NCBI GenBank assembly: GCA_022564295.1
Contig: JADFLR010000009.1
Coordinates: 1-64,000, forward strand
Direction: 5' to 3'
DNA: 64,000 nt
DNA from: Bacteroidota bacterium
GTDB taxonomy: Bacteria > Bacteroidota > Ignavibacteria > Ignavibacteriales > Ignavibacteriaceae
Positions 1 through 64,000 of the stretch are shown in pieces (the stretch's first letter is position 1; the number at the start of each line of letters is the position of its first letter). The position numbers and the translations under genes are program-made. The notes below the pieces were generated by a model. It was not told the DNA's origin. It ran no database searches and saw only the letters and a list, made by a program, of their open reading frames with translations.

Positions 1-105
1 AAAAGACATTTCGCCCCCTGCCTTGCGTTGATCTCTAAATCCCTCAAAAGCTGACTTCCATGATTCATAGTCTTTAACTTTGTGTCGAATAATAACGGTT
101 GCCAT
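1..105 (-). CDS. Small alpha/beta-barrel (monooxygenase/cyclase-like) protein, N-terminus only
   Basis: The first 35 codons of a gene that runs off the left edge of the window, with ATG at 103-105. The peptide starts MATVIIRHKVKDYESWKSAF, a pattern typical of small dimeric alpha/beta-barrel proteins of the antibiotic-biosynthesis-monooxygenase or cyclase-like type: a beta strand followed by a helix with the 'KVKDYxxWKxxF' signature. What it acts on cannot be told from this piece. No paralog lies nearby; the next 280 bases (106-385) are AT-rich and show no gene. Confidence 0.6.
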   Translation of the reverse strand, partial: MATVIIRHKVKDYESWKSAFEGFRDQRKAGGEMSF

Positions 106-385
106 TTGTAAGCCTCATTTATAAAATGTGTGAGATTAATATTTATTTATGCCCTCAGTAGATTCCATAGTTAATTTAAAATAAGTATTTATTTACCAAT
201 CAACAAATAAAATATTTGAAACATAAACCCTCATTCAACTATCTATTAAATATTAACAGTGGTAAGACTTGTGGTTGGCAGGAGTGATTTCAATATTGGT
301 AATAGAAAATTTTGTTAGGGCCGCTGAGTAAAAGCGCATTACAGAAGTATTTTTCTGAAACAGAAAGGATGATTTTTTTGTGGAA

Positions 386-745
386 TTATTTTTGTTTGAA
401 GTTATTTCTTATTTCCGATAAGACATGCTCAAGATTCAATAGCACATCCTGATTTTCAAATCTTATTACGTTGATTCCTTCATTTTCAATCTTCCTCGTT
501 CTTTCTTTGTCATATCTTATTCCCTCGTCATCAAAATGAAAATCACCATCAAGTTCAACTACAAGTTTTTCAGCCGGACAATAGAAATCAACTATGAATG
601 ACTTTATACCTGCCTGTCTTCTGAATTTACTGCCCTCAAGCTGACCTCCCTTTAAGTAACCCCATAAAAAGGCTTCTGCCTGTGTAGGACTATTTCTGAG
701 TCGTTTTCTTCTTTTTTTAAAATATTTTCTATTAAATGTTCTCAT
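386..745 (-). CDS. DUF559 endonuclease-fold protein
   Basis: A 119-residue protein of the DUF559 family, related to very-short-patch-repair and restriction endonucleases. The family pattern is visible: a basic N-terminus (KKRRKRLRN), 'SPTQAEAFLWGYLKG', 'KFRRQAGIKSFIVDFYCP', then 'LVVELDGDFH' and 'RFENQDVL'. The acidic residues of VDFYCP and ELDGD fit a PD-(D/E)XK nuclease site. The ATG at 743-745 is preferred over an in-frame TTG 18 bases upstream. Function in this family is not well settled. A perfect GC-rich hairpin lies 30 bases upstream of the start, and DUF559 genes often sit among such repeats. Confidence 0.85.
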   Translation of the reverse strand: MRTFNRKYFKKRRKRLRNSPTQAEAFLWGYLKGGQLEGSKFRRQAGIKSFIVDFYCPAEKLVVELDGDFHFDDEGIRYDKERTRKIENEGINVIRFENQDVLLNLEHVLSEIRNNFKQK

Positions 746-774
746 AATTTTAATATAATACAATTAATATTTTT

Positions 775-795
775 CCCCTCCTGCCTGAGGAGGGG
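775..795. repeat. GC-rich palindromic repeat beside DUF559 gene
   Basis: A perfect 8-bp inverted repeat (CCCCTCCT / AGGAGGGG) around a 5-base loop, followed by 'ATTAAGGGGTGG'. It stands out in AT-rich sequence and shares its core with the larger hairpin at 932-956, so it looks like one copy of a dispersed intergenic repeat (REP-like) rather than a local terminator. Confidence 0.6.
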
Positions 796-931
796 ATTAA
801 GGGGTGGAGGGAGCAATTCCCTTAATATAAAACTTTAGCCGGGGATGATGAGAAAAAACAGCATAATACAAACATCCTTAATTTAAGTTAGTTCAATTCA
901 TATATGTACACCACCCCGTCACTTCGTGCCA

Positions 932-956
932 CCCCTCCTCTCTGTGAGAGGAGGGG
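932..956. repeat. Second GC-rich palindromic repeat
   Basis: A perfect 11-bp inverted repeat (CCCCTCCTCTC / GAGAGGAGGGG) with a 3-base loop, preceded by a C-rich stretch 'CCACCCCGTCACTTCGTGCC'. Same core as the repeat at 775-795. It may also stop transcription of the SRPBCC gene, which ends at 994, since that gene is transcribed towards it. Confidence 0.6.
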
Positions 957-993
957 AATAAAAGAATTTTTTACAGATTAAGCTCAATAAGTT

Positions 994-1440
994 TTACTTA
1001 ATAACTCCACCAACTCTTAAATTAACACCGTACTCAAGATAGGCTTTTAAGCAGCAAAGAAAGTTCGTCCAACCTTCAACCTGTCCCATACACTTCGCAG
1101 CTCCCGGAAAGTCTGCGAGCCAGTCTGATTCGGTTATTTTAACTAAAGTACTGTTTTCACCTTTTGGTTCTAATGAAATAACAACAAGACATTCATCACC
1201 ACTGCCTTCCCACTTAAAGGAAATAAGTTTATCTTTTTCAACGTTCTGAACTTTAACTTCGTGTGATACATCATAATCTTCCCACGACCAGGTTAATGTT
1301 TTACCGCTTTCTATTCTTCCGGTGCTTGTGGTAATAAAGTATTTGTTCATTTTATCAGGATCAACAATTGCTTCAAATACTTCGTGTGCCGGTTTTAAAA
1401 TCCCCATCTGTACCTTTGTTTTTATCCTCTCTTCGCTCAT
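994..1440 (-). CDS. SRPBCC/AHSA1-type START-like domain protein
   Basis: A 148-residue protein made of one START-like (SRPBCC, AHSA1-type) ligand-binding fold. The family marks are the opening strand with 'AHEVFEAIVDPDKMNKYF', the central 'WSWEDYDVSHEVKV' strands, and the long C-terminal helix 'CMGQVEGWTNFLCCLKAYLEYG'. Such proteins bind hydrophobic ligands or act as Hsp90 co-chaperones, but the ligand here is unknown. A related protein with two such domains lies at 53163-54221. Transcribed alone. Confidence 0.85.
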   Translation of the reverse strand: MSEERIKTKVQMGILKPAHEVFEAIVDPDKMNKYFITTSTGRIESGKTLTWSWEDYDVSHEVKVQNVEKDKLISFKWEGSGDECLVVISLEPKGENSTLVKITESDWLADFPGAAKCMGQVEGWTNFLCCLKAYLEYGVNLRVGGVIK

Positions 1441-1932
1441 AGCTTCTGCTTAGTTTTAATTTATGTTCAAGTTAAAAATAGGACACCGGAAAAACAGAAG
1501 CAATTTTAATAATGGTGTTTTCAAATATTAAAAAGGGGAAATGACCGTATCAGGAGATTTTAATAAAGGATTGCTTAGACAAAGATTTTCGAGTACAGTT
1601 TATTTCTAATTGGATAAAGTCTTCACAAGGTTTTGTGCGGGGATGGTAAGGTTGTATCTGAAAGATTACAGTTCTGTGCAGATTGCATTTTCCTAAAAGT
1701 ACTATCTACTGACAAACGTATGAAATTTAAAGGTGCAAAGGATAAAATATACAACAACAGTAGTGATGATAAAAAATTACGACCACAATAATAATATAAA
1801 TGGTTATTTTTAGTATGTTAATCACATTGAAAAACCCCAAACATTGATTATCTCAATCAATCGAGGCATATTGAAAAATAGTTAGCTTTTATAAACAAAC
1901 TTATTTATAAATATTAAATCAACAAATAACTA
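1441..1932. other. Gene-free spacer with inverted repeat
   Basis: No gene is supported in this AT-rich spacer between the divergent SRPBCC gene and the AAA ATPase gene. It contains a perfect 7-bp inverted repeat, ATTGATT (1843-1849) and AATCAAT (1855-1861), about 70 bases before the ATPase start, which could be an operator or leader hairpin for the ATPase/TOPRIM pair. Confidence 0.4.
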
Positions 1933-3072
1933 ATGGAAGTGATAAAACTTAAATCAATTAATATTTTAGAGGAAAGAGGCGGTGTTACTGAATACAACGC
2001 AAGAAACATTCCATTATCCCATTTTAACTTACTTGTGGGAGACAACGCACAAGGCAAAACACGATTGTTCAACACAATGCACTATATGACTTCTACAGCA
2101 TATAATCTTGCTAATATTCTAGCAACCACATTTAAATCAAAATGGATTTTCCAAGTGCAGTCAAATTCCGATACCGAGGAAGTTGTTTATGATATTAAAG
2201 TAAAGGGCTCAAATGGTAAAAATGTGTATACTGAAAAAATAACTAGAAATAAGAAAATGATTTTTTCGTCCAGTGAGAAGTACCTATATAACGAAAGCAG
2301 TAGAAGAAAAATAACAAACTATTATATTCCGGAAAACATTCCTGCAATCGTTTCTATAAATGAAAAAGGATTTCATACAATAAAATTAATCAGAGATTAT
2401 TTTCAAAGAATCATATATGTGTCATCCAACAAGAGTAGAGATTTACATGTAGATCCCCAATCCATAGTACCAAATAAGATTGGGACAAATCTTGCATCAG
2501 TACTAGTTAACTGGGAGAAGAATTATCCACAAAATTTTCAAAGAGTTGTGAATGAATTCAAAGATAATTATCCATTTATAAAGAAATTTTATTTTACAGA
2601 TCAAAAAACCCTAGAAGGAATAAAAGCAAAATTATTAACCATTACTGAAAGGAATGTGTTACACCCTATTACTCAGCAAAATTGGTCTGATGGATTATAT
2701 AGAATGTTATTTCTCCTCATGTCAACAAAAGTACCATTCGTTGACAACGAAAAAATCTATTCACCTTCTTTTATTATGGTCGATGAAATCGAAAACGGTT
2801 TAGATTATAAAAGCTTGAAGTTCATAATCGATTATTTAAAAGATTATTCCGATGAGGTGCAAATCGCTCTATCAACTCATTCGCCTCTCGTCTGTGAACT
2901 CATTCATCCAGAGAATTGGATTATTGTGAAAAGGCATGGAACAAAAGTCAATTTTATCTCTCCTCCAAAATTCGAAAAAAAACTTAATGAAGAACTAGAA
3001 TTATTCAAACATAAACATTGGGATTTTTACACAAAACACATAAGCAATTCAAATTTATACCTGATTAAGTAA
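1933..3072 (+). CDS. AAA/ABC-type ATPase of the RecF/OLD-like class
   Basis: A 379-residue ATPase of the RecF/SMC-like group (AAA_15/AAA_21). The Walker A loop is GDNAQGKT (36-43), an ABC-like signature is seen in 'NWSDGLYRMLF' (about 250-260), Walker B is IMVDEIENG (281-289) and the switch histidine is in STHSP (314-318). The insertion between Walker A and the signature is fairly short and carries no zinc hook or long coiled coil. One base separates its stop from the next start, so the two are surely co-transcribed. Stand-alone ATPases of this class paired with a TOPRIM-like nuclease are a recurring anti-phage layout (OLD, Gabija, PARIS); a defence role here is inferred. Confidence 0.85.
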   Translation: MEVIKLKSINILEERGGVTEYNARNIPLSHFNLLVGDNAQGKTRLFNTMHYMTSTAYNLANILATTFKSKWIFQVQSNSDTEEVVYDIKVKGSNGKNVYTEKITRNKKMIFSSSEKYLYNESSRRKITNYYIPENIPAIVSINEKGFHTIKLIRDYFQRIIYVSSNKSRDLHVDPQSIVPNKIGTNLASVLVNWEKNYPQNFQRVVNEFKDNYPFIKKFYFTDQKTLEGIKAKLLTITERNVLHPITQQNWSDGLYRMLFLLMSTKVPFVDNEKIYSPSFIMVDEIENGLDYKSLKFIIDYLKDYSDEVQIALSTHSPLVCELIHPENWIIVKRHGTKVNFISPPKFEKKLNEELELFKHKHWDFYTKHISNSNLYLIK

Positions 3073-3073
3073 A

Positions 3074-3718
3074 ATGCAGAAGGTTTGGTTTTTCGTTGAG
3101 GGTAAGTCAGAAGAAAACTTAGTCACCTTTTTAATAAGGAAAAAATTCAGTTCTAGTATTCAACTTGAGAAAGATTTACTCGACTTTGTTAAAAAAGATA
3201 TTTCTAATGCCCAGCATCATTTAGGATATTGTGAGAATTGTGAAAATGTTAATAAGATCCCGCACAGGATTAATGAATTAGAATACCTAATTGAACAAAG
3301 TAAATCCAACGTGATCATTATTATATGTGACGTTGAGAAACTTGGTTGTGTTTCGAACAGAAAAGAAAAAATTGAAAATGTTCTGAATTCAGATGTTAAA
3401 AAACTAAAAATTGTACGCGCATTTTTTAATCCAATGATTGAAATTGGGTATTGGGAATGTGAGCAAATAATTAATCGGGTGATTGACCTAGAATATAGAA
3501 ATAATTTAAAGCTGAGCCCTAAAGACCCGATCACTTCAGAACCAGACCTAGCACACCCGTTAACTGCGTTAAAAAAATCATTCGAGAAGTATAATCTAAA
3601 ATACCGCAAATCGAGTTTTTCAGAAAAGTTTTTTGCAAGAGTGGATTTTGATACTTGTGATAATGATGTGCTTAAAAGAATTATTAATCCATTAGAAACT
3701 ATTTGTAATCCTACTTAA
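3074..3718 (+). CDS. TOPRIM-fold DUF4276-like partner of the AAA ATPase
   Basis: A 214-residue protein beginning 'VWFFVEGKSEENLVTFLI'. The VEG-x-(S/T)-E-E start, the strand 'SNVIIIICDVEKLG' with an acidic residue at D86, and a later 'FFNPMIEIGYWECE' motif fit the TOPRIM-related DUF4276 type, in which E9 and D86 would bind metal. Two cysteine pairs (CENC at 53-56, and C87/C92) are extra to the usual pattern. The one-base gap after the ATPase gene argues for a two-subunit machine. The exact family was judged by eye; DUF4435 or another TOPRIM family is possible. Likely role: nuclease or sensor subunit of a defence cassette (inferred). Confidence 0.65.
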   Translation: MQKVWFFVEGKSEENLVTFLIRKKFSSSIQLEKDLLDFVKKDISNAQHHLGYCENCENVNKIPHRINELEYLIEQSKSNVIIIICDVEKLGCVSNRKEKIENVLNSDVKKLKIVRAFFNPMIEIGYWECEQIINRVIDLEYRNNLKLSPKDPITSEPDLAHPLTALKKSFEKYNLKYRKSSFSEKFFARVDFDTCDNDVLKRIINPLETICNPT

Positions 3719-3732
3719 TTAATAAATACTTT

Positions 3733-3862
3733 TTATTTTTTCTTTAAAAGCACTACTTCCTCTGCATAAGAAAGGCTATCTTCACTAAAGCATTCATAGC
3801 ATCCAAAAATTCCTAATTCTTCAATTATATTAACAAATTTTTTCACCCCATAAGGAAACCTT
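3733..3862 (-). pseudogene. C-terminal remnant of a PEP-mutase/isocitrate-lyase family gene
   Basis: Read on the minus strand, this stretch encodes 'VKKFVNIIEELGIFGCYECF' and ends at a TAA at 3733-3735. It closely matches the last residues of the intact gene at 6881-7729 (SLKKFVNIIDELGSLGSYECF). A stop codon lies just upstream in the same frame and nothing else of the enzyme is left, so it is the tail of a deleted second copy. The rest of the spacer (3863-4045) has no gene, only a short GC-rich dyad near 3930. Confidence 0.8.
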
Positions 3863-4045
3863 TACGGTGTTTCATTCCAAGTACCTTCCGGCAATGCATA
3901 CCCACCATCATCCTAGCATTGTCCCCTGCGGACGGGGGAAAGTCTCATAAAGTCAATGATAACTTAAGCCATATTCATTAAAGTATCAATTAATAATTGG
4001 CAAGTATTATGGGAGACAGCAAATAATTAAAGAGCACAAATTAAG

Positions 4046-4570
4046 TCAGGTGTTAACACCATCCCAAACAGCCTTAGGTTTACCTTCCCATACCCATGCA
4101 ATAAAATCAATAAGCTGGGGCTCGCCTCCAAGATCACGCAGCCGCGCATTCACCTGTCCCCTGTGGTAAGTACTGTGCATTACAACCTGCAGCATTGTTT
4201 CTGCTAACGACGGATTCTCCGGTTTTCTTCCAATAATTTTTTCAAAATGATTTGTCCAGGGAATTTCTATAATCTTATTTAACTCATTTTCATTTAATGA
4301 ATTTAAATGTTCATTAACCAGGGAGTGGTATTCATATCCCCATTTTGCAATGTCAAGCAGTTCGGGGAAATCAGTTTCTTTTGAAAATTCCAGAGGTTGT
4401 TTGGTCCATATATAAAGGAATGCTCGTTGAACATTATGAATGTGACATAGAAGCTTTCTCAGCCTGGAATCACTATTTGCGGAAGAAAGTTTTAATACTG
4501 ATTGCCATACTTTTGCATCAGCCCATTCCATATGATGAAACAACAAGCTGATATTATTTAGCTCATGCAT
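4046..4570 (-). CDS. DinB-family putative metal-binding protein
   Basis: A 174-residue four-helix-bundle protein of the DinB/YfiT type. The metal-ligand histidines that define the family are visible: one in 'LLFHHMEWAD' near the start, one in 'LCHIHNVQRAFLYIW', and the pair in 'MHSTYHRGQVNARLRDLGG' near the end. Many members are thiol-dependent transferases or hydrolases, often with bacillithiol or mycothiol as cofactor, but no activity can be assigned here. The ATG at 4570 gives full family length. A decayed relative lies directly upstream (4635-4870). Confidence 0.85.
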   Translation of the reverse strand: MHELNNISLLFHHMEWADAKVWQSVLKLSSANSDSRLRKLLCHIHNVQRAFLYIWTKQPLEFSKETDFPELLDIAKWGYEYHSLVNEHLNSLNENELNKIIEIPWTNHFEKIIGRKPENPSLAETMLQVVMHSTYHRGQVNARLRDLGGEPQLIDFIAWVWEGKPKAVWDGVNT

Positions 4571-4634
4571 AATATTCTTCTTATTAGTATTGATAAAAAG
4601 TATAGTTACTTGAATTTAAAATTTTATTATTAAG

Positions 4635-4870
4635 CTATTTATCGTCCTTTAGAACACGTAAGTATACAGCTATTTGTCCGCGGTGATGTATTTGGTGATC
4701 AATGCTGCTTCTTAAAATAATCAATTCGATCCTCACCAAATTACAAAATCTATCATCCCACAATTTGTTCCCTGCTAATATTATTTTCAAGCCGACTTTT
4801 AATATCGATATAATTCAACACATTATCACTTACTTTTAACTCGTTGCCGCCAAAAAGGTTTTTCTAAAAA
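4635..4870 (-). pseudogene. Frameshifted C-terminal remnant of a second DinB gene
   Basis: The minus strand encodes 'DDRFCNLVRIELIILRSSID' followed by 'HQIHHRGQIAVYLR' and a TAG at 4635-4637. HQIHHRGQ is the metal-binding C-terminal motif of DinB proteins. Farther upstream the matching peptide (GGNELKVSDNVLNYIDIKSR) continues in another frame, and the two frames meet near 4770, so at least one frameshift is present. No start codon or N-terminal half is found. The remaining spacer up to 4999 holds only the promoter region of the VOC gene. Confidence 0.75.
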
Positions 4871-4999
4871 AATTTTGAATATTTACTTATATAAAGTTTT
4901 ACGTTTCTGTGTTTTTTGAGCTTTACATATTCCTAAAAGCTTTTTACATTTGCTTCGTAATAAATTTATCATCTACAAATAACAAGAGAGGTTAAAATT

Positions 5000-5371
5000 A
5001 TGGCAAACGTAATTAATTGGTTTGAAATACCGGCAAAAGATTTTGATAGAGCCTGTAAGTTCTACGCTGAAGTTCTTGACGGGGAAGTTCAGAAAATGGA
5101 TAGTCCTACAGGGGTGAAGTTTGGATTCCTTCCCGGTACAGCACCGGAATCAGTAGGCGGTGCAGTTGTTTTTGGTGAAGGTTATGAGCCTACCACTAAG
5201 GGAACAATGGTTTATTTAAATGGTGGTGATGATTTAAACGTACCATTAGGCAGGATTGAAAAAGCCGGAGGTAAAATCCTATTGTCTAAAACTTCAATTG
5301 GTGAGAACGGGTTTATGGCCCATTTTACAGATACTGAAGGAAATAAGGTTTCACTTCATTCGATGAAATAA
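5000..5371 (+). CDS. VOC/glyoxalase-family protein
   Basis: A 123-residue vicinal-oxygen-chelate fold protein, the usual length for a single glyoxalase/bleomycin-resistance unit. Visible marks are 'NWFEIPAKDFDRACKFYAEVLDGEV' at the start, 'GTMVYLNGGDDLN' in the second half-repeat, and 'HFTDTEGNKVSLHSMK' at the end. Substrate unknown: members act as dioxygenases, isomerases or binding proteins. A purine-rich ribosome site (AGAGAGG) lies about 10 bases before the ATG. Transcribed alone. Confidence 0.9.
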   Translation: MANVINWFEIPAKDFDRACKFYAEVLDGEVQKMDSPTGVKFGFLPGTAPESVGGAVVFGEGYEPTTKGTMVYLNGGDDLNVPLGRIEKAGGKILLSKTSIGENGFMAHFTDTEGNKVSLHSMK

Positions 5372-5404
5372 GCAGCAGTTAATTGAATCGTCTAAACGAA
5401 ACAG

Positions 5405-5519
5405 TCGTGTCACACCTATCTTGTCGAAGCCTGCCTTTCGGCGGACAAGTGTGGCATTGCTGTAATTTGTCAGTCTTCGACCCAGCGCCAAGGCGGGGCA
5501 GGCGAGGCTCAGACTGACA
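5405..5519. repeat. Complex inverted-repeat element in a spacer
   Basis: A GC-rich patch in an AT-rich spacer with nested dyads: CTTGTC ... GACAAG around 5418-5447, and a perfect 9-bp pair TGTCAGTCT (5468-5476) / AGACTGACA (5511-5519). The 'TTGTCGAAGCCTGCC' core resembles dispersed intergenic repeats common in Bacteroidota-type genomes. It contains no gene. It could also serve as terminator for the VOC gene that ends at 5371. Confidence 0.5.
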
Positions 5520-5617
5520 GGAGTTCTTAAGTTATAGGTATTGAGATAGTCCAGGGTTTTTACAGAAATATAAATCGAATAAAACAAAAAGTGAACAAGA
5601 TTTATTAAGATTATTCC

Positions 5618-6280
5618 ATGTCAAAGATCAATAAGAGTACATTTAAGTTTCTATCAGACCTAAAGAAAAACAACAACCGGGAATGGTTCAATGATAATAA
5701 ACCAATATACGAAGAGGCACGTGCAAATTTTGAAGAGTTCATTGCAAACCTGATATCTAATATCTCGAAGTTTGATCCTCCGATTGCTGGATTAAATCCA
5801 AGGAAAAGTATCTTCAGAATTTACAGGGACGTTCGCTTTGGAAAGAATAAAACTCCATACAAAATTAACCTCGGTGCCCATTTGTTACCACATTCTGCTC
5901 AACTCCATAATGGAGCCGGTTATTATATTCATTTAGAACCGGGTAAAAGTATTTTAGCTGGAGGAGCTTATCTTCCACCGGCGCCCTGGTTAAATGCAAT
6001 TAGGTATGAGATAAACAGGAACAGTAAGGAATTCAAGAAGATCATCAACAACAAAACATTCAAAAACTACTTTGGAGAATTAGAGGGAGAAAAATTAAAA
6101 ACTGCCCCCAGGGATTATCCAAAAGATCATCCGGAAATTGAGTTGTTAAAATTTAAGAGTTACCTGGCTGTTCACAATGTAAGAAACAACGAAGTATTAT
6201 CCGATAATTACTTACAACACGCAACAAAGGTATTCAAAGCACTCCATCCCTTTGATAAGTTTTTAAATGATGCTATATAA
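5618..6280 (+). CDS. DUF2461 (TIGR02453) family protein
   Basis: A 220-residue protein of the widespread but uncharacterised DUF2461 family. The family signature is clear: 'LKKNNNREWFNDNKPIYEEAR' at the start, then 'NPRKSIFRIYRDVRFGKNKTPYK', then 'GAGYYIHLEP ... LAGGAYLPP' and 'NNEVLSDNYL' near the end. Conserved Arg, Asp and Lys residues in the RIYRDVRF segment suggest an active site or nucleic-acid contact, but no activity is known. A terminator-like hairpin follows at 6288-6311. Confidence 0.9.
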   Translation: MSKINKSTFKFLSDLKKNNNREWFNDNKPIYEEARANFEEFIANLISNISKFDPPIAGLNPRKSIFRIYRDVRFGKNKTPYKINLGAHLLPHSAQLHNGAGYYIHLEPGKSILAGGAYLPPAPWLNAIRYEINRNSKEFKKIINNKTFKNYFGELEGEKLKTAPRDYPKDHPEIELLKFKSYLAVHNVRNNEVLSDNYLQHATKVFKALHPFDKFLNDAI

Positions 6281-6287
6281 AAGCAGT

Positions 6288-6311
6288 AACCCACAATTTT
6301 ATTTGTGGGTT
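6288..6311. terminator. Terminator-like hairpin after the DUF2461 gene
   Basis: A perfect 9-bp stem, AACCCACAA / TTGTGGGTT, with a 6-base loop, eight bases past the stop codon. It lacks a clear T run on the plus strand, so it may be a weak or bidirectional terminator between this gene and the convergent cupin gene. Confidence 0.5.
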
Positions 6312-6485
6312 TAAGAATCAATCAAACATCTATAATAACGGTCTCAACCGTTTATATTTACTATCCTAAAAATCATTGACTGTAGTAGGTAGTTATTAAA
6401 TAGCTCACCTTTGAAACTGTGGGAAGACTCCAATCAGGATCACTGCCAAGTATTGATAACTTTGTTATCGGGTTTTTCTATAAAC

Positions 6486-6845
6486 CTAAATTGCCTGTAA
6501 ATTATCTTTTGTAAACTCATTACGTGTATCACCGGTGTTCAGGATTTCTTTAGGTTCGAAGAGCATTACAGATGCTTCTTCAGCAGCAACAGGTCTATGT
6601 TCAATTCCCTTCGGTACTATTACAAATTCATTTTCATTTATCTCTACTGTTTTATCTCTGTATTCCATATTAAACTTCCCTTTCAGTACATAAAACATCT
6701 CATCTTCATTATCGTGTTTGTGCCATACAAACTCACCTTTAAACTTTACCAGCTTTACATACTGCCCGTTAAGTTCACCAACTATTTTTGGATCCCAATG
6801 CTCACTAAAAAGAGAAAGCTTCTCATCAATATTTACTTTGTTCAT
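6486..6845 (-). CDS. Cupin-domain protein
   Basis: A 119-residue single-domain cupin. Cupin motif 1 is 'FVWHKHDNEDEMFYVLKGKF', with metal ligands H, H and E, and motif 2 is 'NEFVIVPKGIEHRPVAAEE', with the last ligand H. Small cupins of this kind bind a metal and act on, or sense, small molecules; nothing fixes the substrate. It lies 35 bases after the PEP-mutase-like gene on the same strand, so the two are probably one operon. Confidence 0.88.
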   Translation of the reverse strand: MNKVNIDEKLSLFSEHWDPKIVGELNGQYVKLVKFKGEFVWHKHDNEDEMFYVLKGKFNMEYRDKTVEINENEFVIVPKGIEHRPVAAEEASVMLFEPKEILNTGDTRNEFTKDNLQAI

Positions 6846-6880
6846 TTTATTACTCCTGAATAAAAATATTTAAGAAATAG

Positions 6881-7729
6881 TTATTCCTTTTCATCTCTTA
6901 AAAACTTTAATGTTTCGTCAAATGAAAACGTATCTTTACTAAAGCACTCGTAGCTTCCTAAACTGCCAAGCTCATCAATTATGTTAACAAATTTTTTCAA
7001 GCTTGATCTCAAAACAAATGGTCCGAAAGTTACGCGGTTAATGCCAATATCCTGCATAGTCTTCAATTGTATAGTTCGGTGAGAGCCTAAAATATTTATT
7101 GGTGAGCTAATTTCTTTTCGTAAAGTAGTAATTGTCTCTAATTCCAGAACGCCTATCGGATAAACAAGGTCAGCGCCGGCGTTTAAATATTCCCCCGCTC
7201 TTTTAATTACCTGAGCAATCACTTCTGTTGCTGGTTTATCATTACCGGATAGAAAACAATCGATCCTCGCATTTATAACCAAATGCAACCCTCTTTCTTC
7301 GGCAACTTCTCTCACAGTTGAAATTCGTTCACATTGCTCCTCAATATTTCTTAACAAACCTTCCTCTTCCATGCTATCTTCTATGTTTATTCCAGCAACA
7401 CCCGTATCAATAACCTTGTTTATTGAATCGCGTAAGATTTTAATATCAGAAGCGTAACCGGATTCAATATCGGCAGTAACTGGAATATCAACGCTTTTAA
7501 CAATTCGTTCAATAATATCCAGGTGAGTTGAAAGTTTAATTTTTTCACCATCTATATAACCCAAAGAAGATGATATGGCGGCACTGGCTGTTGCTGCCGC
7601 GGGAAATCCCCTTGCTTCCAAAATACGTGCACCTATTGGATTCCAAATGTTTGGCAGCACAAGAAGTTTATCCTGTTTGTGCAGTGCCAAAAAATTCTCT
7701 GCTTTTTTTTGCTGTGAGGTATTGTTCAT
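6881..7729 (-). CDS. Isocitrate lyase/PEP mutase superfamily enzyme
   Basis: A 282-residue TIM-barrel enzyme of the isocitrate-lyase/phosphoenolpyruvate-mutase superfamily. Landmarks are 'LVLPNIWNPIGARILEARGF', 'ATASAAISSSLGYIDGE', 'PVTADIESGY' (magnesium-binding loop), 'GINIEDS' and 'NARIDCFL'. The subgroup cannot be fixed by eye; oxaloacetate hydrolase, methylisocitrate-lyase-like and PEP-mutase-like members look alike. The ATG at 7727-7729 starts the protein where relatives do; an upstream in-frame TTG adds 18 unlikely residues. It is divergent from an Lrp regulator and followed by a cupin. The tail of a lost second copy remains at 3733-3862. Confidence 0.88.
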   Translation of the reverse strand: MNNTSQQKKAENFLALHKQDKLLVLPNIWNPIGARILEARGFPAAATASAAISSSLGYIDGEKIKLSTHLDIIERIVKSVDIPVTADIESGYASDIKILRDSINKVIDTGVAGINIEDSMEEEGLLRNIEEQCERISTVREVAEERGLHLVINARIDCFLSGNDKPATEVIAQVIKRAGEYLNAGADLVYPIGVLELETITTLRKEISSPINILGSHRTIQLKTMQDIGINRVTFGPFVLRSSLKKFVNIIDELGSLGSYECFSKDTFSFDETLKFLRDEKE

Positions 7730-7891
7730 AGTTTTTAGATTATTCTTTTTTCCCCAACATAACTTTAATTTGAAAAAACTCAAAGACCGTTCATCAAATT
7801 AAATCCCGGATTTATGTTGATAATTGCACGAAAATTCAATAACATAACTATATATTCTCCGTTCATAACGATATACCGTATAATCATCACT

Positions 7892-7915
7892 ATTATACTT
7901 GATATTAAGTATAAT
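7892..7915. promoter_or_regulatory. Inverted repeat, probable operator of the Lrp/AsnC gene
   Basis: A perfect 9-bp inverted repeat, ATTATACTT / AAGTATAAT, with a 6-base spacer, centred about 65 bases before the regulator start in the divergent spacer with the PEP-mutase-like gene. Lrp/AsnC proteins usually bind AT-rich palindromes in their own promoters, so autoregulation is likely, possibly with control of the divergent operon. Confidence 0.5.
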
Positions 7916-7967
7916 ATACTCTATTTTTCATCCAAACAAGAATAATAATCATAATTGAGAAATCAAA

Positions 7968-8429
7968 ATGGATAAAACAGATACTACTATTCTATCACTC
8001 CTGCAGGAAAACGCAAGAATTACAAATGCTGAAATTGCACGGCAGGTGGGAATGGTTCCTTCGGGAGTTCAGGAACGAATCAGGAAACTGGAGGATAAGG
8101 GCTATATACTGGATTACGCAACTCACCTCAGGTCTGATCCCCTCGACCTCGGGCTTCTCGCATTTGTATTTGTCAGAACAAGCGAGCCACCTGGAGGATT
8201 AAATACAGCTGAGGAGCTGGCAAAGCTACCTGAGATACTTGAAGTGCATCACGTTGCCGGCGAGGATTGCTACCTGATTAAATTACGTCATTCTAATAAT
8301 AAATCATTGGCAGATTTCCTAAGAGAAAAGTTGGGTATCATCCCAACAATTACATCTACTAGAACGATTATCGTTCTGGATACGGTAAAGGAAACCTGCA
8401 GTCTTAAGTTACCCGAAACAAAAGATTAA
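7968..8429 (+). CDS. Lrp/AsnC-family transcriptional regulator
   Basis: A 153-residue regulator. The N-terminal winged helix-turn-helix is the classic 'DKTDTTILSLLQENARITNAEIARQVGM' followed by 'GVQERIRKLEDKGYI'; the C-terminal half (about 65-145) is the ligand-binding RAM/AsnC domain, including the conserved 'VHHVAGEDCYLIKLR'. It precedes a DMT-family exporter by 22 bases, so it probably controls that transporter in response to an amino acid or similar metabolite, and may also control the divergent cupin operon. A palindrome at 7892-7915 is a likely binding site. Confidence 0.92.
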   Translation: MDKTDTTILSLLQENARITNAEIARQVGMVPSGVQERIRKLEDKGYILDYATHLRSDPLDLGLLAFVFVRTSEPPGGLNTAEELAKLPEILEVHHVAGEDCYLIKLRHSNNKSLADFLREKLGIIPTITSTRTIIVLDTVKETCSLKLPETKD

Positions 8430-8451
8430 TCTCTAAACCAATGGAGGTTCT

Positions 8452-9447
8452 ATGGGAAAGCTAAGCGACAACATAAAAATAACTTTAGCATTTGCTGTTA
8501 TTTATATTGTATGGGGAACTACTTTTCTTGCAATACGATTTGCACTTGAAAGCATACCGCCGTTTTTGATGGCTGGTATACGATTCACCGTTGCCGGAAT
8601 GCTCCTCCTTGCATGGGTTTACTTCCGCAACCCTGTAAAAATAAAACTGGAACATCTTAAGCTTCCGGCAATTACGGGACTGCTAATGATATTCATCGGG
8701 CATGGAAGTCTTGCATGGGCGGAACAGTTTATTACCTCGGGATTCGCGGCGCTTTTATGTTCGGTTATCCCGGTATGGATGGTACTTATAAGCTGGATGC
8801 AGTCGCGCGCCAACAAACCCGATAAACTAACCGTAGCAGGAATAGTACTCGGTATTACAGGTGTGTCTCTTTTAACCGTAACCGGAGGTGAATTTTTGAT
8901 AAGTTCAGCAACAGGCAACAGTATGATTATTTTCAGCATTGGACCGCTTTTGTTAAGTACGATCCTCTGGTCTTATGCCTCAATAAAATCGCGTAATTTC
9001 AGTAAGGAACTACCGCTTCTTTATGCTATAAGTATACAGATATTAACTGGCGGAACAGCTCTTTTATTACTCGGTATTTTCAGCGGTGAGGTTTCTGTGC
9101 TGTCCGTTTCTGTGATCTCTTTTATTTCACTTGCCTCCATGGTTTACTTGGTTTTATTTGGAACAATATTGGCTTATTCATCTTATGTCTGGCTGTTAAA
9201 AGCAAGTACGCCTGCAAAGGTTGGGACCTATGCATTCTTCAATCCTTTAATTGCAGTTTTCCTGGGGTGGCTTACAATAGCTGAACCCATAACAACGATG
9301 ATGATAATCGGTGCAGCCGGGATACTTGTATCTGTACTCTTAATTAATAAACCGTTTGCAAATAAAAAAATGCCGAAAATTTTTACTCCAAAGAAGAAAA
9401 TACTTCAGTCCGAGCCGGAAGATACCCGCTGTGAAGAGGCAGCATGA
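8452..9447 (+). CDS. EamA/DMT-superfamily membrane transporter
   Basis: A 331-residue drug/metabolite transporter with two EamA repeats and about ten membrane helices. The first repeat opens 'AFAVIYIVWGTTFLAIRFALESIPPF', and the second ends 'KVGTYAFFNPLIAVFLGWLT'. Members export amino acids, metabolites or toxic analogues. A strong ribosome site (GGAGG) lies before the ATG. Co-transcribed with the upstream Lrp regulator, which suggests amino-acid-responsive export (inferred). The C-terminal tail is polar and cytoplasmic. Confidence 0.9.
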   Translation: MGKLSDNIKITLAFAVIYIVWGTTFLAIRFALESIPPFLMAGIRFTVAGMLLLAWVYFRNPVKIKLEHLKLPAITGLLMIFIGHGSLAWAEQFITSGFAALLCSVIPVWMVLISWMQSRANKPDKLTVAGIVLGITGVSLLTVTGGEFLISSATGNSMIIFSIGPLLLSTILWSYASIKSRNFSKELPLLYAISIQILTGGTALLLLGIFSGEVSVLSVSVISFISLASMVYLVLFGTILAYSSYVWLLKASTPAKVGTYAFFNPLIAVFLGWLTIAEPITTMMIIGAAGILVSVLLINKPFANKKMPKIFTPKKKILQSEPEDTRCEEAA

Positions 9448-9483
9448 TTAAGTGGAACTAAACATTCTTTCGAGGAATCAGTA

Positions 9484-10860
9484 ATAGAAAAGCAACTGGA
9501 ATATATCGAAACTCACTTTAATGACTTTTTAGAAGATCTAAAGGAGCTGCTCAGGATCCCATCCGTCAGCACAGATTCTACTTATTCAAGTGAAATTCAC
9601 AAATGCGCTGAGTGGTGTAAAAAACACTTGGAGAAGATCGGTTTTCAAAAAGTAGAAATTATAAAAACAAAAATGCATCCGATTGTATATGCAGAATATA
9701 TGATCAATAAATCAGCTCCCACTGTTCTAATATACGGCCACTACGATGTGCAGCCGCCGGATCCGCTTGATCTGTGGGAAACGGATCCGTTTGAACCCAG
9801 GATCAGTAAAAACACAATTTTTGCACGAGGAGCAGTTGATGATAAAGGACAGTTATTCATTATTCTCAAAGCAATCGAAACTTTATTAAAGACTGAAGGT
9901 AAACTCAACAGCAACTTAAAGATAATCCTCGAAGGTGAGGAGGAATGCGGTTCCAAAAGCTTATTTGAATTCATAGAGAACAATAAAGAAAAACTTAAAG
10001 CAGAAACAGCCCTGGCTTGTGATACAGCAATGATTTCCCAAGACAAACCTGCGATAACAATTTCTTTAAGAGGGATAGTTTATGCAGAACTTCTGCTAAA
10101 AGGTTCAAACCAGGATCTGCACTCAGGCGTTTATGGAGGAGCGATTGAGAATCCATTGAATGTTCTTTCAAGAGTTATCGCAGGAATGCACGACGATCAT
10201 CTTAGGATTACCATTCCCGGTTTCTATGATGATGTTGTTGAGCACAGCGAGAATGAAAGACAGATGCTTGCAGAGACTCCATTCAATGAAAGGGAATGGC
10301 TGGACACAATCGGAAGCCGCGGCACTAAGATAGAAGATGGTTATTCTATAATGGAAGCAACTACAATCAGACCGTCATTCGATGTTCACGGAATGTGGGG
10401 CGGTTATTCTGGTGAGGGGGGGAAACCCATTATTCCTGCTGAAGCAGGTGCAAAATTATCCTTCAGGCTTGTACCAAGGCAGCAGCCGGGTAAAATTTTC
10501 GAGGCATTAAAATCTTATATAGAAACTCAATTGCCCGATGCCTTACAATACAAACTCCGACTGTTAAATAATGCGGAGCCTGTATTAATCGATACAGAAC
10601 TTCCAGCAATGAAATCTGCTGTTGATGCGTTGAAGACAGTTTTCAAAACGAAACCTTACTTTATACGAACCGGCGGTTCACTTCCGGTAGTAACTGCATT
10701 AAAAAAGCATCTTAATATTGATTCGGTTTTGATTGGATTCGGACTCGAGAGTGATGGTCTACACTCACCCAATGAACATTTTGGTCTGGACAGATTTAGA
10801 AAAGGAATTGAAGCGGTAATCCGGTTCTTCAAAAATTATCCTCAAGAGAGGATTAACTAA
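9484..10860 (+). CDS. M20-family metallodipeptidase with no standard start codon
   Basis: A zinc peptidase of the M20 family (dipeptidase-like, about 458 residues). Metal ligands and active residues are in 'YGHYDVQPPDPLDLWETDPF', 'RGAVDDKGQ', 'EGEEECGS', the dimerisation-domain 'LHSGVYGG' and the terminal 'NEHF'. The family N-terminus (IETHFNDFLEDLKELLRIPS) is encoded from about 9505 on, yet no ATG, GTG or TTG exists in frame between the transporter stop (9447) and a TTG at 9628 that would remove about 48 conserved residues. The likely start is ATA at 9484, preceded by GAGGA at proper spacing, perhaps a mutated ATG. Confidence 0.85.
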   Translation: MEKQLEYIETHFNDFLEDLKELLRIPSVSTDSTYSSEIHKCAEWCKKHLEKIGFQKVEIIKTKMHPIVYAEYMINKSAPTVLIYGHYDVQPPDPLDLWETDPFEPRISKNTIFARGAVDDKGQLFIILKAIETLLKTEGKLNSNLKIILEGEEECGSKSLFEFIENNKEKLKAETALACDTAMISQDKPAITISLRGIVYAELLLKGSNQDLHSGVYGGAIENPLNVLSRVIAGMHDDHLRITIPGFYDDVVEHSENERQMLAETPFNEREWLDTIGSRGTKIEDGYSIMEATTIRPSFDVHGMWGGYSGEGGKPIIPAEAGAKLSFRLVPRQQPGKIFEALKSYIETQLPDALQYKLRLLNNAEPVLIDTELPAMKSAVDALKTVFKTKPYFIRTGGSLPVVTALKKHLNIDSVLIGFGLESDGLHSPNEHFGLDRFRKGIEAVIRFFKNYPQERIN

Positions 10861-10966
10861 AGATCCAGGAATCATTAATTCCCTGACAAAGTTGATATAA
10901 TCCAAAACCAAATAATGCTGCGGCTCAGATGACCAAAAAATTCCGGCATAATCTAAAACCCGTTGA

Positions 10967-12229
10967 TCAAACTAGCCATGAGTCAAGATCCTTATTAGAT
11001 TTCTTAACTATTAGTCTTATTCCAGGTCGATTTGTTATAAAATACCATGCCCATTCGGTCATAACTCTTATCCTGTTCCTGAAGTTAATCAGGTAAAATA
11101 TATGCACAAACGACCATGTTAACCAGGCAATCAGACCGCTAAGCTTTAAGCCCTTAATAACCGCAACAGATTTGCCTTTCCTGATAGTAGTGAGGACGCC
11201 TTTATCGCGGTATTTAAATCTTTTCCTTGCAATGCTGTTAATTTCCTTTGAAATAATTCCTGCAACATAACGCCCCTGCTGCATCGCCACGGGTGCAAGC
11301 TCAGGCAGAAATTTTCCTTTTTCATCCCTGCTTACGGCAGCATCGCCTATAATGAAAATATCCGGATCATCTTTAATGCTTAAATCCGGTTGAACTATCC
11401 CTCTTCCCGATCCGTCCAGTTCAATACCGAGAGTTTCTAAAAGCGATGATGCTGTATTACCTGCCGCCCATATTATATTTTTTGTTTTTATAAAATCATC
11501 ACCGAGATGAACGCCGTTCTCATCTATACCGGTCACCCGCCGGTTTAGAAGAACTTCTACTTCCAGGTATTTTAATTCATCGAGTGCTTTGGCTGACAGG
11601 TTTTCGGGGAAAGCCTGCAGCAGCCTGGGTAATGCTTCAACCAGGAAGACTTTCGTCATTTTTTCATTAATGTTCCTGAAGTCCTTTATGTAGTTTTTAT
11701 TTACAATCTCGGCTATAGCTCCGGCAAGTTCAACGCCTGTGGGACCGCCACCGACAATAACAAAGTTCAGGTATGCTTCGATTCTGCTTTTATCGGTCAA
11801 CCGCTCAGCAGCTTCGAGCGATAGTAAAATACTTTCCCTTATCTTTAATGCATCGTTAAGTGTTTTTAATCCCGGTGCGAATTGTTCCCACCCTTCATTT
11901 CCGAAATAAGAATAACTGCTACCCACTGCAATTATCAAGTAATCAAATGCAATCGATGTACTTTTGAACTTTACCTCCCTTTTTACTTTATCAATTGATG
12001 TCACTTCGGCCATAACAACTTTTACATTTTGCCTGTTAGCCAGGATAGACCTGATTGGATTTGCTATGTCTCCTGGTGAAAGTGCTGCAGTTGCTACCTG
12101 ATATAAAAGCGGCTGAAATAAATGGTGATTGGTTTTATCTACTATGGTAATATCAAAGCTATGCTTTGCCAGAACTTTAGCAGCAGCCAGTCCGCCAAAT
12201 CCCCCTCCTATTATAACAACTTTCTTCAT
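10967..12229 (-). CDS. ndh: Type II NADH:quinone oxidoreductase (NDH-2)
   Basis: A 420-residue flavoprotein passing electrons from NADH to quinone without pumping protons. The FAD loop is 'VVIIGGGFGGLAAAKVL' at the start, and the NADH loop is 'FVIVGGGPTGVELAGAIAE' near residue 160. 'FQPLLYQVATAALSPGDIA' and 'VFIIGDAAVSRDEKG'-type segments are NDH-2 hallmarks, as is the quinone-side 'APVAMQQGRYVA'. The C-terminal hydrophobic helix (about 365-385) anchors it to the inner membrane. It is convergent with the M20 gene and stands alone. Confidence 0.92.
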   Translation of the reverse strand: MKKVVIIGGGFGGLAAAKVLAKHSFDITIVDKTNHHLFQPLLYQVATAALSPGDIANPIRSILANRQNVKVVMAEVTSIDKVKREVKFKSTSIAFDYLIIAVGSSYSYFGNEGWEQFAPGLKTLNDALKIRESILLSLEAAERLTDKSRIEAYLNFVIVGGGPTGVELAGAIAEIVNKNYIKDFRNINEKMTKVFLVEALPRLLQAFPENLSAKALDELKYLEVEVLLNRRVTGIDENGVHLGDDFIKTKNIIWAAGNTASSLLETLGIELDGSGRGIVQPDLSIKDDPDIFIIGDAAVSRDEKGKFLPELAPVAMQQGRYVAGIISKEINSIARKRFKYRDKGVLTTIRKGKSVAVIKGLKLSGLIAWLTWSFVHIFYLINFRNRIRVMTEWAWYFITNRPGIRLIVKKSNKDLDSWLV

Positions 12230-12452
12230 TCACAATTATAAAAAATAATACGGGTAATTATTACTTTAAGATAAGAAAGAATCTTCTGAATTGTTTCCTG
12301 AAGTTGAGAGAAAGCTGTTAATCCAATTTGTGCAGTAACTGCACAGCTATCTTGAGGTAAGGAACATCATTGCTAGTGAGCTCATATTCGGTTTATTCCA
12401 GGCAGATAACCTGTATTTCACAATTACTGTGAGTCAGTCAACTGAACAGGCT

Positions 12453-14273
12453 TTACAGATTTTTTTGCCAAACACTCCTCAAAAATTTTTGTTCTTCCGT
12501 AAGTTCATCCATCTCCTCAAATATGTGCTTATCCATTCTTTGCTGAAGTGTAAGTGTTAATTCAATTTCCTCATCATCACGTTTAACCACAATATCACAG
12601 TGGTCGCCAACATTCATTGCCATAACTTCCTGTCTTAGCGTTCGGAATGTATTCATAGTAATCTCCTGTCCCAGTACCTTAACAAGCACATCTCCTTCCT
12701 GTACGCCGTATTCCTTTGCTTTATCGGAAACAATCAAAGTCATTAATTCACCACTTTCATTATGCCCTAAAGAAAACCCCATTGTTGGTCGTGTATCCTC
12801 TGAGGGAACTTCTGCAACATATTTGTAGCCGAGTTTTTCCATATACTCTATGTAAGGTAATGTCTCAGTGCCTTTAATGTAATCATTGATGAACTGTTCA
12901 ATTTCAGGGTAAGTCATTTCAACAACAACTTCAAAGAATTCGTCTTCGGGAAAAGGTTTATCTTTCCCATACTTATCCAGTAATTCCAATAATAATTCTC
13001 TTAATCCGCGTTTGCCGTTTGAGAGATCGAGAAGTTTAATATCCAACATTGCGGCAGTTACAGCACCTCGAGTATAAAAGTTTATAAATTCGTTATAAAG
13101 ACTCACATTATATGCTTCCAAACTTATCTGGCTTAAACTAATTTTCTCATCAAACCTGTCATTAAAAGTTAACTTTTCTGAGATGATCTCGAGATATTCC
13201 TCGATTGAAATCAATCCCCCGCGTAACTGCAATATATCGGAGTTCCATTCAGTTACTCCTTCATAAAGCCAAATATGTTCTGAAGCGGTAGGCACAATAA
13301 AGTTGAAAGGTTGAATGATATTACTATGAAGATTTAACGGCGTAAGTATGTGCATAAATTCGTGAGCCATCTCGTTGCGAATGCCCTGGCTTATCCCACC
13401 TCTTCCAGGTTGGACATATAAGGAACTATACGAATGCTCCAAGGCACCGGCAGCATTAAAGTTGTTTCTTTGAAATGTTTCCATATCGGTAAGGCAAAAA
13501 AGAAACTTGTAGTGTGTAACTGGAGAGTAGCCAATATATTCACCTGCCGCCTGAAGGATCTCATCAGCAGCAACTAATATTCCTGCAGCATCAATTGTTG
13601 TATCGGCGGAATAAACATTAACCTCAACATCCGTATCATTTACCTTTGTACTTGCCACAGATAGCTCACCAATTAAAAAAGGGGAATCTGCCAGGTGATC
13701 AAAAGTTTCAGCCTGATAATACCCCTCTTCATCCGGCAGGAGTGCTGTGCCGACAGTCCATTCGGGATTATAATCGAGTTTTACCCGCGAAGGATTAGAT
13801 TGCAGCCCTTCAAAGTATCCGAACACTCCAAATGTATTAAGCACAATAAAATCTTCCTCTATTCCCGTTCCCGCCATTGGAAACACTTTGTTCTCTGTAT
13901 ATTCAGCATCGAACGTATCCTCAACATCATAAACTAATTTTGATAAATTCTCTGCATAGTTGATTTCCCACCTGTTCGTTGATAATCTTTCAGTTGATAA
14001 TTCATTGCCTTCTTTATCATAAGCATTAAATGATTTTACAAATCTGCCGAAATCCATTATTGAGTACGTTCCGGGTGTTGTTGAGGCAAAATTATAAACA
14101 TTGTTTTCCTGTGATAGACCGCTTACCGAAACAGTAACATGAAATAGATCATCTTGGTGATTTGTCACGTCAAGGTTGTAAACTATATCAACTTCTGAAT
14201 TTGTTTGTGCAATTAGCTGATAACTGAAGCTAATACTGATGATCAATGCCAACGATAAGAAAATATTTTTCAT
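12453..14273 (-). CDS. Secreted M61-family aminopeptidase with PDZ domain
   Basis: A 606-residue exported zinc peptidase of family M61 (glycyl-aminopeptidase type). A signal peptide covers about residues 1-23. The N-terminal beta domain is followed by the gluzincin core with HEFMH (near residue 306) and the downstream metal-ligand glutamate in 'WLYEGVTEWNSD'. A PDZ domain at about 495-570 holds 'GVQEGDVLVKVLGQEI'. It probably acts in the periplasm on small or misfolded peptides. It lies 138 bases downstream of the amidase gene on the same strand and may share its transcript. Confidence 0.9.
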   Translation of the reverse strand: MKNIFLSLALIISISFSYQLIAQTNSEVDIVYNLDVTNHQDDLFHVTVSVSGLSQENNVYNFASTTPGTYSIMDFGRFVKSFNAYDKEGNELSTERLSTNRWEINYAENLSKLVYDVEDTFDAEYTENKVFPMAGTGIEEDFIVLNTFGVFGYFEGLQSNPSRVKLDYNPEWTVGTALLPDEEGYYQAETFDHLADSPFLIGELSVASTKVNDTDVEVNVYSADTTIDAAGILVAADEILQAAGEYIGYSPVTHYKFLFCLTDMETFQRNNFNAAGALEHSYSSLYVQPGRGGISQGIRNEMAHEFMHILTPLNLHSNIIQPFNFIVPTASEHIWLYEGVTEWNSDILQLRGGLISIEEYLEIISEKLTFNDRFDEKISLSQISLEAYNVSLYNEFINFYTRGAVTAAMLDIKLLDLSNGKRGLRELLLELLDKYGKDKPFPEDEFFEVVVEMTYPEIEQFINDYIKGTETLPYIEYMEKLGYKYVAEVPSEDTRPTMGFSLGHNESGELMTLIVSDKAKEYGVQEGDVLVKVLGQEITMNTFRTLRQEVMAMNVGDHCDIVVKRDDEEIELTLTLQQRMDKHIFEEMDELTEEQKFLRSVWQKNL

Positions 14274-14411
14274 TGTAAACCATCCTAATTTTTTTTTGAT
14301 AATATATTATTTGATCTTAGCAATTATAAGATATTATGATTATGCTTGAAATAAATTTTTGATAAGCGGTTTTTTAGTGCTATTAGCTCACAAAAATACA
14401 AATTCAATAAT

Positions 14412-16073
14412 TCAATAATTCAATTCGGGATGTTTCAGATGAAAATCAGTAGCATCCTGGTATTTTTTTGCAACCGCAATTATAGTTCCTTCATCAAAAA
14501 GATTTCCGATAAAAGAAATACTCGTGGGTGTTCCTTCTTCAGAAAAACCATTTGGCAGAACCACGCACGGATGTCCTGTTAAATTTGTAAGTAAAAGATT
14601 ATCGCCTTCCCACGAGGGAGCAATATAGAGATCAACTTCTTCAAATAATTCCCCCATTTCATTAATTAAAATTGTTCTTATCCTGTTGGCATTTATATAT
14701 TCAATCGCGGGAATGAAACGAGCAGAACGGAACCTGTTTGGCCATGCATTTTTAATTTGCCTTACAAGCAAGTCATCTCTGTTGCTGCGTGTTAACTCAT
14801 CAAATACGGCACCGGCTTCTGCGGAAAGTATGAATGATAGTGCGTTAACATCAACATCCGGTAACTCAATAGGAATTAATTCTGCACCCAAGTCTCTTAA
14901 TTTTGCAAGGGTTAAAGAATCGTTTTTGTGAAATGCATAATCTTTATCAAAATCATTTTTTAAATAAGCTATTTTTATTTTACTTAAATCAACAACCGGC
15001 AAATAATTGAACGGCGCATCGTACAATGTGGGATCGATGCCATCCTTACCGTAAATAGCTGCAAACACAATTGCAAGGTCTTCTGTATTTCGGCAGATCG
15101 GTCCAATCTTATCCATCGACCAGCTTAATGCCATTGCTCCTGTGCGGCTTACTCTTCCATAGGTTGGGCGTAATCCTGTAACACCACACACGGTTGACGG
15201 TGAAACGATCGAGCCCCAGGTTTCCGTTCCGATTGCAAAAGGAACTAATCCTGCCGAAACAGCAGAAGCAGGTCCCGCAGATGAACCACTCGAACCTTTT
15301 TCAGTATTCCAGGGATTTCTTGTTTTACCTCCAAACCAAACATCACCCCAGGCAAGCGCACCCATCGTAAGTTTTGCAACAAGCACTCCTCCGGCAGATT
15401 CAATTTTTTTTATAACTGCTGCATCTTTATTAATCATCTGCTCTTTGTAAGGTTCAGCGCCCCAGGTTGTTTTATAATCTTTTGTGGCAAGCAAATCTTT
15501 AACTCCGAACGGAATGCCATGAAGTAATCCTCTGTATTTTCCTGCGGCGATTTCTTCATCCATCAGCTTTGCCTGTTTTATTGCACGTTTTTCTGTTAAA
15601 GTTATTACACAGTGAAGTGCGGGATCATATTTTTTTAATCGTTCTATAAAGAACATTGTTAAATCAACCGAAGAAATTTGTTTTGTCTTAATAAGCTCCG
15701 CCAACTCACCAACTGAGTAAAATGCAAGTTCGTCCTTGTTTGATGGTAGTTCCATATTCGAGTAATCACTAAATTCTAACTGTTTTTGTGAATCGGAAAA
15801 ATTAAAATTTTTAGGGATCGGATTGAATAGTAATGAAGGCATTACACTGTTATCGAGATAAACATTCCGGATTTTTAAATAGTCTTGAAGATTATCATTC
15901 AAATCATCAAGCATAGAATCACGTTCAGACTCTGTAAAATCCAAACCGATCAACTTTTCTGCATTAGCTATTTCGGTTTTTGTTATTGATTCATCCTCAG
16001 AAAAAGTAAGAAAATAAGCAAAGAGAACTACTGGGAAAAGTATGATTAATCGTTTTATTATTAATACATTCAT
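14412..16073 (-). CDS. Amidase-signature hydrolase, membrane-anchored or secreted
   Basis: A 553-residue amidase-signature enzyme. The catalytic Lys is in 'PFGVKDLLATKDY', the cis-Ser and nucleophile lie in 'GSSGSSAGPASAVSAGLVPFAIGTE'-type sequence (quoted here only as its key GSSGSSAG core), and 'GVTGLRPTYGRVSR' follows. An N-terminal hydrophobic stretch of about 20 residues is a signal or anchor. The start at 16073 is preferred to an ATG 27 bases upstream because AAAGGA sits at ribosome-site distance from it. Not a GatA: the N-terminus is too long, and the protein is exported. The substrate is unknown, perhaps an amide or peptide in the periplasm. Confidence 0.88.
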   Translation of the reverse strand: MNVLIIKRLIILFPVVLFAYFLTFSEDESITKTEIANAEKLIGLDFTESERDSMLDDLNDNLQDYLKIRNVYLDNSVMPSLLFNPIPKNFNFSDSQKQLEFSDYSNMELPSNKDELAFYSVGELAELIKTKQISSVDLTMFFIERLKKYDPALHCVITLTEKRAIKQAKLMDEEIAAGKYRGLLHGIPFGVKDLLATKDYKTTWGAEPYKEQMINKDAAVIKKIESAGGVLVAKLTMGALAWGDVWFGGKTRNPWNTEKGSSGSSAGPASAVSAGLVPFAIGTETWGSIVSPSTVCGVTGLRPTYGRVSRTGAMALSWSMDKIGPICRNTEDLAIVFAAIYGKDGIDPTLYDAPFNYLPVVDLSKIKIAYLKNDFDKDYAFHKNDSLTLAKLRDLGAELIPIELPDVDVNALSFILSAEAGAVFDELTRSNRDDLLVRQIKNAWPNRFRSARFIPAIEYINANRIRTILINEMGELFEEVDLYIAPSWEGDNLLLTNLTGHPCVVLPNGFSEEGTPTSISFIGNLFDEGTIIAVAKKYQDATDFHLKHPELNY

Positions 16074-16232
16074 AATAATTCCTTTCTTCTTGGGAAACAT
16101 AAAATTATAATAACCGTTTAAATATCAATTCTGCAATTTAATTATTACAAATTCCCTTGATTATCTAAAATCATGGAACTAATTTCAAATAATAATTAAT
16201 ATAATAACCAACAAAATAGTATCGGAGAATAT

Positions 16233-16670
16233 ATGAAACATAAGATTTTTTTAACAACAAAGTTACTGCTGACTTTAATTTTATTTCTCGTATTAACGGT
16301 TACCACTTACTCACAGGATGCAAGCATTGATAAGGTAGAGATAAAAAAGGACAATCAGGAGATTGCGGTCAACGATGTGGTTTCAGTTATGGTTGAAGGC
16401 ACGAATATATGCCTGGGTTGTACATTAAAGCATGATAAAGGTGCCTCTGCGCAATGCAAAATTTACGGGCACCGCCACACTCTTAAAGTAGAAAAAGCTT
16501 ACGACGGAAACGGAGAAGAATTGAATTATATGGCAGGATGGATACTTCACTATCTTGAAAACGATAACAGCGAAGAATATATAACAGGACATCACAACGA
16601 TGAGTTGAAGATAAAAGGAAAAGTTTATACGAATGCGAGAACTCTTGAAGTGGAAGAGGTAAAATCGTAA
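16233..16670 (+). CDS. Small secreted Cys/His protein
   Basis: A 145-residue protein with a clear signal peptide (1-27, ending TTYSQ). The mature part has 'NICLGCTLKHDKGASAQC' and 'YGHRHTLKVEKAYDGNG'. The CxxC plus a third cysteine and nearby histidines look like a metal or redox site. I do not recognise a named family. It has its own terminator (16692-16740) and is divergent from the amidase, so it is probably a single-gene unit acting in the periplasm. Confidence 0.75.
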   Translation: MKHKIFLTTKLLLTLILFLVLTVTTYSQDASIDKVEIKKDNQEIAVNDVVSVMVEGTNICLGCTLKHDKGASAQCKIYGHRHTLKVEKAYDGNGEELNYMAGWILHYLENDNSEEYITGHHNDELKIKGKVYTNARTLEVEEVKS

Positions 16671-16691
16671 TCAATAATTTCTATTAATAAA

Positions 16692-16740
16692 ATCTGCCGT
16701 TAACTTTAAAAAATGATTATAAGCGGCAGATCCTTTTTTT
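16692..16740 (+). terminator. Rho-independent terminator
   Basis: An 8-bp stem, ATCTGCCG (16692-16699) / CGGCAGAT (16724-16731), followed by CC and seven T residues, 21 bases past the stop of the small secreted protein. The loop is long (24 bases) and AT-rich. Confidence 0.75.
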
Positions 16741-16836
16741 GGCTTACTGTCATAAATTTGTCGTAACTATGTTATATAATTATCGTTTACAATGAAGCAC
16801 TAAGGTGTTATCTTGTATCGTAAAAAGAGATCCGAT

Positions 16837-17481
16837 ATGAATAATAATAACTTTTCCGATAAGATAATACAATTGAGGAAAGAAAGAGCTTGGTCGCAGG
16901 CACAGCTTGCAGATGTTGCGTCTTTGAGCATCCGGACAATACAACGTGCAGAAAAACTTGGTAGCTGTTCTTATGAAACTCTGCTTGCTATTGCCTCGGC
17001 TTTTGATATTGATGTGAGGAAATTAACTTCTTTATCAGCAACAATTACCAAAACACCGTCAAATGAGATAATACTATTTGGAATAAAAATACAAACCAAG
17101 TGGTTAAGCTCCAGGAAATCTTTTCTACTTGGCATAATAATTATGCTTCCCGCAGTGTACTTTCTTGCTGCAAATGTATTAAAGTATAACTTTGGTATAT
17201 CGTTTATGCACGATTCATTGAATATTTTGTATTCAAATGAATCAGTATTTAGAATTTTCAACAGCATCTCGCCATTCATTTTTTTGGGGGGATTGTTAGC
17301 CGCATTAGCCGTAAACCTCTTGCCGATGCTTTCAATAAACATTGAAAGCGCTAAAGGTACTCTAAAAAGTTCAATGGCTTTAACACCAAAACTTGCAAAT
17401 ATGGTTATAGTTATTATCAGTCTGTTTGCGTTTACATTTATGTTCGGTTATGCTGTGGTAGAAAATCTTGTGCCGCATTAA
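16837..17481 (+). CDS. XRE-type helix-turn-helix protein with membrane helices
   Basis: A 214-residue protein. Residues 6-60 form an XRE helix-turn-helix ('QLRKERAWSQAQLADVASLS' and 'RTIQRAEKLG'); the rest has about four hydrophobic segments (around 92-112, 142-165 and 190-212, plus a weaker one). The ATG at 16837 follows an AGAGA stretch; an upstream TTG adds eight residues of no clear value. It is a membrane-tied regulator, a common type in this lineage, and may sense the envelope. It is convergent with the acidic coiled-coil gene, 12 bases away. Confidence 0.8.
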   Translation: MNNNNFSDKIIQLRKERAWSQAQLADVASLSIRTIQRAEKLGSCSYETLLAIASAFDIDVRKLTSLSATITKTPSNEIILFGIKIQTKWLSSRKSFLLGIIIMLPAVYFLAANVLKYNFGISFMHDSLNILYSNESVFRIFNSISPFIFLGGLLAALAVNLLPMLSINIESAKGTLKSSMALTPKLANMVIVIISLFAFTFMFGYAVVENLVPH

Positions 17482-17493
17482 TTCATATTCCAA

Positions 17494-18252
17494 TTAACCT
17501 TGCCTGATTTTTAATTTGTAATTGCCGTCCAGTTTCTTGCCGAAGTGCTCTTCATACATATCTTTATATTTCTTGAATAACTCATCAGGCACAGGTTCAC
17601 CATTAATAAACATTTCGTCCTTGTTTAAGTACAAATCAATATTATCGTCTTTATCATCTATTAAATCATCGGATTCTAATTCTTCTCTCAGATCGTCCAT
17701 AAAACCATCAAGTTTATCCAGATCAGAATCTAGGTCTTTTAAATCAAATTTGAGATCTTTTAATTCCTCTCTTAGGTCTTCCATTTCTTCTTTAAAATTA
17801 TCCATATCAAATTCGAATGAATATTTTTGTTCATTCAGATCTTTTTTCAACTCCTCCATACTTTTTCGGAACTCTGCGTCATCAAACTCGAAATGAAAGT
17901 CTTCAAAATCTAACTCACTCAACTCTTTTTTGAGTTCTTCCATTTGTTCTTTAAACTCTTCATTATCAAAATCGAATTCAAACTTATAGGATTTTAATTT
18001 TTCGAATTCCTTTTGAAACTTTTTCATTTCTTCATCAAATTCATCCATATCAATATCGAAGGTGTCCGAAGTGAAATACATTGCTCTGATTTCATTTTGC
18101 ATGATATTAATTTTTTCATATTCTAAAGAATTATTGGATGAAATATTCCGGGGCGAAGGGTAATAATCTGAAGTGCTCATAAGAATGAAGCCCGTACAAA
18201 CAAGCGCAATTAGGAGAACAACTATTATTAAAAACGTAGAATTATGTTTCAT
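17494..18252 (-). CDS. Acidic coiled-coil repeat protein, membrane-anchored
   Basis: A 252-residue protein with an N-terminal membrane helix (about 6-26) and a very acidic body. The middle carries three to four copies of a repeat of about 30 residues built as 'FxFDxDxxEFKExMEELKKEL', alternating Phe/Asp-rich turns with Glu/Lys helices. The C-terminal 'MFINGEPVPDELFKKYKDMYEEHFGKKL' resembles the tail seen on some Bacteroidota M56/BlaR-type and anti-sigma-like proteins, but no enzyme domain is present. The start at 18252 is favoured by TGAGGA just upstream. Function unknown; calcium binding or envelope sensing are guesses. Confidence 0.7.
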   Translation of the reverse strand: MKHNSTFLIIVVLLIALVCTGFILMSTSDYYPSPRNISSNNSLEYEKINIMQNEIRAMYFTSDTFDIDMDEFDEEMKKFQKEFEKLKSYKFEFDFDNEEFKEQMEELKKELSELDFEDFHFEFDDAEFRKSMEELKKDLNEQKYSFEFDMDNFKEEMEDLREELKDLKFDLKDLDSDLDKLDGFMDDLREELESDDLIDDKDDNIDLYLNKDEMFINGEPVPDELFKKYKDMYEEHFGKKLDGNYKLKIRQG

Positions 18253-18606
18253 GTTTTTCCTCATTAATTTATTAATGCTATAATTGAGACGTGATGAAGA
18301 AAGGAATGTTCTTGTAAAATTTTATGGAAGTTGGGAATGCTCAAAATCAGGGATATGCGGTGGAATAGCTATACAGAATAGAGTTTGAAAAGCTTATTTC
18401 CATAAAACCGTAATTTTTTATATGACAATAAGCGATATATCTAACAGAAGCGGTTTTGCAATACCTAAAATATATGTAACGACATCAAACTTGGAATTTA
18501 TTAGTTTAAATTTATTTCTCTATTTATTTTCGCTGTTAATAATTTATTATTTTTTTCAGTATGCCGATGGCGGAGAACTCGTCCCGATCAAGCAGGACTC
18601 GTTTCA
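18253..18606. other. Spacer between acidic repeat protein and transketolase
   Basis: About 350 bases with no supported gene. A 62-codon plus-strand frame (18422-18610) has a hydrophobic middle but no ribosome site and runs into the transketolase stop. A short GC-rich patch near 18567-18600 contains the near-repeat ACTCGTCC ... GGACTCGT. The promoter of the acidic repeat protein should lie at the left end. Confidence 0.4.
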
Positions 18607-20625
18607 TTAATTATATTCCATAACTTTTTGAAAAACTTTTTCAGCAGTTTTAATTATATTTTTAACTGAGAAGCCATAGTTTTCAAATATTATTTTAAAA
18701 GGGGCTGATGCACCGAATTTATCGACGCTAATTGATTCGCCATAATCGCCAACATATTTATCCCAACCTTGTGCAATACCTGCTTCAACAGATACTCTTG
18801 CTTTTATTTTTGATGGCAGAACTTCTTTCTTATATTCCTCACTTTGCTTTTCAAACAATTCCCAGCTTGGAAAACTTACAACTCTTGTTTTTATTCCCTT
18901 TTCGTTCAACTTATCTGCGGCTTCTATAGTGATTGAAACTTCTGAACCGGTTGCCATAAGAATCATTTGCGGTTCAACATCACAATCTTTAATAACATAC
19001 GCACCCTTGTTTAAATTTTCTGCCGGAGAGAGAACCGATCTATCTAAAACGGGGAGCTTTTGTCTCGTAAGCATCAAAGCAACGGGGCTGCCTTTATGTT
19101 CTAATGCTGCTTTCCACGCCTCAACAGTTTCATTCGCATCGGCGGGACGGATAACAACCACTTTAGGTATTGCTCTTATTGCAGCCAAGTGTTCGATTGG
19201 CTGGTGTGTTGGTCCGTCTTCGCCAAGCCCAATGCTATCGTGAGTAAAAACATAGATTACTTTAATTCCTGAAATTGCCCCTAATCGAATTGCCGGACGA
19301 AGGTAATCTGAGAATATAAGAAACGTTGCGCCGTACGGAATAATCCCGCCGTAAATTGCCATTCCGTTAAGAATGCTTGCCATCCCATGTTCTCTAATAC
19401 CAAAATGAAAATTCCTTCCTGATCTATCAGTTGCAGAAAAATCAGTTTCATCTTTCATTAAAGTATTTGTGGATGGCGCGAGATCGGCAGAACCGCCTAT
19501 GAAAGTGGGGAGCTCTTTTTCAATTGAATTTATTACTTTACCTGAGGCGCTTCTTGTTGCGATGTTTTCACTCACATCTGTAAATGAAGGCAGTTTGGAT
19601 TTCCACTCATCACCAAATTCGTTATTCATAATTTTTAAGAACTGTTCAGCTTCTGCAGGATATTTACTTTTATAATCATAAAACAATTTATTCCACGCAT
19701 CTTCAATTTTTCTGCCTTTTGTCTTTACATCGGAAAAATGTTCTGCCACTTCATCCGGAATAAAAAATGTTTTATCCCCAGTCCATTTTAATTTTTTCTT
19801 TGTCAGTTTTACTTCTTCTTCGCCAAGTGGTGAACCGTGTGCAGCAGCGGTATCCTGTTTGTTCGGGCTGCCATAACCAATATGAGTTTTGGTTATAATT
19901 AATGTTGGTTTATCAGTTTCGCCTTTGGCATCCTTTATTGCTTTATCAATTTGTTCGAGATCATTCACATCGTTAATATGAAGTGTCTGCCAATTGTAAG
20001 ACTCAAATCGCTTCTGTATATCTTCCGAAAAAGTTAATGAGGTGCTGCCTTCAATAGTAATATTATTATCATCATAAAAGAAAATTACTTTGCCGAGTTT
20101 AAGATGCCCTGCAATAGAAGCTGCTTCGTGTGAAACTCCTTCCATTAAATCACCATCGCTGCAAATACCATAGATGTAATGATCAAGAATTTTCATATCA
20201 TCCTTGTTGAACATCGCGGCAAGATATTCCTGTGCAATGGCCATGCCTATAGCATTTGCAAAGCCCTGTCCCAATGGACCGGTTGTAGATTCCACCCCGG
20301 CAGTTAAAACAAACTCCGGATGACCGGGTGTAATGCTATCCCATTGACGAAAACTTTTCAAATCATCAATAGAAATATCATAACCACATAAATGCAAAAT
20401 GGAATAAAGAAGCATACAGCCATGGCCGGCTGATAAAATGAACCTATCTCTATTTAACCACTTTGGGTTTTGGGGATTATGTTTCATCTCCTTTTCATAT
20501 AAAAAGTAGGCTATTGGCGCACATCCCATCGGTAATCCTGGATGACCTGCGTTTGCTTTTTGTACTGCATCGACAGCAAGAAAACGAATTGTATTAATAG
20601 AAAGTTGATCGATATTATTAGACAT
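18607..20625 (-). CDS. tkt: Transketolase
   Basis: A full-length 672-residue transketolase, which moves two-carbon units between sugar phosphates in the pentose phosphate pathway using thiamine diphosphate. Hallmarks are 'ANAGHPGLPMG' with its catalytic His, 'GPLGQGFANAIGMAIA', the ThDP-binding 'GDGDLMEG'-type motif read here as CSDGDLMEG, 'FTHDSIGLGEDGPTHQP' and the late 'RVSVEAGIAQGWDKYVG'. The ATG at 20625 has GGAG eight bases upstream. It forms a single-gene unit, divergent from the dipeptidyl peptidase gene. Confidence 0.96.
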   Translation of the reverse strand: MSNNIDQLSINTIRFLAVDAVQKANAGHPGLPMGCAPIAYFLYEKEMKHNPQNPKWLNRDRFILSAGHGCMLLYSILHLCGYDISIDDLKSFRQWDSITPGHPEFVLTAGVESTTGPLGQGFANAIGMAIAQEYLAAMFNKDDMKILDHYIYGICSDGDLMEGVSHEAASIAGHLKLGKVIFFYDDNNITIEGSTSLTFSEDIQKRFESYNWQTLHINDVNDLEQIDKAIKDAKGETDKPTLIITKTHIGYGSPNKQDTAAAHGSPLGEEEVKLTKKKLKWTGDKTFFIPDEVAEHFSDVKTKGRKIEDAWNKLFYDYKSKYPAEAEQFLKIMNNEFGDEWKSKLPSFTDVSENIATRSASGKVINSIEKELPTFIGGSADLAPSTNTLMKDETDFSATDRSGRNFHFGIREHGMASILNGMAIYGGIIPYGATFLIFSDYLRPAIRLGAISGIKVIYVFTHDSIGLGEDGPTHQPIEHLAAIRAIPKVVVIRPADANETVEAWKAALEHKGSPVALMLTRQKLPVLDRSVLSPAENLNKGAYVIKDCDVEPQMILMATGSEVSITIEAADKLNEKGIKTRVVSFPSWELFEKQSEEYKKEVLPSKIKARVSVEAGIAQGWDKYVGDYGESISVDKFGASAPFKIIFENYGFSVKNIIKTAEKVFQKVMEYN

Positions 20626-20799
20626 AAACAAGCTCCGGAAGAGATAATAATTTCTAAATTTAGTGAACTAAATATATTAAAAGAATGTGAAATGCAGAAG
20701 ATGTGACAGGATCAACTGTTACAATAACTTGTTTTGAACGGATTATAGACTGATATTTAAACACAATATATTTTGACATTTATTTAAGGAGAGAAGCAA

Positions 20800-22998
20800 A
20801 TGTTTTCAGCTTCAGCTAAATTGTTCTTTATAATTGCAACCGGGTTACTGGTAATTGGCATTCAATCCATGGGTTTTGCACAGGACAAAAAGTTAACGTT
20901 TGACCAGGTTTATCTTTTTGGGGAGCCAAGGTTATTGCAAAAGTTACCATCGTTAAAAGGATGGCTGGATGATGATCATTACCTTCAATTGAAAAATGAG
21001 GATAGCAATACATACCTGATGAAAGTTAATGCCGAAACAGGAAAAGAGGAAATTTATGTTAACTATGCTGCAATAAATGAAAATATAGAGGAGGGTTTGG
21101 ATGCTTCATCAAGTGCCGATGTTACCGATGATTACAGAAACTTTTTATTTGTGGAAGATAATGATCTTTATTTTTATTCTGTGGATGATAACGAACTTAA
21201 AAGATTAACAAACGATAATACGAAGGAAAACAATCCCACTTTATCTCCCGATGGCAAAAAAGCTGCATTTACCAAAAAGCATAATTTGTTTGTTGTTGAT
21301 ACAGAATCCGGCGAAGTTACACAGCTAACATTTGATGGTACTAATGATATCTATAACGGTTGGGCTTCGTGGGTTTATATGGAAGAGATTTTAGGAAGAT
21401 CAACAAGGTATAAAGCATACTGGTGGTCGCCGAACAGCGAAATGATCGCCTTCCTTCATACAGATGATTCTCCCGTTCCTAAGTTTCCCATCTTTAATTC
21501 CGAAGGTGTTCACGGCGAACTTGAATGGGAACATTACCCAAAAGCAGGCGATCCGAATGCAAATGTTAAACTTGGTATCGTTCATCTGAAAAATAAAAAT
21601 ATCGTTTGGGTTGAAGAGGATGAAACGGTTGATCAATACACAGCCTGGCCCTTTTGGACAACAGATAGCAAAGAGCTTTTCTATCAGGTGTTGAACAGGG
21701 GACAGGACACATTACAAATTTTATCTGCTGATCCGAACACAGGGAAGAACAAAGAGATTTATACAGAAACTCAAACAAGCTGGGTGGAATTTTTCGAAGA
21801 CATTTATATTTTTGAAAACGGCAACGGATTTTTATTAAGATCCGATATGGATGGCTGGAGACATTTATACTATTATGATATGAATGGAAAATTACTAAAC
21901 AGAATAACAGAAGGAGATTGGACAGTTGATGAAATTAAATATATAGATGAGGATAACGGTGTGATTTATTTTGAAGGCTCAGTGCGTAGCACTCTTGAAA
22001 ACCATCTTTATAAAGTAAAGCTCGATGGAACTGATTTTGAACAGCTGACAAAACCTGGATGGTCGCACAATACAACTGTATCGCCTCAAGGAAAATTTTT
22101 TTACGATAAATACAGTAATATTAACGAACCGGCTAAAATAGAATTGTTTAACGGAGACGGTGAATCCATAAAATTAATCGGCGAAAGAAAAACGGAAATT
22201 TTTAATGATTATAAATTAGGGATTACAGAGCTATTCACAATAACAACTTCCGATGGTGTTGAACTACCTGTTAAATGGGTGCTTCCACCCGATTTTGACA
22301 AAACAAAAAAGTATCCGGTTATCTTTTCGGTTTACGGCGGACCGGGCGCAAAAGATGTGAAAAATAATTATTCCAGGAATCTAGACAGATATTTTATTGC
22401 ACAAAATGAAATAATATACTTTGTTATTGATCACCGTGGTTCCGCACATTTTGGCAAGAAGGGAACCTCTTTGATGCATAGAAATCTTGGAAAGTGGGAA
22501 ATGCATGATTACATCGAAGCGGTAAAGTGGTTAACTGAACAGCCGTTTATAGATTCAACAAGAATAGGAATTAACGGAGGAAGTTACGGTGGATACGTTA
22601 CCTGTATGGCGCTTACTTATGGAGCTGAATATTTTACTCATGGTATTGCTGAATATTCTGGAACCGATTGGCGTTTATATGATAATGTTTACACAGAAAG
22701 ATTTATGGATACACCTGAAGAAAATCCCGATGGATACGATTTTGGTTCTGCAATGACCCATGCTGCCAATTACAAAGGCAAATTATTAATTACTCATGGA
22801 ACACTGGATGACAATGTTCATGTGCAAAACACTTTGCAGCTTGTTGATAAACTTACCGACCTCGATAAAGATTTTGAGTTGATGCTTTATCCCGGCTCAA
22901 GGCATGGTGTAAGGTTCCCAAAATGGATTCACGCACAAAGAAATAAATGGAATTTTTGGTACAGGTATTTCTTTGGTAAGGAGTTTGTGAGGGAATAG
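20800..22998 (+). CDS. Dipeptidyl-peptidase IV (S9 family), exported
   Basis: A 732-residue serine peptidase removing Xaa-Pro dipeptides. A signal peptide (1-27, ending GFAQD) sends it to the periplasm. The N-terminal part is an eight-blade propeller with 'WASWVYMEEILGR', the DPP-IV mark carrying the two glutamates that hold the substrate N-terminus. The C-terminal alpha/beta hydrolase has nucleophile Ser595 in GGSYGGY, the Asp in DDNVH (670-674) and His702 in SRHGV. AAGGAGAG is the ribosome site. With the M61 peptidase it suggests a life on exogenous peptides. Confidence 0.95.
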   Translation: MFSASAKLFFIIATGLLVIGIQSMGFAQDKKLTFDQVYLFGEPRLLQKLPSLKGWLDDDHYLQLKNEDSNTYLMKVNAETGKEEIYVNYAAINENIEEGLDASSSADVTDDYRNFLFVEDNDLYFYSVDDNELKRLTNDNTKENNPTLSPDGKKAAFTKKHNLFVVDTESGEVTQLTFDGTNDIYNGWASWVYMEEILGRSTRYKAYWWSPNSEMIAFLHTDDSPVPKFPIFNSEGVHGELEWEHYPKAGDPNANVKLGIVHLKNKNIVWVEEDETVDQYTAWPFWTTDSKELFYQVLNRGQDTLQILSADPNTGKNKEIYTETQTSWVEFFEDIYIFENGNGFLLRSDMDGWRHLYYYDMNGKLLNRITEGDWTVDEIKYIDEDNGVIYFEGSVRSTLENHLYKVKLDGTDFEQLTKPGWSHNTTVSPQGKFFYDKYSNINEPAKIELFNGDGESIKLIGERKTEIFNDYKLGITELFTITTSDGVELPVKWVLPPDFDKTKKYPVIFSVYGGPGAKDVKNNYSRNLDRYFIAQNEIIYFVIDHRGSAHFGKKGTSLMHRNLGKWEMHDYIEAVKWLTEQPFIDSTRIGINGGSYGGYVTCMALTYGAEYFTHGIAEYSGTDWRLYDNVYTERFMDTPEENPDGYDFGSAMTHAANYKGKLLITHGTLDDNVHVQNTLQLVDKLTDLDKDFELMLYPGSRHGVRFPKWIHAQRNKWNFWYRYFFGKEFVRE

Positions 22999-23008
22999 AT
23001 TCTTGCCT

Positions 23009-23041
23009 AACTGCCAGGCACTTTAAAAGTGACTGGCAGTT
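23009..23041. terminator. Long hairpin after the dipeptidyl peptidase gene
   Basis: A stem of AACTGCCAG (23009-23017) with CTGGCAGTT (23033-23041), extended inward by CACTT / AAGTG after a single G-A mismatch. It starts ten bases after the stop codon. T-rich sequence follows only about 17 bases later, so it is terminator-like rather than a textbook terminator. Confidence 0.6.
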
Positions 23042-23044
23042 GAT

Positions 23045-23197
23045 ATTCTGCAGCAGTGTTTTTAATTCTTTTTTTTCGGATGCGACTCTCTCTAAAACCT
23101 GTTTGAGTCTGGATTTATTTTTAACAGCAAGCCCCGTTACCTTTTCAGCAGCTTCGTTACCCTCGTTAGTGAAGATGTTATTATCGTTTACTTTCAA
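23045..23197 (-). pseudogene. Possible remnant of a HEAT-repeat-like protein gene
   Basis: The minus strand encodes a helical, natural-looking peptide containing 'NEAAEKVTGLAVKNKSRLKQ' and 'VLERVASEKKEL' before the reading turns into the hairpin after the peptidase gene. The pattern resembles a HEAT/ARM-type helix pair, and there is no ATG and no continuation. The remaining spacer to 23398 holds 'CACCCTGAGCAGATCAAC'-type sequence like dispersed intergenic repeats. This call rests on appearance only. Confidence 0.3.
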
Positions 23198-23398
23198 TTA
23201 CGCCCAGTAAACGTGTTAATAAATAATTGTAATCCAAATTAACTTTTTAGAATATCAGAAGTAAGGGAATGTTAGTTTGTGGGGTGTGATGAGCGGTAGG
23301 GGGTATACTAGATCTGGTTTCTTCGTCATTCTTCGATTGAGTACACAGTGAGCTTGTTGATCTGCTCAGGGTGAGAGCTTAACGGCGAACGATTTTTA

Positions 23399-25336
23399 CT
23401 AGCCACCAACTGCCTGATCTTCTATCTTATCCTCTATCTTTGCAATATTGGCATCTCGATTGAAGGTAACTGAAAAAACAGATCCAACACCTTTTTTACT
23501 TTGTACTCCAAGTATGGCGTTATTTAATTCAGTATATTTTTTAACTAATGCCAAACCAAGTCCATTACCCTCATACTCTCTCTTTTGTCCAATATCTTCC
23601 TGTGAGAATGGCGTAAAAATGTTTTTCATAAATTTCTGACTCATTCCTATCCCGGAATCCTCTACAAGCACTATGAGTTTATCTTGCTGGGCGTCCTCAA
23701 CAGCGATTCTTACAAATCCTTTTTTTGTGTACTTAATAGCGTTGTCTATAAGATTCTGAAATATCTGGTTAACCGTGTAGCTATCTAACTTTATTACAGG
23801 GTTCTCAGTTAAACTCCTAAATTCTAATTTCAATCCCTTATCATCAGCGAGCGATTTAAATTCAGCGGTAAGTCTATGTAAATCCTCTGCAAGATCAATT
23901 TGTTCAAAATCTGCCTTATAGTTTCCGCTTTGCACAGCCGACATATTTAAGATCATATCAATTGTTCTTTGCAGTCTTTTACCTGCACTGCCAACCGAAC
24001 TTATAATAATCTGGGTATCATTATCTTTATCTCCAATTTCATCTGCTAAAATTGGTACTGATGTTAGAATAACATTAAGTGGAGTTCTGATTTCATGGGA
24101 CATCTGGGCAAGAAATGCGTCTTTAAGCCTGCTGGATTCTTTTGCTTTTTCCAATGCAATCGCTAATTCTTTCTGTACTCTTATAATTTCTGTTATATCT
24201 AATACTTGTATTATGTGCTGTTTGGGCCGGTTTTTATGATCACAAATAGTATCTGATTTTACTAATACCTGAATCTTAGTGTTATCTTTTTTTACTATTA
24301 TCTGATTTGAACTTGAGTTCTGTAATTCCTTAGCATCGAGTTTTTTATTTCCAAAAATCGAATCCTTGGACGTATCTATTCCAAACAGGCGATCTATGCA
24401 CAAACCAAGAAGCTCATTTTTCCCATAGCCAAGTGTACTACAAAAAGATTTGTTAACACTTTTTATTTTCATATCCGGCGAAACTATCACCATCCCGATT
24501 GGAGCATTTTCAAATAATAACCTGAATTGCTCTTCACTTGCTTGCAGTGATTCCTCTGCTTGTTTCTTTTGATTTATTTCATATTCCAGCTCATGAACCT
24601 TCTCCTTGAAATCCCCTTTTAACTTTGTATTAAGAGACTCAACGCGTTTGGAAGAAATATCAAGTTCCATTAGAACAGAATTAATTTTATCTGCAAGTAA
24701 TTCAATTTCATCATGACCGGTATAATCAATTTTGATATTTTTATTCTTTTTAATACTCCTATCGAGTGTTGAATTTATTTTAGATAATGGTTTAAATGAT
24801 AAGGAGACTAAAAAGAAAGATATAATAATTCCCAATAGGAGTATTGAAAGGCTGATTAATGCTGTAAGAAGTTTCATTTTATGAAGATGTGCAATAGTAT
24901 CCAAAGCATAGAATCCAACATATATTTTTCCTATTTCCAGTTTGTTAACTATGATTGGTAATGAAAGGTGAAAAACCTGTTGATCTTGTGATATACTCTC
25001 GTCTCTCTTCGTGGTTATATCGAAATTACCCTCAGCCAAATCCATGTTGACAGCATCTACGATACGACCATTACTATCCTCCAGAGCAAGGTACTTTGCA
25101 TCATTGAGCTCTATTAGTTTTATTATCTGAGATTGATCTCCAAATTTCCCCTCAGAAAATATACGGGGATTTTGTTCCAAATAATTTGAAAAGACCCTTG
25201 CTTTATATCTAAATTTTTCGAGAGCCTCATTTTCAATTGAATTGACAAAATAGAAATAGACAAAGGCTGAAATTGCGATTAAAAAAAGTGCGAACCTAAG
25301 TGCGAGTTTCGCCTCAAGTTGCTTAGTTATCTTCAT
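23399..25336 (-). CDS. PAS-containing membrane sensor histidine kinase
   Basis: A 645-residue kinase. Two membrane helices (about 12-32 and 155-178) flank a periplasmic sensor region of about 120 residues; a HAMP-like linker (about 180-230) and coiled coil (230-270) lead to a PAS domain (about 271-385), then HisKA with His414 in 'FLAQMSHEIRTPLN', and HATPase_c with N box 'NLIDNAIKYT', D box 'EDSGIGMS' and G box 'EGNGLGLALV'. The phospho-acceptor motif is canonical. No response regulator lies beside it, so it is an orphan. The stop at 23399 follows a short tail. Confidence 0.92.
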   Translation of the reverse strand: MKITKQLEAKLALRFALFLIAISAFVYFYFVNSIENEALEKFRYKARVFSNYLEQNPRIFSEGKFGDQSQIIKLIELNDAKYLALEDSNGRIVDAVNMDLAEGNFDITTKRDESISQDQQVFHLSLPIIVNKLEIGKIYVGFYALDTIAHLHKMKLLTALISLSILLLGIIISFFLVSLSFKPLSKINSTLDRSIKKNKNIKIDYTGHDEIELLADKINSVLMELDISSKRVESLNTKLKGDFKEKVHELEYEINQKKQAEESLQASEEQFRLLFENAPIGMVIVSPDMKIKSVNKSFCSTLGYGKNELLGLCIDRLFGIDTSKDSIFGNKKLDAKELQNSSSNQIIVKKDNTKIQVLVKSDTICDHKNRPKQHIIQVLDITEIIRVQKELAIALEKAKESSRLKDAFLAQMSHEIRTPLNVILTSVPILADEIGDKDNDTQIIISSVGSAGKRLQRTIDMILNMSAVQSGNYKADFEQIDLAEDLHRLTAEFKSLADDKGLKLEFRSLTENPVIKLDSYTVNQIFQNLIDNAIKYTKKGFVRIAVEDAQQDKLIVLVEDSGIGMSQKFMKNIFTPFSQEDIGQKREYEGNGLGLALVKKYTELNNAILGVQSKKGVGSVFSVTFNRDANIAKIEDKIEDQAVGG

Positions 25337-26080
25337 TATATATTCTCATTTCGAACAATTATAAATTTTATACTTAGCCAATGAAATATTTAAAGACAAT
25401 CTTCTTAAAAAATCAATTTATATGCCAGAAAATCCTTCAATTACAGTAAACACCTTTGCAACACAGCCCAATTTTGTTAAAACACCGGTAGTTATACCCA
25501 TATTGCATCTATATGCACATCACGAAGGAAATAAGCAAGGTTGTAGGAAATAATTTTGTGAGTCACTCTACTCATTCTGTTACTACTTATTTAACAAATG
25601 ATATTTATTAGCTCGTTCAAGTGATATGTTCATCATGGAAGGCTCATTCTAGCAGAAGGTTCAGAGGCATCTAGGCACGATGTGCCGGAGAGATCTGACG
25701 AAATTAATTACTTCCTGAGAGTTCTGACGAATAGCCTAAATGAATGGTTGAATGGTGAATGAAGCCGGCAACTGTAAGATGTAATATTATTATGTTATGT
25801 AACATCGGGTTATTTAATTCTTTTCAGCCGTTTACAAATATTCTTTTTGCTTCAACATACAAATTAACTTTCTCCAATTTTTCATCATTACAATTGAATA
25901 CCCGAAAGAACCACTGATAGTCATCCTGCGTTTTTGTTAGGAGGATTTGTATATTCAATTTCAGATTGAGTAGGAGTAAATTTTGGTTTGGTAATGTTTG
26001 CTGGAATAACTGTTTTATTTTAAGCACTTACTTGTTTTTTATTCAACAGGTTGAATTTTATAAAACACTAATTAGGTAAG
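25337..26080. other. Gene-free stretch with RNA-like dyads
   Basis: About 740 bases without a supported gene. The central part (about 25640-25812) is unlike its AT-rich surroundings: nested dyads TCAGA (25661-25665) / TCTGA (25694-25698) enclose GGCAC (25674-25678) / GTGCC (25682-25686), and GATGTAA / TTATGTAACATC closes a further hairpin at about 25777-25806. It reads like a piece of structured RNA, perhaps a group II intron remnant. Short frames at 25422-25553 (plus) and 25824-26027 (minus) lack support. Confidence 0.4.
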
Positions 26081-26389
26081 TTACCCATCCCCTTTTACCC
26101 ACCTGTGTGCACGGTGAATAAATCCGGCTGGTTCGGTAAACATTAAAATGCATTCGTTGCTTATGCAATCAATTTCATTTTCAGAGCAGTATTCCTCAAC
26201 TACTTTTGATTGAGACCCTTGCTGCATCCACACTTTTTCTATTCCGGCGGGATGAACTCTCAGCAAAACCTTTTCTATTTCTTTAGGAGTAAATTTTAAA
26301 ACTTTCTTAATGGAGCCTACAGCATTTTCAGGTAAACTCGTTAAATGTCCTCGATGTGAGATTATTTTGGGGAATTCAGATGGTTTCAT
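26081..26389 (-). pseudogene. Truncated CoA-binding (YccU-type) protein gene
   Basis: A 102-residue frame matching the last two-thirds of CoA-binding-domain proteins: 'LTSLPENAV', 'AGIEKVWMQQGSQSK', 'NECILMFTEPAGFIHRAHRW'. The N-terminal Rossmann part with its glycine-rich CoA loop is missing, and the C-terminus is shifted after HRW compared with the relative at 31107-31560. It begins with an ATG 15 bases after the phosphatase stop and could still be translated with the inositol operon, but it cannot bind CoA in the normal way. Probably a dying gene. Confidence 0.75.
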
Positions 26390-26404
26390 GTATACTCAAC
26401 CTTC

Positions 26405-27256
26405 TTACTTTTGATATTTGGGTGTTATTTTTTTTCTGAGTAATGAGAAGTTTCGTTCCGAGGAAAGGATGTACCACTCTCTCAATCTCCAGGAATTTTT
26501 ACTTTTTCCGGAAAATAGCCCTATATCTAATTTACTCATTTCATTACCGGTTTGATATGAACGAAGACTCAAACCTGCTGACAAAAAAATTGGCCAGGAG
26601 CCTGCAAAATCCCAAATATGAGCACCAAAAAAAGCGCCGCATCCCCGACCAATAGACGGCCAGCATAAACTTAAAACCGCACAGGCAGGATTCATTAACT
26701 GGCAATCGGAATAATCCCAATCGAACTTCTCAGAAAAAGAATCATTGCAGATAAATATGGATTGGCTTGTTATCTGCTGGTCAATTGGGGTGATGACTGT
26801 TTTTATTTTAGGTTTTGTGAAGGCATTCCGGATAAAGATGGATTGTTTTCCTTCAGAATAAAATAGTTCACCAAGCATTGGGAAGTAGACCACTCCAAGC
26901 CAGGGTTTCAAGTCTTTTAGTAAACCTATCGATATACCAAAATTAGGCATACGATTAGAAAATGCTCTTGTTCCATCAATTGGGTCTACTGTCCAAATAA
27001 AAGGTGTGGTTTCAAGATACGATTGGTCAAGATATTTGGTGTTTTCTATATCTTCCTCATCAATCAATATATGGTCTGGTTTTGCCAATATATCTTTTAG
27101 AACACTTCGTGCAATTGCTGATATTTCTGTGTCCACCTTTGTCAGAACAGAGTTATCTGGTTTCAGAGAGAACCTACTTTTCCAGATAAGTTCAAGTGCA
27201 ATTTTTCCTCCCCTAAAGGCAATCTGTTTCATCCGAAATAAATATTCTTTACTCAT
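26405..27256 (-). CDS. Inositol-monophosphatase-family phosphatase
   Basis: A 283-residue member of the inositol monophosphatase/FBPase superfamily. The metal site is in 'WTVDPIDGTRAFSN' (DPIDGT) and in 'HIWDFAGSWPI' (WDxAG); the usual GEE site is replaced by 'ILIDEEDIEN', keeping the acidic pair. It overlaps the preceding trifunctional gene by four bases (ATGA), so translation is coupled. With an inositol-phosphate synthase two genes upstream, the natural substrate is inositol phosphate or a phosphorylated di-inositol product; 3'-phosphoadenosine phosphate is a less likely alternative. Confidence 0.88.
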   Translation of the reverse strand: MSKEYLFRMKQIAFRGGKIALELIWKSRFSLKPDNSVLTKVDTEISAIARSVLKDILAKPDHILIDEEDIENTKYLDQSYLETTPFIWTVDPIDGTRAFSNRMPNFGISIGLLKDLKPWLGVVYFPMLGELFYSEGKQSIFIRNAFTKPKIKTVITPIDQQITSQSIFICNDSFSEKFDWDYSDCQLMNPACAVLSLCWPSIGRGCGAFFGAHIWDFAGSWPIFLSAGLSLRSYQTGNEMSKLDIGLFSGKSKNSWRLREWYILSSERNFSLLRKKITPKYQK

Positions 27257-29313
27257 AGCTTTACTTTTTCGAAGGAATTAAAATATTTTTCTGATTGATT
27301 AAAAAGTTTTGTTAGATCAGTCAAACGATTAACACATGATAGTCCTTTATTCTGGAAATCCATTTTTTTAAAAGTTCTGGAAAGACCTATAAAGCCTACT
27401 TTTTTATCATTTGCAAAATCATAATCTTTCAAAGAATCTCCAATAAACAGAACCTCACTAGGTTGCAATTTATAATGTTGAAGAACGAAATCGATCTGTG
27501 CACCTTTTCTAAAATCTGATTTATAACCAAAGAGACCATCTACCAAGTCATCAATTTTGTTTAACCTGGCGTATTTTGTTATAATCTCCTGCTTTGTGCT
27601 ACTACAAATAAATGTTTTAATCCCCTTATTTTTAAAATACTTAAGTGTGGGAATAACTTCAGAAAAGATAGAATGAGCAAAAATACCTTCTAATTTTCTC
27701 GATTCGAAGGTAGTTGCAACTTCATGGTTGTTTGGATGATTTGGAAAAATTAACTCGATCTGGTTTGCAAAAGCTAATCCTGTAGTCTCTAAATATCTCT
27801 TTTTAGCTTCGTTTTTAGAAATATCATATGTCTCTGTCATAAGTCTTACAGCCAATTCTGTTAAGAAAGGCATTGTATTAGCTATTGTTCCATCAAAATC
27901 GAAAATAATAGCTTTAACTTTATTGCTTACAAGAGAATCCTTATTTAGAAAATAATTCCACGATAAGAATGTTCTCCATATTACAATTGTATTAGTTTGA
28001 ATAGCTATAATAAACAAAGCAAGGAATGCAAAAATCGGATGAAAGTACGTCAATATTCCACCGAGGAAAAGTAAAAATAGTCTCAGGTCTCTACCTTTTC
28101 CTGCAGCAATCCATTTTCTCGTATATCGGTATCCAAAATTAACTGTTGACTTTGCAGTTGAATAACTAACCATCAAATTTCCTATGATAGCTAATACAGA
28201 GATAATAATAATTAATAGAGAACTATAATAAATTCCAAATATCTCTTTATCCCCTATTTCAGTTAATGAGTAATAGAAAATCCCCAATAGAATGAAACCA
28301 TCAGCATAGCGATCAAGAATCGCATCTACGAAATCTCCTAACTTAGATTGCATATGCTTAAGCCGTGCTATCTCTCCATCACAACCATCTAAAATACTTG
28401 AAAGCTGTATCAATAAAGCCCCTGTAATAGCGTAGCCAAGAAAAAAATATAAACTGCTTACAAGTCCTACAACAAAGCTCAGTATTGTGACCTGATTAGG
28501 GGTGATTCCTTTATATATTTTGAGAAGTAATGGTGTAAAAATCCCGATAGAAAATTTCCTATTTATGTATCGGGAAATTAAGCCATCTACTGGTTTTATT
28601 AGTTTGCCATACAATAGCTTCTCTGCTTTTTTTAAGGCCGCAGGATCATCAATATCAATCCAATATTTTCCATTTATACCCAGCACATTAGCTTTGCCAT
28701 TCTTTGCCAGAATCCTCACAGCGCCTGAAAGGGAAGTATCACCTTTTTCACTGCTCTTATCTAACGCATCGAAAATCGCGGGAGAACAATAAAAAATCCC
28801 GGTGTCAAAGGCATTGTAAGATGAAAGCTCTTTGCCAATATTTTGAATTTTACCGTTATCATAGCGAACACGGGTTACATCTTCAAAATCGATTATTGGA
28901 TTAGTAATGTTTTCATCAACTGCAAGTGTAATCTCCCCTTCACCCAAATCTGACGCGAGCAATTGCTTTACAATAGAAGGATCGAATAAATGATCAGACA
29001 TCAACAATAAGAATGGCTCGGTTAAATAATTCTTCGCTTTATATATTGATGTTCCGTTTTCGCTATTAGCCCACTCACTATTTTCTAAAGTTTTAATAGA
29101 TACATTTAATCTTTTTGATAAAATATTAAGAAATGAAGTGACTTTTTCTTTCTGATTACCTGTAACAATATAAAAGTCATCCGCTCCGCCTTGCATGCTA
29201 TTGCGGATGACGCGTTCAATTAGAGGCACACCAAGAACCGAAAGTAAGGGTTTGCAATCAACCCTGTTACGCAGCCGGCTCCCTTTCCCCGCTGCTAAAA
29301 TCAGGCACTTCAT
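27253..29313 (-). CDS. Fusion: nucleotidyltransferase + CDP-alcohol phosphotransferase + HAD phosphatase
   Basis: A 686-residue three-part protein. Residues 1-235 are a sugar-phosphate nucleotidyltransferase (LAAGKGSRL, 'LLLMSDHLF', 'YWIDIDDPAALKKAEKLL'). Residues 240-455 are a membrane CDP-alcohol phosphotransferase with the exact motif D-x2-D-G-x2-A-R-x8-G-x3-D-x3-D from about residue 309. Residues 465-686 are a HAD hydrolase (FDFDGT, FIGDSLKD). The first two parts match IPCT/DIPPS, which makes CDP-inositol and transfers inositol phosphate. A fused HAD is unusual. The start at 29313 (GGAAAG upstream) lies inside the end of the inositol synthase gene. The acceptor, inositol phosphate or lipid, is unresolved. 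Confidence 0.88.
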   Translation of the reverse strand: MKCLILAAGKGSRLRNRVDCKPLLSVLGVPLIERVIRNSMQGGADDFYIVTGNQKEKVTSFLNILSKRLNVSIKTLENSEWANSENGTSIYKAKNYLTEPFLLLMSDHLFDPSIVKQLLASDLGEGEITLAVDENITNPIIDFEDVTRVRYDNGKIQNIGKELSSYNAFDTGIFYCSPAIFDALDKSSEKGDTSLSGAVRILAKNGKANVLGINGKYWIDIDDPAALKKAEKLLYGKLIKPVDGLISRYINRKFSIGIFTPLLLKIYKGITPNQVTILSFVVGLVSSLYFFLGYAITGALLIQLSSILDGCDGEIARLKHMQSKLGDFVDAILDRYADGFILLGIFYYSLTEIGDKEIFGIYYSSLLIIIISVLAIIGNLMVSYSTAKSTVNFGYRYTRKWIAAGKGRDLRLFLLFLGGILTYFHPIFAFLALFIIAIQTNTIVIWRTFLSWNYFLNKDSLVSNKVKAIIFDFDGTIANTMPFLTELAVRLMTETYDISKNEAKKRYLETTGLAFANQIELIFPNHPNNHEVATTFESRKLEGIFAHSIFSEVIPTLKYFKNKGIKTFICSSTKQEIITKYARLNKIDDLVDGLFGYKSDFRKGAQIDFVLQHYKLQPSEVLFIGDSLKDYDFANDKKVGFIGLSRTFKKMDFQNKGLSCVNRLTDLTKLFNQSEKYFNSFEKVKL

Positions 29314-30424
29314 ACTGAATGCTTTCCAGTTCAACATTATTGATAAATTGTTCTACCATTTGAAAAGCCACATCATCTGTAAATTGACGTGGGGGATGCT
29401 TGCAGAAATAAGCAGAAGGTGCGTAAAGTACACCGCCCTGCCCGCGCTCTAATGCTAACTTAGTGCAGCGAATTGCATCAACGGCAACTCCTGCAGAGTT
29501 CGGAGAATCCTCAACAGAAAGCCGAAGTTCCAGATTCATAGGAACACCACCAAAAAGTTTGCCTTCCATACGCAGAAAGCAGAGCTTGTTATCCTTTTGC
29601 CAGGGTATATAATCGCTGGGACCGATATGAATATTCTCGTTCTCCAGTCTTTTAGCTACTACAGATTGTACGGCTTCAGTCTTCGATATTTTCTTGGATG
29701 TTAGTCTTTTGCGCTCCAGCATATTCAGAAAATCAGTGTTGCCTCCGGTGTTTAGCTGATAAGTTCGCTCAAGCTTAACCCCGCGCTTCTTAAATAAATC
29801 AGCTAACATTCTATGGGTAATAGTAGCGCCTAACTGAGATTTAATATCATCACCTATTAAGGGAAGATTTTTTTCTTCGAATCTTCTTGCCCAGACAGGG
29901 TTGCTAGCGATAAACACAGGTATGTTATTAATTAAAGCAACGTTTGCTTCGAGTGCACATGCGGCGTAAAAGCGAACAGCTTCTTCAGATCCAACCGGGA
30001 GATAATTTAAAAGGATCTCTGCACCTGAATCTTTCAGAATTTGCACTACTTCCTCTTTGGTTGGTTCAATCTCATCTGCGGGGAGAAAAGTGAAATTATC
30101 ATCATATTCTTTCATATGATCGGCTACGCCATCCAGAATCCTGCCCATCTGTACTATCATTCCAGATTCAGGCAGTTGATTACAAAAAACAGTTGTACAA
30201 TTCGGCCTTTCAAATATAGCCTGATTTACATCTTTACCTACTTTTCTTTTATCTATATCAAATGCAGCAACAACTTCAATATCGGACGGCTTATATCCCC
30301 CAATTTCCCAATGCATTAATCCTATTGCTTCTTCTTTAGACTTATTTTTGTAATAGTGAACTCCCTGAATTAGTGAACTTGCACAATTACCTATTCCCGC
30401 AATTGCAATTCTTATATTCTTCAT
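29267..30424 (-). CDS. ino1: myo-Inositol-1-phosphate synthase
   Basis: A 385-residue enzyme turning glucose 6-phosphate into inositol 1-phosphate with NAD, of the short type found in actinobacteria, archaea and thermophiles. Marks are 'AGIGNCASSLIQGVHYYK', 'GDDIKSQLGATITHR', 'YQLNTGGNTDFLNM' and 'LELRLSVEDSPNSAGVAVDA'. It is the first gene of the inositol operon; its last 47 bases overlap the start of the trifunctional gene. The promoter should lie in the AT-rich spacer upstream of 30424. Confidence 0.95.
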   Translation of the reverse strand: MKNIRIAIAGIGNCASSLIQGVHYYKNKSKEEAIGLMHWEIGGYKPSDIEVVAAFDIDKRKVGKDVNQAIFERPNCTTVFCNQLPESGMIVQMGRILDGVADHMKEYDDNFTFLPADEIEPTKEEVVQILKDSGAEILLNYLPVGSEEAVRFYAACALEANVALINNIPVFIASNPVWARRFEEKNLPLIGDDIKSQLGATITHRMLADLFKKRGVKLERTYQLNTGGNTDFLNMLERKRLTSKKISKTEAVQSVVAKRLENENIHIGPSDYIPWQKDNKLCFLRMEGKLFGGVPMNLELRLSVEDSPNSAGVAVDAIRCTKLALERGQGGVLYAPSAYFCKHPPRQFTDDVAFQMVEQFINNVELESIQYEVPDFSSGEREPAA

Positions 30425-31106
30425 AGTATACCTCTTTCTAATTCTATCTAAAAAATATTTTGTTATTAATTAAAGTACTTAAAACGAAATAAATTCGGTC
30501 TCAATATTTATCAAATCACTTACCAGATGCCTTACTGATATAAATCAGAAGACTTAATCAACTTTTTATATTGATCTAATTAAATCCTCTAACTAAAAAC
30601 AAAACATCTTCTGCAAATACATAAATGCATACCTTGAAGGAATCATAGTAATTTTGTTTTAGCCGTTTTATATGGGTGGGGCTTTGAGGGGCTTCATTAA
30701 ATTATTTCTCCTCTTAACCTCGAATTTATACATGACAACCTTCGTTAAATTACTTGTAAAATGAGTGAGCTACTACTGACGAAAATTAGTTCCGTCTTAT
30801 AACATTGCCAAGCAATGTTCTATTAATCTCCTCTTAATTACACAAGTAACTTATATGCTTAGAAGAAATAAGGAAACTGGTCTATATTCTTTTATAGCAA
30901 AACAAGATAAGCAAATAAACACTCAATTTCAATTAGTGCCACTATGCACTGTAAATTGTTAAACATAGAAAATAAGCAGCTAATTTTTAATACTAAGACA
31001 AGGAAAAAGAGAGAAAAGATGATAAAATGATAGATTAAGTGAGAATAATTGGAGGTATTCTCAAGTCTTTAGGTGTAAATAGTTAATAAAGGAAAATTAA
31101 TAGCCC
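30425..31106. other. Long AT-rich spacer upstream of the inositol operon
   Basis: About 680 bases with no supported gene. It must contain the promoter of the inositol operon at its left end. A perfect 8-bp hairpin, AACATTGC (30801-30808) / GCAATGTT (30812-30819), with a three-base loop, is the only clear structure. Confidence 0.4.
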
Positions 31107-31560
31107 TCACATCGGCAAGTTACCCATCACACTTTTTAGCCACCTATGTGCGCAGTGAATAAATCCGGCTGGCTATGAAAGCATCAGTATGCACTCGTTG
31201 CTAACACAATCAATACCATTTTCTTGGCAGAAATTAATTGCTTATTCTGATTGTGAGCCCTGCTGCAGCCATACTCGCTTTATTCCGGCTTTATTAACTT
31301 TCAGCACAACCTTTTCTGTTTCTTCAGGAGGAACTTTTATAACAACTGCATAGATTTTTTTGAGTAAGTAAAAAAAGATCCGGATAACAATTATCTCCCT
31401 AAATCTTTTCTGCATTCAGGTTAAATGGAAATACATTGTAACCTTTCTTTTATAAGGTGTAGTAAATGGTATTCCCAAATTTATTCGTATTGCGTGAAAC
31501 ACCAATCACAGCGTTGTTCTTTTGAGATAAAAAATTCTCGACTGATGTTTTTATAGTCAT
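31107..31560 (-). pseudogene. Decayed CoA-binding (YccU-type) protein gene
   Basis: On the minus strand an ATG at 31560 opens 'MTIKTSVENFLSQKNNAVIG' and 'VSRNTNKFGNTIYYTL', the CoA-binding Rossmann start. The gene then meets TAA and TAG stops, a frameshift near 31350, and two more in-frame stops before ending 'ECILMLS' (stop) 'PAGFIHCAHRWLK'. At least four stops and one frameshift show it is dead. The copy at 26081-26389 is a truncated relative, so the strain seems to have lost this function twice in one neighbourhood. Confidence 0.88.
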
Positions 31561-31634
31561 TGTTATTCCCTTCTCAATCAAATATTAACGTACGTTACAA
31601 AATTAGTTTACACCAATTATTATTACAAAGATAT

Positions 31635-32690
31635 TTACAAATAATTTATTACCGCATCATAAGCCATATCGACTGTAAGTTCCTTGATACATTTAAATTT
31701 CACATCATCCCGGATACAAATAAGAGGGCGAGGTGAGTAGAAGAAACATGGGGCGCAATCTAAATTTAGCGTAACTATTTTATGCTCAGTTTTCCATGGG
31801 TGAATGTAATGCGGATTTGTAGGACCAATAATTGCGACTACTTTTAACTGCAGAGCGGCGGCAATATGCATCTGGCTTGAATCGTTTGTTACAAACAGGT
31901 TGCAGCGTTTCATAATAGCTGCACTTTGCAAAATCCCATTCGTATTAACAACAAAAGCATCTTGCAAATCGATTTTTACTTTAACTAAATTTTTTAATTC
32001 ATATTCATCGGGTCCGCCAAATACTAAGATTTTTGCACGATGATCATCAATTAACTTTTTCCCAAGTTCAGCAAACTTTTCCGGTTCCCATCTTCTTTTG
32101 ATATGATTTTTTAATGTTGCACATCCGGGATGGAAACCTATTACTAAATCATCGCTTAAAATGTTGTTTTCCGAAAAGAATTTTTGTGCCCGGATCCCAT
32201 CTTCTTCAGTATTGAATAATTCAAGAGAGGGTTCTTCGCCAAATTTTTTATTTAACAGTTTTTCAATCAGTTTAATGTTTGTTTGCACATTATGAACAGA
32301 ATCATTTTCTGTGATCTTGATGCTGTTCAAAAAACCAAGATTAGAAAAATCTTTTTTTAAATACTTTACTGCGACTCTGTTTTTTGTGCCCAATAAAAAG
32401 TTTATGATATTATATTCTTTTCGATTGGAAGGATAAACATTAATTGAGGTATCGTACTTCCCTCGTAAACTTAAAATATATTTAAGTGATTTAACGATTC
32501 CTTCCTGGAGGAAATCAAAACGATAAACATTATTAATGTTTGGATTGTTTATAAAAATATCCTGAGCACCTTTAACCATAACAAGCACATCAATTTGTGC
32601 ATCGGGTAATTGTGCCCGCAATAATTTCAGGGCTGGAGTAAACATAAGAGCATCACCGATGCCGGATAAAGCTATAATAAAAATTTTCAT
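31635..32690 (-). CDS. Glycosyltransferase family 9 (heptosyltransferase-like)
   Basis: A 351-residue GT9 enzyme. It starts 'MKIFIIALSGIGDALMFTPA', the ADP-heptose:LPS transferase pattern, and has 'VIGFHPGCA', 'LFVTNDSSQMHIAAAL' and 'VAIIGPTNPHYIHPW', which form the sugar-nucleotide pocket of the C-terminal domain. It likely adds a heptose or related sugar during lipopolysaccharide or glycan synthesis at the inner face of the membrane. The ATG at 32690 is preferred over a start 15 bases upstream. A terminator of the preceding DUF2723 gene overlaps its leader, so it needs its own promoter or read-through. Confidence 0.9.
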   Translation of the reverse strand: MKIFIIALSGIGDALMFTPALKLLRAQLPDAQIDVLVMVKGAQDIFINNPNINNVYRFDFLQEGIVKSLKYILSLRGKYDTSINVYPSNRKEYNIINFLLGTKNRVAVKYLKKDFSNLGFLNSIKITENDSVHNVQTNIKLIEKLLNKKFGEEPSLELFNTEEDGIRAQKFFSENNILSDDLVIGFHPGCATLKNHIKRRWEPEKFAELGKKLIDDHRAKILVFGGPDEYELKNLVKVKIDLQDAFVVNTNGILQSAAIMKRCNLFVTNDSSQMHIAAALQLKVVAIIGPTNPHYIHPWKTEHKIVTLNLDCAPCFFYSPRPLICIRDDVKFKCIKELTVDMAYDAVINYL

Positions 32691-32697
32691 ATTTAAA

Positions 32698-32730
32698 AAA
32701 TACAAAAAATAAGCGGCAATGATGCCGCTT
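32698..32730 (-). terminator. Rho-independent terminator of the DUF2723 gene
   Basis: A perfect 8-bp stem, AAGCGGCA / TGCCGCTT (32711-32718 and 32723-32730), with a four-base loop, followed on the minus strand by ATTTTTTG. It lies 30 bases past the DUF2723 stop and directly before the glycosyltransferase start. Confidence 0.85.
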
Positions 32731-32759
32731 ATAAATTCAATAAACTGGTGATAACTTAT

Positions 32760-35732
32760 TTACTGCTTCAACAGACTATCCCTTTGAGCGGCAAGCTGTT
32801 TAAACTTCTGAATACCTGCATCAATTGTTGGATCGTCGGGAAATAGTTCTTTTAGTTTTTCCCAAATGCCAATCGCTTTATTATATTCTTCAAGATTTTC
32901 ATACGTTTCAAGAAGTAATCTATACGGATTATAATATGATTCAACATTCGCAGGATTTTTTTCGAGTGATGCCAGAGCATTTTTTTCTACATCAAGTGCT
33001 AACGCTTTATATTTTTCTTTTTCATTCGCCTGTAAATACAGATTTGAAATTTCATATAACAATCCATTATCAATTCCAAGGTTTTTATAAGGTAGTTTTT
33101 CATTCATTATATCAAGAACAGCTATCGCTTTATCATTAGCATTATTGTTAAGGTAATGTATTGTTAACCTTATAAACGCATTGCGGTAATTCTGCACCAT
33201 TCTTCTATGGTTATTATCAAAGAAGATATCGGAACGATTTAATCCTCTGTATTTGAAACCCGGCTTGTAATCTTTGCTGTACCCGGGATTTTCTATTAAT
33301 TGTTTACTTAAAACTTCTGCATTTACAAACTCAACTCCCGGAGTACGTTTTTCGGGTACAAGACGGAATGCCATTCCTTCCATCTTCAGATAATCACCCA
33401 GCCCAATCCGGCTATCATCGGAACAGGTAACTGCAAAATATATCGGTCTCTGCCAATTGTTTGCCTCAACAATTTCTTTAACCATCAAGTCCTGTACACG
33501 CACTGCTTTAATTTCACCAAAAGTAAGCGTGTTGGACATCGTCCAGCTAATACTTCCTGCAGAAAGTGTAGAGGTATCCTTAATCTCATATCTATCAATT
33601 ATCTCCGAGAAACCGCTTAGCTTATTCGGATTTGGTGTGAGGACAGTAACATTAGTCGGATTCCACTGTACAGGTCTAAGCTGATCAATTTGTACATCAT
33701 TTAACCGCAGCCGGACAGTTCCGACTTTATATGGATCATTGTTCTTTAGTTGTTTGATATACCAACCAGTATTAAGCAAGCTAAGGTTTACAATCTTTAC
33801 ATCTCTTCTAACTCCTTCAACGTCCTGCAAATACCAGAGCGGGAAGGTATCATTATCTCCGTTGGTAAACAGAATAGCGTTAGATGCACAACTTTGAAGA
33901 ATGTTATAAGAATAATCCCATGGCACCCAATTGCTTGAACGATCGTGAGTAAAATAATTTGCCTGCACCATTCTAACAGGAATAAAAATAATAGCAATCG
34001 CCAGTACACTTGTCAAAGCAGCTTTTTGCGTAGTTGCATTTTTAACTTTTGCCTGAACTATATCAAGCAATCCTCGCACACCTATTGCAATCCATATTGC
34101 ATAAACAAAGAACGCACCCACATAAAAATAATCCCTCTCTCTCGGCTGCGGCTGCTGCTGATTTTGATAAAAGGCGGTTAGATAACCTAAGAGAATAAAC
34201 ATTATCATAAACACTGAAGCCATCTTCCAATCTTTTTTAAAGTGGAAGTAAATGCCAAGAAGTCCAATTAAAAAGGGAATACCGAACAAAGAGTATTTAA
34301 CATCTCCGGCAAAGCGCACCTTACCAAATAAAACACCCACAGCATTACCAATGCCATTAAAAGGGGCAATGTTTGCACCGTCATTCTGTTTCCATCCTTC
34401 TCTTCCGGCAAAATTCCACAGCCAGTATCGTGTCATCATGTGATTCATCTGATAGCGATAAAAGAAATCGAGATCGCTAACATAATTTGTGTAAACGCCT
34501 GTTTGGTGCGGCTCGGTTGTGAATCTTCTTTTAAAAGTAGGGAAGTCACCGTATTGTTCTCTGTTAAGATACGATTCGAGTTCGGGAAAAGTTTTTGGTG
34601 AATTTTCATTCATCGGCGTATCCTGATTTGCTCTTATGATAACCATTGCGAAGGTTGTAAACCCGATAATAACAAACAACATTGATGAAACAACCAGGTG
34701 AAGAGTAGGTTTGTTATTTTTAACCGCATAATAAATTCCATAAGCTAAAATTCCAAAAAGTACCGCGAGGAAAAGAAGCTCTGAAGTTAAACTACCACCG
34801 GCAACAGAGTTCATAAACGCTGTTAAATACTTTACAACACCGGGATAAGTTATGAAAAGAGCTAACCCGCCTATTAACAAAGGCATATAAATTGAATTCC
34901 TGTTAAATATTTTCTTCCAGAATATGCCCATAATTATAACACTTAAACCAAACACAAGTAATTTAAATTTGGAATCAAAATCTTTGTACGCTTCCTGTGT
35001 AGGTGGTGTTTGGGAAGTTTCACCAACCCACCAAATTAAAGCAAGTATTAAAATAATTCCTGCATGAACCAGAAAAATATATCCCGAGTTTTTTAGTGCA
35101 TCGTCATCAACAACATATTTACGAAAAGCGATAACCATGGCAATCGGAACAATTGTTAATACGCTCATCAAATGCACGCCTATGGAAAGACCGATAAGGT
35201 ATGCTATCATAAGAATATATTTTTCATTATCCTTTTCATCTGCCCTTTCGTGCCATCTTAAAATAAGATATACAATTACCGCAACTAATAATGTACTTAA
35301 AGCATAGACTTCAGCTTCAACGGCATTAAACCAAAATGTATCGCTGAAAGCTAATGCAAGAGCACCTATGGCTGCTGCAATATAAGTTCCCAATGCATCT
35401 GAAAGTGAATCCGGTTTTCTTCGTTTATAGTTATTGATGAGCTTTACTGCTATGAGATATAAGAAGAATACAGCAAAAGCACTGGAAAAAACCGATATTA
35501 AATTCATCTTATAACCAAAGTTTTCAGCAATTGGAAGATTGCCTAAAATGTTACCAAGCAAAAGGAAAAATGGTGCCCCGGGCGGATGTGGAACTTGAAG
35601 ATAAAATGCTGCGGCTGTAAACTCGCCGGCATCCCAAAAGGAAACACTTGGCTGAACTGTACTCCAAAAAGTAATTAAAGCTATTATAAAAACCACCGCT
35701 GCAAAAATGCGGTTCATTAATTTCAAATTCAT
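32760..35732 (-). CDS. DUF2723 multi-pass membrane protein (O-mannosyltransferase-like)
   Basis: A 990-residue membrane protein of the DUF2723 family, related to GT-C protein O-mannosyltransferases. The first loop has 'PSVSFWDAGEFTAAAFYLQV' followed by 'PHPPGAPFFLLLGN', with the acidic DAGE pair at the GT-C active-site position. About 12-14 membrane helices fill residues 10-600; the C-terminal 300 residues are periplasmic and end with TPR-like helices ('NDKAIAVLDIMNEKLPY', 'EYNKAIGIWEKLKELFPDD'). It likely transfers a lipid-linked sugar to exported proteins or glycans (inferred). Confidence 0.88.
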   Translation of the reverse strand: MNLKLMNRIFAAVVFIIALITFWSTVQPSVSFWDAGEFTAAAFYLQVPHPPGAPFFLLLGNILGNLPIAENFGYKMNLISVFSSAFAVFFLYLIAVKLINNYKRRKPDSLSDALGTYIAAAIGALALAFSDTFWFNAVEAEVYALSTLLVAVIVYLILRWHERADEKDNEKYILMIAYLIGLSIGVHLMSVLTIVPIAMVIAFRKYVVDDDALKNSGYIFLVHAGIILILALIWWVGETSQTPPTQEAYKDFDSKFKLLVFGLSVIIMGIFWKKIFNRNSIYMPLLIGGLALFITYPGVVKYLTAFMNSVAGGSLTSELLFLAVLFGILAYGIYYAVKNNKPTLHLVVSSMLFVIIGFTTFAMVIIRANQDTPMNENSPKTFPELESYLNREQYGDFPTFKRRFTTEPHQTGVYTNYVSDLDFFYRYQMNHMMTRYWLWNFAGREGWKQNDGANIAPFNGIGNAVGVLFGKVRFAGDVKYSLFGIPFLIGLLGIYFHFKKDWKMASVFMIMFILLGYLTAFYQNQQQPQPRERDYFYVGAFFVYAIWIAIGVRGLLDIVQAKVKNATTQKAALTSVLAIAIIFIPVRMVQANYFTHDRSSNWVPWDYSYNILQSCASNAILFTNGDNDTFPLWYLQDVEGVRRDVKIVNLSLLNTGWYIKQLKNNDPYKVGTVRLRLNDVQIDQLRPVQWNPTNVTVLTPNPNKLSGFSEIIDRYEIKDTSTLSAGSISWTMSNTLTFGEIKAVRVQDLMVKEIVEANNWQRPIYFAVTCSDDSRIGLGDYLKMEGMAFRLVPEKRTPGVEFVNAEVLSKQLIENPGYSKDYKPGFKYRGLNRSDIFFDNNHRRMVQNYRNAFIRLTIHYLNNNANDKAIAVLDIMNEKLPYKNLGIDNGLLYEISNLYLQANEKEKYKALALDVEKNALASLEKNPANVESYYNPYRLLLETYENLEEYNKAIGIWEKLKELFPDDPTIDAGIQKFKQLAAQRDSLLKQ

Positions 35733-35821
35733 TTATTCCTCAATCTATAAATAGAATAGCAAATTTACTGACATTAAAAATTTTTAGCAATGTTATTAGC
35801 GTTGATTAAATCAATCTGCGG

Positions 35822-36061
35822 TTAGTCATTAGCAGAAGATTCGTCGGGTTTTTTGAAAAAATTATAGTACTTTGAAAGATCAGCGGGCTTGTAATATTTA
35901 TCGTGCAACTCTTTTAATCTCTTCATTGAGACCGAATCAAAGTCTTCATCATCTTTTTGCCGTTTGATGAACATTTTATATTCTTCTAATTCTTCCCGTG
36001 TGAAATTTCGTTCGTATTTTTTTAGAGTTTCTAAATATTTTCCCTGGTCTCTGTAAGACAT
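35822..36061 (-). CDS. Small hypothetical helical protein
   Basis: A 79-residue, highly charged helical protein ('MSYRDQGKYLETLKKYERNF', 'EEYKMFIKRQKDDEDFD') without signal peptide or membrane segment. I do not recognise a family. The composition is that of a genuine protein and it has a proper ATG. It is transcribed ahead of the DUF2723 gene, 90 bases upstream, and may be co-transcribed with it. Confidence 0.65.
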   Translation of the reverse strand: MSYRDQGKYLETLKKYERNFTREELEEYKMFIKRQKDDEDFDSVSMKRLKELHDKYYKPADLSKYYNFFKKPDESSAND

Positions 36062-36321
36062 TTTTGTTGCTCTTTCAAGTTATTCGGAAATTACTCTTTT
36101 AAAAGTAACCAATCCGTTGTTACAAATGAATATCAACTTAAATTAAGACGGAGTGAGTGTTGTGTTGTTCCGTTTTAAATAGCCTGCCATTTTAATAAAA
36201 CAGTAGCATTTTATTTGATGATAACTCTTTCCCATATTACAAATGGAGCATTTATAAAAAAAATTTATGTTCGAGATGATTATATTAAATTTCAATCTTT
36301 AACTAATAGGAGATTAATAAA

Positions 36322-36711
36322 ATGAAAGCAGTAAATACATTTTTCGGGATTATTACAATCCTGATTTTACTTAGCCAAAGCAACGGGATGACTCAACAAC
36401 TTGGTGATAAGGTTTATTGGATGTCAATTATTGAGGTATCTGTGGGTAAACTTGAATCATATCATGCTTTTAATTCGAGAGAACTTTTACCATTAATGGA
36501 AGAAAATGGCTATACAACTATTGCAGTTTGGCAAACAATTGTCGGAAATATTGAAGAGGTCATATTCGTTTCAGAGTTTGAAAACATGGAAGCTTATCAT
36601 AAAGCAAGGGTAAGCCTACTAAGTAGCATTGACTGGCAAACTGTAAGTAAAAAACTTGATTCATTAACAAAGAGTATTCATACACGGCTTCTTAGCACAG
36701 CACCATTTTAA
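36322..36711 (+). CDS. Secreted NIPSNAP/dimeric alpha-beta-barrel-like protein
   Basis: A 129-residue protein with a signal peptide (about 1-24) and one ferredoxin-like alpha/beta domain: 'VYWMSIIEVSVGKLESYHAF', 'YTTIAVWQTIVGNIEEVIFV' and 'MEAYHKARVSLL' follow the NIPSNAP-like strand-helix-strand order. A ribosome site (AGGAG) lies upstream. Its role is unknown. It is followed 16 bases later by the recQ-like gene on the same strand, although the export signal suggests no common task. Confidence 0.65.
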   Translation: MKAVNTFFGIITILILLSQSNGMTQQLGDKVYWMSIIEVSVGKLESYHAFNSRELLPLMEENGYTTIAVWQTIVGNIEEVIFVSEFENMEAYHKARVSLLSSIDWQTVSKKLDSLTKSIHTRLLSTAPF

Positions 36712-36727
36712 ATGGTAACTAATAATT

Positions 36728-38167
36728 GTGGCTGATCCAAAAGATGTTTTAAAGCAATATTTTAAATACCCTTCCTTCAAAGGCAAACAGGAAGAAATAA
36801 TCAATCGTTTGCTGAAGGAGAATGGTCATTGTTTGGTTTTAATGCCGACAGGCGGGGGCAAGTCAATTTGTTACCAGATACCGGCATTAATTTTTGATGG
36901 GGGAACAATTGTAATTAGTCCGCTCATTGCATTAATGCAGGATCAGGTTGATGTACTTAAAAAGAAAAACATCCCCGCTGAATTCATCAACTCAACTGTA
37001 AATCCTAAAGCAAGAAGAGACCGGCTCGATAATTTCGTTGAAGGTAAAATCAAACTTTTATATGTAACACCTGAAAGATTCCGCAAACATGAGTTTGTTG
37101 CATCGATAAAAAAAGCTAATGTCTCTTTGCTCGCAGTTGATGAGGCACATTGTATTTCGGAGTGGGGACATGATTTCAGACCAGATTACTCGCGCATCGC
37201 CGAATTTAGAAAACTACTTGGAAACCCTTTAACCATAGCACTTACGGCAACTGCAACAAAAGATGTTCAAACTGATATTATTGCAAAACTCGGTTTAACC
37301 GAAGATGAGATACAACTTTTTCATCAGGGAATTCAAAGACCAAACCTAAGATTAGAAACTGCCGATGTATTCGATGAAAAGGAAACACTGAATGATATTA
37401 TTAAAGTGCTCGATGAATACAAAGGACATGGAATAATTTATTTCTCACTTATTAAAAAACTGGAATATTATTCACAATTACTTAATGATAAAGGTTACGA
37501 TCATGAAGTATATCATGGAAAGCTCGAATCACGGAAGCGTAAACAAACTCAAAGAGATTTTCTTTCGGGAAAACAGAATTTAATTTTAGCAACCAATGCA
37601 TTCGGAATGGGAATAGACAAACCTGATATTCGATTTGTTATTCATGCCGAAGTTCCATCTTCAATTGAATCGTACTACCAGGAAATTGGAAGAGCAGGCA
37701 GAGATGGTAAAGATTCTTTGTGCATGCTGCTTTATAACCAGGAAGACCTTTACACACAAATGGAATTTATTAAGTGGGCAAATCCTGACGCCGATTATTA
37801 CTACGCAGTTTATAATATTCTTAAAACAAATTTAGATTCGGTAACCTCGATGGGAATCAGCTATATAAGAGAGCAGATAAGCTTTAAAGATAAAAATGAT
37901 TTTAGAGTTGAAACTGTTCTTGCTATGCTTGATCGTTACAGTGTAACCGAAGGCAATGTTGAAAACGGTGATCTTAAATTAATTGATAATCTCCCGGAAG
38001 AGCTAGAAGACGACGATAGATTAAAAGAGAAATTATTAAATGATAATAAAAAACTTTTATCAGTTGTGAATTACTTTAACTCCACCTCTTGCAGGAGAAT
38101 ATTCATTTCCGATTACTTTGGCTTTCCCGGTGAAACTCCTTGCGGTAACTGCGATGTGTGTGGATAG
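36728..38167 (+). CDS. recQ: Short RecQ-family DNA helicase
   Basis: A 479-residue 3'-5' DNA helicase. Motif I is 'LMPTGGGKSICYQ', motif II 'AVDEAHCISEWGHDFRPDY' (DEAH), motif III 'ALTATAT', and the second RecA domain ends in 'EIGRAGRDGKDSLCMLLY'. The zinc module is complete (CRRIF ... CGNCDVCG), and the protein stops right there, without the winged-helix and HRDC domains of longer RecQ; this resembles RecS-type short forms. The start is GTG at 36728. It would unwind forks and recombination intermediates. Confidence 0.93.
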   Translation: MADPKDVLKQYFKYPSFKGKQEEIINRLLKENGHCLVLMPTGGGKSICYQIPALIFDGGTIVISPLIALMQDQVDVLKKKNIPAEFINSTVNPKARRDRLDNFVEGKIKLLYVTPERFRKHEFVASIKKANVSLLAVDEAHCISEWGHDFRPDYSRIAEFRKLLGNPLTIALTATATKDVQTDIIAKLGLTEDEIQLFHQGIQRPNLRLETADVFDEKETLNDIIKVLDEYKGHGIIYFSLIKKLEYYSQLLNDKGYDHEVYHGKLESRKRKQTQRDFLSGKQNLILATNAFGMGIDKPDIRFVIHAEVPSSIESYYQEIGRAGRDGKDSLCMLLYNQEDLYTQMEFIKWANPDADYYYAVYNILKTNLDSVTSMGISYIREQISFKDKNDFRVETVLAMLDRYSVTEGNVENGDLKLIDNLPEELEDDDRLKEKLLNDNKKLLSVVNYFNSTSCRRIFISDYFGFPGETPCGNCDVCG

Positions 38168-38177
38168 AGAAATAAAG

Positions 38178-38675
38178 TTACTGATAATTCACAAACTGTG
38201 TTGGAAAATCAAAGTCAACTTCCTTTACAGCATTAATCACTTCTTGCAGATTATCTTTTTTAGCACCCTGCACTCTTACTTTTTCATCCATTATCTGCGC
38301 GCTAACTTTTAGTTTAAGATCTTTTATCATCCTGGTAATTTTCTTTGCGTTCTCTTTAGAAATTCCGCTTTGGAGATTTATCTTCTGTCGCAATCGACCG
38401 TTAGCTGCTGGTTCCGGTTCTTCCATCTTTAATGCTTTTATAGATATGCCACGTTTAATCAGTTTTGTTTGAAGAATATCAATTGATTGTTTTCGTGAAT
38501 AATCATCCTTGGTGTTCATCGTAATAAGTTTATCCTTTTTATTCAATTCCAACTCTGTTTTGGAATCTTTAAGGTCGTATCTCTGGTGTATTTCCTTAAT
38601 CGCCTGATTTAATGCATTATCAACTTCCTGAAGATCAACCTGAGAGACAATATCGAATGATGAATTTTTTGCCAT
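38178..38675 (-). CDS. yajQ: YajQ family nucleotide-binding protein
   Basis: A 165-residue member of the YajQ (DUF520) family: two RRM-like domains, start 'MAKNSSFDIVSQVDLQEVDN', then 'RYDLKDSKTELELN', 'GKENAKKI'-type segment read as SKENAKKITRMIKD, and 'VRVQGAKKDNLQEVI'. Some members bind cyclic di-GMP or tRNA/phage proteins. It is convergent with recQ, ten bases away, and appears to be a single-gene unit. Confidence 0.93.
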   Translation of the reverse strand: MAKNSSFDIVSQVDLQEVDNALNQAIKEIHQRYDLKDSKTELELNKKDKLITMNTKDDYSRKQSIDILQTKLIKRGISIKALKMEEPEPAANGRLRQKINLQSGISKENAKKITRMIKDLKLKVSAQIMDEKVRVQGAKKDNLQEVINAVKEVDFDFPTQFVNYQ

Positions 38676-38807
38676 TATTGTTTCCTGAATTTTAATGTAT
38701 GCCGAAATATATAAAATTTTGATGTTGCAAGTTTATTAAAGACTGTTTTATCTGATGAACGAAATTCATACATTTTTGTATAAAACAATTCAGCCTGGGT
38801 TGTGTCG

Positions 38808-38945
38808 ATTTTGATAACTGCCTATATTTTAACGTGTTACAAAATAGTGTGCTTAAATATTTGTGATTTAGATTTCTAATATTTCCCAATGATTAGTTGA
38901 TTTTAAACTCACACCAATTGGAGGATTAAAAATATACAATACGTA
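38808..38945. repeat. Left copy of a direct repeat bracketing the cold-shock-like gene
   Basis: About 135 bases that align, at roughly 70 percent by eye, with 41909-42046, in the same orientation and 3101 bases apart. Shared blocks include TTTTGATAAC, GTTACAAAATA and TGCTTAAAT. The rest of the 560-base spacer (38676-39238) holds no gene. The weak dyad CCGAT ... ATCGG near 39120-39143 is the only other structure. Confidence 0.65.
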
Positions 38946-39238
38946 TTAGTTAAACAAAAAATAAAGGATTTTGAGAAGAGGTAATAATTATTCAATTCTC
39001 ACGAAGATGAATAGAAAGAATTGCGTATGATTGGTAAACCAGAAAGATTACTACTGGATGAGATATAAAATATCTTTATCTAAATTATACCTGAGTAAAC
39101 TAAAAATATTTTAGAAACCGATTTCTATATAAGATCGGAACTCCTTCCTAGTCCTTTTGCGATCCGATTTGAAATTTTGGGAGGGGGCTTTCAGAGGTCT
39201 CCGATGGGACCCAGAAAGAAGTTTTAATAAATTTTATA

Positions 39239-41695
39239 TTAGTAATTGAATCCTGTCAAATACTGTTTCGCTGGCAATATAAAATTGTGATTACAATCGT
39301 TGCAGGCTTGCTCTCTATCATCAATATTTTTAATGTTTTTACCACCACAACATGGGCAAATTGTGCCCTGTCTATAAGTCAGACTTTGCTGGGGACCACT
39401 CCCACAATGTATGCAGAGATAGAAATTTTCTATTTTAATATTGGATTCTCGACTATCAATAATCTCTCGACAGGCCCAACAGTGATTAAAATAAATATTA
39501 TGATCATGCGGTTTTCCTTCGGAACAATATGCAACTGTACTATTATACCGAGCAAGGTGCTTAGCATATTTTTGATTGGGGATTAATGGTTTACTGCATA
39601 TTGAACATTTTAATCTCTCTCGAATTTCATTTAATCTATTTACCCAACCACTCAGTCTCGGAACATATTCAATACTATTTTTCAAATCTTTTACTTTAGG
39701 AATTATCTTAGCAATTTCTAATACCTCGAGCAAAGACCATTCATTCCAGGAAAGATTTATATCGGGTTTAAGCCTTGCTCCACTTAAATGACGACTCCCA
39801 AAGCGGCCTGATAAACCATAACTATAATTTGAGTAAAAAGAACATTCTTTTTTCTCTCTTGGACAAAAAGCTCGACTTATTCTGCCTTGTCCCTCACTCC
39901 TATCCTCGCTGGTTGGCCAGGGTCGTGCCTCACAATATTGAACAATAGTTGGCTCACAACTGGGTAATAAAGGACTCAAATCAATATTCTCATTTAAGTT
40001 CCATGCTTTTTCTACTACATAATCTTGAAATTTTAAATGAAAAGTTTCAAATAATTCCGTTTTTTGCGACGGATTCTTTATTGCTTCCAACATTAACAAT
40101 AAAAGGGTTACTAATGGATTCTCGACATTATCCTTTTCATGTGTGATATCAAAATTGCCACTCTCTTTCAAACATCTATATATTAAATAAATTTTTGCCT
40201 TACAATTTAATTCGGGCCAAAAATTATCAATATCAGATTCGTTCAAGTGCATTATTTCGACCTGCTTAACTGGTGATAACAATCTGAACAGTGATCTCTC
40301 TTCGAGGAATATTTCAATTGGTATAATTTTTAAAAGATATTCTTTCGTTTCGTGAGTAGTTTTTAACAAAATTGAATGTATGCTCTTTACTGTTTCTTCA
40401 TTAAGTATTTCATTTGCTTCTATTAGTTTTTCAATCTGAATTCTTGGAGTTAAACTCTCAAAAATGTTCCTATTAAATAGCAATTCTTTGGGTAATAAAT
40501 TTATAGCTGTTTCTAAATCAAAGCTGGAATCATTCTCAGCAATTGAATTTTCTAGTTTGGTTTTAATTTCGTTTAGATATTTTTCTCTGTCTCTATCATT
40601 AGCTTTTTTATAATTGTTTAGAAGTAGTTTCATAAACATAACGATAGGCATTTGTGAACGGAACTCAGAATCACTCACATAGCTTTTTGTAGGAAGCTGC
40701 TCCCAATAACTTTCTTTATTGAAGGAAAGACTTTCATTAATACTTTCAATGGCCTCTCTTACAATATTCTTATCAACTTCACCAATTGTTAATTGTTTTT
40801 TAATAATATTTTTGCAAACTTCAAATCTCTTTCCAAAAAATATATTTTTCCTCAGATCTGGATTACTCACAAAAAGGACTTCAGGCAATTCATTCCAAAA
40901 GTGTTTTTTGCCTTCTATAGAAAGAAAATCTTTTAATTCATCAAGAATTTCAGTGTAATCATAATGGCTATTTATTTTCTCTTCTAATATTTCTAAGCAA
41001 ATATTAAAATACTCCGAATCATTTAATTTCTCTCTTAGGTTTCTTTTTGCAAGCAAATAATCCTTAGGTATTTTTTGAATATCAAAATCTCTTAATATTC
41101 CTCTGCTCTTTAAACTATCCAATGCTTCTCCGATAATTTCTTCCTTTTTATATTCATCCATCTCTATCGATTTGAGCATATACAAACAAACATTAAATCG
41201 TTTCCAGTCTGGTAGCATTGTCCGCAATTCAGCAAAATGAGTTAAAAATTTATTTGAAAGATTTGAAATAAGAGATTTTTTGGTTGGGAGGTAATCTATT
41301 CTATCTAAATTTTTATATAATAGTTTAGTGGCATCTTCGAAATCAATTCTATCAAGATATGCAGGAAATGCCTGAATCCAGAAGTCAGAGCTCTCATGAA
41401 ATGCTAATCTCTTAACCAGATCAACGTTTTCTTCATCATTAATTCTTTTGACCTTGATAGCTTTATATTTGTCTTTTTTTTCATCATAATAAACTTCAAA
41501 AGTAACTAGTAGACCTTCATTAAAGCTTCCCGTATCCGAAACTATATCATTCTTGTGAACAAATAGATCTTTTCCTTTGATTGGTTTTATAAAACCATAT
41601 TCAATTTCCTCATAAATCTCCATTTGGTCGTCTTCATCAAACTCACCTGTAGGCTTAGAACCACCAAACCATTTGATAAATCCAATTTCTCTCAT
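39239..41695 (-). CDS. Large protein: cold-shock-like domain, helical middle, C-terminal zinc clusters
   Basis: An 818-residue protein I do not recognise as a whole. Residues 1-85 resemble a cold-shock domain: 'IGFIKWFGG', 'EYGFIKPIKGKDLFVHKNDI' carry RNP1- and RNP2-like strands. Residues 90-560 are charged helices, probably a solenoid. Cysteines cluster at about 570-620 and from 697 on (C697/C700, C724, C739/C742, C761/C764, C780-C783, C798/C801), likely several zinc ribbons. It has no signal or membrane segment. A nucleic-acid-binding protein, possibly RNA-directed, is likely; AT-rich composition and flanking repeats suggest it was acquired. Confidence 0.75.
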   Translation of the reverse strand: MREIGFIKWFGGSKPTGEFDEDDQMEIYEEIEYGFIKPIKGKDLFVHKNDIVSDTGSFNEGLLVTFEVYYDEKKDKYKAIKVKRINDEENVDLVKRLAFHESSDFWIQAFPAYLDRIDFEDATKLLYKNLDRIDYLPTKKSLISNLSNKFLTHFAELRTMLPDWKRFNVCLYMLKSIEMDEYKKEEIIGEALDSLKSRGILRDFDIQKIPKDYLLAKRNLREKLNDSEYFNICLEILEEKINSHYDYTEILDELKDFLSIEGKKHFWNELPEVLFVSNPDLRKNIFFGKRFEVCKNIIKKQLTIGEVDKNIVREAIESINESLSFNKESYWEQLPTKSYVSDSEFRSQMPIVMFMKLLLNNYKKANDRDREKYLNEIKTKLENSIAENDSSFDLETAINLLPKELLFNRNIFESLTPRIQIEKLIEANEILNEETVKSIHSILLKTTHETKEYLLKIIPIEIFLEERSLFRLLSPVKQVEIMHLNESDIDNFWPELNCKAKIYLIYRCLKESGNFDITHEKDNVENPLVTLLLLMLEAIKNPSQKTELFETFHLKFQDYVVEKAWNLNENIDLSPLLPSCEPTIVQYCEARPWPTSEDRSEGQGRISRAFCPREKKECSFYSNYSYGLSGRFGSRHLSGARLKPDINLSWNEWSLLEVLEIAKIIPKVKDLKNSIEYVPRLSGWVNRLNEIRERLKCSICSKPLIPNQKYAKHLARYNSTVAYCSEGKPHDHNIYFNHCWACREIIDSRESNIKIENFYLCIHCGSGPQQSLTYRQGTICPCCGGKNIKNIDDREQACNDCNHNFILPAKQYLTGFNY

Positions 41696-41908
41696 AGAAA
41701 AGTATAATAAAAAAATAGAAAATTATTTCTCATTAAAATTTAAGTAAATCTAATTTATTATGCAGCTTGATAGCACTTAGAAAAAAAATATAATTTTTAC
41801 AAACCTGTTTCTCTATAGGAAATCAGAAAAAAAATTTACGAATGAACACTCATTGAATCTGAGAAATTGGCGAGGGGTGGTTCTAGACACCCAGCTCGGG
41901 ATTTATTA

Positions 41909-42046
41909 GTTTTGATAACCGCTTATACTGTAATGGGTTACAAAATATATTGCTTAAATGTTGGTGGTTTGTATTCTAACCATTACTAATTAATTAGCTG
42001 ATATTAAACCCATTGAAAATTAAGGATTATAAATTTGAGGAGGTTT
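41909..42046. repeat. Right copy of the direct repeat
   Basis: The counterpart of 38808-38945. It ends just before the leader of the histidine phosphatase gene (42129). Between the cold-shock-like gene and this repeat (41696-41908) lies a stretch with a mixed, GC-richer patch near 41870-41900 that shows no gene. Confidence 0.65.
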
Positions 42047-42128
42047 TATTATTAATAGTGCACAAGTTATATTTTGAAATCAAATTTAGCATTCTATTTT
42101 AAAGCGATGATATCGGAAGGAAAACCAA

Positions 42129-42857
42129 ATGAGAAAACCTATCATCAGGTCACTGATACTTGTGTCTGCAACATTAATTGTTTTTGGGGCTAATTGTACC
42201 AATTTATTTGCCCAGGAGAATAACACAAAAACAAAGGGTGTACGCACACTTTACTTAATCCGTCATGGGCAATACGATCATGATGATGATAGGAGTTCCG
42301 ATATTGGCAAAGCATTAGTTCCACTTGGTATTGCACAGTCAAAATTGGTTGCCAACCGTCTTAAATCCCTGCCCGTCAAAATGAGTTCACTCATCAGCAG
42401 TACGATGACAAGAGCACGCCAAACTGCTATGATAATTAACCAGGATTTTCCGGAATTAGAATTACAACAGACTCGTTTGATACGCGAATGCACTCCGCCT
42501 ACCTGGCGAAAAGATGTAATGGATGGGGAAGAACCTGAAAAATTACAGAAGTGCACGGATGATCTTGATGCTGCGTTTTCAAAATACTTTATCCCTTCAA
42601 CAGATAAAGAAGACCGAAATGATATCATCGTTTGCCATGGTAATGTAATCCGTTATTTCGTTACAAAAGTTCTAAAAGTTGAAACAATGTCGTGGCTGCG
42701 GATGACAACCGGTAATTGCGGATTAACAGTTGTTAGTATTAAGCCTAATGGCTCGATGAAACTTATTTCGTTTAACGATATGGGTCATATACCTTCAAAT
42801 TTGAGAACAGTATCCGGATTTGAAAGTAAATCTAAAGAGTTAGTGCTGCCTGAGTAG
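42129..42857 (+). CDS. Exported histidine-phosphatase (phosphoglycerate-mutase-like) protein
   Basis: A 242-residue protein with a signal peptide (about 1-30, ending FAQEN) and a branch-1 histidine phosphatase fold. The catalytic RHG is in 'TLYLIRHGQYDHDDD'; supporting residues are 'SSTMTRARQTAM' (Arg), 'IRECTPP' (Glu) and 'IIVCHGNVIRYF' (second His). It resembles PGAM5-like phosphatases. The export signal implies a periplasmic substrate, unknown. The ribosome site is GGAAGGA. Confidence 0.88.
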   Translation: MRKPIIRSLILVSATLIVFGANCTNLFAQENNTKTKGVRTLYLIRHGQYDHDDDRSSDIGKALVPLGIAQSKLVANRLKSLPVKMSSLISSTMTRARQTAMIINQDFPELELQQTRLIRECTPPTWRKDVMDGEEPEKLQKCTDDLDAAFSKYFIPSTDKEDRNDIIVCHGNVIRYFVTKVLKVETMSWLRMTTGNCGLTVVSIKPNGSMKLISFNDMGHIPSNLRTVSGFESKSKELVLPE

Positions 42858-43101
42858 TAATTGATTCAAAATAGGTTTTACTTTATCTAGAACAAAATTC
42901 TTACATATAAGTTTTACTAATTAACCACCATAAATTAAGTCGCAATTATAAATTGATACTATCAAAAAAAGGGTTGTTCAACCAACTTCAATAATGATCA
43001 GCTAACGATAAAGATAGATGAGATGAAGGTTGAAAAATGCAACGACTGTGACCGAAGAAGAATCGTCAGAAATTTTATTTAAACCCTATTTGAAATTATT
43101 C

Positions 43102-44481
43102 TCATTTTATCAATAACATTTTACGGGATTGTACAAATTGTCCTGCTTGAATGCGATAGAAATATACTCCACTGCTTAAGTCTGCGCCTTCAAATGCAAC
43201 TTCATAATGTCCGGCGGGAAGCGCCTCATCCACCAGATTGATAACCTCTGTGCCTCTCACATCATATACGATAAGAGTGACATTAACCATTTGAGGTAAG
43301 TTGAATGTTATTTTAGTAGTTGGGTTAAAGGGATTTGGATAGTTAGGATATAATGTGAAGTGCAAAGGCATCAAATCAGTATTTAATTCATGCGTGGAAG
43401 TAACTGAACAACCAATCCCAAGAGCGCCAATATCAACTCCTCCTTCACCGGTACCGATACAACATGAATTATCTGCCAGATAGTAGTTACCTGTATCGGG
43501 GCTGCAAAAGAAGGGCTGGCAATTGATGTTCCCATTGCCTGACCACCCACCTTGTACATTGGAATATGTGATGTTCGGAAGTGAAGTACCATCAGTAAAG
43601 ATTTCGGAACCTACTTCTGCGCTATCATTCCACATTATGGTATTCGTTATTACTGGGTTGGAACCATTTCCACAGAAAATCCCACCGCCCAAACTATCGG
43701 CTGAATTTCCTGTTATCGTATTGTTGGTAATTGTAGGATTTGCACCATTGCAAGAAACACCACCGCCTTCAAAGGCTGAGTTCATTACTATGATGTTGTT
43801 ACTAATGGTTGGGTTGGAATTGCTGCAGTAGATTCCACCTCCGGATGCAGCCAAACCATTCCGAATGGTGAACCCGCTTATCATAGCTGTGCTGTCCTCA
43901 CCATTTTCAAAAGTCACTGCGGAACCTAAAAAGTTACCATCAATAATGGTTGACGATATAGCAGAGCTATCGCCGAAAGGTACGAATAGAGACGTAAGGA
44001 TGATAGAATGACCATTGAAATTAACATTCTCGATATATGTCCCCGGGTGTACCTCAATTGTATCTCCATCAACACTGATATTAATTGCTTCCTGTATAGT
44101 CAGGTAATCGCCGGGAACATGAATGGTAATCGGTATAACCTCGATTATAAAATCTCCACTCACATCCTGGTAATCTGTGCCTACATTGTCCATATAGATT
44201 TTTATCCTGCCTTGCTGAGTTTCTACTCTTGGCACTATCCATAAATAATTGAGAACCGATGGATCTAAATCTAGTTGAATTACCTGCCATGTTATACCAC
44301 CATCCGGAGAAAAAGATAAATCCCAGTTCTGAAGATTATGCTGTATTTGAATATGCCATTGTATGTTAATGGTATCTCCAGCAGCAAACGTTTCGCCGCC
44401 AACTGGAAAGTCCAGCACTACATGGGCTTTTGCACTGCCGACTAAGATAATAATGACCAACACTTTAAAAATCTTCATCAT
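43102..44481 (-). CDS. Secreted beta-helix protein with T9SS sorting domain
   Basis: A 459-residue surface or secreted protein. After a signal peptide (about 1-19) comes an Ig-like domain of the Ser-Thr-rich/Kre9 type ('VVLDFPVGGETFAAGDTINI'), then a right-handed parallel beta-helix (about 120-360) starting 'VPGDYLTIQEAINI' with repeated 'NPTISNN', 'GGGIYCSN'-like coils. The C-terminal 80 residues are a type A T9SS sorting domain ('YPNPFNPTTKITFNLP ... SGVYFYRI ... KMLLIK'). Related helices occur in polysaccharide-binding proteins, but no catalytic residues are evident. Confidence 0.88.
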   Translation of the reverse strand: MMKIFKVLVIIILVGSAKAHVVLDFPVGGETFAAGDTINIQWHIQIQHNLQNWDLSFSPDGGITWQVIQLDLDPSVLNYLWIVPRVETQQGRIKIYMDNVGTDYQDVSGDFIIEVIPITIHVPGDYLTIQEAINISVDGDTIEVHPGTYIENVNFNGHSIILTSLFVPFGDSSAISSTIIDGNFLGSAVTFENGEDSTAMISGFTIRNGLAASGGGIYCSNSNPTISNNIIVMNSAFEGGGVSCNGANPTITNNTITGNSADSLGGGIFCGNGSNPVITNTIMWNDSAEVGSEIFTDGTSLPNITYSNVQGGWSGNGNINCQPFFCSPDTGNYYLADNSCCIGTGEGGVDIGALGIGCSVTSTHELNTDLMPLHFTLYPNYPNPFNPTTKITFNLPQMVNVTLIVYDVRGTEVINLVDEALPAGHYEVAFEGADLSSGVYFYRIQAGQFVQSRKMLLIK

Positions 44482-44815
44482 AATTCACACACTTTTAAAA
44501 ACATAAAGTACTCTGATTCAATTAATAAGACTTAATTCTGGCTGAAGATACATTATTTAAATAAGGTGATCAAGTTAATACACTGGAATCCAATAAATTG
44601 TAGCTTAGGTAACGAGATATTATTTTCTCAATATCCAAACAATGAAGTTGAAGTTAAGTGTTAGTCATTCTATGACAACCATCATTAATTGAAATTTACT
44701 CCATACCGTAATCATTTAAGTAAATTAATAAAAATTTTATTTGTTTATTGGCAAGATTTAATGTTATCTTGCATAAAGCACTTTGCCACGAACTATAATT
44801 CAAATTGGATCCGTT
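44482..44815. promoter_or_regulatory. Divergent spacer with palindrome before the radical SAM gene
   Basis: Contains promoters for the beta-helix gene (leftward) and the radical SAM gene (rightward); no gene is seen. A perfect 7-bp inverted repeat, GCAAGAT (44751-44757) / ATCTTGC (44766-44772), lies about 45 bases before the start and could be an operator or overlap the promoter. Confidence 0.35.
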
Positions 44816-46363
44816 TTGAAGAAAAAGCTGAGAATAGGAATAATAGATCTTGTAAGTAAGGGACCCACAAAGGCATTGTGGGCACGCGTAATGTATCCGA
44901 ATCTTGCCAGCATTATGCCCCAGGTACTTGGTGTGTGGTGCGAGGAAGAAGGGCATGACGTAGCCTTCGTTTGTTACACAGGATTTGAGGATTTAATTGA
45001 TGAGCTGCCGAAAGATACCGATTTGGTATTCATTGGTACATTTACACAATCTGCACAATTAGCATATGCACTCAGTAATTTATTAAGAAGTAAAGGTATA
45101 TTGACTGCTATTGGCGGTCCGCACGCAAGGTGTTATCCGCAGGATGCACAGAAGTATTTCGATTACGTACTTGGCTTTACAGACAAAGAAATGATCCAGC
45201 AGGTTTTAAATGATCTTTCTCCACACCGCCCAATGGGAAGGTATCTTTCTGCTCAAATTCAACCAAAGAATTTACCGGGTGTAAAAGAACGCTGGAAATT
45301 TATTGAGCCCACTTTAAAGAAAGCACCATGGATTAAAATGGTACCTATGATTGCCAGTTTGGGTTGTCCTTACACCTGCAGTTTCTGTATTGATTCTGTA
45401 GTGCCGTATCAGCAGTTAGAATTTGATATAATTAAAGAAGATTTACAGTTTCTTCTTAAAAAATTTAAACGCCCACTTGTTGGCTGGCACGATCCTAACT
45501 TTGGAATTCGATTTGATAGTTGTATGGATGCAATAGAAGAAGTCGTTCCACCGGATAGTATTGATTTTGCTGCAGAAAGCAGTCTTTCAATCCTCTCCGA
45601 AAAACATATGAAACGACTTAAGAAAAATGGGTTTAAAGCACTATTACCAGGAATCGAATCCTGGTACGATTTAGGTAACAAATCCAAAACAGGTAGCAAC
45701 AAAGGTTTGGATAAAGTTATGCAGGTTTCGGAACATATAAATATGATTATGAGCTACGCTCCTTATATGCAGGCAAATTTTGTAATGGGACTTGATTCGG
45801 ATGATGGTGCAGAGCCATTCGAATTAACAAAGAAGTTTATTGATCTTTCACCGGGTGCATTCCCCGGCTATTCACTCCTTTCTGCTTTTGGAGAAGCCGC
45901 ACCTCTAAATTTACAATTACAGCGTGAGAAAAGAGTTCTCGGTTTTCCATTTCATTTTTTAGATAACAGCTCGGCAATGAATGTAAAAACAAAGAATTAC
46001 TCCTATCCGGAATTTTATAAGCTTTTTGTTGATCTGCTCCGCCATTCATTTTCAAAGAAAGCAATTGCCCGCAGATTTCAAGTTAATAAGTTCTCGATAC
46101 CCGGATGGTTGAATGTAGTCCGTGCAATTTCTTCGGAAGGACTTGGCAGAGTTAAATACTTTACCGATATTCATCATCGCCTTGAAACTGATCGCCAGTT
46201 CCGTATGTTTTTTGAGCAGGAAACTGATGTGATACCACCGTTTTATGTGAACAAGATAAAGGAAGAACTGGGTCCACTTTGGGAATGGCTTCCGGAAGGG
46301 GCAATCTATCATGATCATAATGCATATTTAAATTCTACCGAACAGCAAGTACTAACCGCATAA
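44816..46363 (+). CDS. B12-binding-domain radical SAM enzyme
   Basis: A 515-residue radical SAM protein. The cluster-binding motif is GCPYTCSFCID (C-x3-C-x2-C) near residue 180; the N-terminal 150 residues, 'RIGIIDLVSKGPTKALWARV' and 'GTFTQSAQLAYALSNLL ... AIGGPHARCYP', form a Rossmann B12-binding-like domain. The product of the reaction is unknown; members methylate or rearrange lipids, tetrapyrroles or natural products. No ATG is available near the start: TTG at 44816, with GGAT upstream, is the best choice; a second TTG lies at 44783. It is a lone gene. Confidence 0.88.
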   Translation: MKKKLRIGIIDLVSKGPTKALWARVMYPNLASIMPQVLGVWCEEEGHDVAFVCYTGFEDLIDELPKDTDLVFIGTFTQSAQLAYALSNLLRSKGILTAIGGPHARCYPQDAQKYFDYVLGFTDKEMIQQVLNDLSPHRPMGRYLSAQIQPKNLPGVKERWKFIEPTLKKAPWIKMVPMIASLGCPYTCSFCIDSVVPYQQLEFDIIKEDLQFLLKKFKRPLVGWHDPNFGIRFDSCMDAIEEVVPPDSIDFAAESSLSILSEKHMKRLKKNGFKALLPGIESWYDLGNKSKTGSNKGLDKVMQVSEHINMIMSYAPYMQANFVMGLDSDDGAEPFELTKKFIDLSPGAFPGYSLLSAFGEAAPLNLQLQREKRVLGFPFHFLDNSSAMNVKTKNYSYPEFYKLFVDLLRHSFSKKAIARRFQVNKFSIPGWLNVVRAISSEGLGRVKYFTDIHHRLETDRQFRMFFEQETDVIPPFYVNKIKEELGPLWEWLPEGAIYHDHNAYLNSTEQQVLTA

Positions 46364-46480
46364 CAGACAGAATACAAATCTGATTAAATTTATAGGTTAT
46401 AATAGTGTCCCCTTTTAAAAACCAACCTAAGCAGTTATAGTTACCCACAAGCTATTCTTAAAAATGGCAGCAGGAATTAT

Positions 46481-47566
46481 TCATTCAACCAACCACAAAT
46501 ACTCACCGTAACCTTCTTCTTCCATTTTTTCTTTTGGAATAAATTTTAATGCGGCGGAGTTAATACAATAGCGCAAGTTTGTTGGCTCAGGGCCATCATT
46601 AAAAACATGACCTAAGTGCGAATCGCCGGTTTTACTTCTAACTTCTACAACTTTCATACTATAAGAATCATCAGTTTTTTTTACTAAATATTCCGGATCA
46701 ATTGGTTTTGTAAAACTTGGCCAGCCGGTGCCTGATTTAAACTTATCCTCTGAACTGAAAAGCGGTTCGCCGGAAACAACATCCACGTAAATGCCTTTTT
46801 TCTTATTATCCCAGAACTCATTATCGAAAGCTCTTTCAGTTGCATCTTTTTGAGTTACGCGGTACTGCAGACCTGTTAATTTTTCTTTTATCTCATCTTC
46901 CGAAGGTTTTGTGTAAACCGTTTTATCTTTCCAAATACTCATAATAAATGTGTCCCTTCCCGACCCTTTACGATAATTGTAATATCTTTCAGGGTCTTTT
47001 TTATAGTAATCCTGATGATAATCTTCTGCAGGATAAAATGTTGTATTCTCTATGATTGGAGTTACAATTGGATTTCTAAATATTCCCGCTTTATCAAGTG
47101 CCTCCTTTGAATCTGTAGCAACTTGTTTTTGCACCTCATCATGATAAAATATCGCTGAAGTATATTGATGTCCTCTATCATAAAAAGAGCCGCCTTCATC
47201 TGTCGGATCAAATTGTTTCCAGTAAATGTCTAGTATTTCAGAATAGCTTAGAATATCAGGATCAAAATAAACCTGCACAGCTTCACGGTAACCGGTATTA
47301 CCACTTGAAACTTGTTTATAAGTAGGATCAGGTTCTGTTCCTCCGGCATAACCAGAGATAACTTTTTTTACACCTTCAATTTTTTCAAAAGGTGCTTCAA
47401 TACACCAGAAACATCCACCGGCTATTGTTGCAATTTCAGTATTTCCATCAACGATAATAACTACTGGTTCTATTTCTTTATTTTCGAATATCTCATTTGA
47501 TTCTGTTTTTGAACATGCTGTTGTAATTAAAAATAAAGCGAATAAAATGATTATGTTTTTTTTCAT
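46481..47566 (-). CDS. msrAB: MsrA-MsrB fusion methionine sulfoxide reductase, lipoprotein
   Basis: A 361-residue fused peptide methionine sulfoxide reductase. A signal peptide ends in 'LITTACSK', a plausible lipobox. MsrA has '[14 protein letters not shown]' and '[13 protein letters not shown]'; MsrB has '[11 protein letters not shown]', '[13 protein letters not shown]' and catalytic Cys in RYCINSAAL, without the zinc CxxC pairs of many MsrB. It would repair both sulfoxide forms in envelope proteins. The ATG at 47566 (AAAGGA upstream) is preferred to one 27 bases before it. Divergent from an Rrf2 regulator. Confidence 0.95.
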
Positions 47567-47608
47567 AATATTTCCTTTTGATAATATCTTCATACCACAA
47601 TGTATGGT

Positions 47609-47658
47609 GTGATTATTTATATATCAATAATAATAATTAATTATCACATAATAATCAC
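47609..47658. promoter_or_regulatory. Inverted repeats between msrAB and the Rrf2 gene
   Basis: GTGATTAT (47609-47616) and ATAATCAC (47651-47658) form a perfect 8-bp pair with a long AT spacer, and a second ATTATCAC lies at about 47640-47647. They are nearer msrAB than the regulator and may be a repressor site. A TTGACA box at 47782-47787, about 50 bases before the Rrf2 start, is a promoter candidate. Confidence 0.35.
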
Positions 47659-47832
47659 AGTAAGTTAGAATATCTATAACAAATAAAATGCCGGTGCTAT
47701 ATGTCACACACGAGTATCGCCTGTCAATAATTCGGAACTTGTTACCAAAACTATAATTAATACCATTGTGACTGTTATCACTTGACATGTTGATAATTGT
47801 AATTATTATTGTTACAGATTTTTTAGATCCCT

Positions 47833-48366
47833 ATGAATAGTAATAGTCAGTTTGCAGTAGCAACACATATAATGGCAATGTTAGCAGGTAATAAAATTTA
47901 TTTGAAGGATAATGCTTGCACAAACTCAAGCATGATTGCTGAAAGTGTAAATACAAATCCTGTAGTTATCAGAAGAATATTGTCGAAGTTGAAAGAGGCT
48001 GACCTGGTAATTTCTAGACCGGGACCTTTGGGTGGTTCAGAAATTGCTCGTCACCCCTCAAAAATTACACTTAAAGATATATACACCGCTGTGGAAGAAA
48101 ATGGTTCACTATTCCATATGCATTATTGTGAACCGAACCCAAACTGTCCTGTCGGCGGGAACATTAGGGCAAGTTTGAAAGAAACTATGGACAAAGCAGA
48201 ATCAAGTATTAAAAAAGTATTGAGCAAAACAACTTTGCTAAAGCTTACCAACGATATATTGGAGAGGGCTGGCATCTCAACTTCTCAATCTCGTAAAACC
48301 ATAGCAAAAATTCTGCTTAACAAAAAACTCGAATACGAAAAAGTTAGATCATCAGTGAAAGTATAA
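47833..48366 (+). CDS. Rrf2-family transcriptional regulator
   Basis: A 177-residue Rrf2-type winged helix regulator. It opens 'MNSNSQFAVATHIMAMLAGN', has the DNA-binding 'NTNPVVIRRILSKLKEADLV' and wing 'SRPGPLGGSEIAR', and ends the effector region with 'HYCEPNPNCPVG'. Only two cysteines remain of the three that hold an iron-sulfur cluster in IscR/NsrR, so it is closer to YwnA/CymR-like members and may sense thiol stress. It precedes a pump operon and is divergent from msrAB; either or both may be its target. Confidence 0.9.
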   Translation: MNSNSQFAVATHIMAMLAGNKIYLKDNACTNSSMIAESVNTNPVVIRRILSKLKEADLVISRPGPLGGSEIARHPSKITLKDIYTAVEENGSLFHMHYCEPNPNCPVGGNIRASLKETMDKAESSIKKVLSKTTLLKLTNDILERAGISTSQSRKTIAKILLNKKLEYEKVRSSVKV

Positions 48367-48452
48367 ATCCTAACTCTTTTATCATAATTAGAATAACATA
48401 CACTAATGCAAATAATAGAGAAATATATAATAATCAACCTGGAGGTAATTAG

Positions 48453-50837
48453 ATGAACGGCACAAAGTTTTATTCACGATTAGAAAAATTTGTGAACGGC
48501 TATGTGGATTGGGTTCTTAAATATCGCTGGCTTGTTGTAGTAGGAACAATAGTAGTAACCATTTTTATTGCTTCTGGTGCCAGATTCCTGAGATTCGATA
48601 CTAATTACAGGGCGTTTTTTAGTGACGACAACCCTCAGCTTCAATTATTTGAAGAGATTCAAAATGTATACTCTAAAAATGATAATATACTTTTTGTGTT
48701 AGGTACTCAGGACGACAACGTATTCAAAAATCAAACTATGGCTGCCATTGAAAAGCTCACAAAAGAATCATGGCAAATTCCATACTCCACTAGAGTAGAT
48801 GCTATAACAAATTTTCAGCATACGCATGCGAACGGCGATGACTTAATTGTTGAGGATCTTATTGAAAATGCACTTCAAAAATCATCTGAAGAATTAAAGA
48901 ACGCAAAAGTTATTGCATTGTCAGAACCATTTTTAATCAAACAGCTTATTTCTGAAAGCGCACATGTCACTGGTGTTAACGTCACACTTCAGTTTCCAGA
49001 GGAAAGCATTACAGAGGTTCCGGAAGCGGTAGCATTTGCAAGAAATTTAGCAAACCAGATCAGCGAAGAGTATCCGGATATTGAGATTCATATTACCGGC
49101 ATGGCAATGTTAAACAATGCATTCTCTGAGGCAAGTATGTCCGATATGCAATCATTGATACCATTAATGTATGTAGTGATGTTGTTAATAATGCTATTCT
49201 CCCTCCGGTCAGTTACCGGTACAATTGCTACATTATTCATTATAACTTTTTCAACTATTGTAGCAATGGGATTAGCCGGCTGGTTCGGTACTGGAATAAC
49301 GCCACCTTCAGCACAGGCTCCTACCATTATCATGACACTTGCTATTGCAGATTCGATTCATATTCTTATTTCTATGTTTGGTGAAATGCGCCGCGGCAGA
49401 ACAAAATTGGAAGCTATTAAAGAAAGTATGCGTATAAATTTTCTGCCTGTATTTTTAACCAGCATATCAACAATAATTGGTTTCCTAACCATGAATTTCA
49501 GTGACGTTCCGCCCTTTAACGATTTGGGAAACATTACATCAACTGGTATAGCGGCTGCTTTTTTCCTTTCGGTTATATTTTTACCTGCCTTTATGGCAAT
49601 AATGCCTGTAAAAGTGAAAAAGAGGAAAGAGGAAAGAAAAGACAGCGTTATTGTAGATGCAATAGCAGAATTTGTTATCCGTAGAAGACAACCTCTTTTT
49701 TATGGTGGAATAATTACTGCGATTGTAATTGGGGCTTTTGTTTTTACGAATGAGTTAAATGATAATTATGTTGAATACTTTGATGAAAACATACAATTCA
49801 GAACGGACACAGATTACGCGGCAGAAAATTTAACCGGTATCTATCAGGTCCAATATTCACTTGGTGCGGATGGCTCCGGTGGAATTAGTGATCCTGATTA
49901 CCTGGCAAAACTTGAAGAGTTTACTCTTTGGTATCGTTCCCAGCCAAAGGTTGTTCACGTAAACACATTTACAGACGTTATCAAACGATTAAATAAAAAT
50001 ATGCACGGTGATGACCCTTCGTATTACCGTGTTCCTGAAAACAGGGAACTTGCAGCTCAATACCTGCTTCTTTATGAAATGTCATTGCCCTTCGGATTGG
50101 ATTTAAATAACAGGATAAACATCGATAAATCAGCTACAAGGTTTATAATAACTCTGGAAGATGTAACTGCTGAAGATATAAAACAAGTTGCAGCTAATGG
50201 CGAACAGTGGCTAAAGGAAAATGCACCCGATTATATGTTCTCCTATGGATCGGGCCCGTCGGTTATGTTTGCCAATATTACGGGTAAACAAATTAATAGC
50301 ATGATTAAAGGAACTTTGATTGCTTTAGTTCTGATTTCCTTTATGATGATATTCGCCTTGAGAAATTTAAAGATTGGTTTGATAAGTTTAATACCGAATC
50401 TTATGCCCGCTATGATTGGTTTCGGCTTGTGGGGTATTATGGTTGGCAGAGTTGATGCTGGTCTTTCTATAGTGATGGGAATGACGTTGGGTATTGTTGT
50501 TGATGACACAGTACATTTCTTAAGCAAATATTTACGTGCAAGAAGAGAAAGAAATTTATCTCCCGATGATGCAATTCGATATGCATTTCACACCGTAGGA
50601 AAAGCATTAATTGTTACTACATTTATCATCTCTGCAGGTTTTTTCATTCTTTCCTTTTCCTCATTTGCTATGAATTCAAACATGTCCAAATTAACAACAA
50701 TCGTTATTGGTATAGCTCTTTTGGCTGACTTTCTATTCCTCCCAACTCTACTTATGAAGCTGGAAGGTGTTAAGCCATCTATAACAGAAAAGGAGGAAGA
50801 TATATCTGCAGAACCCGTTCCTGTGGAAATTAAATAG
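48453..50837 (+). CDS. RND-superfamily (MMPL-type) exporter
   Basis: A 794-residue inner-membrane RND protein of the MMPL/HAE3-like type with twelve helices: one at about 25-45, a large periplasmic loop (about 50-225), six at 230-390, a second periplasmic loop (about 430-610) and five at 615-770. Sequence marks are 'FDTNYRAFFSDDNPQLQLFE' and the second-half 'SIVMGMTLGIVVDDTVHFLS'. Such pumps move lipids or hopanoid-like molecules using the proton gradient. The ribosome site is GGAGG. It leads a three-gene unit with a LolA-like and an outer-membrane protein. Confidence 0.92.
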   Translation: MNGTKFYSRLEKFVNGYVDWVLKYRWLVVVGTIVVTIFIASGARFLRFDTNYRAFFSDDNPQLQLFEEIQNVYSKNDNILFVLGTQDDNVFKNQTMAAIEKLTKESWQIPYSTRVDAITNFQHTHANGDDLIVEDLIENALQKSSEELKNAKVIALSEPFLIKQLISESAHVTGVNVTLQFPEESITEVPEAVAFARNLANQISEEYPDIEIHITGMAMLNNAFSEASMSDMQSLIPLMYVVMLLIMLFSLRSVTGTIATLFIITFSTIVAMGLAGWFGTGITPPSAQAPTIIMTLAIADSIHILISMFGEMRRGRTKLEAIKESMRINFLPVFLTSISTIIGFLTMNFSDVPPFNDLGNITSTGIAAAFFLSVIFLPAFMAIMPVKVKKRKEERKDSVIVDAIAEFVIRRRQPLFYGGIITAIVIGAFVFTNELNDNYVEYFDENIQFRTDTDYAAENLTGIYQVQYSLGADGSGGISDPDYLAKLEEFTLWYRSQPKVVHVNTFTDVIKRLNKNMHGDDPSYYRVPENRELAAQYLLLYEMSLPFGLDLNNRINIDKSATRFIITLEDVTAEDIKQVAANGEQWLKENAPDYMFSYGSGPSVMFANITGKQINSMIKGTLIALVLISFMMIFALRNLKIGLISLIPNLMPAMIGFGLWGIMVGRVDAGLSIVMGMTLGIVVDDTVHFLSKYLRARRERNLSPDDAIRYAFHTVGKALIVTTFIISAGFFILSFSSFAMNSNMSKLTTIVIGIALLADFLFLPTLLMKLEGVKPSITEKEEDISAEPVPVEIK

Positions 50838-50877
50838 TGAAAATTATTAGAATAATAAATAATTAGGAGTATTAACA

Positions 50878-51669
50878 ATGTCTTTCAAAAAAAATCTAAT
50901 GTATATGTTTAGTGTAGTTTATCTGGCTACAATGTTTTTAAGTGCACAAACGCCTGAAGAGAAGGGATTAGAAATAGCAATTGATGCCGATGAAAGAGAT
51001 AAAGGTTTTGGAGATTCCTCTTCTGAGTTAACTATGATCTTAAGGAATAAACAAGGTGATGAAAGTACGAGGCAAATGAGTAACAAGACTCTTGAAGTAG
51101 AGAATGACGGTGATAAATCTTTAGTCATCTTCAATGTTCCCAGAGATGTTAAAGGGACTGCCTTTTTATCCTTTACTCATAAATCGGGTCCGGATGATCA
51201 ATGGCTTTATCTTCCGGCTCTAAAAAGAGTAAAAAGAATTTCTTCTGATAATAAATCCGGTCCTTTTATGGGAAGTGAATTCGCGTATGAAGATATATCA
51301 TCACATGAAATTGAAAAATATACATACAAGTATGTGAAGGATGAAAATCTTGACGGGGTTGATTGTTTTGTTATTGAAAGATATCCGGTTGATGAAAATT
51401 CCGGGTACACAAAACAAGTAGTCTGGATTGATACAGATCAATATCGATCAATGAAAGTTGTCTATTACGACAGGAAGAATTCTTTGTTCAAGACACTTAC
51501 CTATCATGAATATAATCAGTACTTAAACAAATACTGGCGTGCAAATAAAATGTCAATGATCAATCATCAAACAGGTAAAAGTACTGATTTACTTTTTAAT
51601 GATTATAAGTTTGCAAACGGTTTTTCAGAGAGCGACTTCAATCAAAATTCACTAAAAAGAGCAAGATAG
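50878..51669 (+). CDS. LolA-like outer-membrane lipoprotein-sorting family protein
   Basis: A 263-residue exported protein of the LolA-like (PF17131-type) family. A signal peptide (about 1-24) precedes the half-barrel. Family landmarks are 'DVKGTAFLSFTHKSGPDDQW', 'LYLPALKRVKRISSDNKSGP' and 'GSEFAYEDISS', the last two being typical of this group next to RND pumps. It lies 40 bases after the RND gene and would carry the lipid substrate across the periplasm (inferred). Confidence 0.88.
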   Translation: MSFKKNLMYMFSVVYLATMFLSAQTPEEKGLEIAIDADERDKGFGDSSSELTMILRNKQGDESTRQMSNKTLEVENDGDKSLVIFNVPRDVKGTAFLSFTHKSGPDDQWLYLPALKRVKRISSDNKSGPFMGSEFAYEDISSHEIEKYTYKYVKDENLDGVDCFVIERYPVDENSGYTKQVVWIDTDQYRSMKVVYYDRKNSLFKTLTYHEYNQYLNKYWRANKMSMINHQTGKSTDLLFNDYKFANGFSESDFNQNSLKRAR

Positions 51670-51692
51670 AAAAATCAACTATTTTTTTATTG

Positions 51693-51730
51693 GTGCAGAT
51701 TCAATCAAGAGTATTAAATCTGCACTTTCT
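51693..51730 (+). terminator. Terminator-like hairpin within the pump operon
   Basis: A perfect 9-bp stem, GTGCAGATT (51693-51701) / AATCTGCAC (51717-51725), followed by TTTCTATTT. It sits between the LolA-like gene and the barrel gene and could attenuate expression of the latter. Confidence 0.6.
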
Positions 51731-51781
51731 ATTTATTCATTCTCACTTAAATCACACTAAGCAAAAGAAATTAATTTATTA

Positions 51782-52978
51782 ATGAAAAACTTTCTCGGTG
51801 CATTTATACTTTTAGTTGTACTGTGGAGTGCTAAAATATATTCACAGGAGTTATCTGGATTTGCTCAGGTTCAACTCAGATATTATCCTTTAAGCCCTCT
51901 GGATGAAAGACAGGAAGGCACAGGTTTTTCGTTGGCAATTCAACCAGAGCTATATTATAATTTTGGCGGCAGTCCTCATAGCTTATTATTCACACTTTTT
52001 CTCAGATATGATCAACATGATCAAGAGAGAAGCCATTATGATTTTCGTGAACTTTTCTGGCTCTATTACAGCGATAATTGGGAAATAAGTGCGGGGTTCC
52101 GTAAGATATTTTGGGGTGTAACAGAATCGCAGCATTTGGTTGATGTTATTAATCAAACTGATTTTGTAGAAAATTTTAGTGGTGAAGAGAAGCTCGGTCA
52201 GCCTATGATAAACTTCATCTACATCCACGAGTTAGGAACGTTAGAACTCTTTCTATTAACTGGTTTCCGTGAACGGACATTTGCGGGAGAGAAAGGCAGG
52301 TTCAGATTTACAATTTTAATCGATAATGAAAATCCTGAATACGAAAGCAGTGCAGAGTACAAACATATTGACTTTGCGATTCGATATGTAAATACCGTTG
52401 GTTTTTTTGATTTCGGTATATCACACTTCGTTGGCACAAGTCGTGAACCAAGATTTACTCCGATTGATAATCCTGAAGGTGAACCTTATATACAATTGAA
52501 TTATGATTTGATGAACCAGACCGGACTAGATGTTCAGTTGACAACGGGAAGCTGGCTGTGGAAATTTGAAGGTATAACAAGACATACAAGAGGACGAAGA
52601 TTTTATGCACTCACAGGAGGGTTTGAATACACATTTTCTAATATTAGTAGCACGGGGATAGATATAGGTATACTGGCAGAGTGGCTTTATGATGATAGAG
52701 ATCAATTTTACTTTCCACCCAATCCATTCAGCAGCCATTTATTCGTGGGCAGCCGGCTTGCATTTAATGATGTTCAAAGTACACAAATCTTAGCTGGTGC
52801 AATTGTAGACTATGAAGAATCCGGAATATATCCCAGCATTGAAGCAAGCCGAAGAGTAGGAGAAAGCTTTATAGTTAACCTCGAGGCAAGAGCTTTTTAT
52901 AATACTGAGCCGGGTGATCTCCTTTACTTTTTTAGAAGAGATAATTATCTACAACTTGAAATTTTGTGGTACTATTAA
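51782..52978 (+). CDS. Outer-membrane beta-barrel protein
   Basis: A 398-residue predicted barrel with a signal peptide (1-21, ending KIYSQ). Alternating aromatic strands such as 'GFAQVQLRYYPLSPLD', 'SLLFTLFLRYDQHD' and 'FRELFWLYYSDNWEISAGF' run throughout, and the last residues 'LQLEILWYY' end in an aromatic pair, as barrels do. It resembles DUF1302-type proteins that accompany RND/LolA-like pairs in proteobacteria. Likely the outer-membrane exit or receiver of the export set; it could also be a separate porin. Confidence 0.8.
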   Translation: MKNFLGAFILLVVLWSAKIYSQELSGFAQVQLRYYPLSPLDERQEGTGFSLAIQPELYYNFGGSPHSLLFTLFLRYDQHDQERSHYDFRELFWLYYSDNWEISAGFRKIFWGVTESQHLVDVINQTDFVENFSGEEKLGQPMINFIYIHELGTLELFLLTGFRERTFAGEKGRFRFTILIDNENPEYESSAEYKHIDFAIRYVNTVGFFDFGISHFVGTSREPRFTPIDNPEGEPYIQLNYDLMNQTGLDVQLTTGSWLWKFEGITRHTRGRRFYALTGGFEYTFSNISSTGIDIGILAEWLYDDRDQFYFPPNPFSSHLFVGSRLAFNDVQSTQILAGAIVDYEESGIYPSIEASRRVGESFIVNLEARAFYNTEPGDLLYFFRRDNYLQLEILWYY

Positions 52979-53162
52979 GGAAAAGGATGACATTCAATAT
53001 TCATCGATTCACTTTAATAAAAAGATTAAATGATTTAGCTAAAAAAAGATGTTTAATTCAATTCCTATTGAAACTAATGAAACTTAATTACACAACTTTA
53101 ACAAGAAGATTTTATTTACAAATTAAACATCATAGCTTAAAGATGTAGTTCATATCAATAAT

Positions 53163-54221
53163 CTAATTATCCAAACTGTAAGCAGTAGTCTCTTTAGCCA
53201 ATTTCTGATCTTTTTCCCTGAAGTCATAACCGGATTCAAAGATTGAACGAAGGTTAGTCAAATAATAACTCCATCCTACCATGCAGCTTAAGTTGTATGT
53301 AACCTTACCATACTCATTATCGGCAATATTATTCTGCTCAAGTTCGATAACTCTCAGCCCAACTTTCTCTTTAAATGTTACATTTACAATCACATCTTCA
53401 TCTGAGTCAGGTTCTTTTTTTCCGAAAGTGAATTTGAAAGAATAATTTTCTTGTACATCCAAAATCTTCCCTTTCATTATCAAACCAGAGTAAAACTCCC
53501 AGGTATAATTATCGCCGGTTTTTATAGTTTCTTTTGGAGATCTTATACCTCCATTTTCTGATTCATACAGTGCTTTCTTCAAAAACCATTCGATTATCCC
53601 ACCGGGGGTTACCCATTTAATGAATACCTCACTTATTGGAGCCTTGATATATTCTTTTTGCCTGAACCGTGTCCACTCGTAATTTTCAAGCGGATAAGCG
53701 CTGGGTGCATCAACATGCATTCTATTGACCCCCTTGACACGAAGATCATGACCGTTTTCAATTATTGATTTCAAATTGTTTATATGAAAAACCCAACCCA
53801 TGTTACAGCTAATATGGTAATTCACACGACCAAACTTACTATCGGACATATTTGCCTGCAGAACATCAAACCAGACTCTATCAACCTCTTCATAAAAAGT
53901 GACTGTTACAATTACATCTTCTTCCGAATCGATATCTTTTTTACCGAAAGTAAATTTGAAAAGGGAATCTTCGTCTACCTCGAGAACTTCTCCTTCAATC
54001 TTAGAACCCTTGTGAAAGGTCCAGGTATATTTGTCTTTTGTACTTACAACTTCCTCCGATTTTCTTTTTTTACCATCTTGGTTCACGTAATCTGCAATTT
54101 CTATAAACCACTCTGTAATTCCTTTTGGTGTCGCCCACATTCTGAATAGCTCCTTCCTCGAAGAGTTGTTCACATAAATTCTCCTTTTGAAGAAAGTCCA
54201 ATCATATTTAATCTGCTCCAT
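53163..54221 (-). CDS. Tandem SRPBCC/AHSA1-type protein
   Basis: A 352-residue protein made of two START-like domains (about 1-170 and 180-345) that are clear duplicates: each has a 'TPKGITEWF/TPGGIIEWF' motif, 'YTWTFHKG/YTWEFYSG', 'FKFTFGKK' and a C-terminal helix 'GWVFHINNLKSI/GWSYYLTNLRSI'. No ligand is known. The start at 54221 follows AGGA at normal distance; a farther start adds 14 residues. A single-domain relative lies at 994-1440. The spacer 52979-53162 before it holds no gene. Confidence 0.88.
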   Translation of the reverse strand: MEQIKYDWTFFKRRIYVNNSSRKELFRMWATPKGITEWFIEIADYVNQDGKKRKSEEVVSTKDKYTWTFHKGSKIEGEVLEVDEDSLFKFTFGKKDIDSEEDVIVTVTFYEEVDRVWFDVLQANMSDSKFGRVNYHISCNMGWVFHINNLKSIIENGHDLRVKGVNRMHVDAPSAYPLENYEWTRFRQKEYIKAPISEVFIKWVTPGGIIEWFLKKALYESENGGIRSPKETIKTGDNYTWEFYSGLIMKGKILDVQENYSFKFTFGKKEPDSDEDVIVNVTFKEKVGLRVIELEQNNIADNEYGKVTYNLSCMVGWSYYLTNLRSIFESGYDFREKDQKLAKETTAYSLDN

Positions 54222-54360
54222 TTTTAATCCTATAGTGTTAAAATTAGTTTTTCGATGAATCAAATGAGAATAACCAATTGTTTGTCCTAGTTTCTAAAAG
54301 TGCGCGTGGTAAACATCCAGATTCCAGCACTGAATATGAGAGAGAATAGATGTGGATTCC

Positions 54361-55044
54361 TCATTGTCTTTTTCTAGCCTTTGATTGCCTAACAATATCT
54401 TTACACTCTAATATTTGCTTATCCGATCCAAATAATGTTACATTAATCATAGACAGTCCTATTTCCTCAAGTGTACAAACATATTTTGAGAACAGTAATT
54501 TAATGAGAGGATAAATTGGTGCGACCACTTTATAAAACTTGTATGTGTTTTTTAATCCTTTAGTTGGCTGAATATAACCGGGTCTAAACATATAAGATGC
54601 TTTGAAGGGAAGTTTCATCAAATCATTTTCTGTTTTTCCCTTCACACGCGCCCACATACTTCTACCTTTTTCTGTGCTATCCGTTCCTATACCTGACACA
54701 TAACAAAATGTCATTTCAGGATTGGGTTTTACTAATGAATTAGCGACATGCATTGTTAAATCATAAGTAAGACGAGTGTATTCTTCCTCTTTTTTGCCAA
54801 TGGAAGAGACACCCATACAGAAATAGCAAGCACTCTGCCCGGCAAGTTCATTTGCAATTGTTGAAAAATCTAAAAAGTCAGTATGAATAATTTCCCTCAG
54901 TTTTTCATGATTAACACCGCAGGATCTTCTGTTAATCACCAGAACAGATTCAATATCCGGATGTTTCAGGCATTCGTGCAGAACACCTTCACCAACCATT
55001 CCGGTTGCCCCAAATATTATTGCATTAATTTTTTCAGTTATCAT
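54361..55044 (-). CDS. NAD(P)-binding Rossmann-fold protein (HTATIP2-like)
   Basis: A 227-residue short-chain-dehydrogenase-like protein. The nucleotide loop is 'NAIIFGATGMVGEGVL', followed by 'VLVINRRSCG', 'CYFCMGVSSIGKKEEEY' and 'MFRPGYIQPTKGLKNTYKFY'. The catalytic YxxxK pattern of classical SDRs is absent, as in HTATIP2/NmrA-like members, so it may be a sensor or an isomerase. Its ATG overlaps the tail of the decayed mfd copy (stop at 55047), so the promoter has probably been rebuilt. Confidence 0.85.
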   Translation of the reverse strand: MITEKINAIIFGATGMVGEGVLHECLKHPDIESVLVINRRSCGVNHEKLREIIHTDFLDFSTIANELAGQSACYFCMGVSSIGKKEEEYTRLTYDLTMHVANSLVKPNPEMTFCYVSGIGTDSTEKGRSMWARVKGKTENDLMKLPFKASYMFRPGYIQPTKGLKNTYKFYKVVAPIYPLIKLLFSKYVCTLEEIGLSMINVTLFGSDKQILECKDIVRQSKARKRQ

Positions 55045-55046
55045 TC

Positions 55047-55422
55047 TTACACTTTTAAAAACAATTCTTTTATGCTCGTATTAATATCAATTAAAAATTC
55101 AAGTGCCCTCTCGGGCGATTCAAATGTATTCACTATCTGCAGTCTCATTACATCATTACTAATGATTAACGAATTAAAATTCGGTATAACAATTCCTGAT
55201 TCAATTATATTTGTAGAAAAGGGTACATCATACTTTTTATTTAGAAATCCGTGAATTACATTTTCAAGCGGGATGGTCTCATTTGCCCGTAAGCAATTCC
55301 TATATTGATATCAGGAATATATTTATTAAACTAATCTGCGAGTTTATCAATCGAATTTTATGTGTAATCAATATTGTTTGCATAGATGTATAAACAACTA
55401 CCGTCTTTAATTCGATTATTAC
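55047..55422 (-). pseudogene. Internally deleted remnant of a second mfd gene
   Basis: Minus-strand translation gives 'YDVPFSTNIIESGIVIPNFN' joined to 'SLIISNDVMRLQIVNTFES' and a TAA at 55047-55049. The first part matches the mfd helicase motif region (YDVLLSTKIIESGIDIPNVN, near 60045-60100); the second matches the mfd C-terminus (DVMKLLIINNYSS). DNA-level similarity runs from about 55180 to 55422 against 60038-60275. About 780 bases between the two parts are missing, and the upstream end is broken by indels. It is the relic of an old paralog, not of a recent copy. Confidence 0.8.
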
Positions 55423-55507
55423 TCTTCCATTACTGTTTTGCTGGCAAACAACTTTGTCACCTGATCACAAAATTCAATTTGAAACTTAAGCAACTTTTCC
55501 AGTGATT

Positions 55508-55949
55508 GAAATATATTTTTAATAATGAAGGCGGTGAAAGCTGGAATCCATACGATATCATTGGACATATGATACACGGTGATAAAAAAGACTGGGTTTA
55601 GAGAGCTAAAATAATTCTGGAATACGGAGAAGAAAAACCTTTTGAACTATTCGACAGATTTGCACAGTTCAAAGATTCAGAAGGTAAAACATTAAACGAT
55701 CTTCTGGAAGAATTCTCGAAGCTGAGAAAGGAAAACATTGATGTGCTTAACAAATTAAATCTGAATGAAAATGATTTTAATAAGAAAGGAATTCATCCCG
55801 AGCTCGGCAGAGTAACCCTTAAACAACTTCTTTCAACCTGGGTTGTGCACAATCTTTCTCACATTAGACAAATATCCAGAGTTATAGCTAAACAATATAA
55901 AAAAGAAATCGGACCGTGGGGGACATACCTGCCTGCAATTAATGAATAG
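55508..55949 (+). pseudogene. Broken DinB-like gene with an in-frame stop
   Basis: The plus strand encodes 'NNEGGESWNPYDIIGHMIHG' then 'DKKDWV', a TAG at 55599-55601, and 'RAKIILEYGEEKPFELFDRF' on to 'WVVHNLSHIRQISRVIA' and 'GPWGTYLPAINE'. The histidines fit a DinB-family bundle. The stop stands where relatives have a proline (DWIPRAK). The N-terminus is missing. A GTG at 55743 could start a 68-residue tail, but this would lack the metal site. The rest of the spacer to 56152 has no gene. Confidence 0.8.
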
Positions 55950-56152
55950 ACCATTCATAACTTAAAATTGACATGGCTAAATTCAAAAAATACCCTGGGA
56001 TTGTTTTTTTCATAATGATTCCTCAGGGGCAGTTACAACCCGCTTCTAATTATGTGACTTCCGAGTTTTACCATCCAGTATTGTGAGAGGACTTGGCGGG
56101 TTCGTAGCTTCCCGCCTCATCCAACTGTAAAAGTTCAAGATTTGCCTGGTGC

Positions 56153-58762
56153 TCATTTTAATAGTATCATCTTCTTACTTTGTTTGAACCCGTTGCTTAG
56201 ATCGATTGGAGAAACTTCAATTGAGTAGAAATAAATCCCCGATGGTACATTGGCTGCATTCCAGACTACTTCATACCTGTTAGCAGATTGAACTTGCTCT
56301 ACAAGTGTTTCAACTACTTCACCTAAAGGATTGTAAATAGTAAGCTTTACATTACTTTCTTTGGTCAACGAGTAACTTATATTCGTAATAGGATTAAACG
56401 GATTGGGATAATTTTGAGCCAACTCAAATGAATTGTTTAGTGTTGGTTCAATCTCAATTTCAACTGAAACTACGAAGTCTAAATCAGTCTCAAATACAGA
56501 ACGCCCGTGTGTTGCTGCCCTCAGATATCTAGTTCCATTTGCAAAAGCGTAATCAAAATCCATAACAGGCACAAAAGGCATACCCGTTCCTTCCCTGAAC
56601 CAGTTAGCTCCACTATCAGTAGATCTGTACACTCCAAAATCATTCGCGGCGTAGTAGTCGGTAGTAATTGCCGGATCTACAAAAAAATCATTAGTCGGGA
56701 TATCGGGCAAATCACCTGATACGTTAGTCCAGCTCGAACCCAGATCTGTTGTCATATAAATCTTATTGCCGGGAGAGAAACCCGAACGAACTACGTACAT
56801 GGTGGTTGCGTTGGAAGGATGAGTAACCACTCTTGATATATATCTTTGAGCCCCGGGAATATTGCTTGTTACATCTGTCCATGTAAATCCACCATCCGTA
56901 GAGACTTTAACCGGTGGAGTGCTTGTAAATGATCCGCTTCCTGCCAGAATCATATTATTCGGAGTTACTGAACTTTGTGCCATTGTATTTATAAAATCGC
57001 TGGTTGTTACATTATTTGCTATAATACTAAAGTTGGAACCCGCATCAGTTGAGCGATAAACATTCATTGTGGCAGTGTACAACATTTGGTTATTTGTAGG
57101 GTGCATAAAAAATGGAGAAACCCATGCTCCGTTAAACTGGCCTAACCAAGTAACAGTTGCACCGTAGTTAGTGCTTTTATAAAGAGATGTATTTTGAGTA
57201 GCAAGATAAACGACATTCGGCGTTGAATAATCGAAGAAACATTCCATTCCGTCACCGGTTGTAACAGAACTCCAGGCTGTGGCTCCGCCATTAAGTGTTC
57301 TAAAGTTACCATTATCTTGTGCACCTCCTACAAGTGTATCATGTTTACTTGGATGCGATGCAACTCGATAGAGCTGAATAGTTGTTATGCCCTTGTTTGC
57401 TGAAGACCAGTTGCTACCCCCATCAGTAGATTTATATATTCCGCCATCACAGGCAATGTAAACATAATTACTGTTTGAAGGAGCAAATATAATTCTGTGC
57501 AAATCAACATGAGCTGGGCAGTCCCAAGCCAAGGTTCCTCCCGGTATTCTCTTAGGTGAAAAAGTAGACCCATCTGTTGACTCATGCAATTCTATATTTC
57601 CAACAAAAACATGATTTGCATTGGACGGATTTACTGCGATACACAGATCATAAAATCCCTGGTCAATCCAGTTTACTCCATCATACGTTCCTCCCAATTG
57701 AACGCCCGCCGATATTTGACTCCAGCTGCTTCCGTCGGTGGTTGTTTTATATGCTTTAGGAGTTCCAGATTGATCGTAAATAAGAGCATAGATTGTAGAA
57801 GGTGAAGAAATTGCAAGTGATATCTGTATCCTTAAGATTGAAAAGGGGGATAGTAAACCGGTATTGCTTTGAACCCAGTTAACTCCTGCATCTGTAGAAA
57901 CGTAAAATCCTGCGGTGGCGAACCCCCCCCCGGTAGCAGCATATACAATGTTAGGATTTGTTGGATGCACAATTACATCGAATGCATCCAGAACATTCAG
58001 TGTTCTTGTCCAGGTACTACCGGCATCTGTACTTCTCCATATACCTTCGTTATTAGGAAAACCTGAATACAAATACCCGCTGCCCAATGCTGCAAATACG
58101 ATATTCGAATTGTGCTGGCTTACCTGCAGATCAGAAAAGTGTGTAGTTGAACCGAATCCATTTGTTATGTTAACCCAACTTGCACCAGCATCAGTTGATT
58201 TATACATTCCTTGCCCGTTATAAATATTCGTGTTGAAGTTCCACATACTTTCACCTGCACCTGCGTAAACAGTATTAGGATTGTTTGGATCAATTGCAAT
58301 GGCACCGTATGAAAGAGATGCGAGATTATCTCCCATATTTGCCCAGCTTGTGCCGCCGTTAGTTGTCTTCCATATGCTTCCTGCAGAAGCACCAATGTAA
58401 ACTGTCATTGGATCAGTTGGATGAACGGCTAAACCACGAATCCTTCCGCTCATTTCTCCCCAGTGTGTTGGAAAACCTGAAATAATACCAGATGGTCCTA
58501 TTGAATTCCACTGTAAAGCATTGGGTGAGTTTTGTACGCCGTTAATGTGCTTTTGAATCTCTTTCTTACTCTCTGAATAATATGTATGAATAGAAAGAGT
58601 ATCGTATGGAATTGCTCTCTGCCTGTAAAACCATTCAAATCTTTTGAATGAATTTCTCTCACGTATTTCTTCCGGTACCTGATCCCAGATTGATGTTTGC
58701 TGAGAAACGAGTAGGGTAAACGGAAAGACAGTTAAAGCCATTAAAAGTATTAGCTTTTTCAT
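56153..58762 (-). CDS. Large secreted beta-propeller (BNR/sortilin-like) protein with T9SS sorting domain
   Basis: An 869-residue exported protein. A signal peptide (about 1-20) is followed by about 700 residues of propeller repeats with the BNR/Asp-box pattern S-x-D-x-G-x-x-W, for example 'KSTDAGASWVNITNG', 'STDAGSTWTRTL' and 'STDGGFTWTDVTSN', as in GH74 xyloglucanases and VPS10/sortilin folds. The last 85 residues are a T9SS sorting domain (NYPNPFNPITNISY ... SGIYFYSI ... KMILLK). It has no clear catalytic acid pair. A run of nine G residues (minus strand) lies in the gene at 57923-57931. Confidence 0.88.
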   Translation of the reverse strand: MKKLILLMALTVFPFTLLVSQQTSIWDQVPEEIRERNSFKRFEWFYRQRAIPYDTLSIHTYYSESKKEIQKHINGVQNSPNALQWNSIGPSGIISGFPTHWGEMSGRIRGLAVHPTDPMTVYIGASAGSIWKTTNGGTSWANMGDNLASLSYGAIAIDPNNPNTVYAGAGESMWNFNTNIYNGQGMYKSTDAGASWVNITNGFGSTTHFSDLQVSQHNSNIVFAALGSGYLYSGFPNNEGIWRSTDAGSTWTRTLNVLDAFDVIVHPTNPNIVYAATGGGFATAGFYVSTDAGVNWVQSNTGLLSPFSILRIQISLAISSPSTIYALIYDQSGTPKAYKTTTDGSSWSQISAGVQLGGTYDGVNWIDQGFYDLCIAVNPSNANHVFVGNIELHESTDGSTFSPKRIPGGTLAWDCPAHVDLHRIIFAPSNSNYVYIACDGGIYKSTDGGSNWSSANKGITTIQLYRVASHPSKHDTLVGGAQDNGNFRTLNGGATAWSSVTTGDGMECFFDYSTPNVVYLATQNTSLYKSTNYGATVTWLGQFNGAWVSPFFMHPTNNQMLYTATMNVYRSTDAGSNFSIIANNVTTSDFINTMAQSSVTPNNMILAGSGSFTSTPPVKVSTDGGFTWTDVTSNIPGAQRYISRVVTHPSNATTMYVVRSGFSPGNKIYMTTDLGSSWTNVSGDLPDIPTNDFFVDPAITTDYYAANDFGVYRSTDSGANWFREGTGMPFVPVMDFDYAFANGTRYLRAATHGRSVFETDLDFVVSVEIEIEPTLNNSFELAQNYPNPFNPITNISYSLTKESNVKLTIYNPLGEVVETLVEQVQSANRYEVVWNAANVPSGIYFYSIEVSPIDLSNGFKQSKKMILLK

Positions 58763-59143
58763 TCTAACCTCCTTATAGTTAATTACTTTATAAATAATTC
58801 AACCCTTTAATTATTATAATGAAATTTCGGCATTAAAATCATCCCCTTTCTGCAATTCGAAAGTTCTGTTAATCTTTTATTCTGTTTGCTGTCTGGTCTT
58901 TCTTTTCATCAAGACAAAAACCCAGTTTTCATGGATATGGTCAGCAATAGAAAAAAATTATTTTATAACTTTCCCTGATTTGATGGCAGAAGAGAATAGA
59001 GAGATTCTGACTGGAATTTTATTGATGTATCTTAATACGTCGGTGTTAATTTGAGTTTTAATATAGTTAAAAATACGAGGTGTGTCAATATGATTGGCAA
59101 TTAATAAACAAAATTTAATATTTTCTTACATTCTCTTCAAAAG
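58763..59143. other. Spacer between the propeller gene and mfd
   Basis: About 380 bases with no supported gene. It holds the leader and promoter of the leftward propeller gene and the 3' end region of mfd; no strong hairpin was seen. Confidence 0.4.
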
Positions 59144-62100
59144 TTAATTTTCTACTGCCGTTACTTTACCTTCTTGTTTTACAGATTTATTAACTCCGAA
59201 AAGATCTGCAACATCATTGGAAAATTTGATAAGAAAATTTAACAAATCTTCGGGTGAACTATAGTTATTAATGATTAAAAGTTTCATCACATCTTTCTTC
59301 TGTTCAAGGATAATCTGGTTTTTATGCTCCTGTAAAATAAATCTCATCAACTCAACAAACTTATATTTGTAATAATCTTCCTTTTCCCCTTTAGGTAAAA
59401 TGATAATAACATTTTTTCGCTGAATTATTAATCTCTCAAACAAAGCATAAGAAGCGTAGTATCTTAAAGTCGCAGCTAATAATAGCCTTATAACAATTGT
59501 TGGGATAACACCAAAACGGTCAGTCATTTCATCTTTCAGATCGCTCAGTTCATCCAGATTTTTAACTGAATAAAGCGATGTGTAAAAATTCAACCTGTCA
59601 CTTTGTTCGGGTATATAAGTTTCCGGAATACCAATTTCAAAGTAAGTATCAAGCGTTGGCTCAGTACGCTCTTCAGTTTTAGGTAAGGTTTTAAATACTT
59701 CTTTGAACTCCTCATATTTTAATTCTTCAACTGCCTGATCAATCATTTTTAAATAAAGATCAAAACCAATCTCATTAATAAAGCCGGTTTGCTCTTTTCC
59801 TAAAAGGTTACCGGCGCCGCGTATTTCAAGATCGCGCATAGAAAGATTAAATCCGGATCCTATTTCAGTGAACTCCTCAATTGCCTGCAAGCGCCGTAAT
59901 GCTTTTTTTGATATTCCGCTAAGAGAAGGAACAATGAAATATGCATACGCTTGCCTGTTCGATCTTCCGACTCTTCCCCGCAACTGATGCAGTTCAGCCA
60001 ATCCAAACCTGTCTGCACGGTTAACGATTATCGTATTAACATTCGGTATATCAATTCCCGATTCAATTATTTTTGTAGATAGAAGCACATCATATTTTTT
60101 ATTTAGAAATCCGTGAATAACATTTTCAAGCTGGGTTGGTCTCATTTGCCCATGAGCAATTCCAATACTGATATCAGGAATATATTTGTTAAGATAATCT
60201 GCAAGTTTATCAATCGAATGTACACGATCGTGCACAAAGTAAACCTGACCATCACGCTTTAATTCTGTTAATATCCAATCTTTCATTTTTAATATATCAA
60301 ATGTAGAAACATTGGTTATAATCGGCTGCCTGTTTGGGGGCGGCGTTGCTATAATTGAAAGATCGCGTGCACCAAGCAAAGAAAGATTTAGTGTGCGGGG
60401 AATTGGCGTAGCGGTTAAAGTCAGTGTATCAACATTAATTTTTATAGAACGGAGTTTTTCTTTTGCAGTAACACCGAAGCGATGCTCTTCATCTATTATA
60501 AGCAATCCAAGATCTTTAAATTTTATATCTTTCGAAAGCAATCGATGTGTACCAATTACAACATCAACTTTGCCTTCTTCTAATTCTTTAAGTGTAACCG
60601 TTTGTTCCTTTTTTGTTTGGAAACGTGAAAGTATACCAATCTTTACCGGGAATTGCGTGAGGCGGTCTTTAAATGTATTAAAGTGCTGCTCAGCTAAGAT
60701 TGTTGTTGGAACAAGTAATGCTGTCTGCTTGCCATCCTGTACGGCTTTAAATGCTGCCCTAACAGCAATCTCCGTTTTACCAAAACCAACATCACCGCAT
60801 ACTAATCTGTCCATCGGATACCCAACTTCCATATCAAGTTTTACATCCCTTGTAACAGTTACCTGGTCAGGTGTATCCTCATACATAAATGATGCTTCAA
60901 GCTCCTTCTGCCAAACAGTATCGGCACCATACCGAAACCCCTTTGCAGCTTTACGCTTCGCATAAAGTTCAATCAGTTCCCTTGCGGCTTCTTTTATTTT
61001 TCTCTTTGTTTTACGCTTGGTGTTTGTCCAATCGTTGCTGCCCAGCGTTGAGAGTTTGGGTGTTAGTCCGCCGTCGATAGATTTATTTGAAGAATATCTT
61101 TTAACCAAAGTAAGATAATTCAAATTTACATACACCACTCCGCCGTCATTATAAAGCAGCTTCATCGATTCCTGTTTCGTTTCGCCAATTTGAATTGTTT
61201 CTAATCCCGCAAACTTTCCAATTCCGTAATCTTCGTGAACAACATAATCCCCTCTTTTAATTGAAGCAAAAGCACGTGATTTGGATTTTTTAAATTTCTT
61301 TTTCGATGGTGCTTTCGTACGATAAGGTTTGTTAAAAATTTGATAATCTGTTAGAAGCAGCAGTTTATTTACTTTGTGAAGAAAACCATTTTTAATAGCT
61401 AATGTTTCAATTTTTATCTTGCCGGAATCAATTAAATCAGAGAGTTCTTTTTTAAACTCGCTTAACAACTCTTTTAATCTTATTGATTGAAGCTCATTCT
61501 CGGCAGTTATCAGCACATCGAATGATTTGTCCGTATAATTTTTTAGAATGGAAAAAAGGATCTCGTAATTTGAGTTAATTGTTGGCGCATCTGCAAAACC
61601 CAATTCTATTTTATTATCGGATGATCCAATTTCTTCCTGTAATATCCATCGTGCTGATTTGTTTAATAAATTTGATGTTGTTCTCTCTTCCTTCAACTCT
61701 ATTTTTTCTTCACTAACGGTTTGCGGAAAATCATCATCTTCAAAGTCGTTGGGAGAAATATCTTTTGAACTATTTTTTATAAAGGGATTTTCCGGCTGGA
61801 GTTCAAAATTTTCAATTTCATATTTTGATGCGAGAACTAACGGGTTATCCAAATAATCAAATATATCCGAACTGTTTTTCATCCCTCCCGCTTCCCCTTC
61901 ACTTAACTTAGCTGCCAAAGTAACCGTATTAATTTTTTCAATTGAACGCTGGCTTTCGGGATCGAAATGACGGATAGATTCTAAAAAGTCGCCGTCAAAT
62001 TCTAATCTAACCGGATTGCTTTCACTGTAAGACCAGAAATCTATAATTGAACCGCGCTGAGAAAATTCACCAGGCGCTTCAACAAATTTATCCTGCTGGT

Positions 62101-62557
62101 ATTCCAACAAATTCAAATACTCAATTAAGTCATCATAAGTTATATCTCCGCCAACTTCAAGTTTTGTTGTTTTCTTTTCAACCTCATCCTTGTTGGGAAG
62201 CCGTAAGCTTAATAGTTTATATGTTGAGATAAGTACAAAGCTTTTGCTATTAGAAATTTCAGTCAGTTTTTCCTGGATTGATTCAGCTTTAAAATCGTTT
62301 AATAAAATTATCCTCCTGTTTAAGCTTATCAATTCAAGTTCAACACTCAATTCCGTGGCGAGTTTATCATCGGGCGTGAGAACAAATATTTGAGCTTCGT
62401 CCTTTATAAGTTCATTTATTAATAAACTCTCTGTTGCCCCGCATAAGGGTGATATTACTAAATTCTGCCCTTCATTTCTATCAGATGTAATTTGATTTTT
62501 AATCTCATCAAAAAAACCAAATGATGAAAAATATTTAAGTAAGCCGTCTGAGTTCAT
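59144..62557 (-). CDS. mfd: Transcription-repair coupling factor Mfd
   Basis: A full-length 1137-residue Mfd, which pushes stalled RNA polymerase off DNA and recruits UvrA. The order is: UvrB-like N-terminal region ('VISPLCGATESLLINELIKD', 'QRGSIIDFWSYSESNPVRLEFDG'), the RNA-polymerase-interacting domain ('GDYVVHEDYGIGKFAGLETI'), the RecG-like helicase ('LVCGDVGFGKTEIAVRAAF', DEEHRFG, 'LTATPIPRTLNLS', 'QLRGRVGRSNRQAYAYF') and a C-terminal TRCF domain (about 1000-1120). It starts with ATG at 62557 and is followed by rsmG upstream on the same strand. Confidence 0.97.
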   Translation of the reverse strand: MNSDGLLKYFSSFGFFDEIKNQITSDRNEGQNLVISPLCGATESLLINELIKDEAQIFVLTPDDKLATELSVELELISLNRRIILLNDFKAESIQEKLTEISNSKSFVLISTYKLLSLRLPNKDEVEKKTTKLEVGGDITYDDLIEYLNLLEYQQDKFVEAPGEFSQRGSIIDFWSYSESNPVRLEFDGDFLESIRHFDPESQRSIEKINTVTLAAKLSEGEAGGMKNSSDIFDYLDNPLVLASKYEIENFELQPENPFIKNSSKDISPNDFEDDDFPQTVSEEKIELKEERTTSNLLNKSARWILQEEIGSSDNKIELGFADAPTINSNYEILFSILKNYTDKSFDVLITAENELQSIRLKELLSEFKKELSDLIDSGKIKIETLAIKNGFLHKVNKLLLLTDYQIFNKPYRTKAPSKKKFKKSKSRAFASIKRGDYVVHEDYGIGKFAGLETIQIGETKQESMKLLYNDGGVVYVNLNYLTLVKRYSSNKSIDGGLTPKLSTLGSNDWTNTKRKTKRKIKEAARELIELYAKRKAAKGFRYGADTVWQKELEASFMYEDTPDQVTVTRDVKLDMEVGYPMDRLVCGDVGFGKTEIAVRAAFKAVQDGKQTALLVPTTILAEQHFNTFKDRLTQFPVKIGILSRFQTKKEQTVTLKELEEGKVDVVIGTHRLLSKDIKFKDLGLLIIDEEHRFGVTAKEKLRSIKINVDTLTLTATPIPRTLNLSLLGARDLSIIATPPPNRQPIITNVSTFDILKMKDWILTELKRDGQVYFVHDRVHSIDKLADYLNKYIPDISIGIAHGQMRPTQLENVIHGFLNKKYDVLLSTKIIESGIDIPNVNTIIVNRADRFGLAELHQLRGRVGRSNRQAYAYFIVPSLSGISKKALRRLQAIEEFTEIGSGFNLSMRDLEIRGAGNLLGKEQTGFINEIGFDLYLKMIDQAVEELKYEEFKEVFKTLPKTEERTEPTLDTYFEIGIPETYIPEQSDRLNFYTSLYSVKNLDELSDLKDEMTDRFGVIPTIVIRLLLAATLRYYASYALFERLIIQRKNVIIILPKGEKEDYYKYKFVELMRFILQEHKNQIILEQKKDVMKLLIINNYSSPEDLLNFLIKFSNDVADLFGVNKSVKQEGKVTAVEN

Positions 62558-62652
62558 ACAATTAAAAAAAGATAAATTCTTCTTAATTAAATAACAAAGG
62601 GTTCAGCAATGTGAACCCTAAATGTAAAAAATATTTTTTTCGAACAGAATTA

Positions 62653-63336
62653 TTATTTTTGAAGCTCAAGCAGAACAAGCTTTTTACCTTTAATATTACG
62701 AAGGTTTGTGGGCTTGTATGCCAGCTCGTAAATAGTAGATTTTTTTATGTGAGCTTTATACTTAGTTTCTGCTTTTTTGAATTCGTCTGTAAGATCTCCG
62801 CCCTTCATTGCAAGCAAATAAGCTTTATCTTTTATTAAAGGAAGAGAATAACGAAATAAAATTATAAGCGGAACAGTTGAGCGGCTCACTATCAAATCGA
62901 ATGTGTTTGCATATTTCTCTTTAAATTCACTGCTCTCAACGCGACTATTTTCCGCAACAACATTGCTGAGTTTTAGCTTGTTAATAAACTCTTGTACTGC
63001 ACTAATTTTCTTCCTTGTTGAATCTGCCAGAACGCCTCTTAAATCGGGTCGCATAATTGCAAGTGGAATGCCCGGAAAACCACCGCCTGTTCCGATATCC
63101 AAAAATCTTGTTACTTTTTCAGGAATATACTTGGTTATATATGCTGAAATAAATACGTGTTTTTCAATTATTGAATCTACATCACGTTTTGAGATGAGAC
63201 TCATTTTTTTATTTTTTTGAGCCACCAAATCTGCAAAATAAGCTAATCTTTCAGTTCTTGTCGGCTCTGGTGTAAAACCGTTTTCCCAACAGTAAGTTTT
63301 AAGTTCTTTAAGATATTGATCCTGCATATGTACCAT
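62653..63336 (-). CDS. rsmG: 16S rRNA (guanine527-N7)-methyltransferase RsmG
   Basis: A 227-residue class I methyltransferase that methylates G527 of 16S rRNA with S-adenosylmethionine. The family marks are 'TRFLDIGTGGGFPGIPLAIM' (SAM loop), 'LADSTRKKISAVQEFI' and 'FDLIVSRSTVPL'. GGAC sits at ribosome-site distance before the ATG at 63336; an ATG nine bases later is possible. It follows mnmG by 15 bases, the classical gidA-gidB order. Confidence 0.95.
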   Translation of the reverse strand: MVHMQDQYLKELKTYCWENGFTPEPTRTERLAYFADLVAQKNKKMSLISKRDVDSIIEKHVFISAYITKYIPEKVTRFLDIGTGGGFPGIPLAIMRPDLRGVLADSTRKKISAVQEFINKLKLSNVVAENSRVESSEFKEKYANTFDLIVSRSTVPLIILFRYSLPLIKDKAYLLAMKGGDLTDEFKKAETKYKAHIKKSTIYELAYKPTNLRNIKGKKLVLLELQK

Positions 63337-63351
63337 AAAAAGTCCAAAAAA

Positions 63352-64000
63352 TTACTTTTTCAAATATACCAATAATATAGAAATATCAGAAGGTGTTACT
63401 CCCGATATACGTGATGCCTGTCCAATAGATCTTGGTTTTATTCGGTCTAGCTTCTCTATTGCTTCGGCAGAAAGGGCATTTAATATTAAATAGTTTAATG
63501 TTAAAGGAATTTTCAAATCTTCATATCTTTCAAACTTTTCAATTGTATTTTGCTGGCGTTTGATATATCCTTCGTATTTTAATTCTATCTCAACCTGTCT
63601 CAAAGCTGTTTCATCGTTTAACAATTTATTAAACTGTATATCGTCACTTAACCCATCCAAATTGAGGATGTCTTTTAATCCTAGCTCCGGTCGTTTGCAT
63701 AATTTTGATATTGTTTCCGTTGAATCAATCGGCGAGGAGTTTACTGATCTTAGAAATTCATTTACTACTCTTGCATGTAGTTTTGTTTTAGAACAAATAT
63801 CAAGCCCAGTGCTTATCAATATTTCTCTTGCTTTTACACCTTCGCTTAAATCTTTTTCAACCAATCCTAAATCTGCAGCATATGGCATAAGTCGTCTATC
63901 GGCATTATCCTGTCTTAACAGCAGCCTGTACTCTGCACGCGAAGTAAACATTCTGTAAGGTTCATCTGTAGATTTTGTAACCAGGTCATCAATCAAAACG
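63352..64000 (-). CDS. mnmG: MnmG (GidA), C-terminal part
   Basis: The last 215 codons of mnmG, cut by the right edge of the window. MnmG with MnmE modifies uridine 34 of tRNAs (carboxymethylaminomethyl group). The visible part begins 'LIDDLVTKSTDEPYRMFTSR' and goes on 'AEYRLLLRQDNADRRL', then the helical C-terminal domain with 'EGYIKRQQ' and 'LSAEAIEKLDRIKPRSIGQA' and 'SRISGVTPSDISILLVYL', all diagnostic. Confidence 0.96.
   Translation of the reverse strand, partial: VLIDDLVTKSTDEPYRMFTSRAEYRLLLRQDNADRRLMPYAADLGLVEKDLSEGVKAREILISTGLDICSKTKLHARVVNEFLRSVNSSPIDSTETISKLCKRPELGLKDILNLDGLSDDIQFNKLLNDETALRQVEIELKYEGYIKRQQNTIEKFERYEDLKIPLTLNYLILNALSAEAIEKLDRIKPRSIGQASRISGVTPSDISILLVYLKK

What the first reader, a model, noticed from the sequence alone, without database searches (positions are those of the whole stretch)
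39239..41695. 818-residue cold-shock-like/zinc-cluster protein of unknown role
A cold-shock-type nucleic-acid domain, about 470 residues of helical solenoid and two regions of paired cysteines in one protein are an uncommon set. It is unrelated to its neighbours (yajQ, histidine phosphatase), bracketed by repeats, and richly charged. The design suggests binding RNA or single-stranded DNA and building a scaffold, perhaps in defence or stress.
Basis: partly seen in the sequence, partly recalled or inferred. Interest (0 to 1): 0.6.

Follow-up and report, generated by a model that had tools for sequence, protein, structure and literature searches.

The report
Mobile cold-shock/zinc protein linked to defence
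This gene encodes a rare, mobile bacterial protein that joins a nucleic-acid-binding cold-shock domain, a long helical arm and a zinc-cluster domain; its relatives sit inside or beside known anti-phage systems, so it is probably an undescribed, untested kind of immune protein.

Summary
The 818-aa ORF is real (39239-41695, minus strand). It has an N-terminal cold-shock domain (Pfam E 1.8e-6), about 480 residues of helical repeats and a C-terminal domain rich in conserved Cys/His. The gene is sporadic: 0 of 36 same-genus/family genomes in the first search, about nine clear carriers in the phylum. The only near-full-length relative found is cyanobacterial (40%). A divergent 125-bp direct repeat, unique in the genome, brackets it.

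The C-terminal domain defines an apparently undescribed family. Relatives lie inside a type I BREX operon, inside or directly after type I restriction operons (E. coli chromosomes, Klebsiella conjugative plasmids, a Prevotella plasmid), beside Wadjet, and in a Septu/AbiL-like island. In E. coli the gene is an optional insert in one restriction operon (198 of 5426 genomes cover it). Other copies, including the window's, stand alone. No PADLOC, Pfam or NCBIfam model covers the protein beyond its cold-shock domain, and no phage hit was found.

Most likely it is an anti-phage protein that binds single-stranded nucleic acid and works alone or as an add-on to DNA-restriction machines. The defence link is well supported by gene context; the mechanism is inferred. 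AlphaFold models were unusable (pLDDT 39 and 33).

The parts
39239..41695 (-). 818-aa gene: cold-shock domain, helical-repeat arm, Cys/His-rich C-terminal domain
   Evidence: open frame; 40% identical relative over nearly the whole length
41444..41695 (-). cold-shock domain, residues 1-84, with an acidic insert at about 18-32
   Evidence: Pfam CSD 1.8e-6; best NCBIfam match is the retron Se72 effector, 5.9e-7, below its cut-off; PADLOC CSD_V 4.3e-8; aromatic binding positions kept
39998..41443 (-). helical-repeat arm, residues 85-566
   Evidence: units with a 'W..[LI]P'-like motif mostly every 57-73 residues; helices only in a low-confidence model
39242..39958 (-). conserved Cys/His C-terminal domain, residues 580-818
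   Evidence: C588-E589, C618, N686-R687, C697/C700, C724, H738-C739/C742, D747-x-R749, C761/C764 invariant or nearly so in 12 relatives
38809..38933 (+). direct repeat, copy 1
   Evidence: 74% identical to copy 2; only these two copies in the genome
41910..42034 (+). direct repeat, copy 2
   Evidence: same as copy 1

Best explanation
It is a horizontally moving, largely self-contained anti-phage protein of an undescribed family. Inferred working: the cold-shock domain and the C-terminal Cys/His domain grip single-stranded nucleic acid (single-stranded DNA exposed by phage replication or by DNA motors, or phage RNA). The helical arm holds the two apart or docks a partner. Binding blocks phage replication or expression, or switches on an activity in the C-terminal domain. 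It can act alone, as it must in the window, or be slotted into type I restriction or BREX operons as an extra layer. Shown: domain composition, conserved residues, sporadic distribution, repeat-bracketed site, placement of relatives inside defence operons. Inferred: nucleic-acid binding, zinc binding, anti-phage activity, the order of events.
For: Relatives inside or touching five different kinds of defence locus: BREX type I, type I restriction in E. coli/Klebsiella and Prevotella, Wadjet, Septu/AbiL/REase III island, PDC-S15 candidate. Control stretches of carrier genomes: 1 of 92 proteins with a PADLOC match at 1e-40. Optional in one E. coli operon. Sporadic. Cold-shock domain closest to a retron-effector cold-shock model in NCBIfam. 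HARP-like segment in cousins.
Against: The window copy and three others stand alone among ordinary genes, where no defence context supports the reading. The link between the window protein and the defence-linked relatives rests mainly on the C-terminal domain (about 23-31% identity) plus a weak match over the cold-shock region with L018. No activity is known, no structure could be predicted, and the number of independent loci is small.
Confidence: 0.55

Rival explanations
1. It is not an immune effector but a regulator or chaperone of the systems it joins: it binds the operon's mRNA or the restriction complex and tunes restriction against modification, for example to avoid self-damage after transfer to a new host.
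For: Lies within the restriction operon between hsdS/yecA and hsdR in E. coli and Klebsiella and is frequent on conjugative Klebsiella plasmids; cold-shock domains are classical RNA chaperones (established knowledge).
Against: Stand-alone copies have no system to regulate; unrelated host systems (BREX, Wadjet, type I) would all need the same regulator; the same operon exists without it.
Confidence: 0.22
2. The C-terminal domain is an enzyme, for example a nuclease using E589, H738, D747 and R749, and the rest only targets it; the protein kills or cleaves rather than merely binds.
For: Nearly invariant polar residues beyond the Cys set: E589, N686, R687, H738, D747, R749.
Against: No match to any nuclease family; H738 may be a metal ligand; no reliable fold.
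Confidence: 0.15
3. Housekeeping or general stress protein.
For: Cold-shock domain; neighbours of the window copy are ordinary genes.
Against: Absent from 36 of 36 same-genus/family genomes in the first search and from almost all of the phylum; varied locations.
Confidence: 0.04
4. Cargo that serves the mobile element itself (plasmid or island upkeep, or anti-restriction) rather than phage defence.
For: Repeats around two stand-alone copies; plasmid copies; integrase beside the Deinococcus copy.
Against: BREX and E. coli chromosomal operons hold it among defence genes.
Confidence: 0.1

Closest known systems
E. coli/Klebsiella 'cold shock domain-containing protein' in the hsdM-hsdS-yecA-X-hsdR-M48 operon (WP_000290303.1, WP_000290304.1)
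   Same: cold-shock N-terminus and the same conserved C-terminal Cys/His domain
   Different: 620 aa in the Klebsiella copy compared; about 25% identity in the C-terminal domain; lies in a restriction operon, whereas the window gene stands alone; itself of unknown function
Retron Se72 / type V retron effector (NCBIfam NF038236, PADLOC CSD_V)
   Same: its cold-shock domain model is the best NCBIfam match (5.9e-7)
   Different: the model is 62 residues long; score far below its curated cut-off; no helical arm or zinc domain in the model; no retron was looked for here
TOTE and TALON systems (PMC12458937)
   Same: helical-repeat (TPR) plus cold-shock domain fusion in predicted conflict systems
   Different: those also encode TATA-binding proteins and effectors; no such gene was recognised beside the window gene; no TPR match in Pfam
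CoCoNuT type IV restriction systems (PMC11090510)
   Same: modular use of cold-shock, HEAT-like and zinc ribbon domains in predicted RNA-targeting restriction
   Different: no McrB GTPase or McrC part found in this protein

Membership tests
Cold-shock domain proteins (PF00313) | cold-shock domain with RNP1/RNP2-type aromatic residues | tested here: met
   Pfam 28.1 bits against a cut-off of 27; W9, Y33, F35, F45, H47
Retron Se72 effector (NF038236) | score above the curated cut-off of 82 bits | tested here: not met
   29.3 bits
Known defence system in PADLOC 2.0 | a model that covers the protein beyond the cold-shock domain | tested here: not met
   only CSD_V on residues 33-84; relatives likewise apart from weak chance-level matches
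CoCoNuT CnuB/CnuC | McrB GTPase or McrC (DUF2357) domain | tested here: not met
   no such Pfam or PADLOC match
TOTE/TALON | TPR-OB protein next to a TATA-binding-protein gene | tested here: inconclusive
   no TPR match; neighbours read as ORFs but not all scanned for TBP
The CSD/arm/Cys-His family described here | C-terminal signature CE, C618, NR, CxxC, HCxxC, DxR, CxxC | tested here: met
   aligned in 12 relatives
Anti-phage defence protein | demonstrated protection against phage | not testable with these tools
   needs an experiment; only gene context is available

The most novel reading that the evidence does not exclude
A new widespread immune family: cold-shock domain, helical arm and a new zinc-supported catalytic or recognition domain that senses single-stranded nucleic acid made during restriction or phage replication. 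It works alone or as a plug-in second layer of type I restriction, BREX and Wadjet loci.
Probability: 0.4. Interest if true: 0.72.

Novelty: new variant of a known kind. Interest (0 to 1): 0.5.

Why it matters
The same protein core recurs inside several unrelated DNA-restricting systems and also alone, which points to a shared step, perhaps sensing of exposed single strands, that is not in the defence catalogues searched here. E. coli carries it as a natural plus/minus variant of one restriction operon, including in strain ATCC 8739, so the idea can be tested directly.

Tried and rejected
AlphaFold2 on the whole protein and on the C-terminal part with the two sequences that were allowed: pLDDT 39.4 and 32.5, so no fold search was run on them. 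Viral contigs with six queries and phage records with two: no relative; the alignment A2 was not conserved enough for a pattern search. Rfam over the locus: nothing. Reading the 805 E. coli genomes as carriers was rejected: most of those matches are 50-210-bp pieces of neighbouring sequence, and 198 genomes cover at least 80% of the gene. A clean empty site could not be shown: yajQ is followed by an unrelated gene in G004, and in G002 the histidine phosphatase lies on a different contig from yajQ. Weak hits G612, G645 and G797 were not used. A common repeat signature with the HARP-type cousins was not supported in the window protein.

Full report
WHAT IS THERE. The ORF at 39239-41695 (minus strand) encodes 818 residues. 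Residues 1-84 are a cold-shock domain (Pfam 1.8e-6) that keeps W9, Y33, F35, F45 and H47 at the nucleic-acid-binding positions of CspA and carries an acidic insert. Residues 85-566 look like helical repeats: a 'W..[LI]P'-like motif, placed by eye, recurs mostly every 57-73 residues, and profiles built from the units of one protein score the relative above all 200 shuffles (modest margins, 9.4 against 6.0 and 17.8 against 6.9 bits). Residues 580-818 hold the conserved Cys/His set. The gene has low GC (0.315; window ORFs 0.366, s.d. 0.030). A 125-bp direct repeat with 74% identity brackets it and occurs nowhere else in the genome.

DISTRIBUTION. None of 36 genomes of the same genus or family carried it in the first search; a wider search of the class found one in the same family, G787. 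Nine clear carriers turned up over all searches of the phylum, the window's genome included; tallies at E up to 0.001, weak hits and repeats included, were 6 of 296, 3 of 244, 5 of 391, 2 of 395 and 2 of 98. The only near-full-length relative found is in a Microcoleaceae cyanobacterium (40%). In a tree of the C-terminal domain the window protein groups with this one and a Deinococcus plasmid protein, though some long branches make the tree uncertain. This is the pattern of a horizontally moving accessory gene. Yet yajQ and the histidine phosphatase are not neighbours in the relatives where both could be placed, so an exact empty site could not be shown. A second relative (L020, G168) lies between duplicated pieces of the 3' end of the EF-P gene (a 32-bp match scored far above shuffles; the EF-P identity was read by eye), which also suggests integration.

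NEIGHBOURS OF RELATIVES. (a) G319: within brxA-brxB-brxC-pglX-...-CSD-pglZ-brxL, all core genes with E from 3e-50 to 0 in PADLOC. (b) Klebsiella plasmids and E. coli: hsdM-hsdS-yecA-CSD-hsdR-M48. Of 5426 complete E. coli genomes 198 cover at least 80% of the gene. Others have the same operon without it: M-S-yecA-R-M48 and M-S-R-M48. So it is an optional insert. (c) Prevotella plasmid pE2-28: directly after hsdM-hsdS-hsdR; no cold-shock domain is evident in this relative by reading, and it was not scanned with Pfam. (d) G317: after Wadjet jetC and jetD. (e) G050: with a type III restriction enzyme, a TIR protein, Septu PtuA/PtuB and AbiL-like genes. (f) G223: after a gene matching PADLOC candidate PDC-S15. 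(g) Deinococcus grandis plasmid: type I subunits 6-10 kb away and an integrase next door. (h) Stand-alone: the window, G787, G468 and G458; the cyanobacterial copy cannot be judged because the contig ends. Control: in eight other 20-kb stretches of carrier genomes 1 of 92 proteins matched PADLOC at 1e-40, a DRT4. The number of independent loci is small; position inside operons is the stronger argument.

ARCHITECTURE IN THE FAMILY. One branch (L019, L020, L021, L045-L047) has an arm with 'LW..G.....P' repeats and, before the C-terminal domain, a stretch recognisable as HARP-like in three members (E 3e-5 to 0.006, below the curated cut-off). HARP domains bind and anneal single-stranded DNA in SMARCAL1 (own knowledge). 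Two members carry two cold-shock domains (in L046 the first is seen only in the alignment). The window protein lacks the HARP-like part. These swaps involve nucleic-acid-binding modules, which is why single-stranded nucleic acid is taken as the likely target (inference). A further hint: a Cmr6 protein of a type III CRISPR complex with a cold-shock domain is the best, weak PDB match (E 0.0042).

MECHANISM. Shown: composition, conservation, context. Inferred: the cold-shock domain and C-terminal domain bind single strands, the arm spaces them or docks a partner, and binding stops phage replication or expression. The stand-alone copies argue that no fixed neighbouring partner is needed; the E. 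coli plus/minus operons argue that it is not a core restriction subunit. Whether the C-terminal domain is catalytic is open: E589, N686, R687, H738, D747 and R749 are nearly invariant, but H738 may be a ligand and no fold could be predicted. Its profile finds only weak PDB matches to zinc ribbons of polymerase subunits (best E 0.031).

KNOWN OR NEW. No Pfam, NCBIfam, PHROG or PADLOC model covers more than the cold-shock domain in the proteins scanned, apart from weak zinc-ribbon, HARP or chance matches. Papers searched describe cold-shock domains in CoCoNuTs (PMC11090510) and in TOTE/TALON systems (PMC12458937); a 2026 BREX survey has no occurrence of 'cold shock' in its main text (PMC12839542). 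Literature outside the held open library was not searched. The verdict is a new variant of modular nucleic-acid-binding defence proteins.

Noticed in passing
window 1933-3718 (+): A low-GC ATPase gene (1933-3072) and its partner (3074-3718) match PADLOC candidate HEC-01A (2.7e-24) and HEC-01B (1.5e-5): a second candidate defence locus in the window, about 36 kb away.
   Followed up: partly
L006:1338-14294: Dense island in G050: type III restriction enzyme, TIR protein, Septu PtuA/PtuB, the family member and AbiL-like genes within 13 kb.
   Followed up: partly
L050, L051, L052: The slot between hsdS and hsdR of an E. coli type I restriction operon near tRNA-Leu/yecA is variable: empty, yecA-like gene only, or yecA-like gene plus the cold-shock gene.
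   Followed up: partly
L020:8770-8913 and L020:12910-13220: Duplicated 3' pieces of the EF-P gene on both sides of the family member in G168, as if EF-P were an integration site.
   Followed up: partly
L045:9336-12475: The relative in G787 is split over two overlapping reading frames (frameshift or assembly error).
   Followed up: no
L018:13197-16430: Two further extra genes lie between pglX and pglZ of the same BREX operon: a PDC-M36A-like protein and an AlbA-type ATP-binding protein by reading.
   Followed up: no
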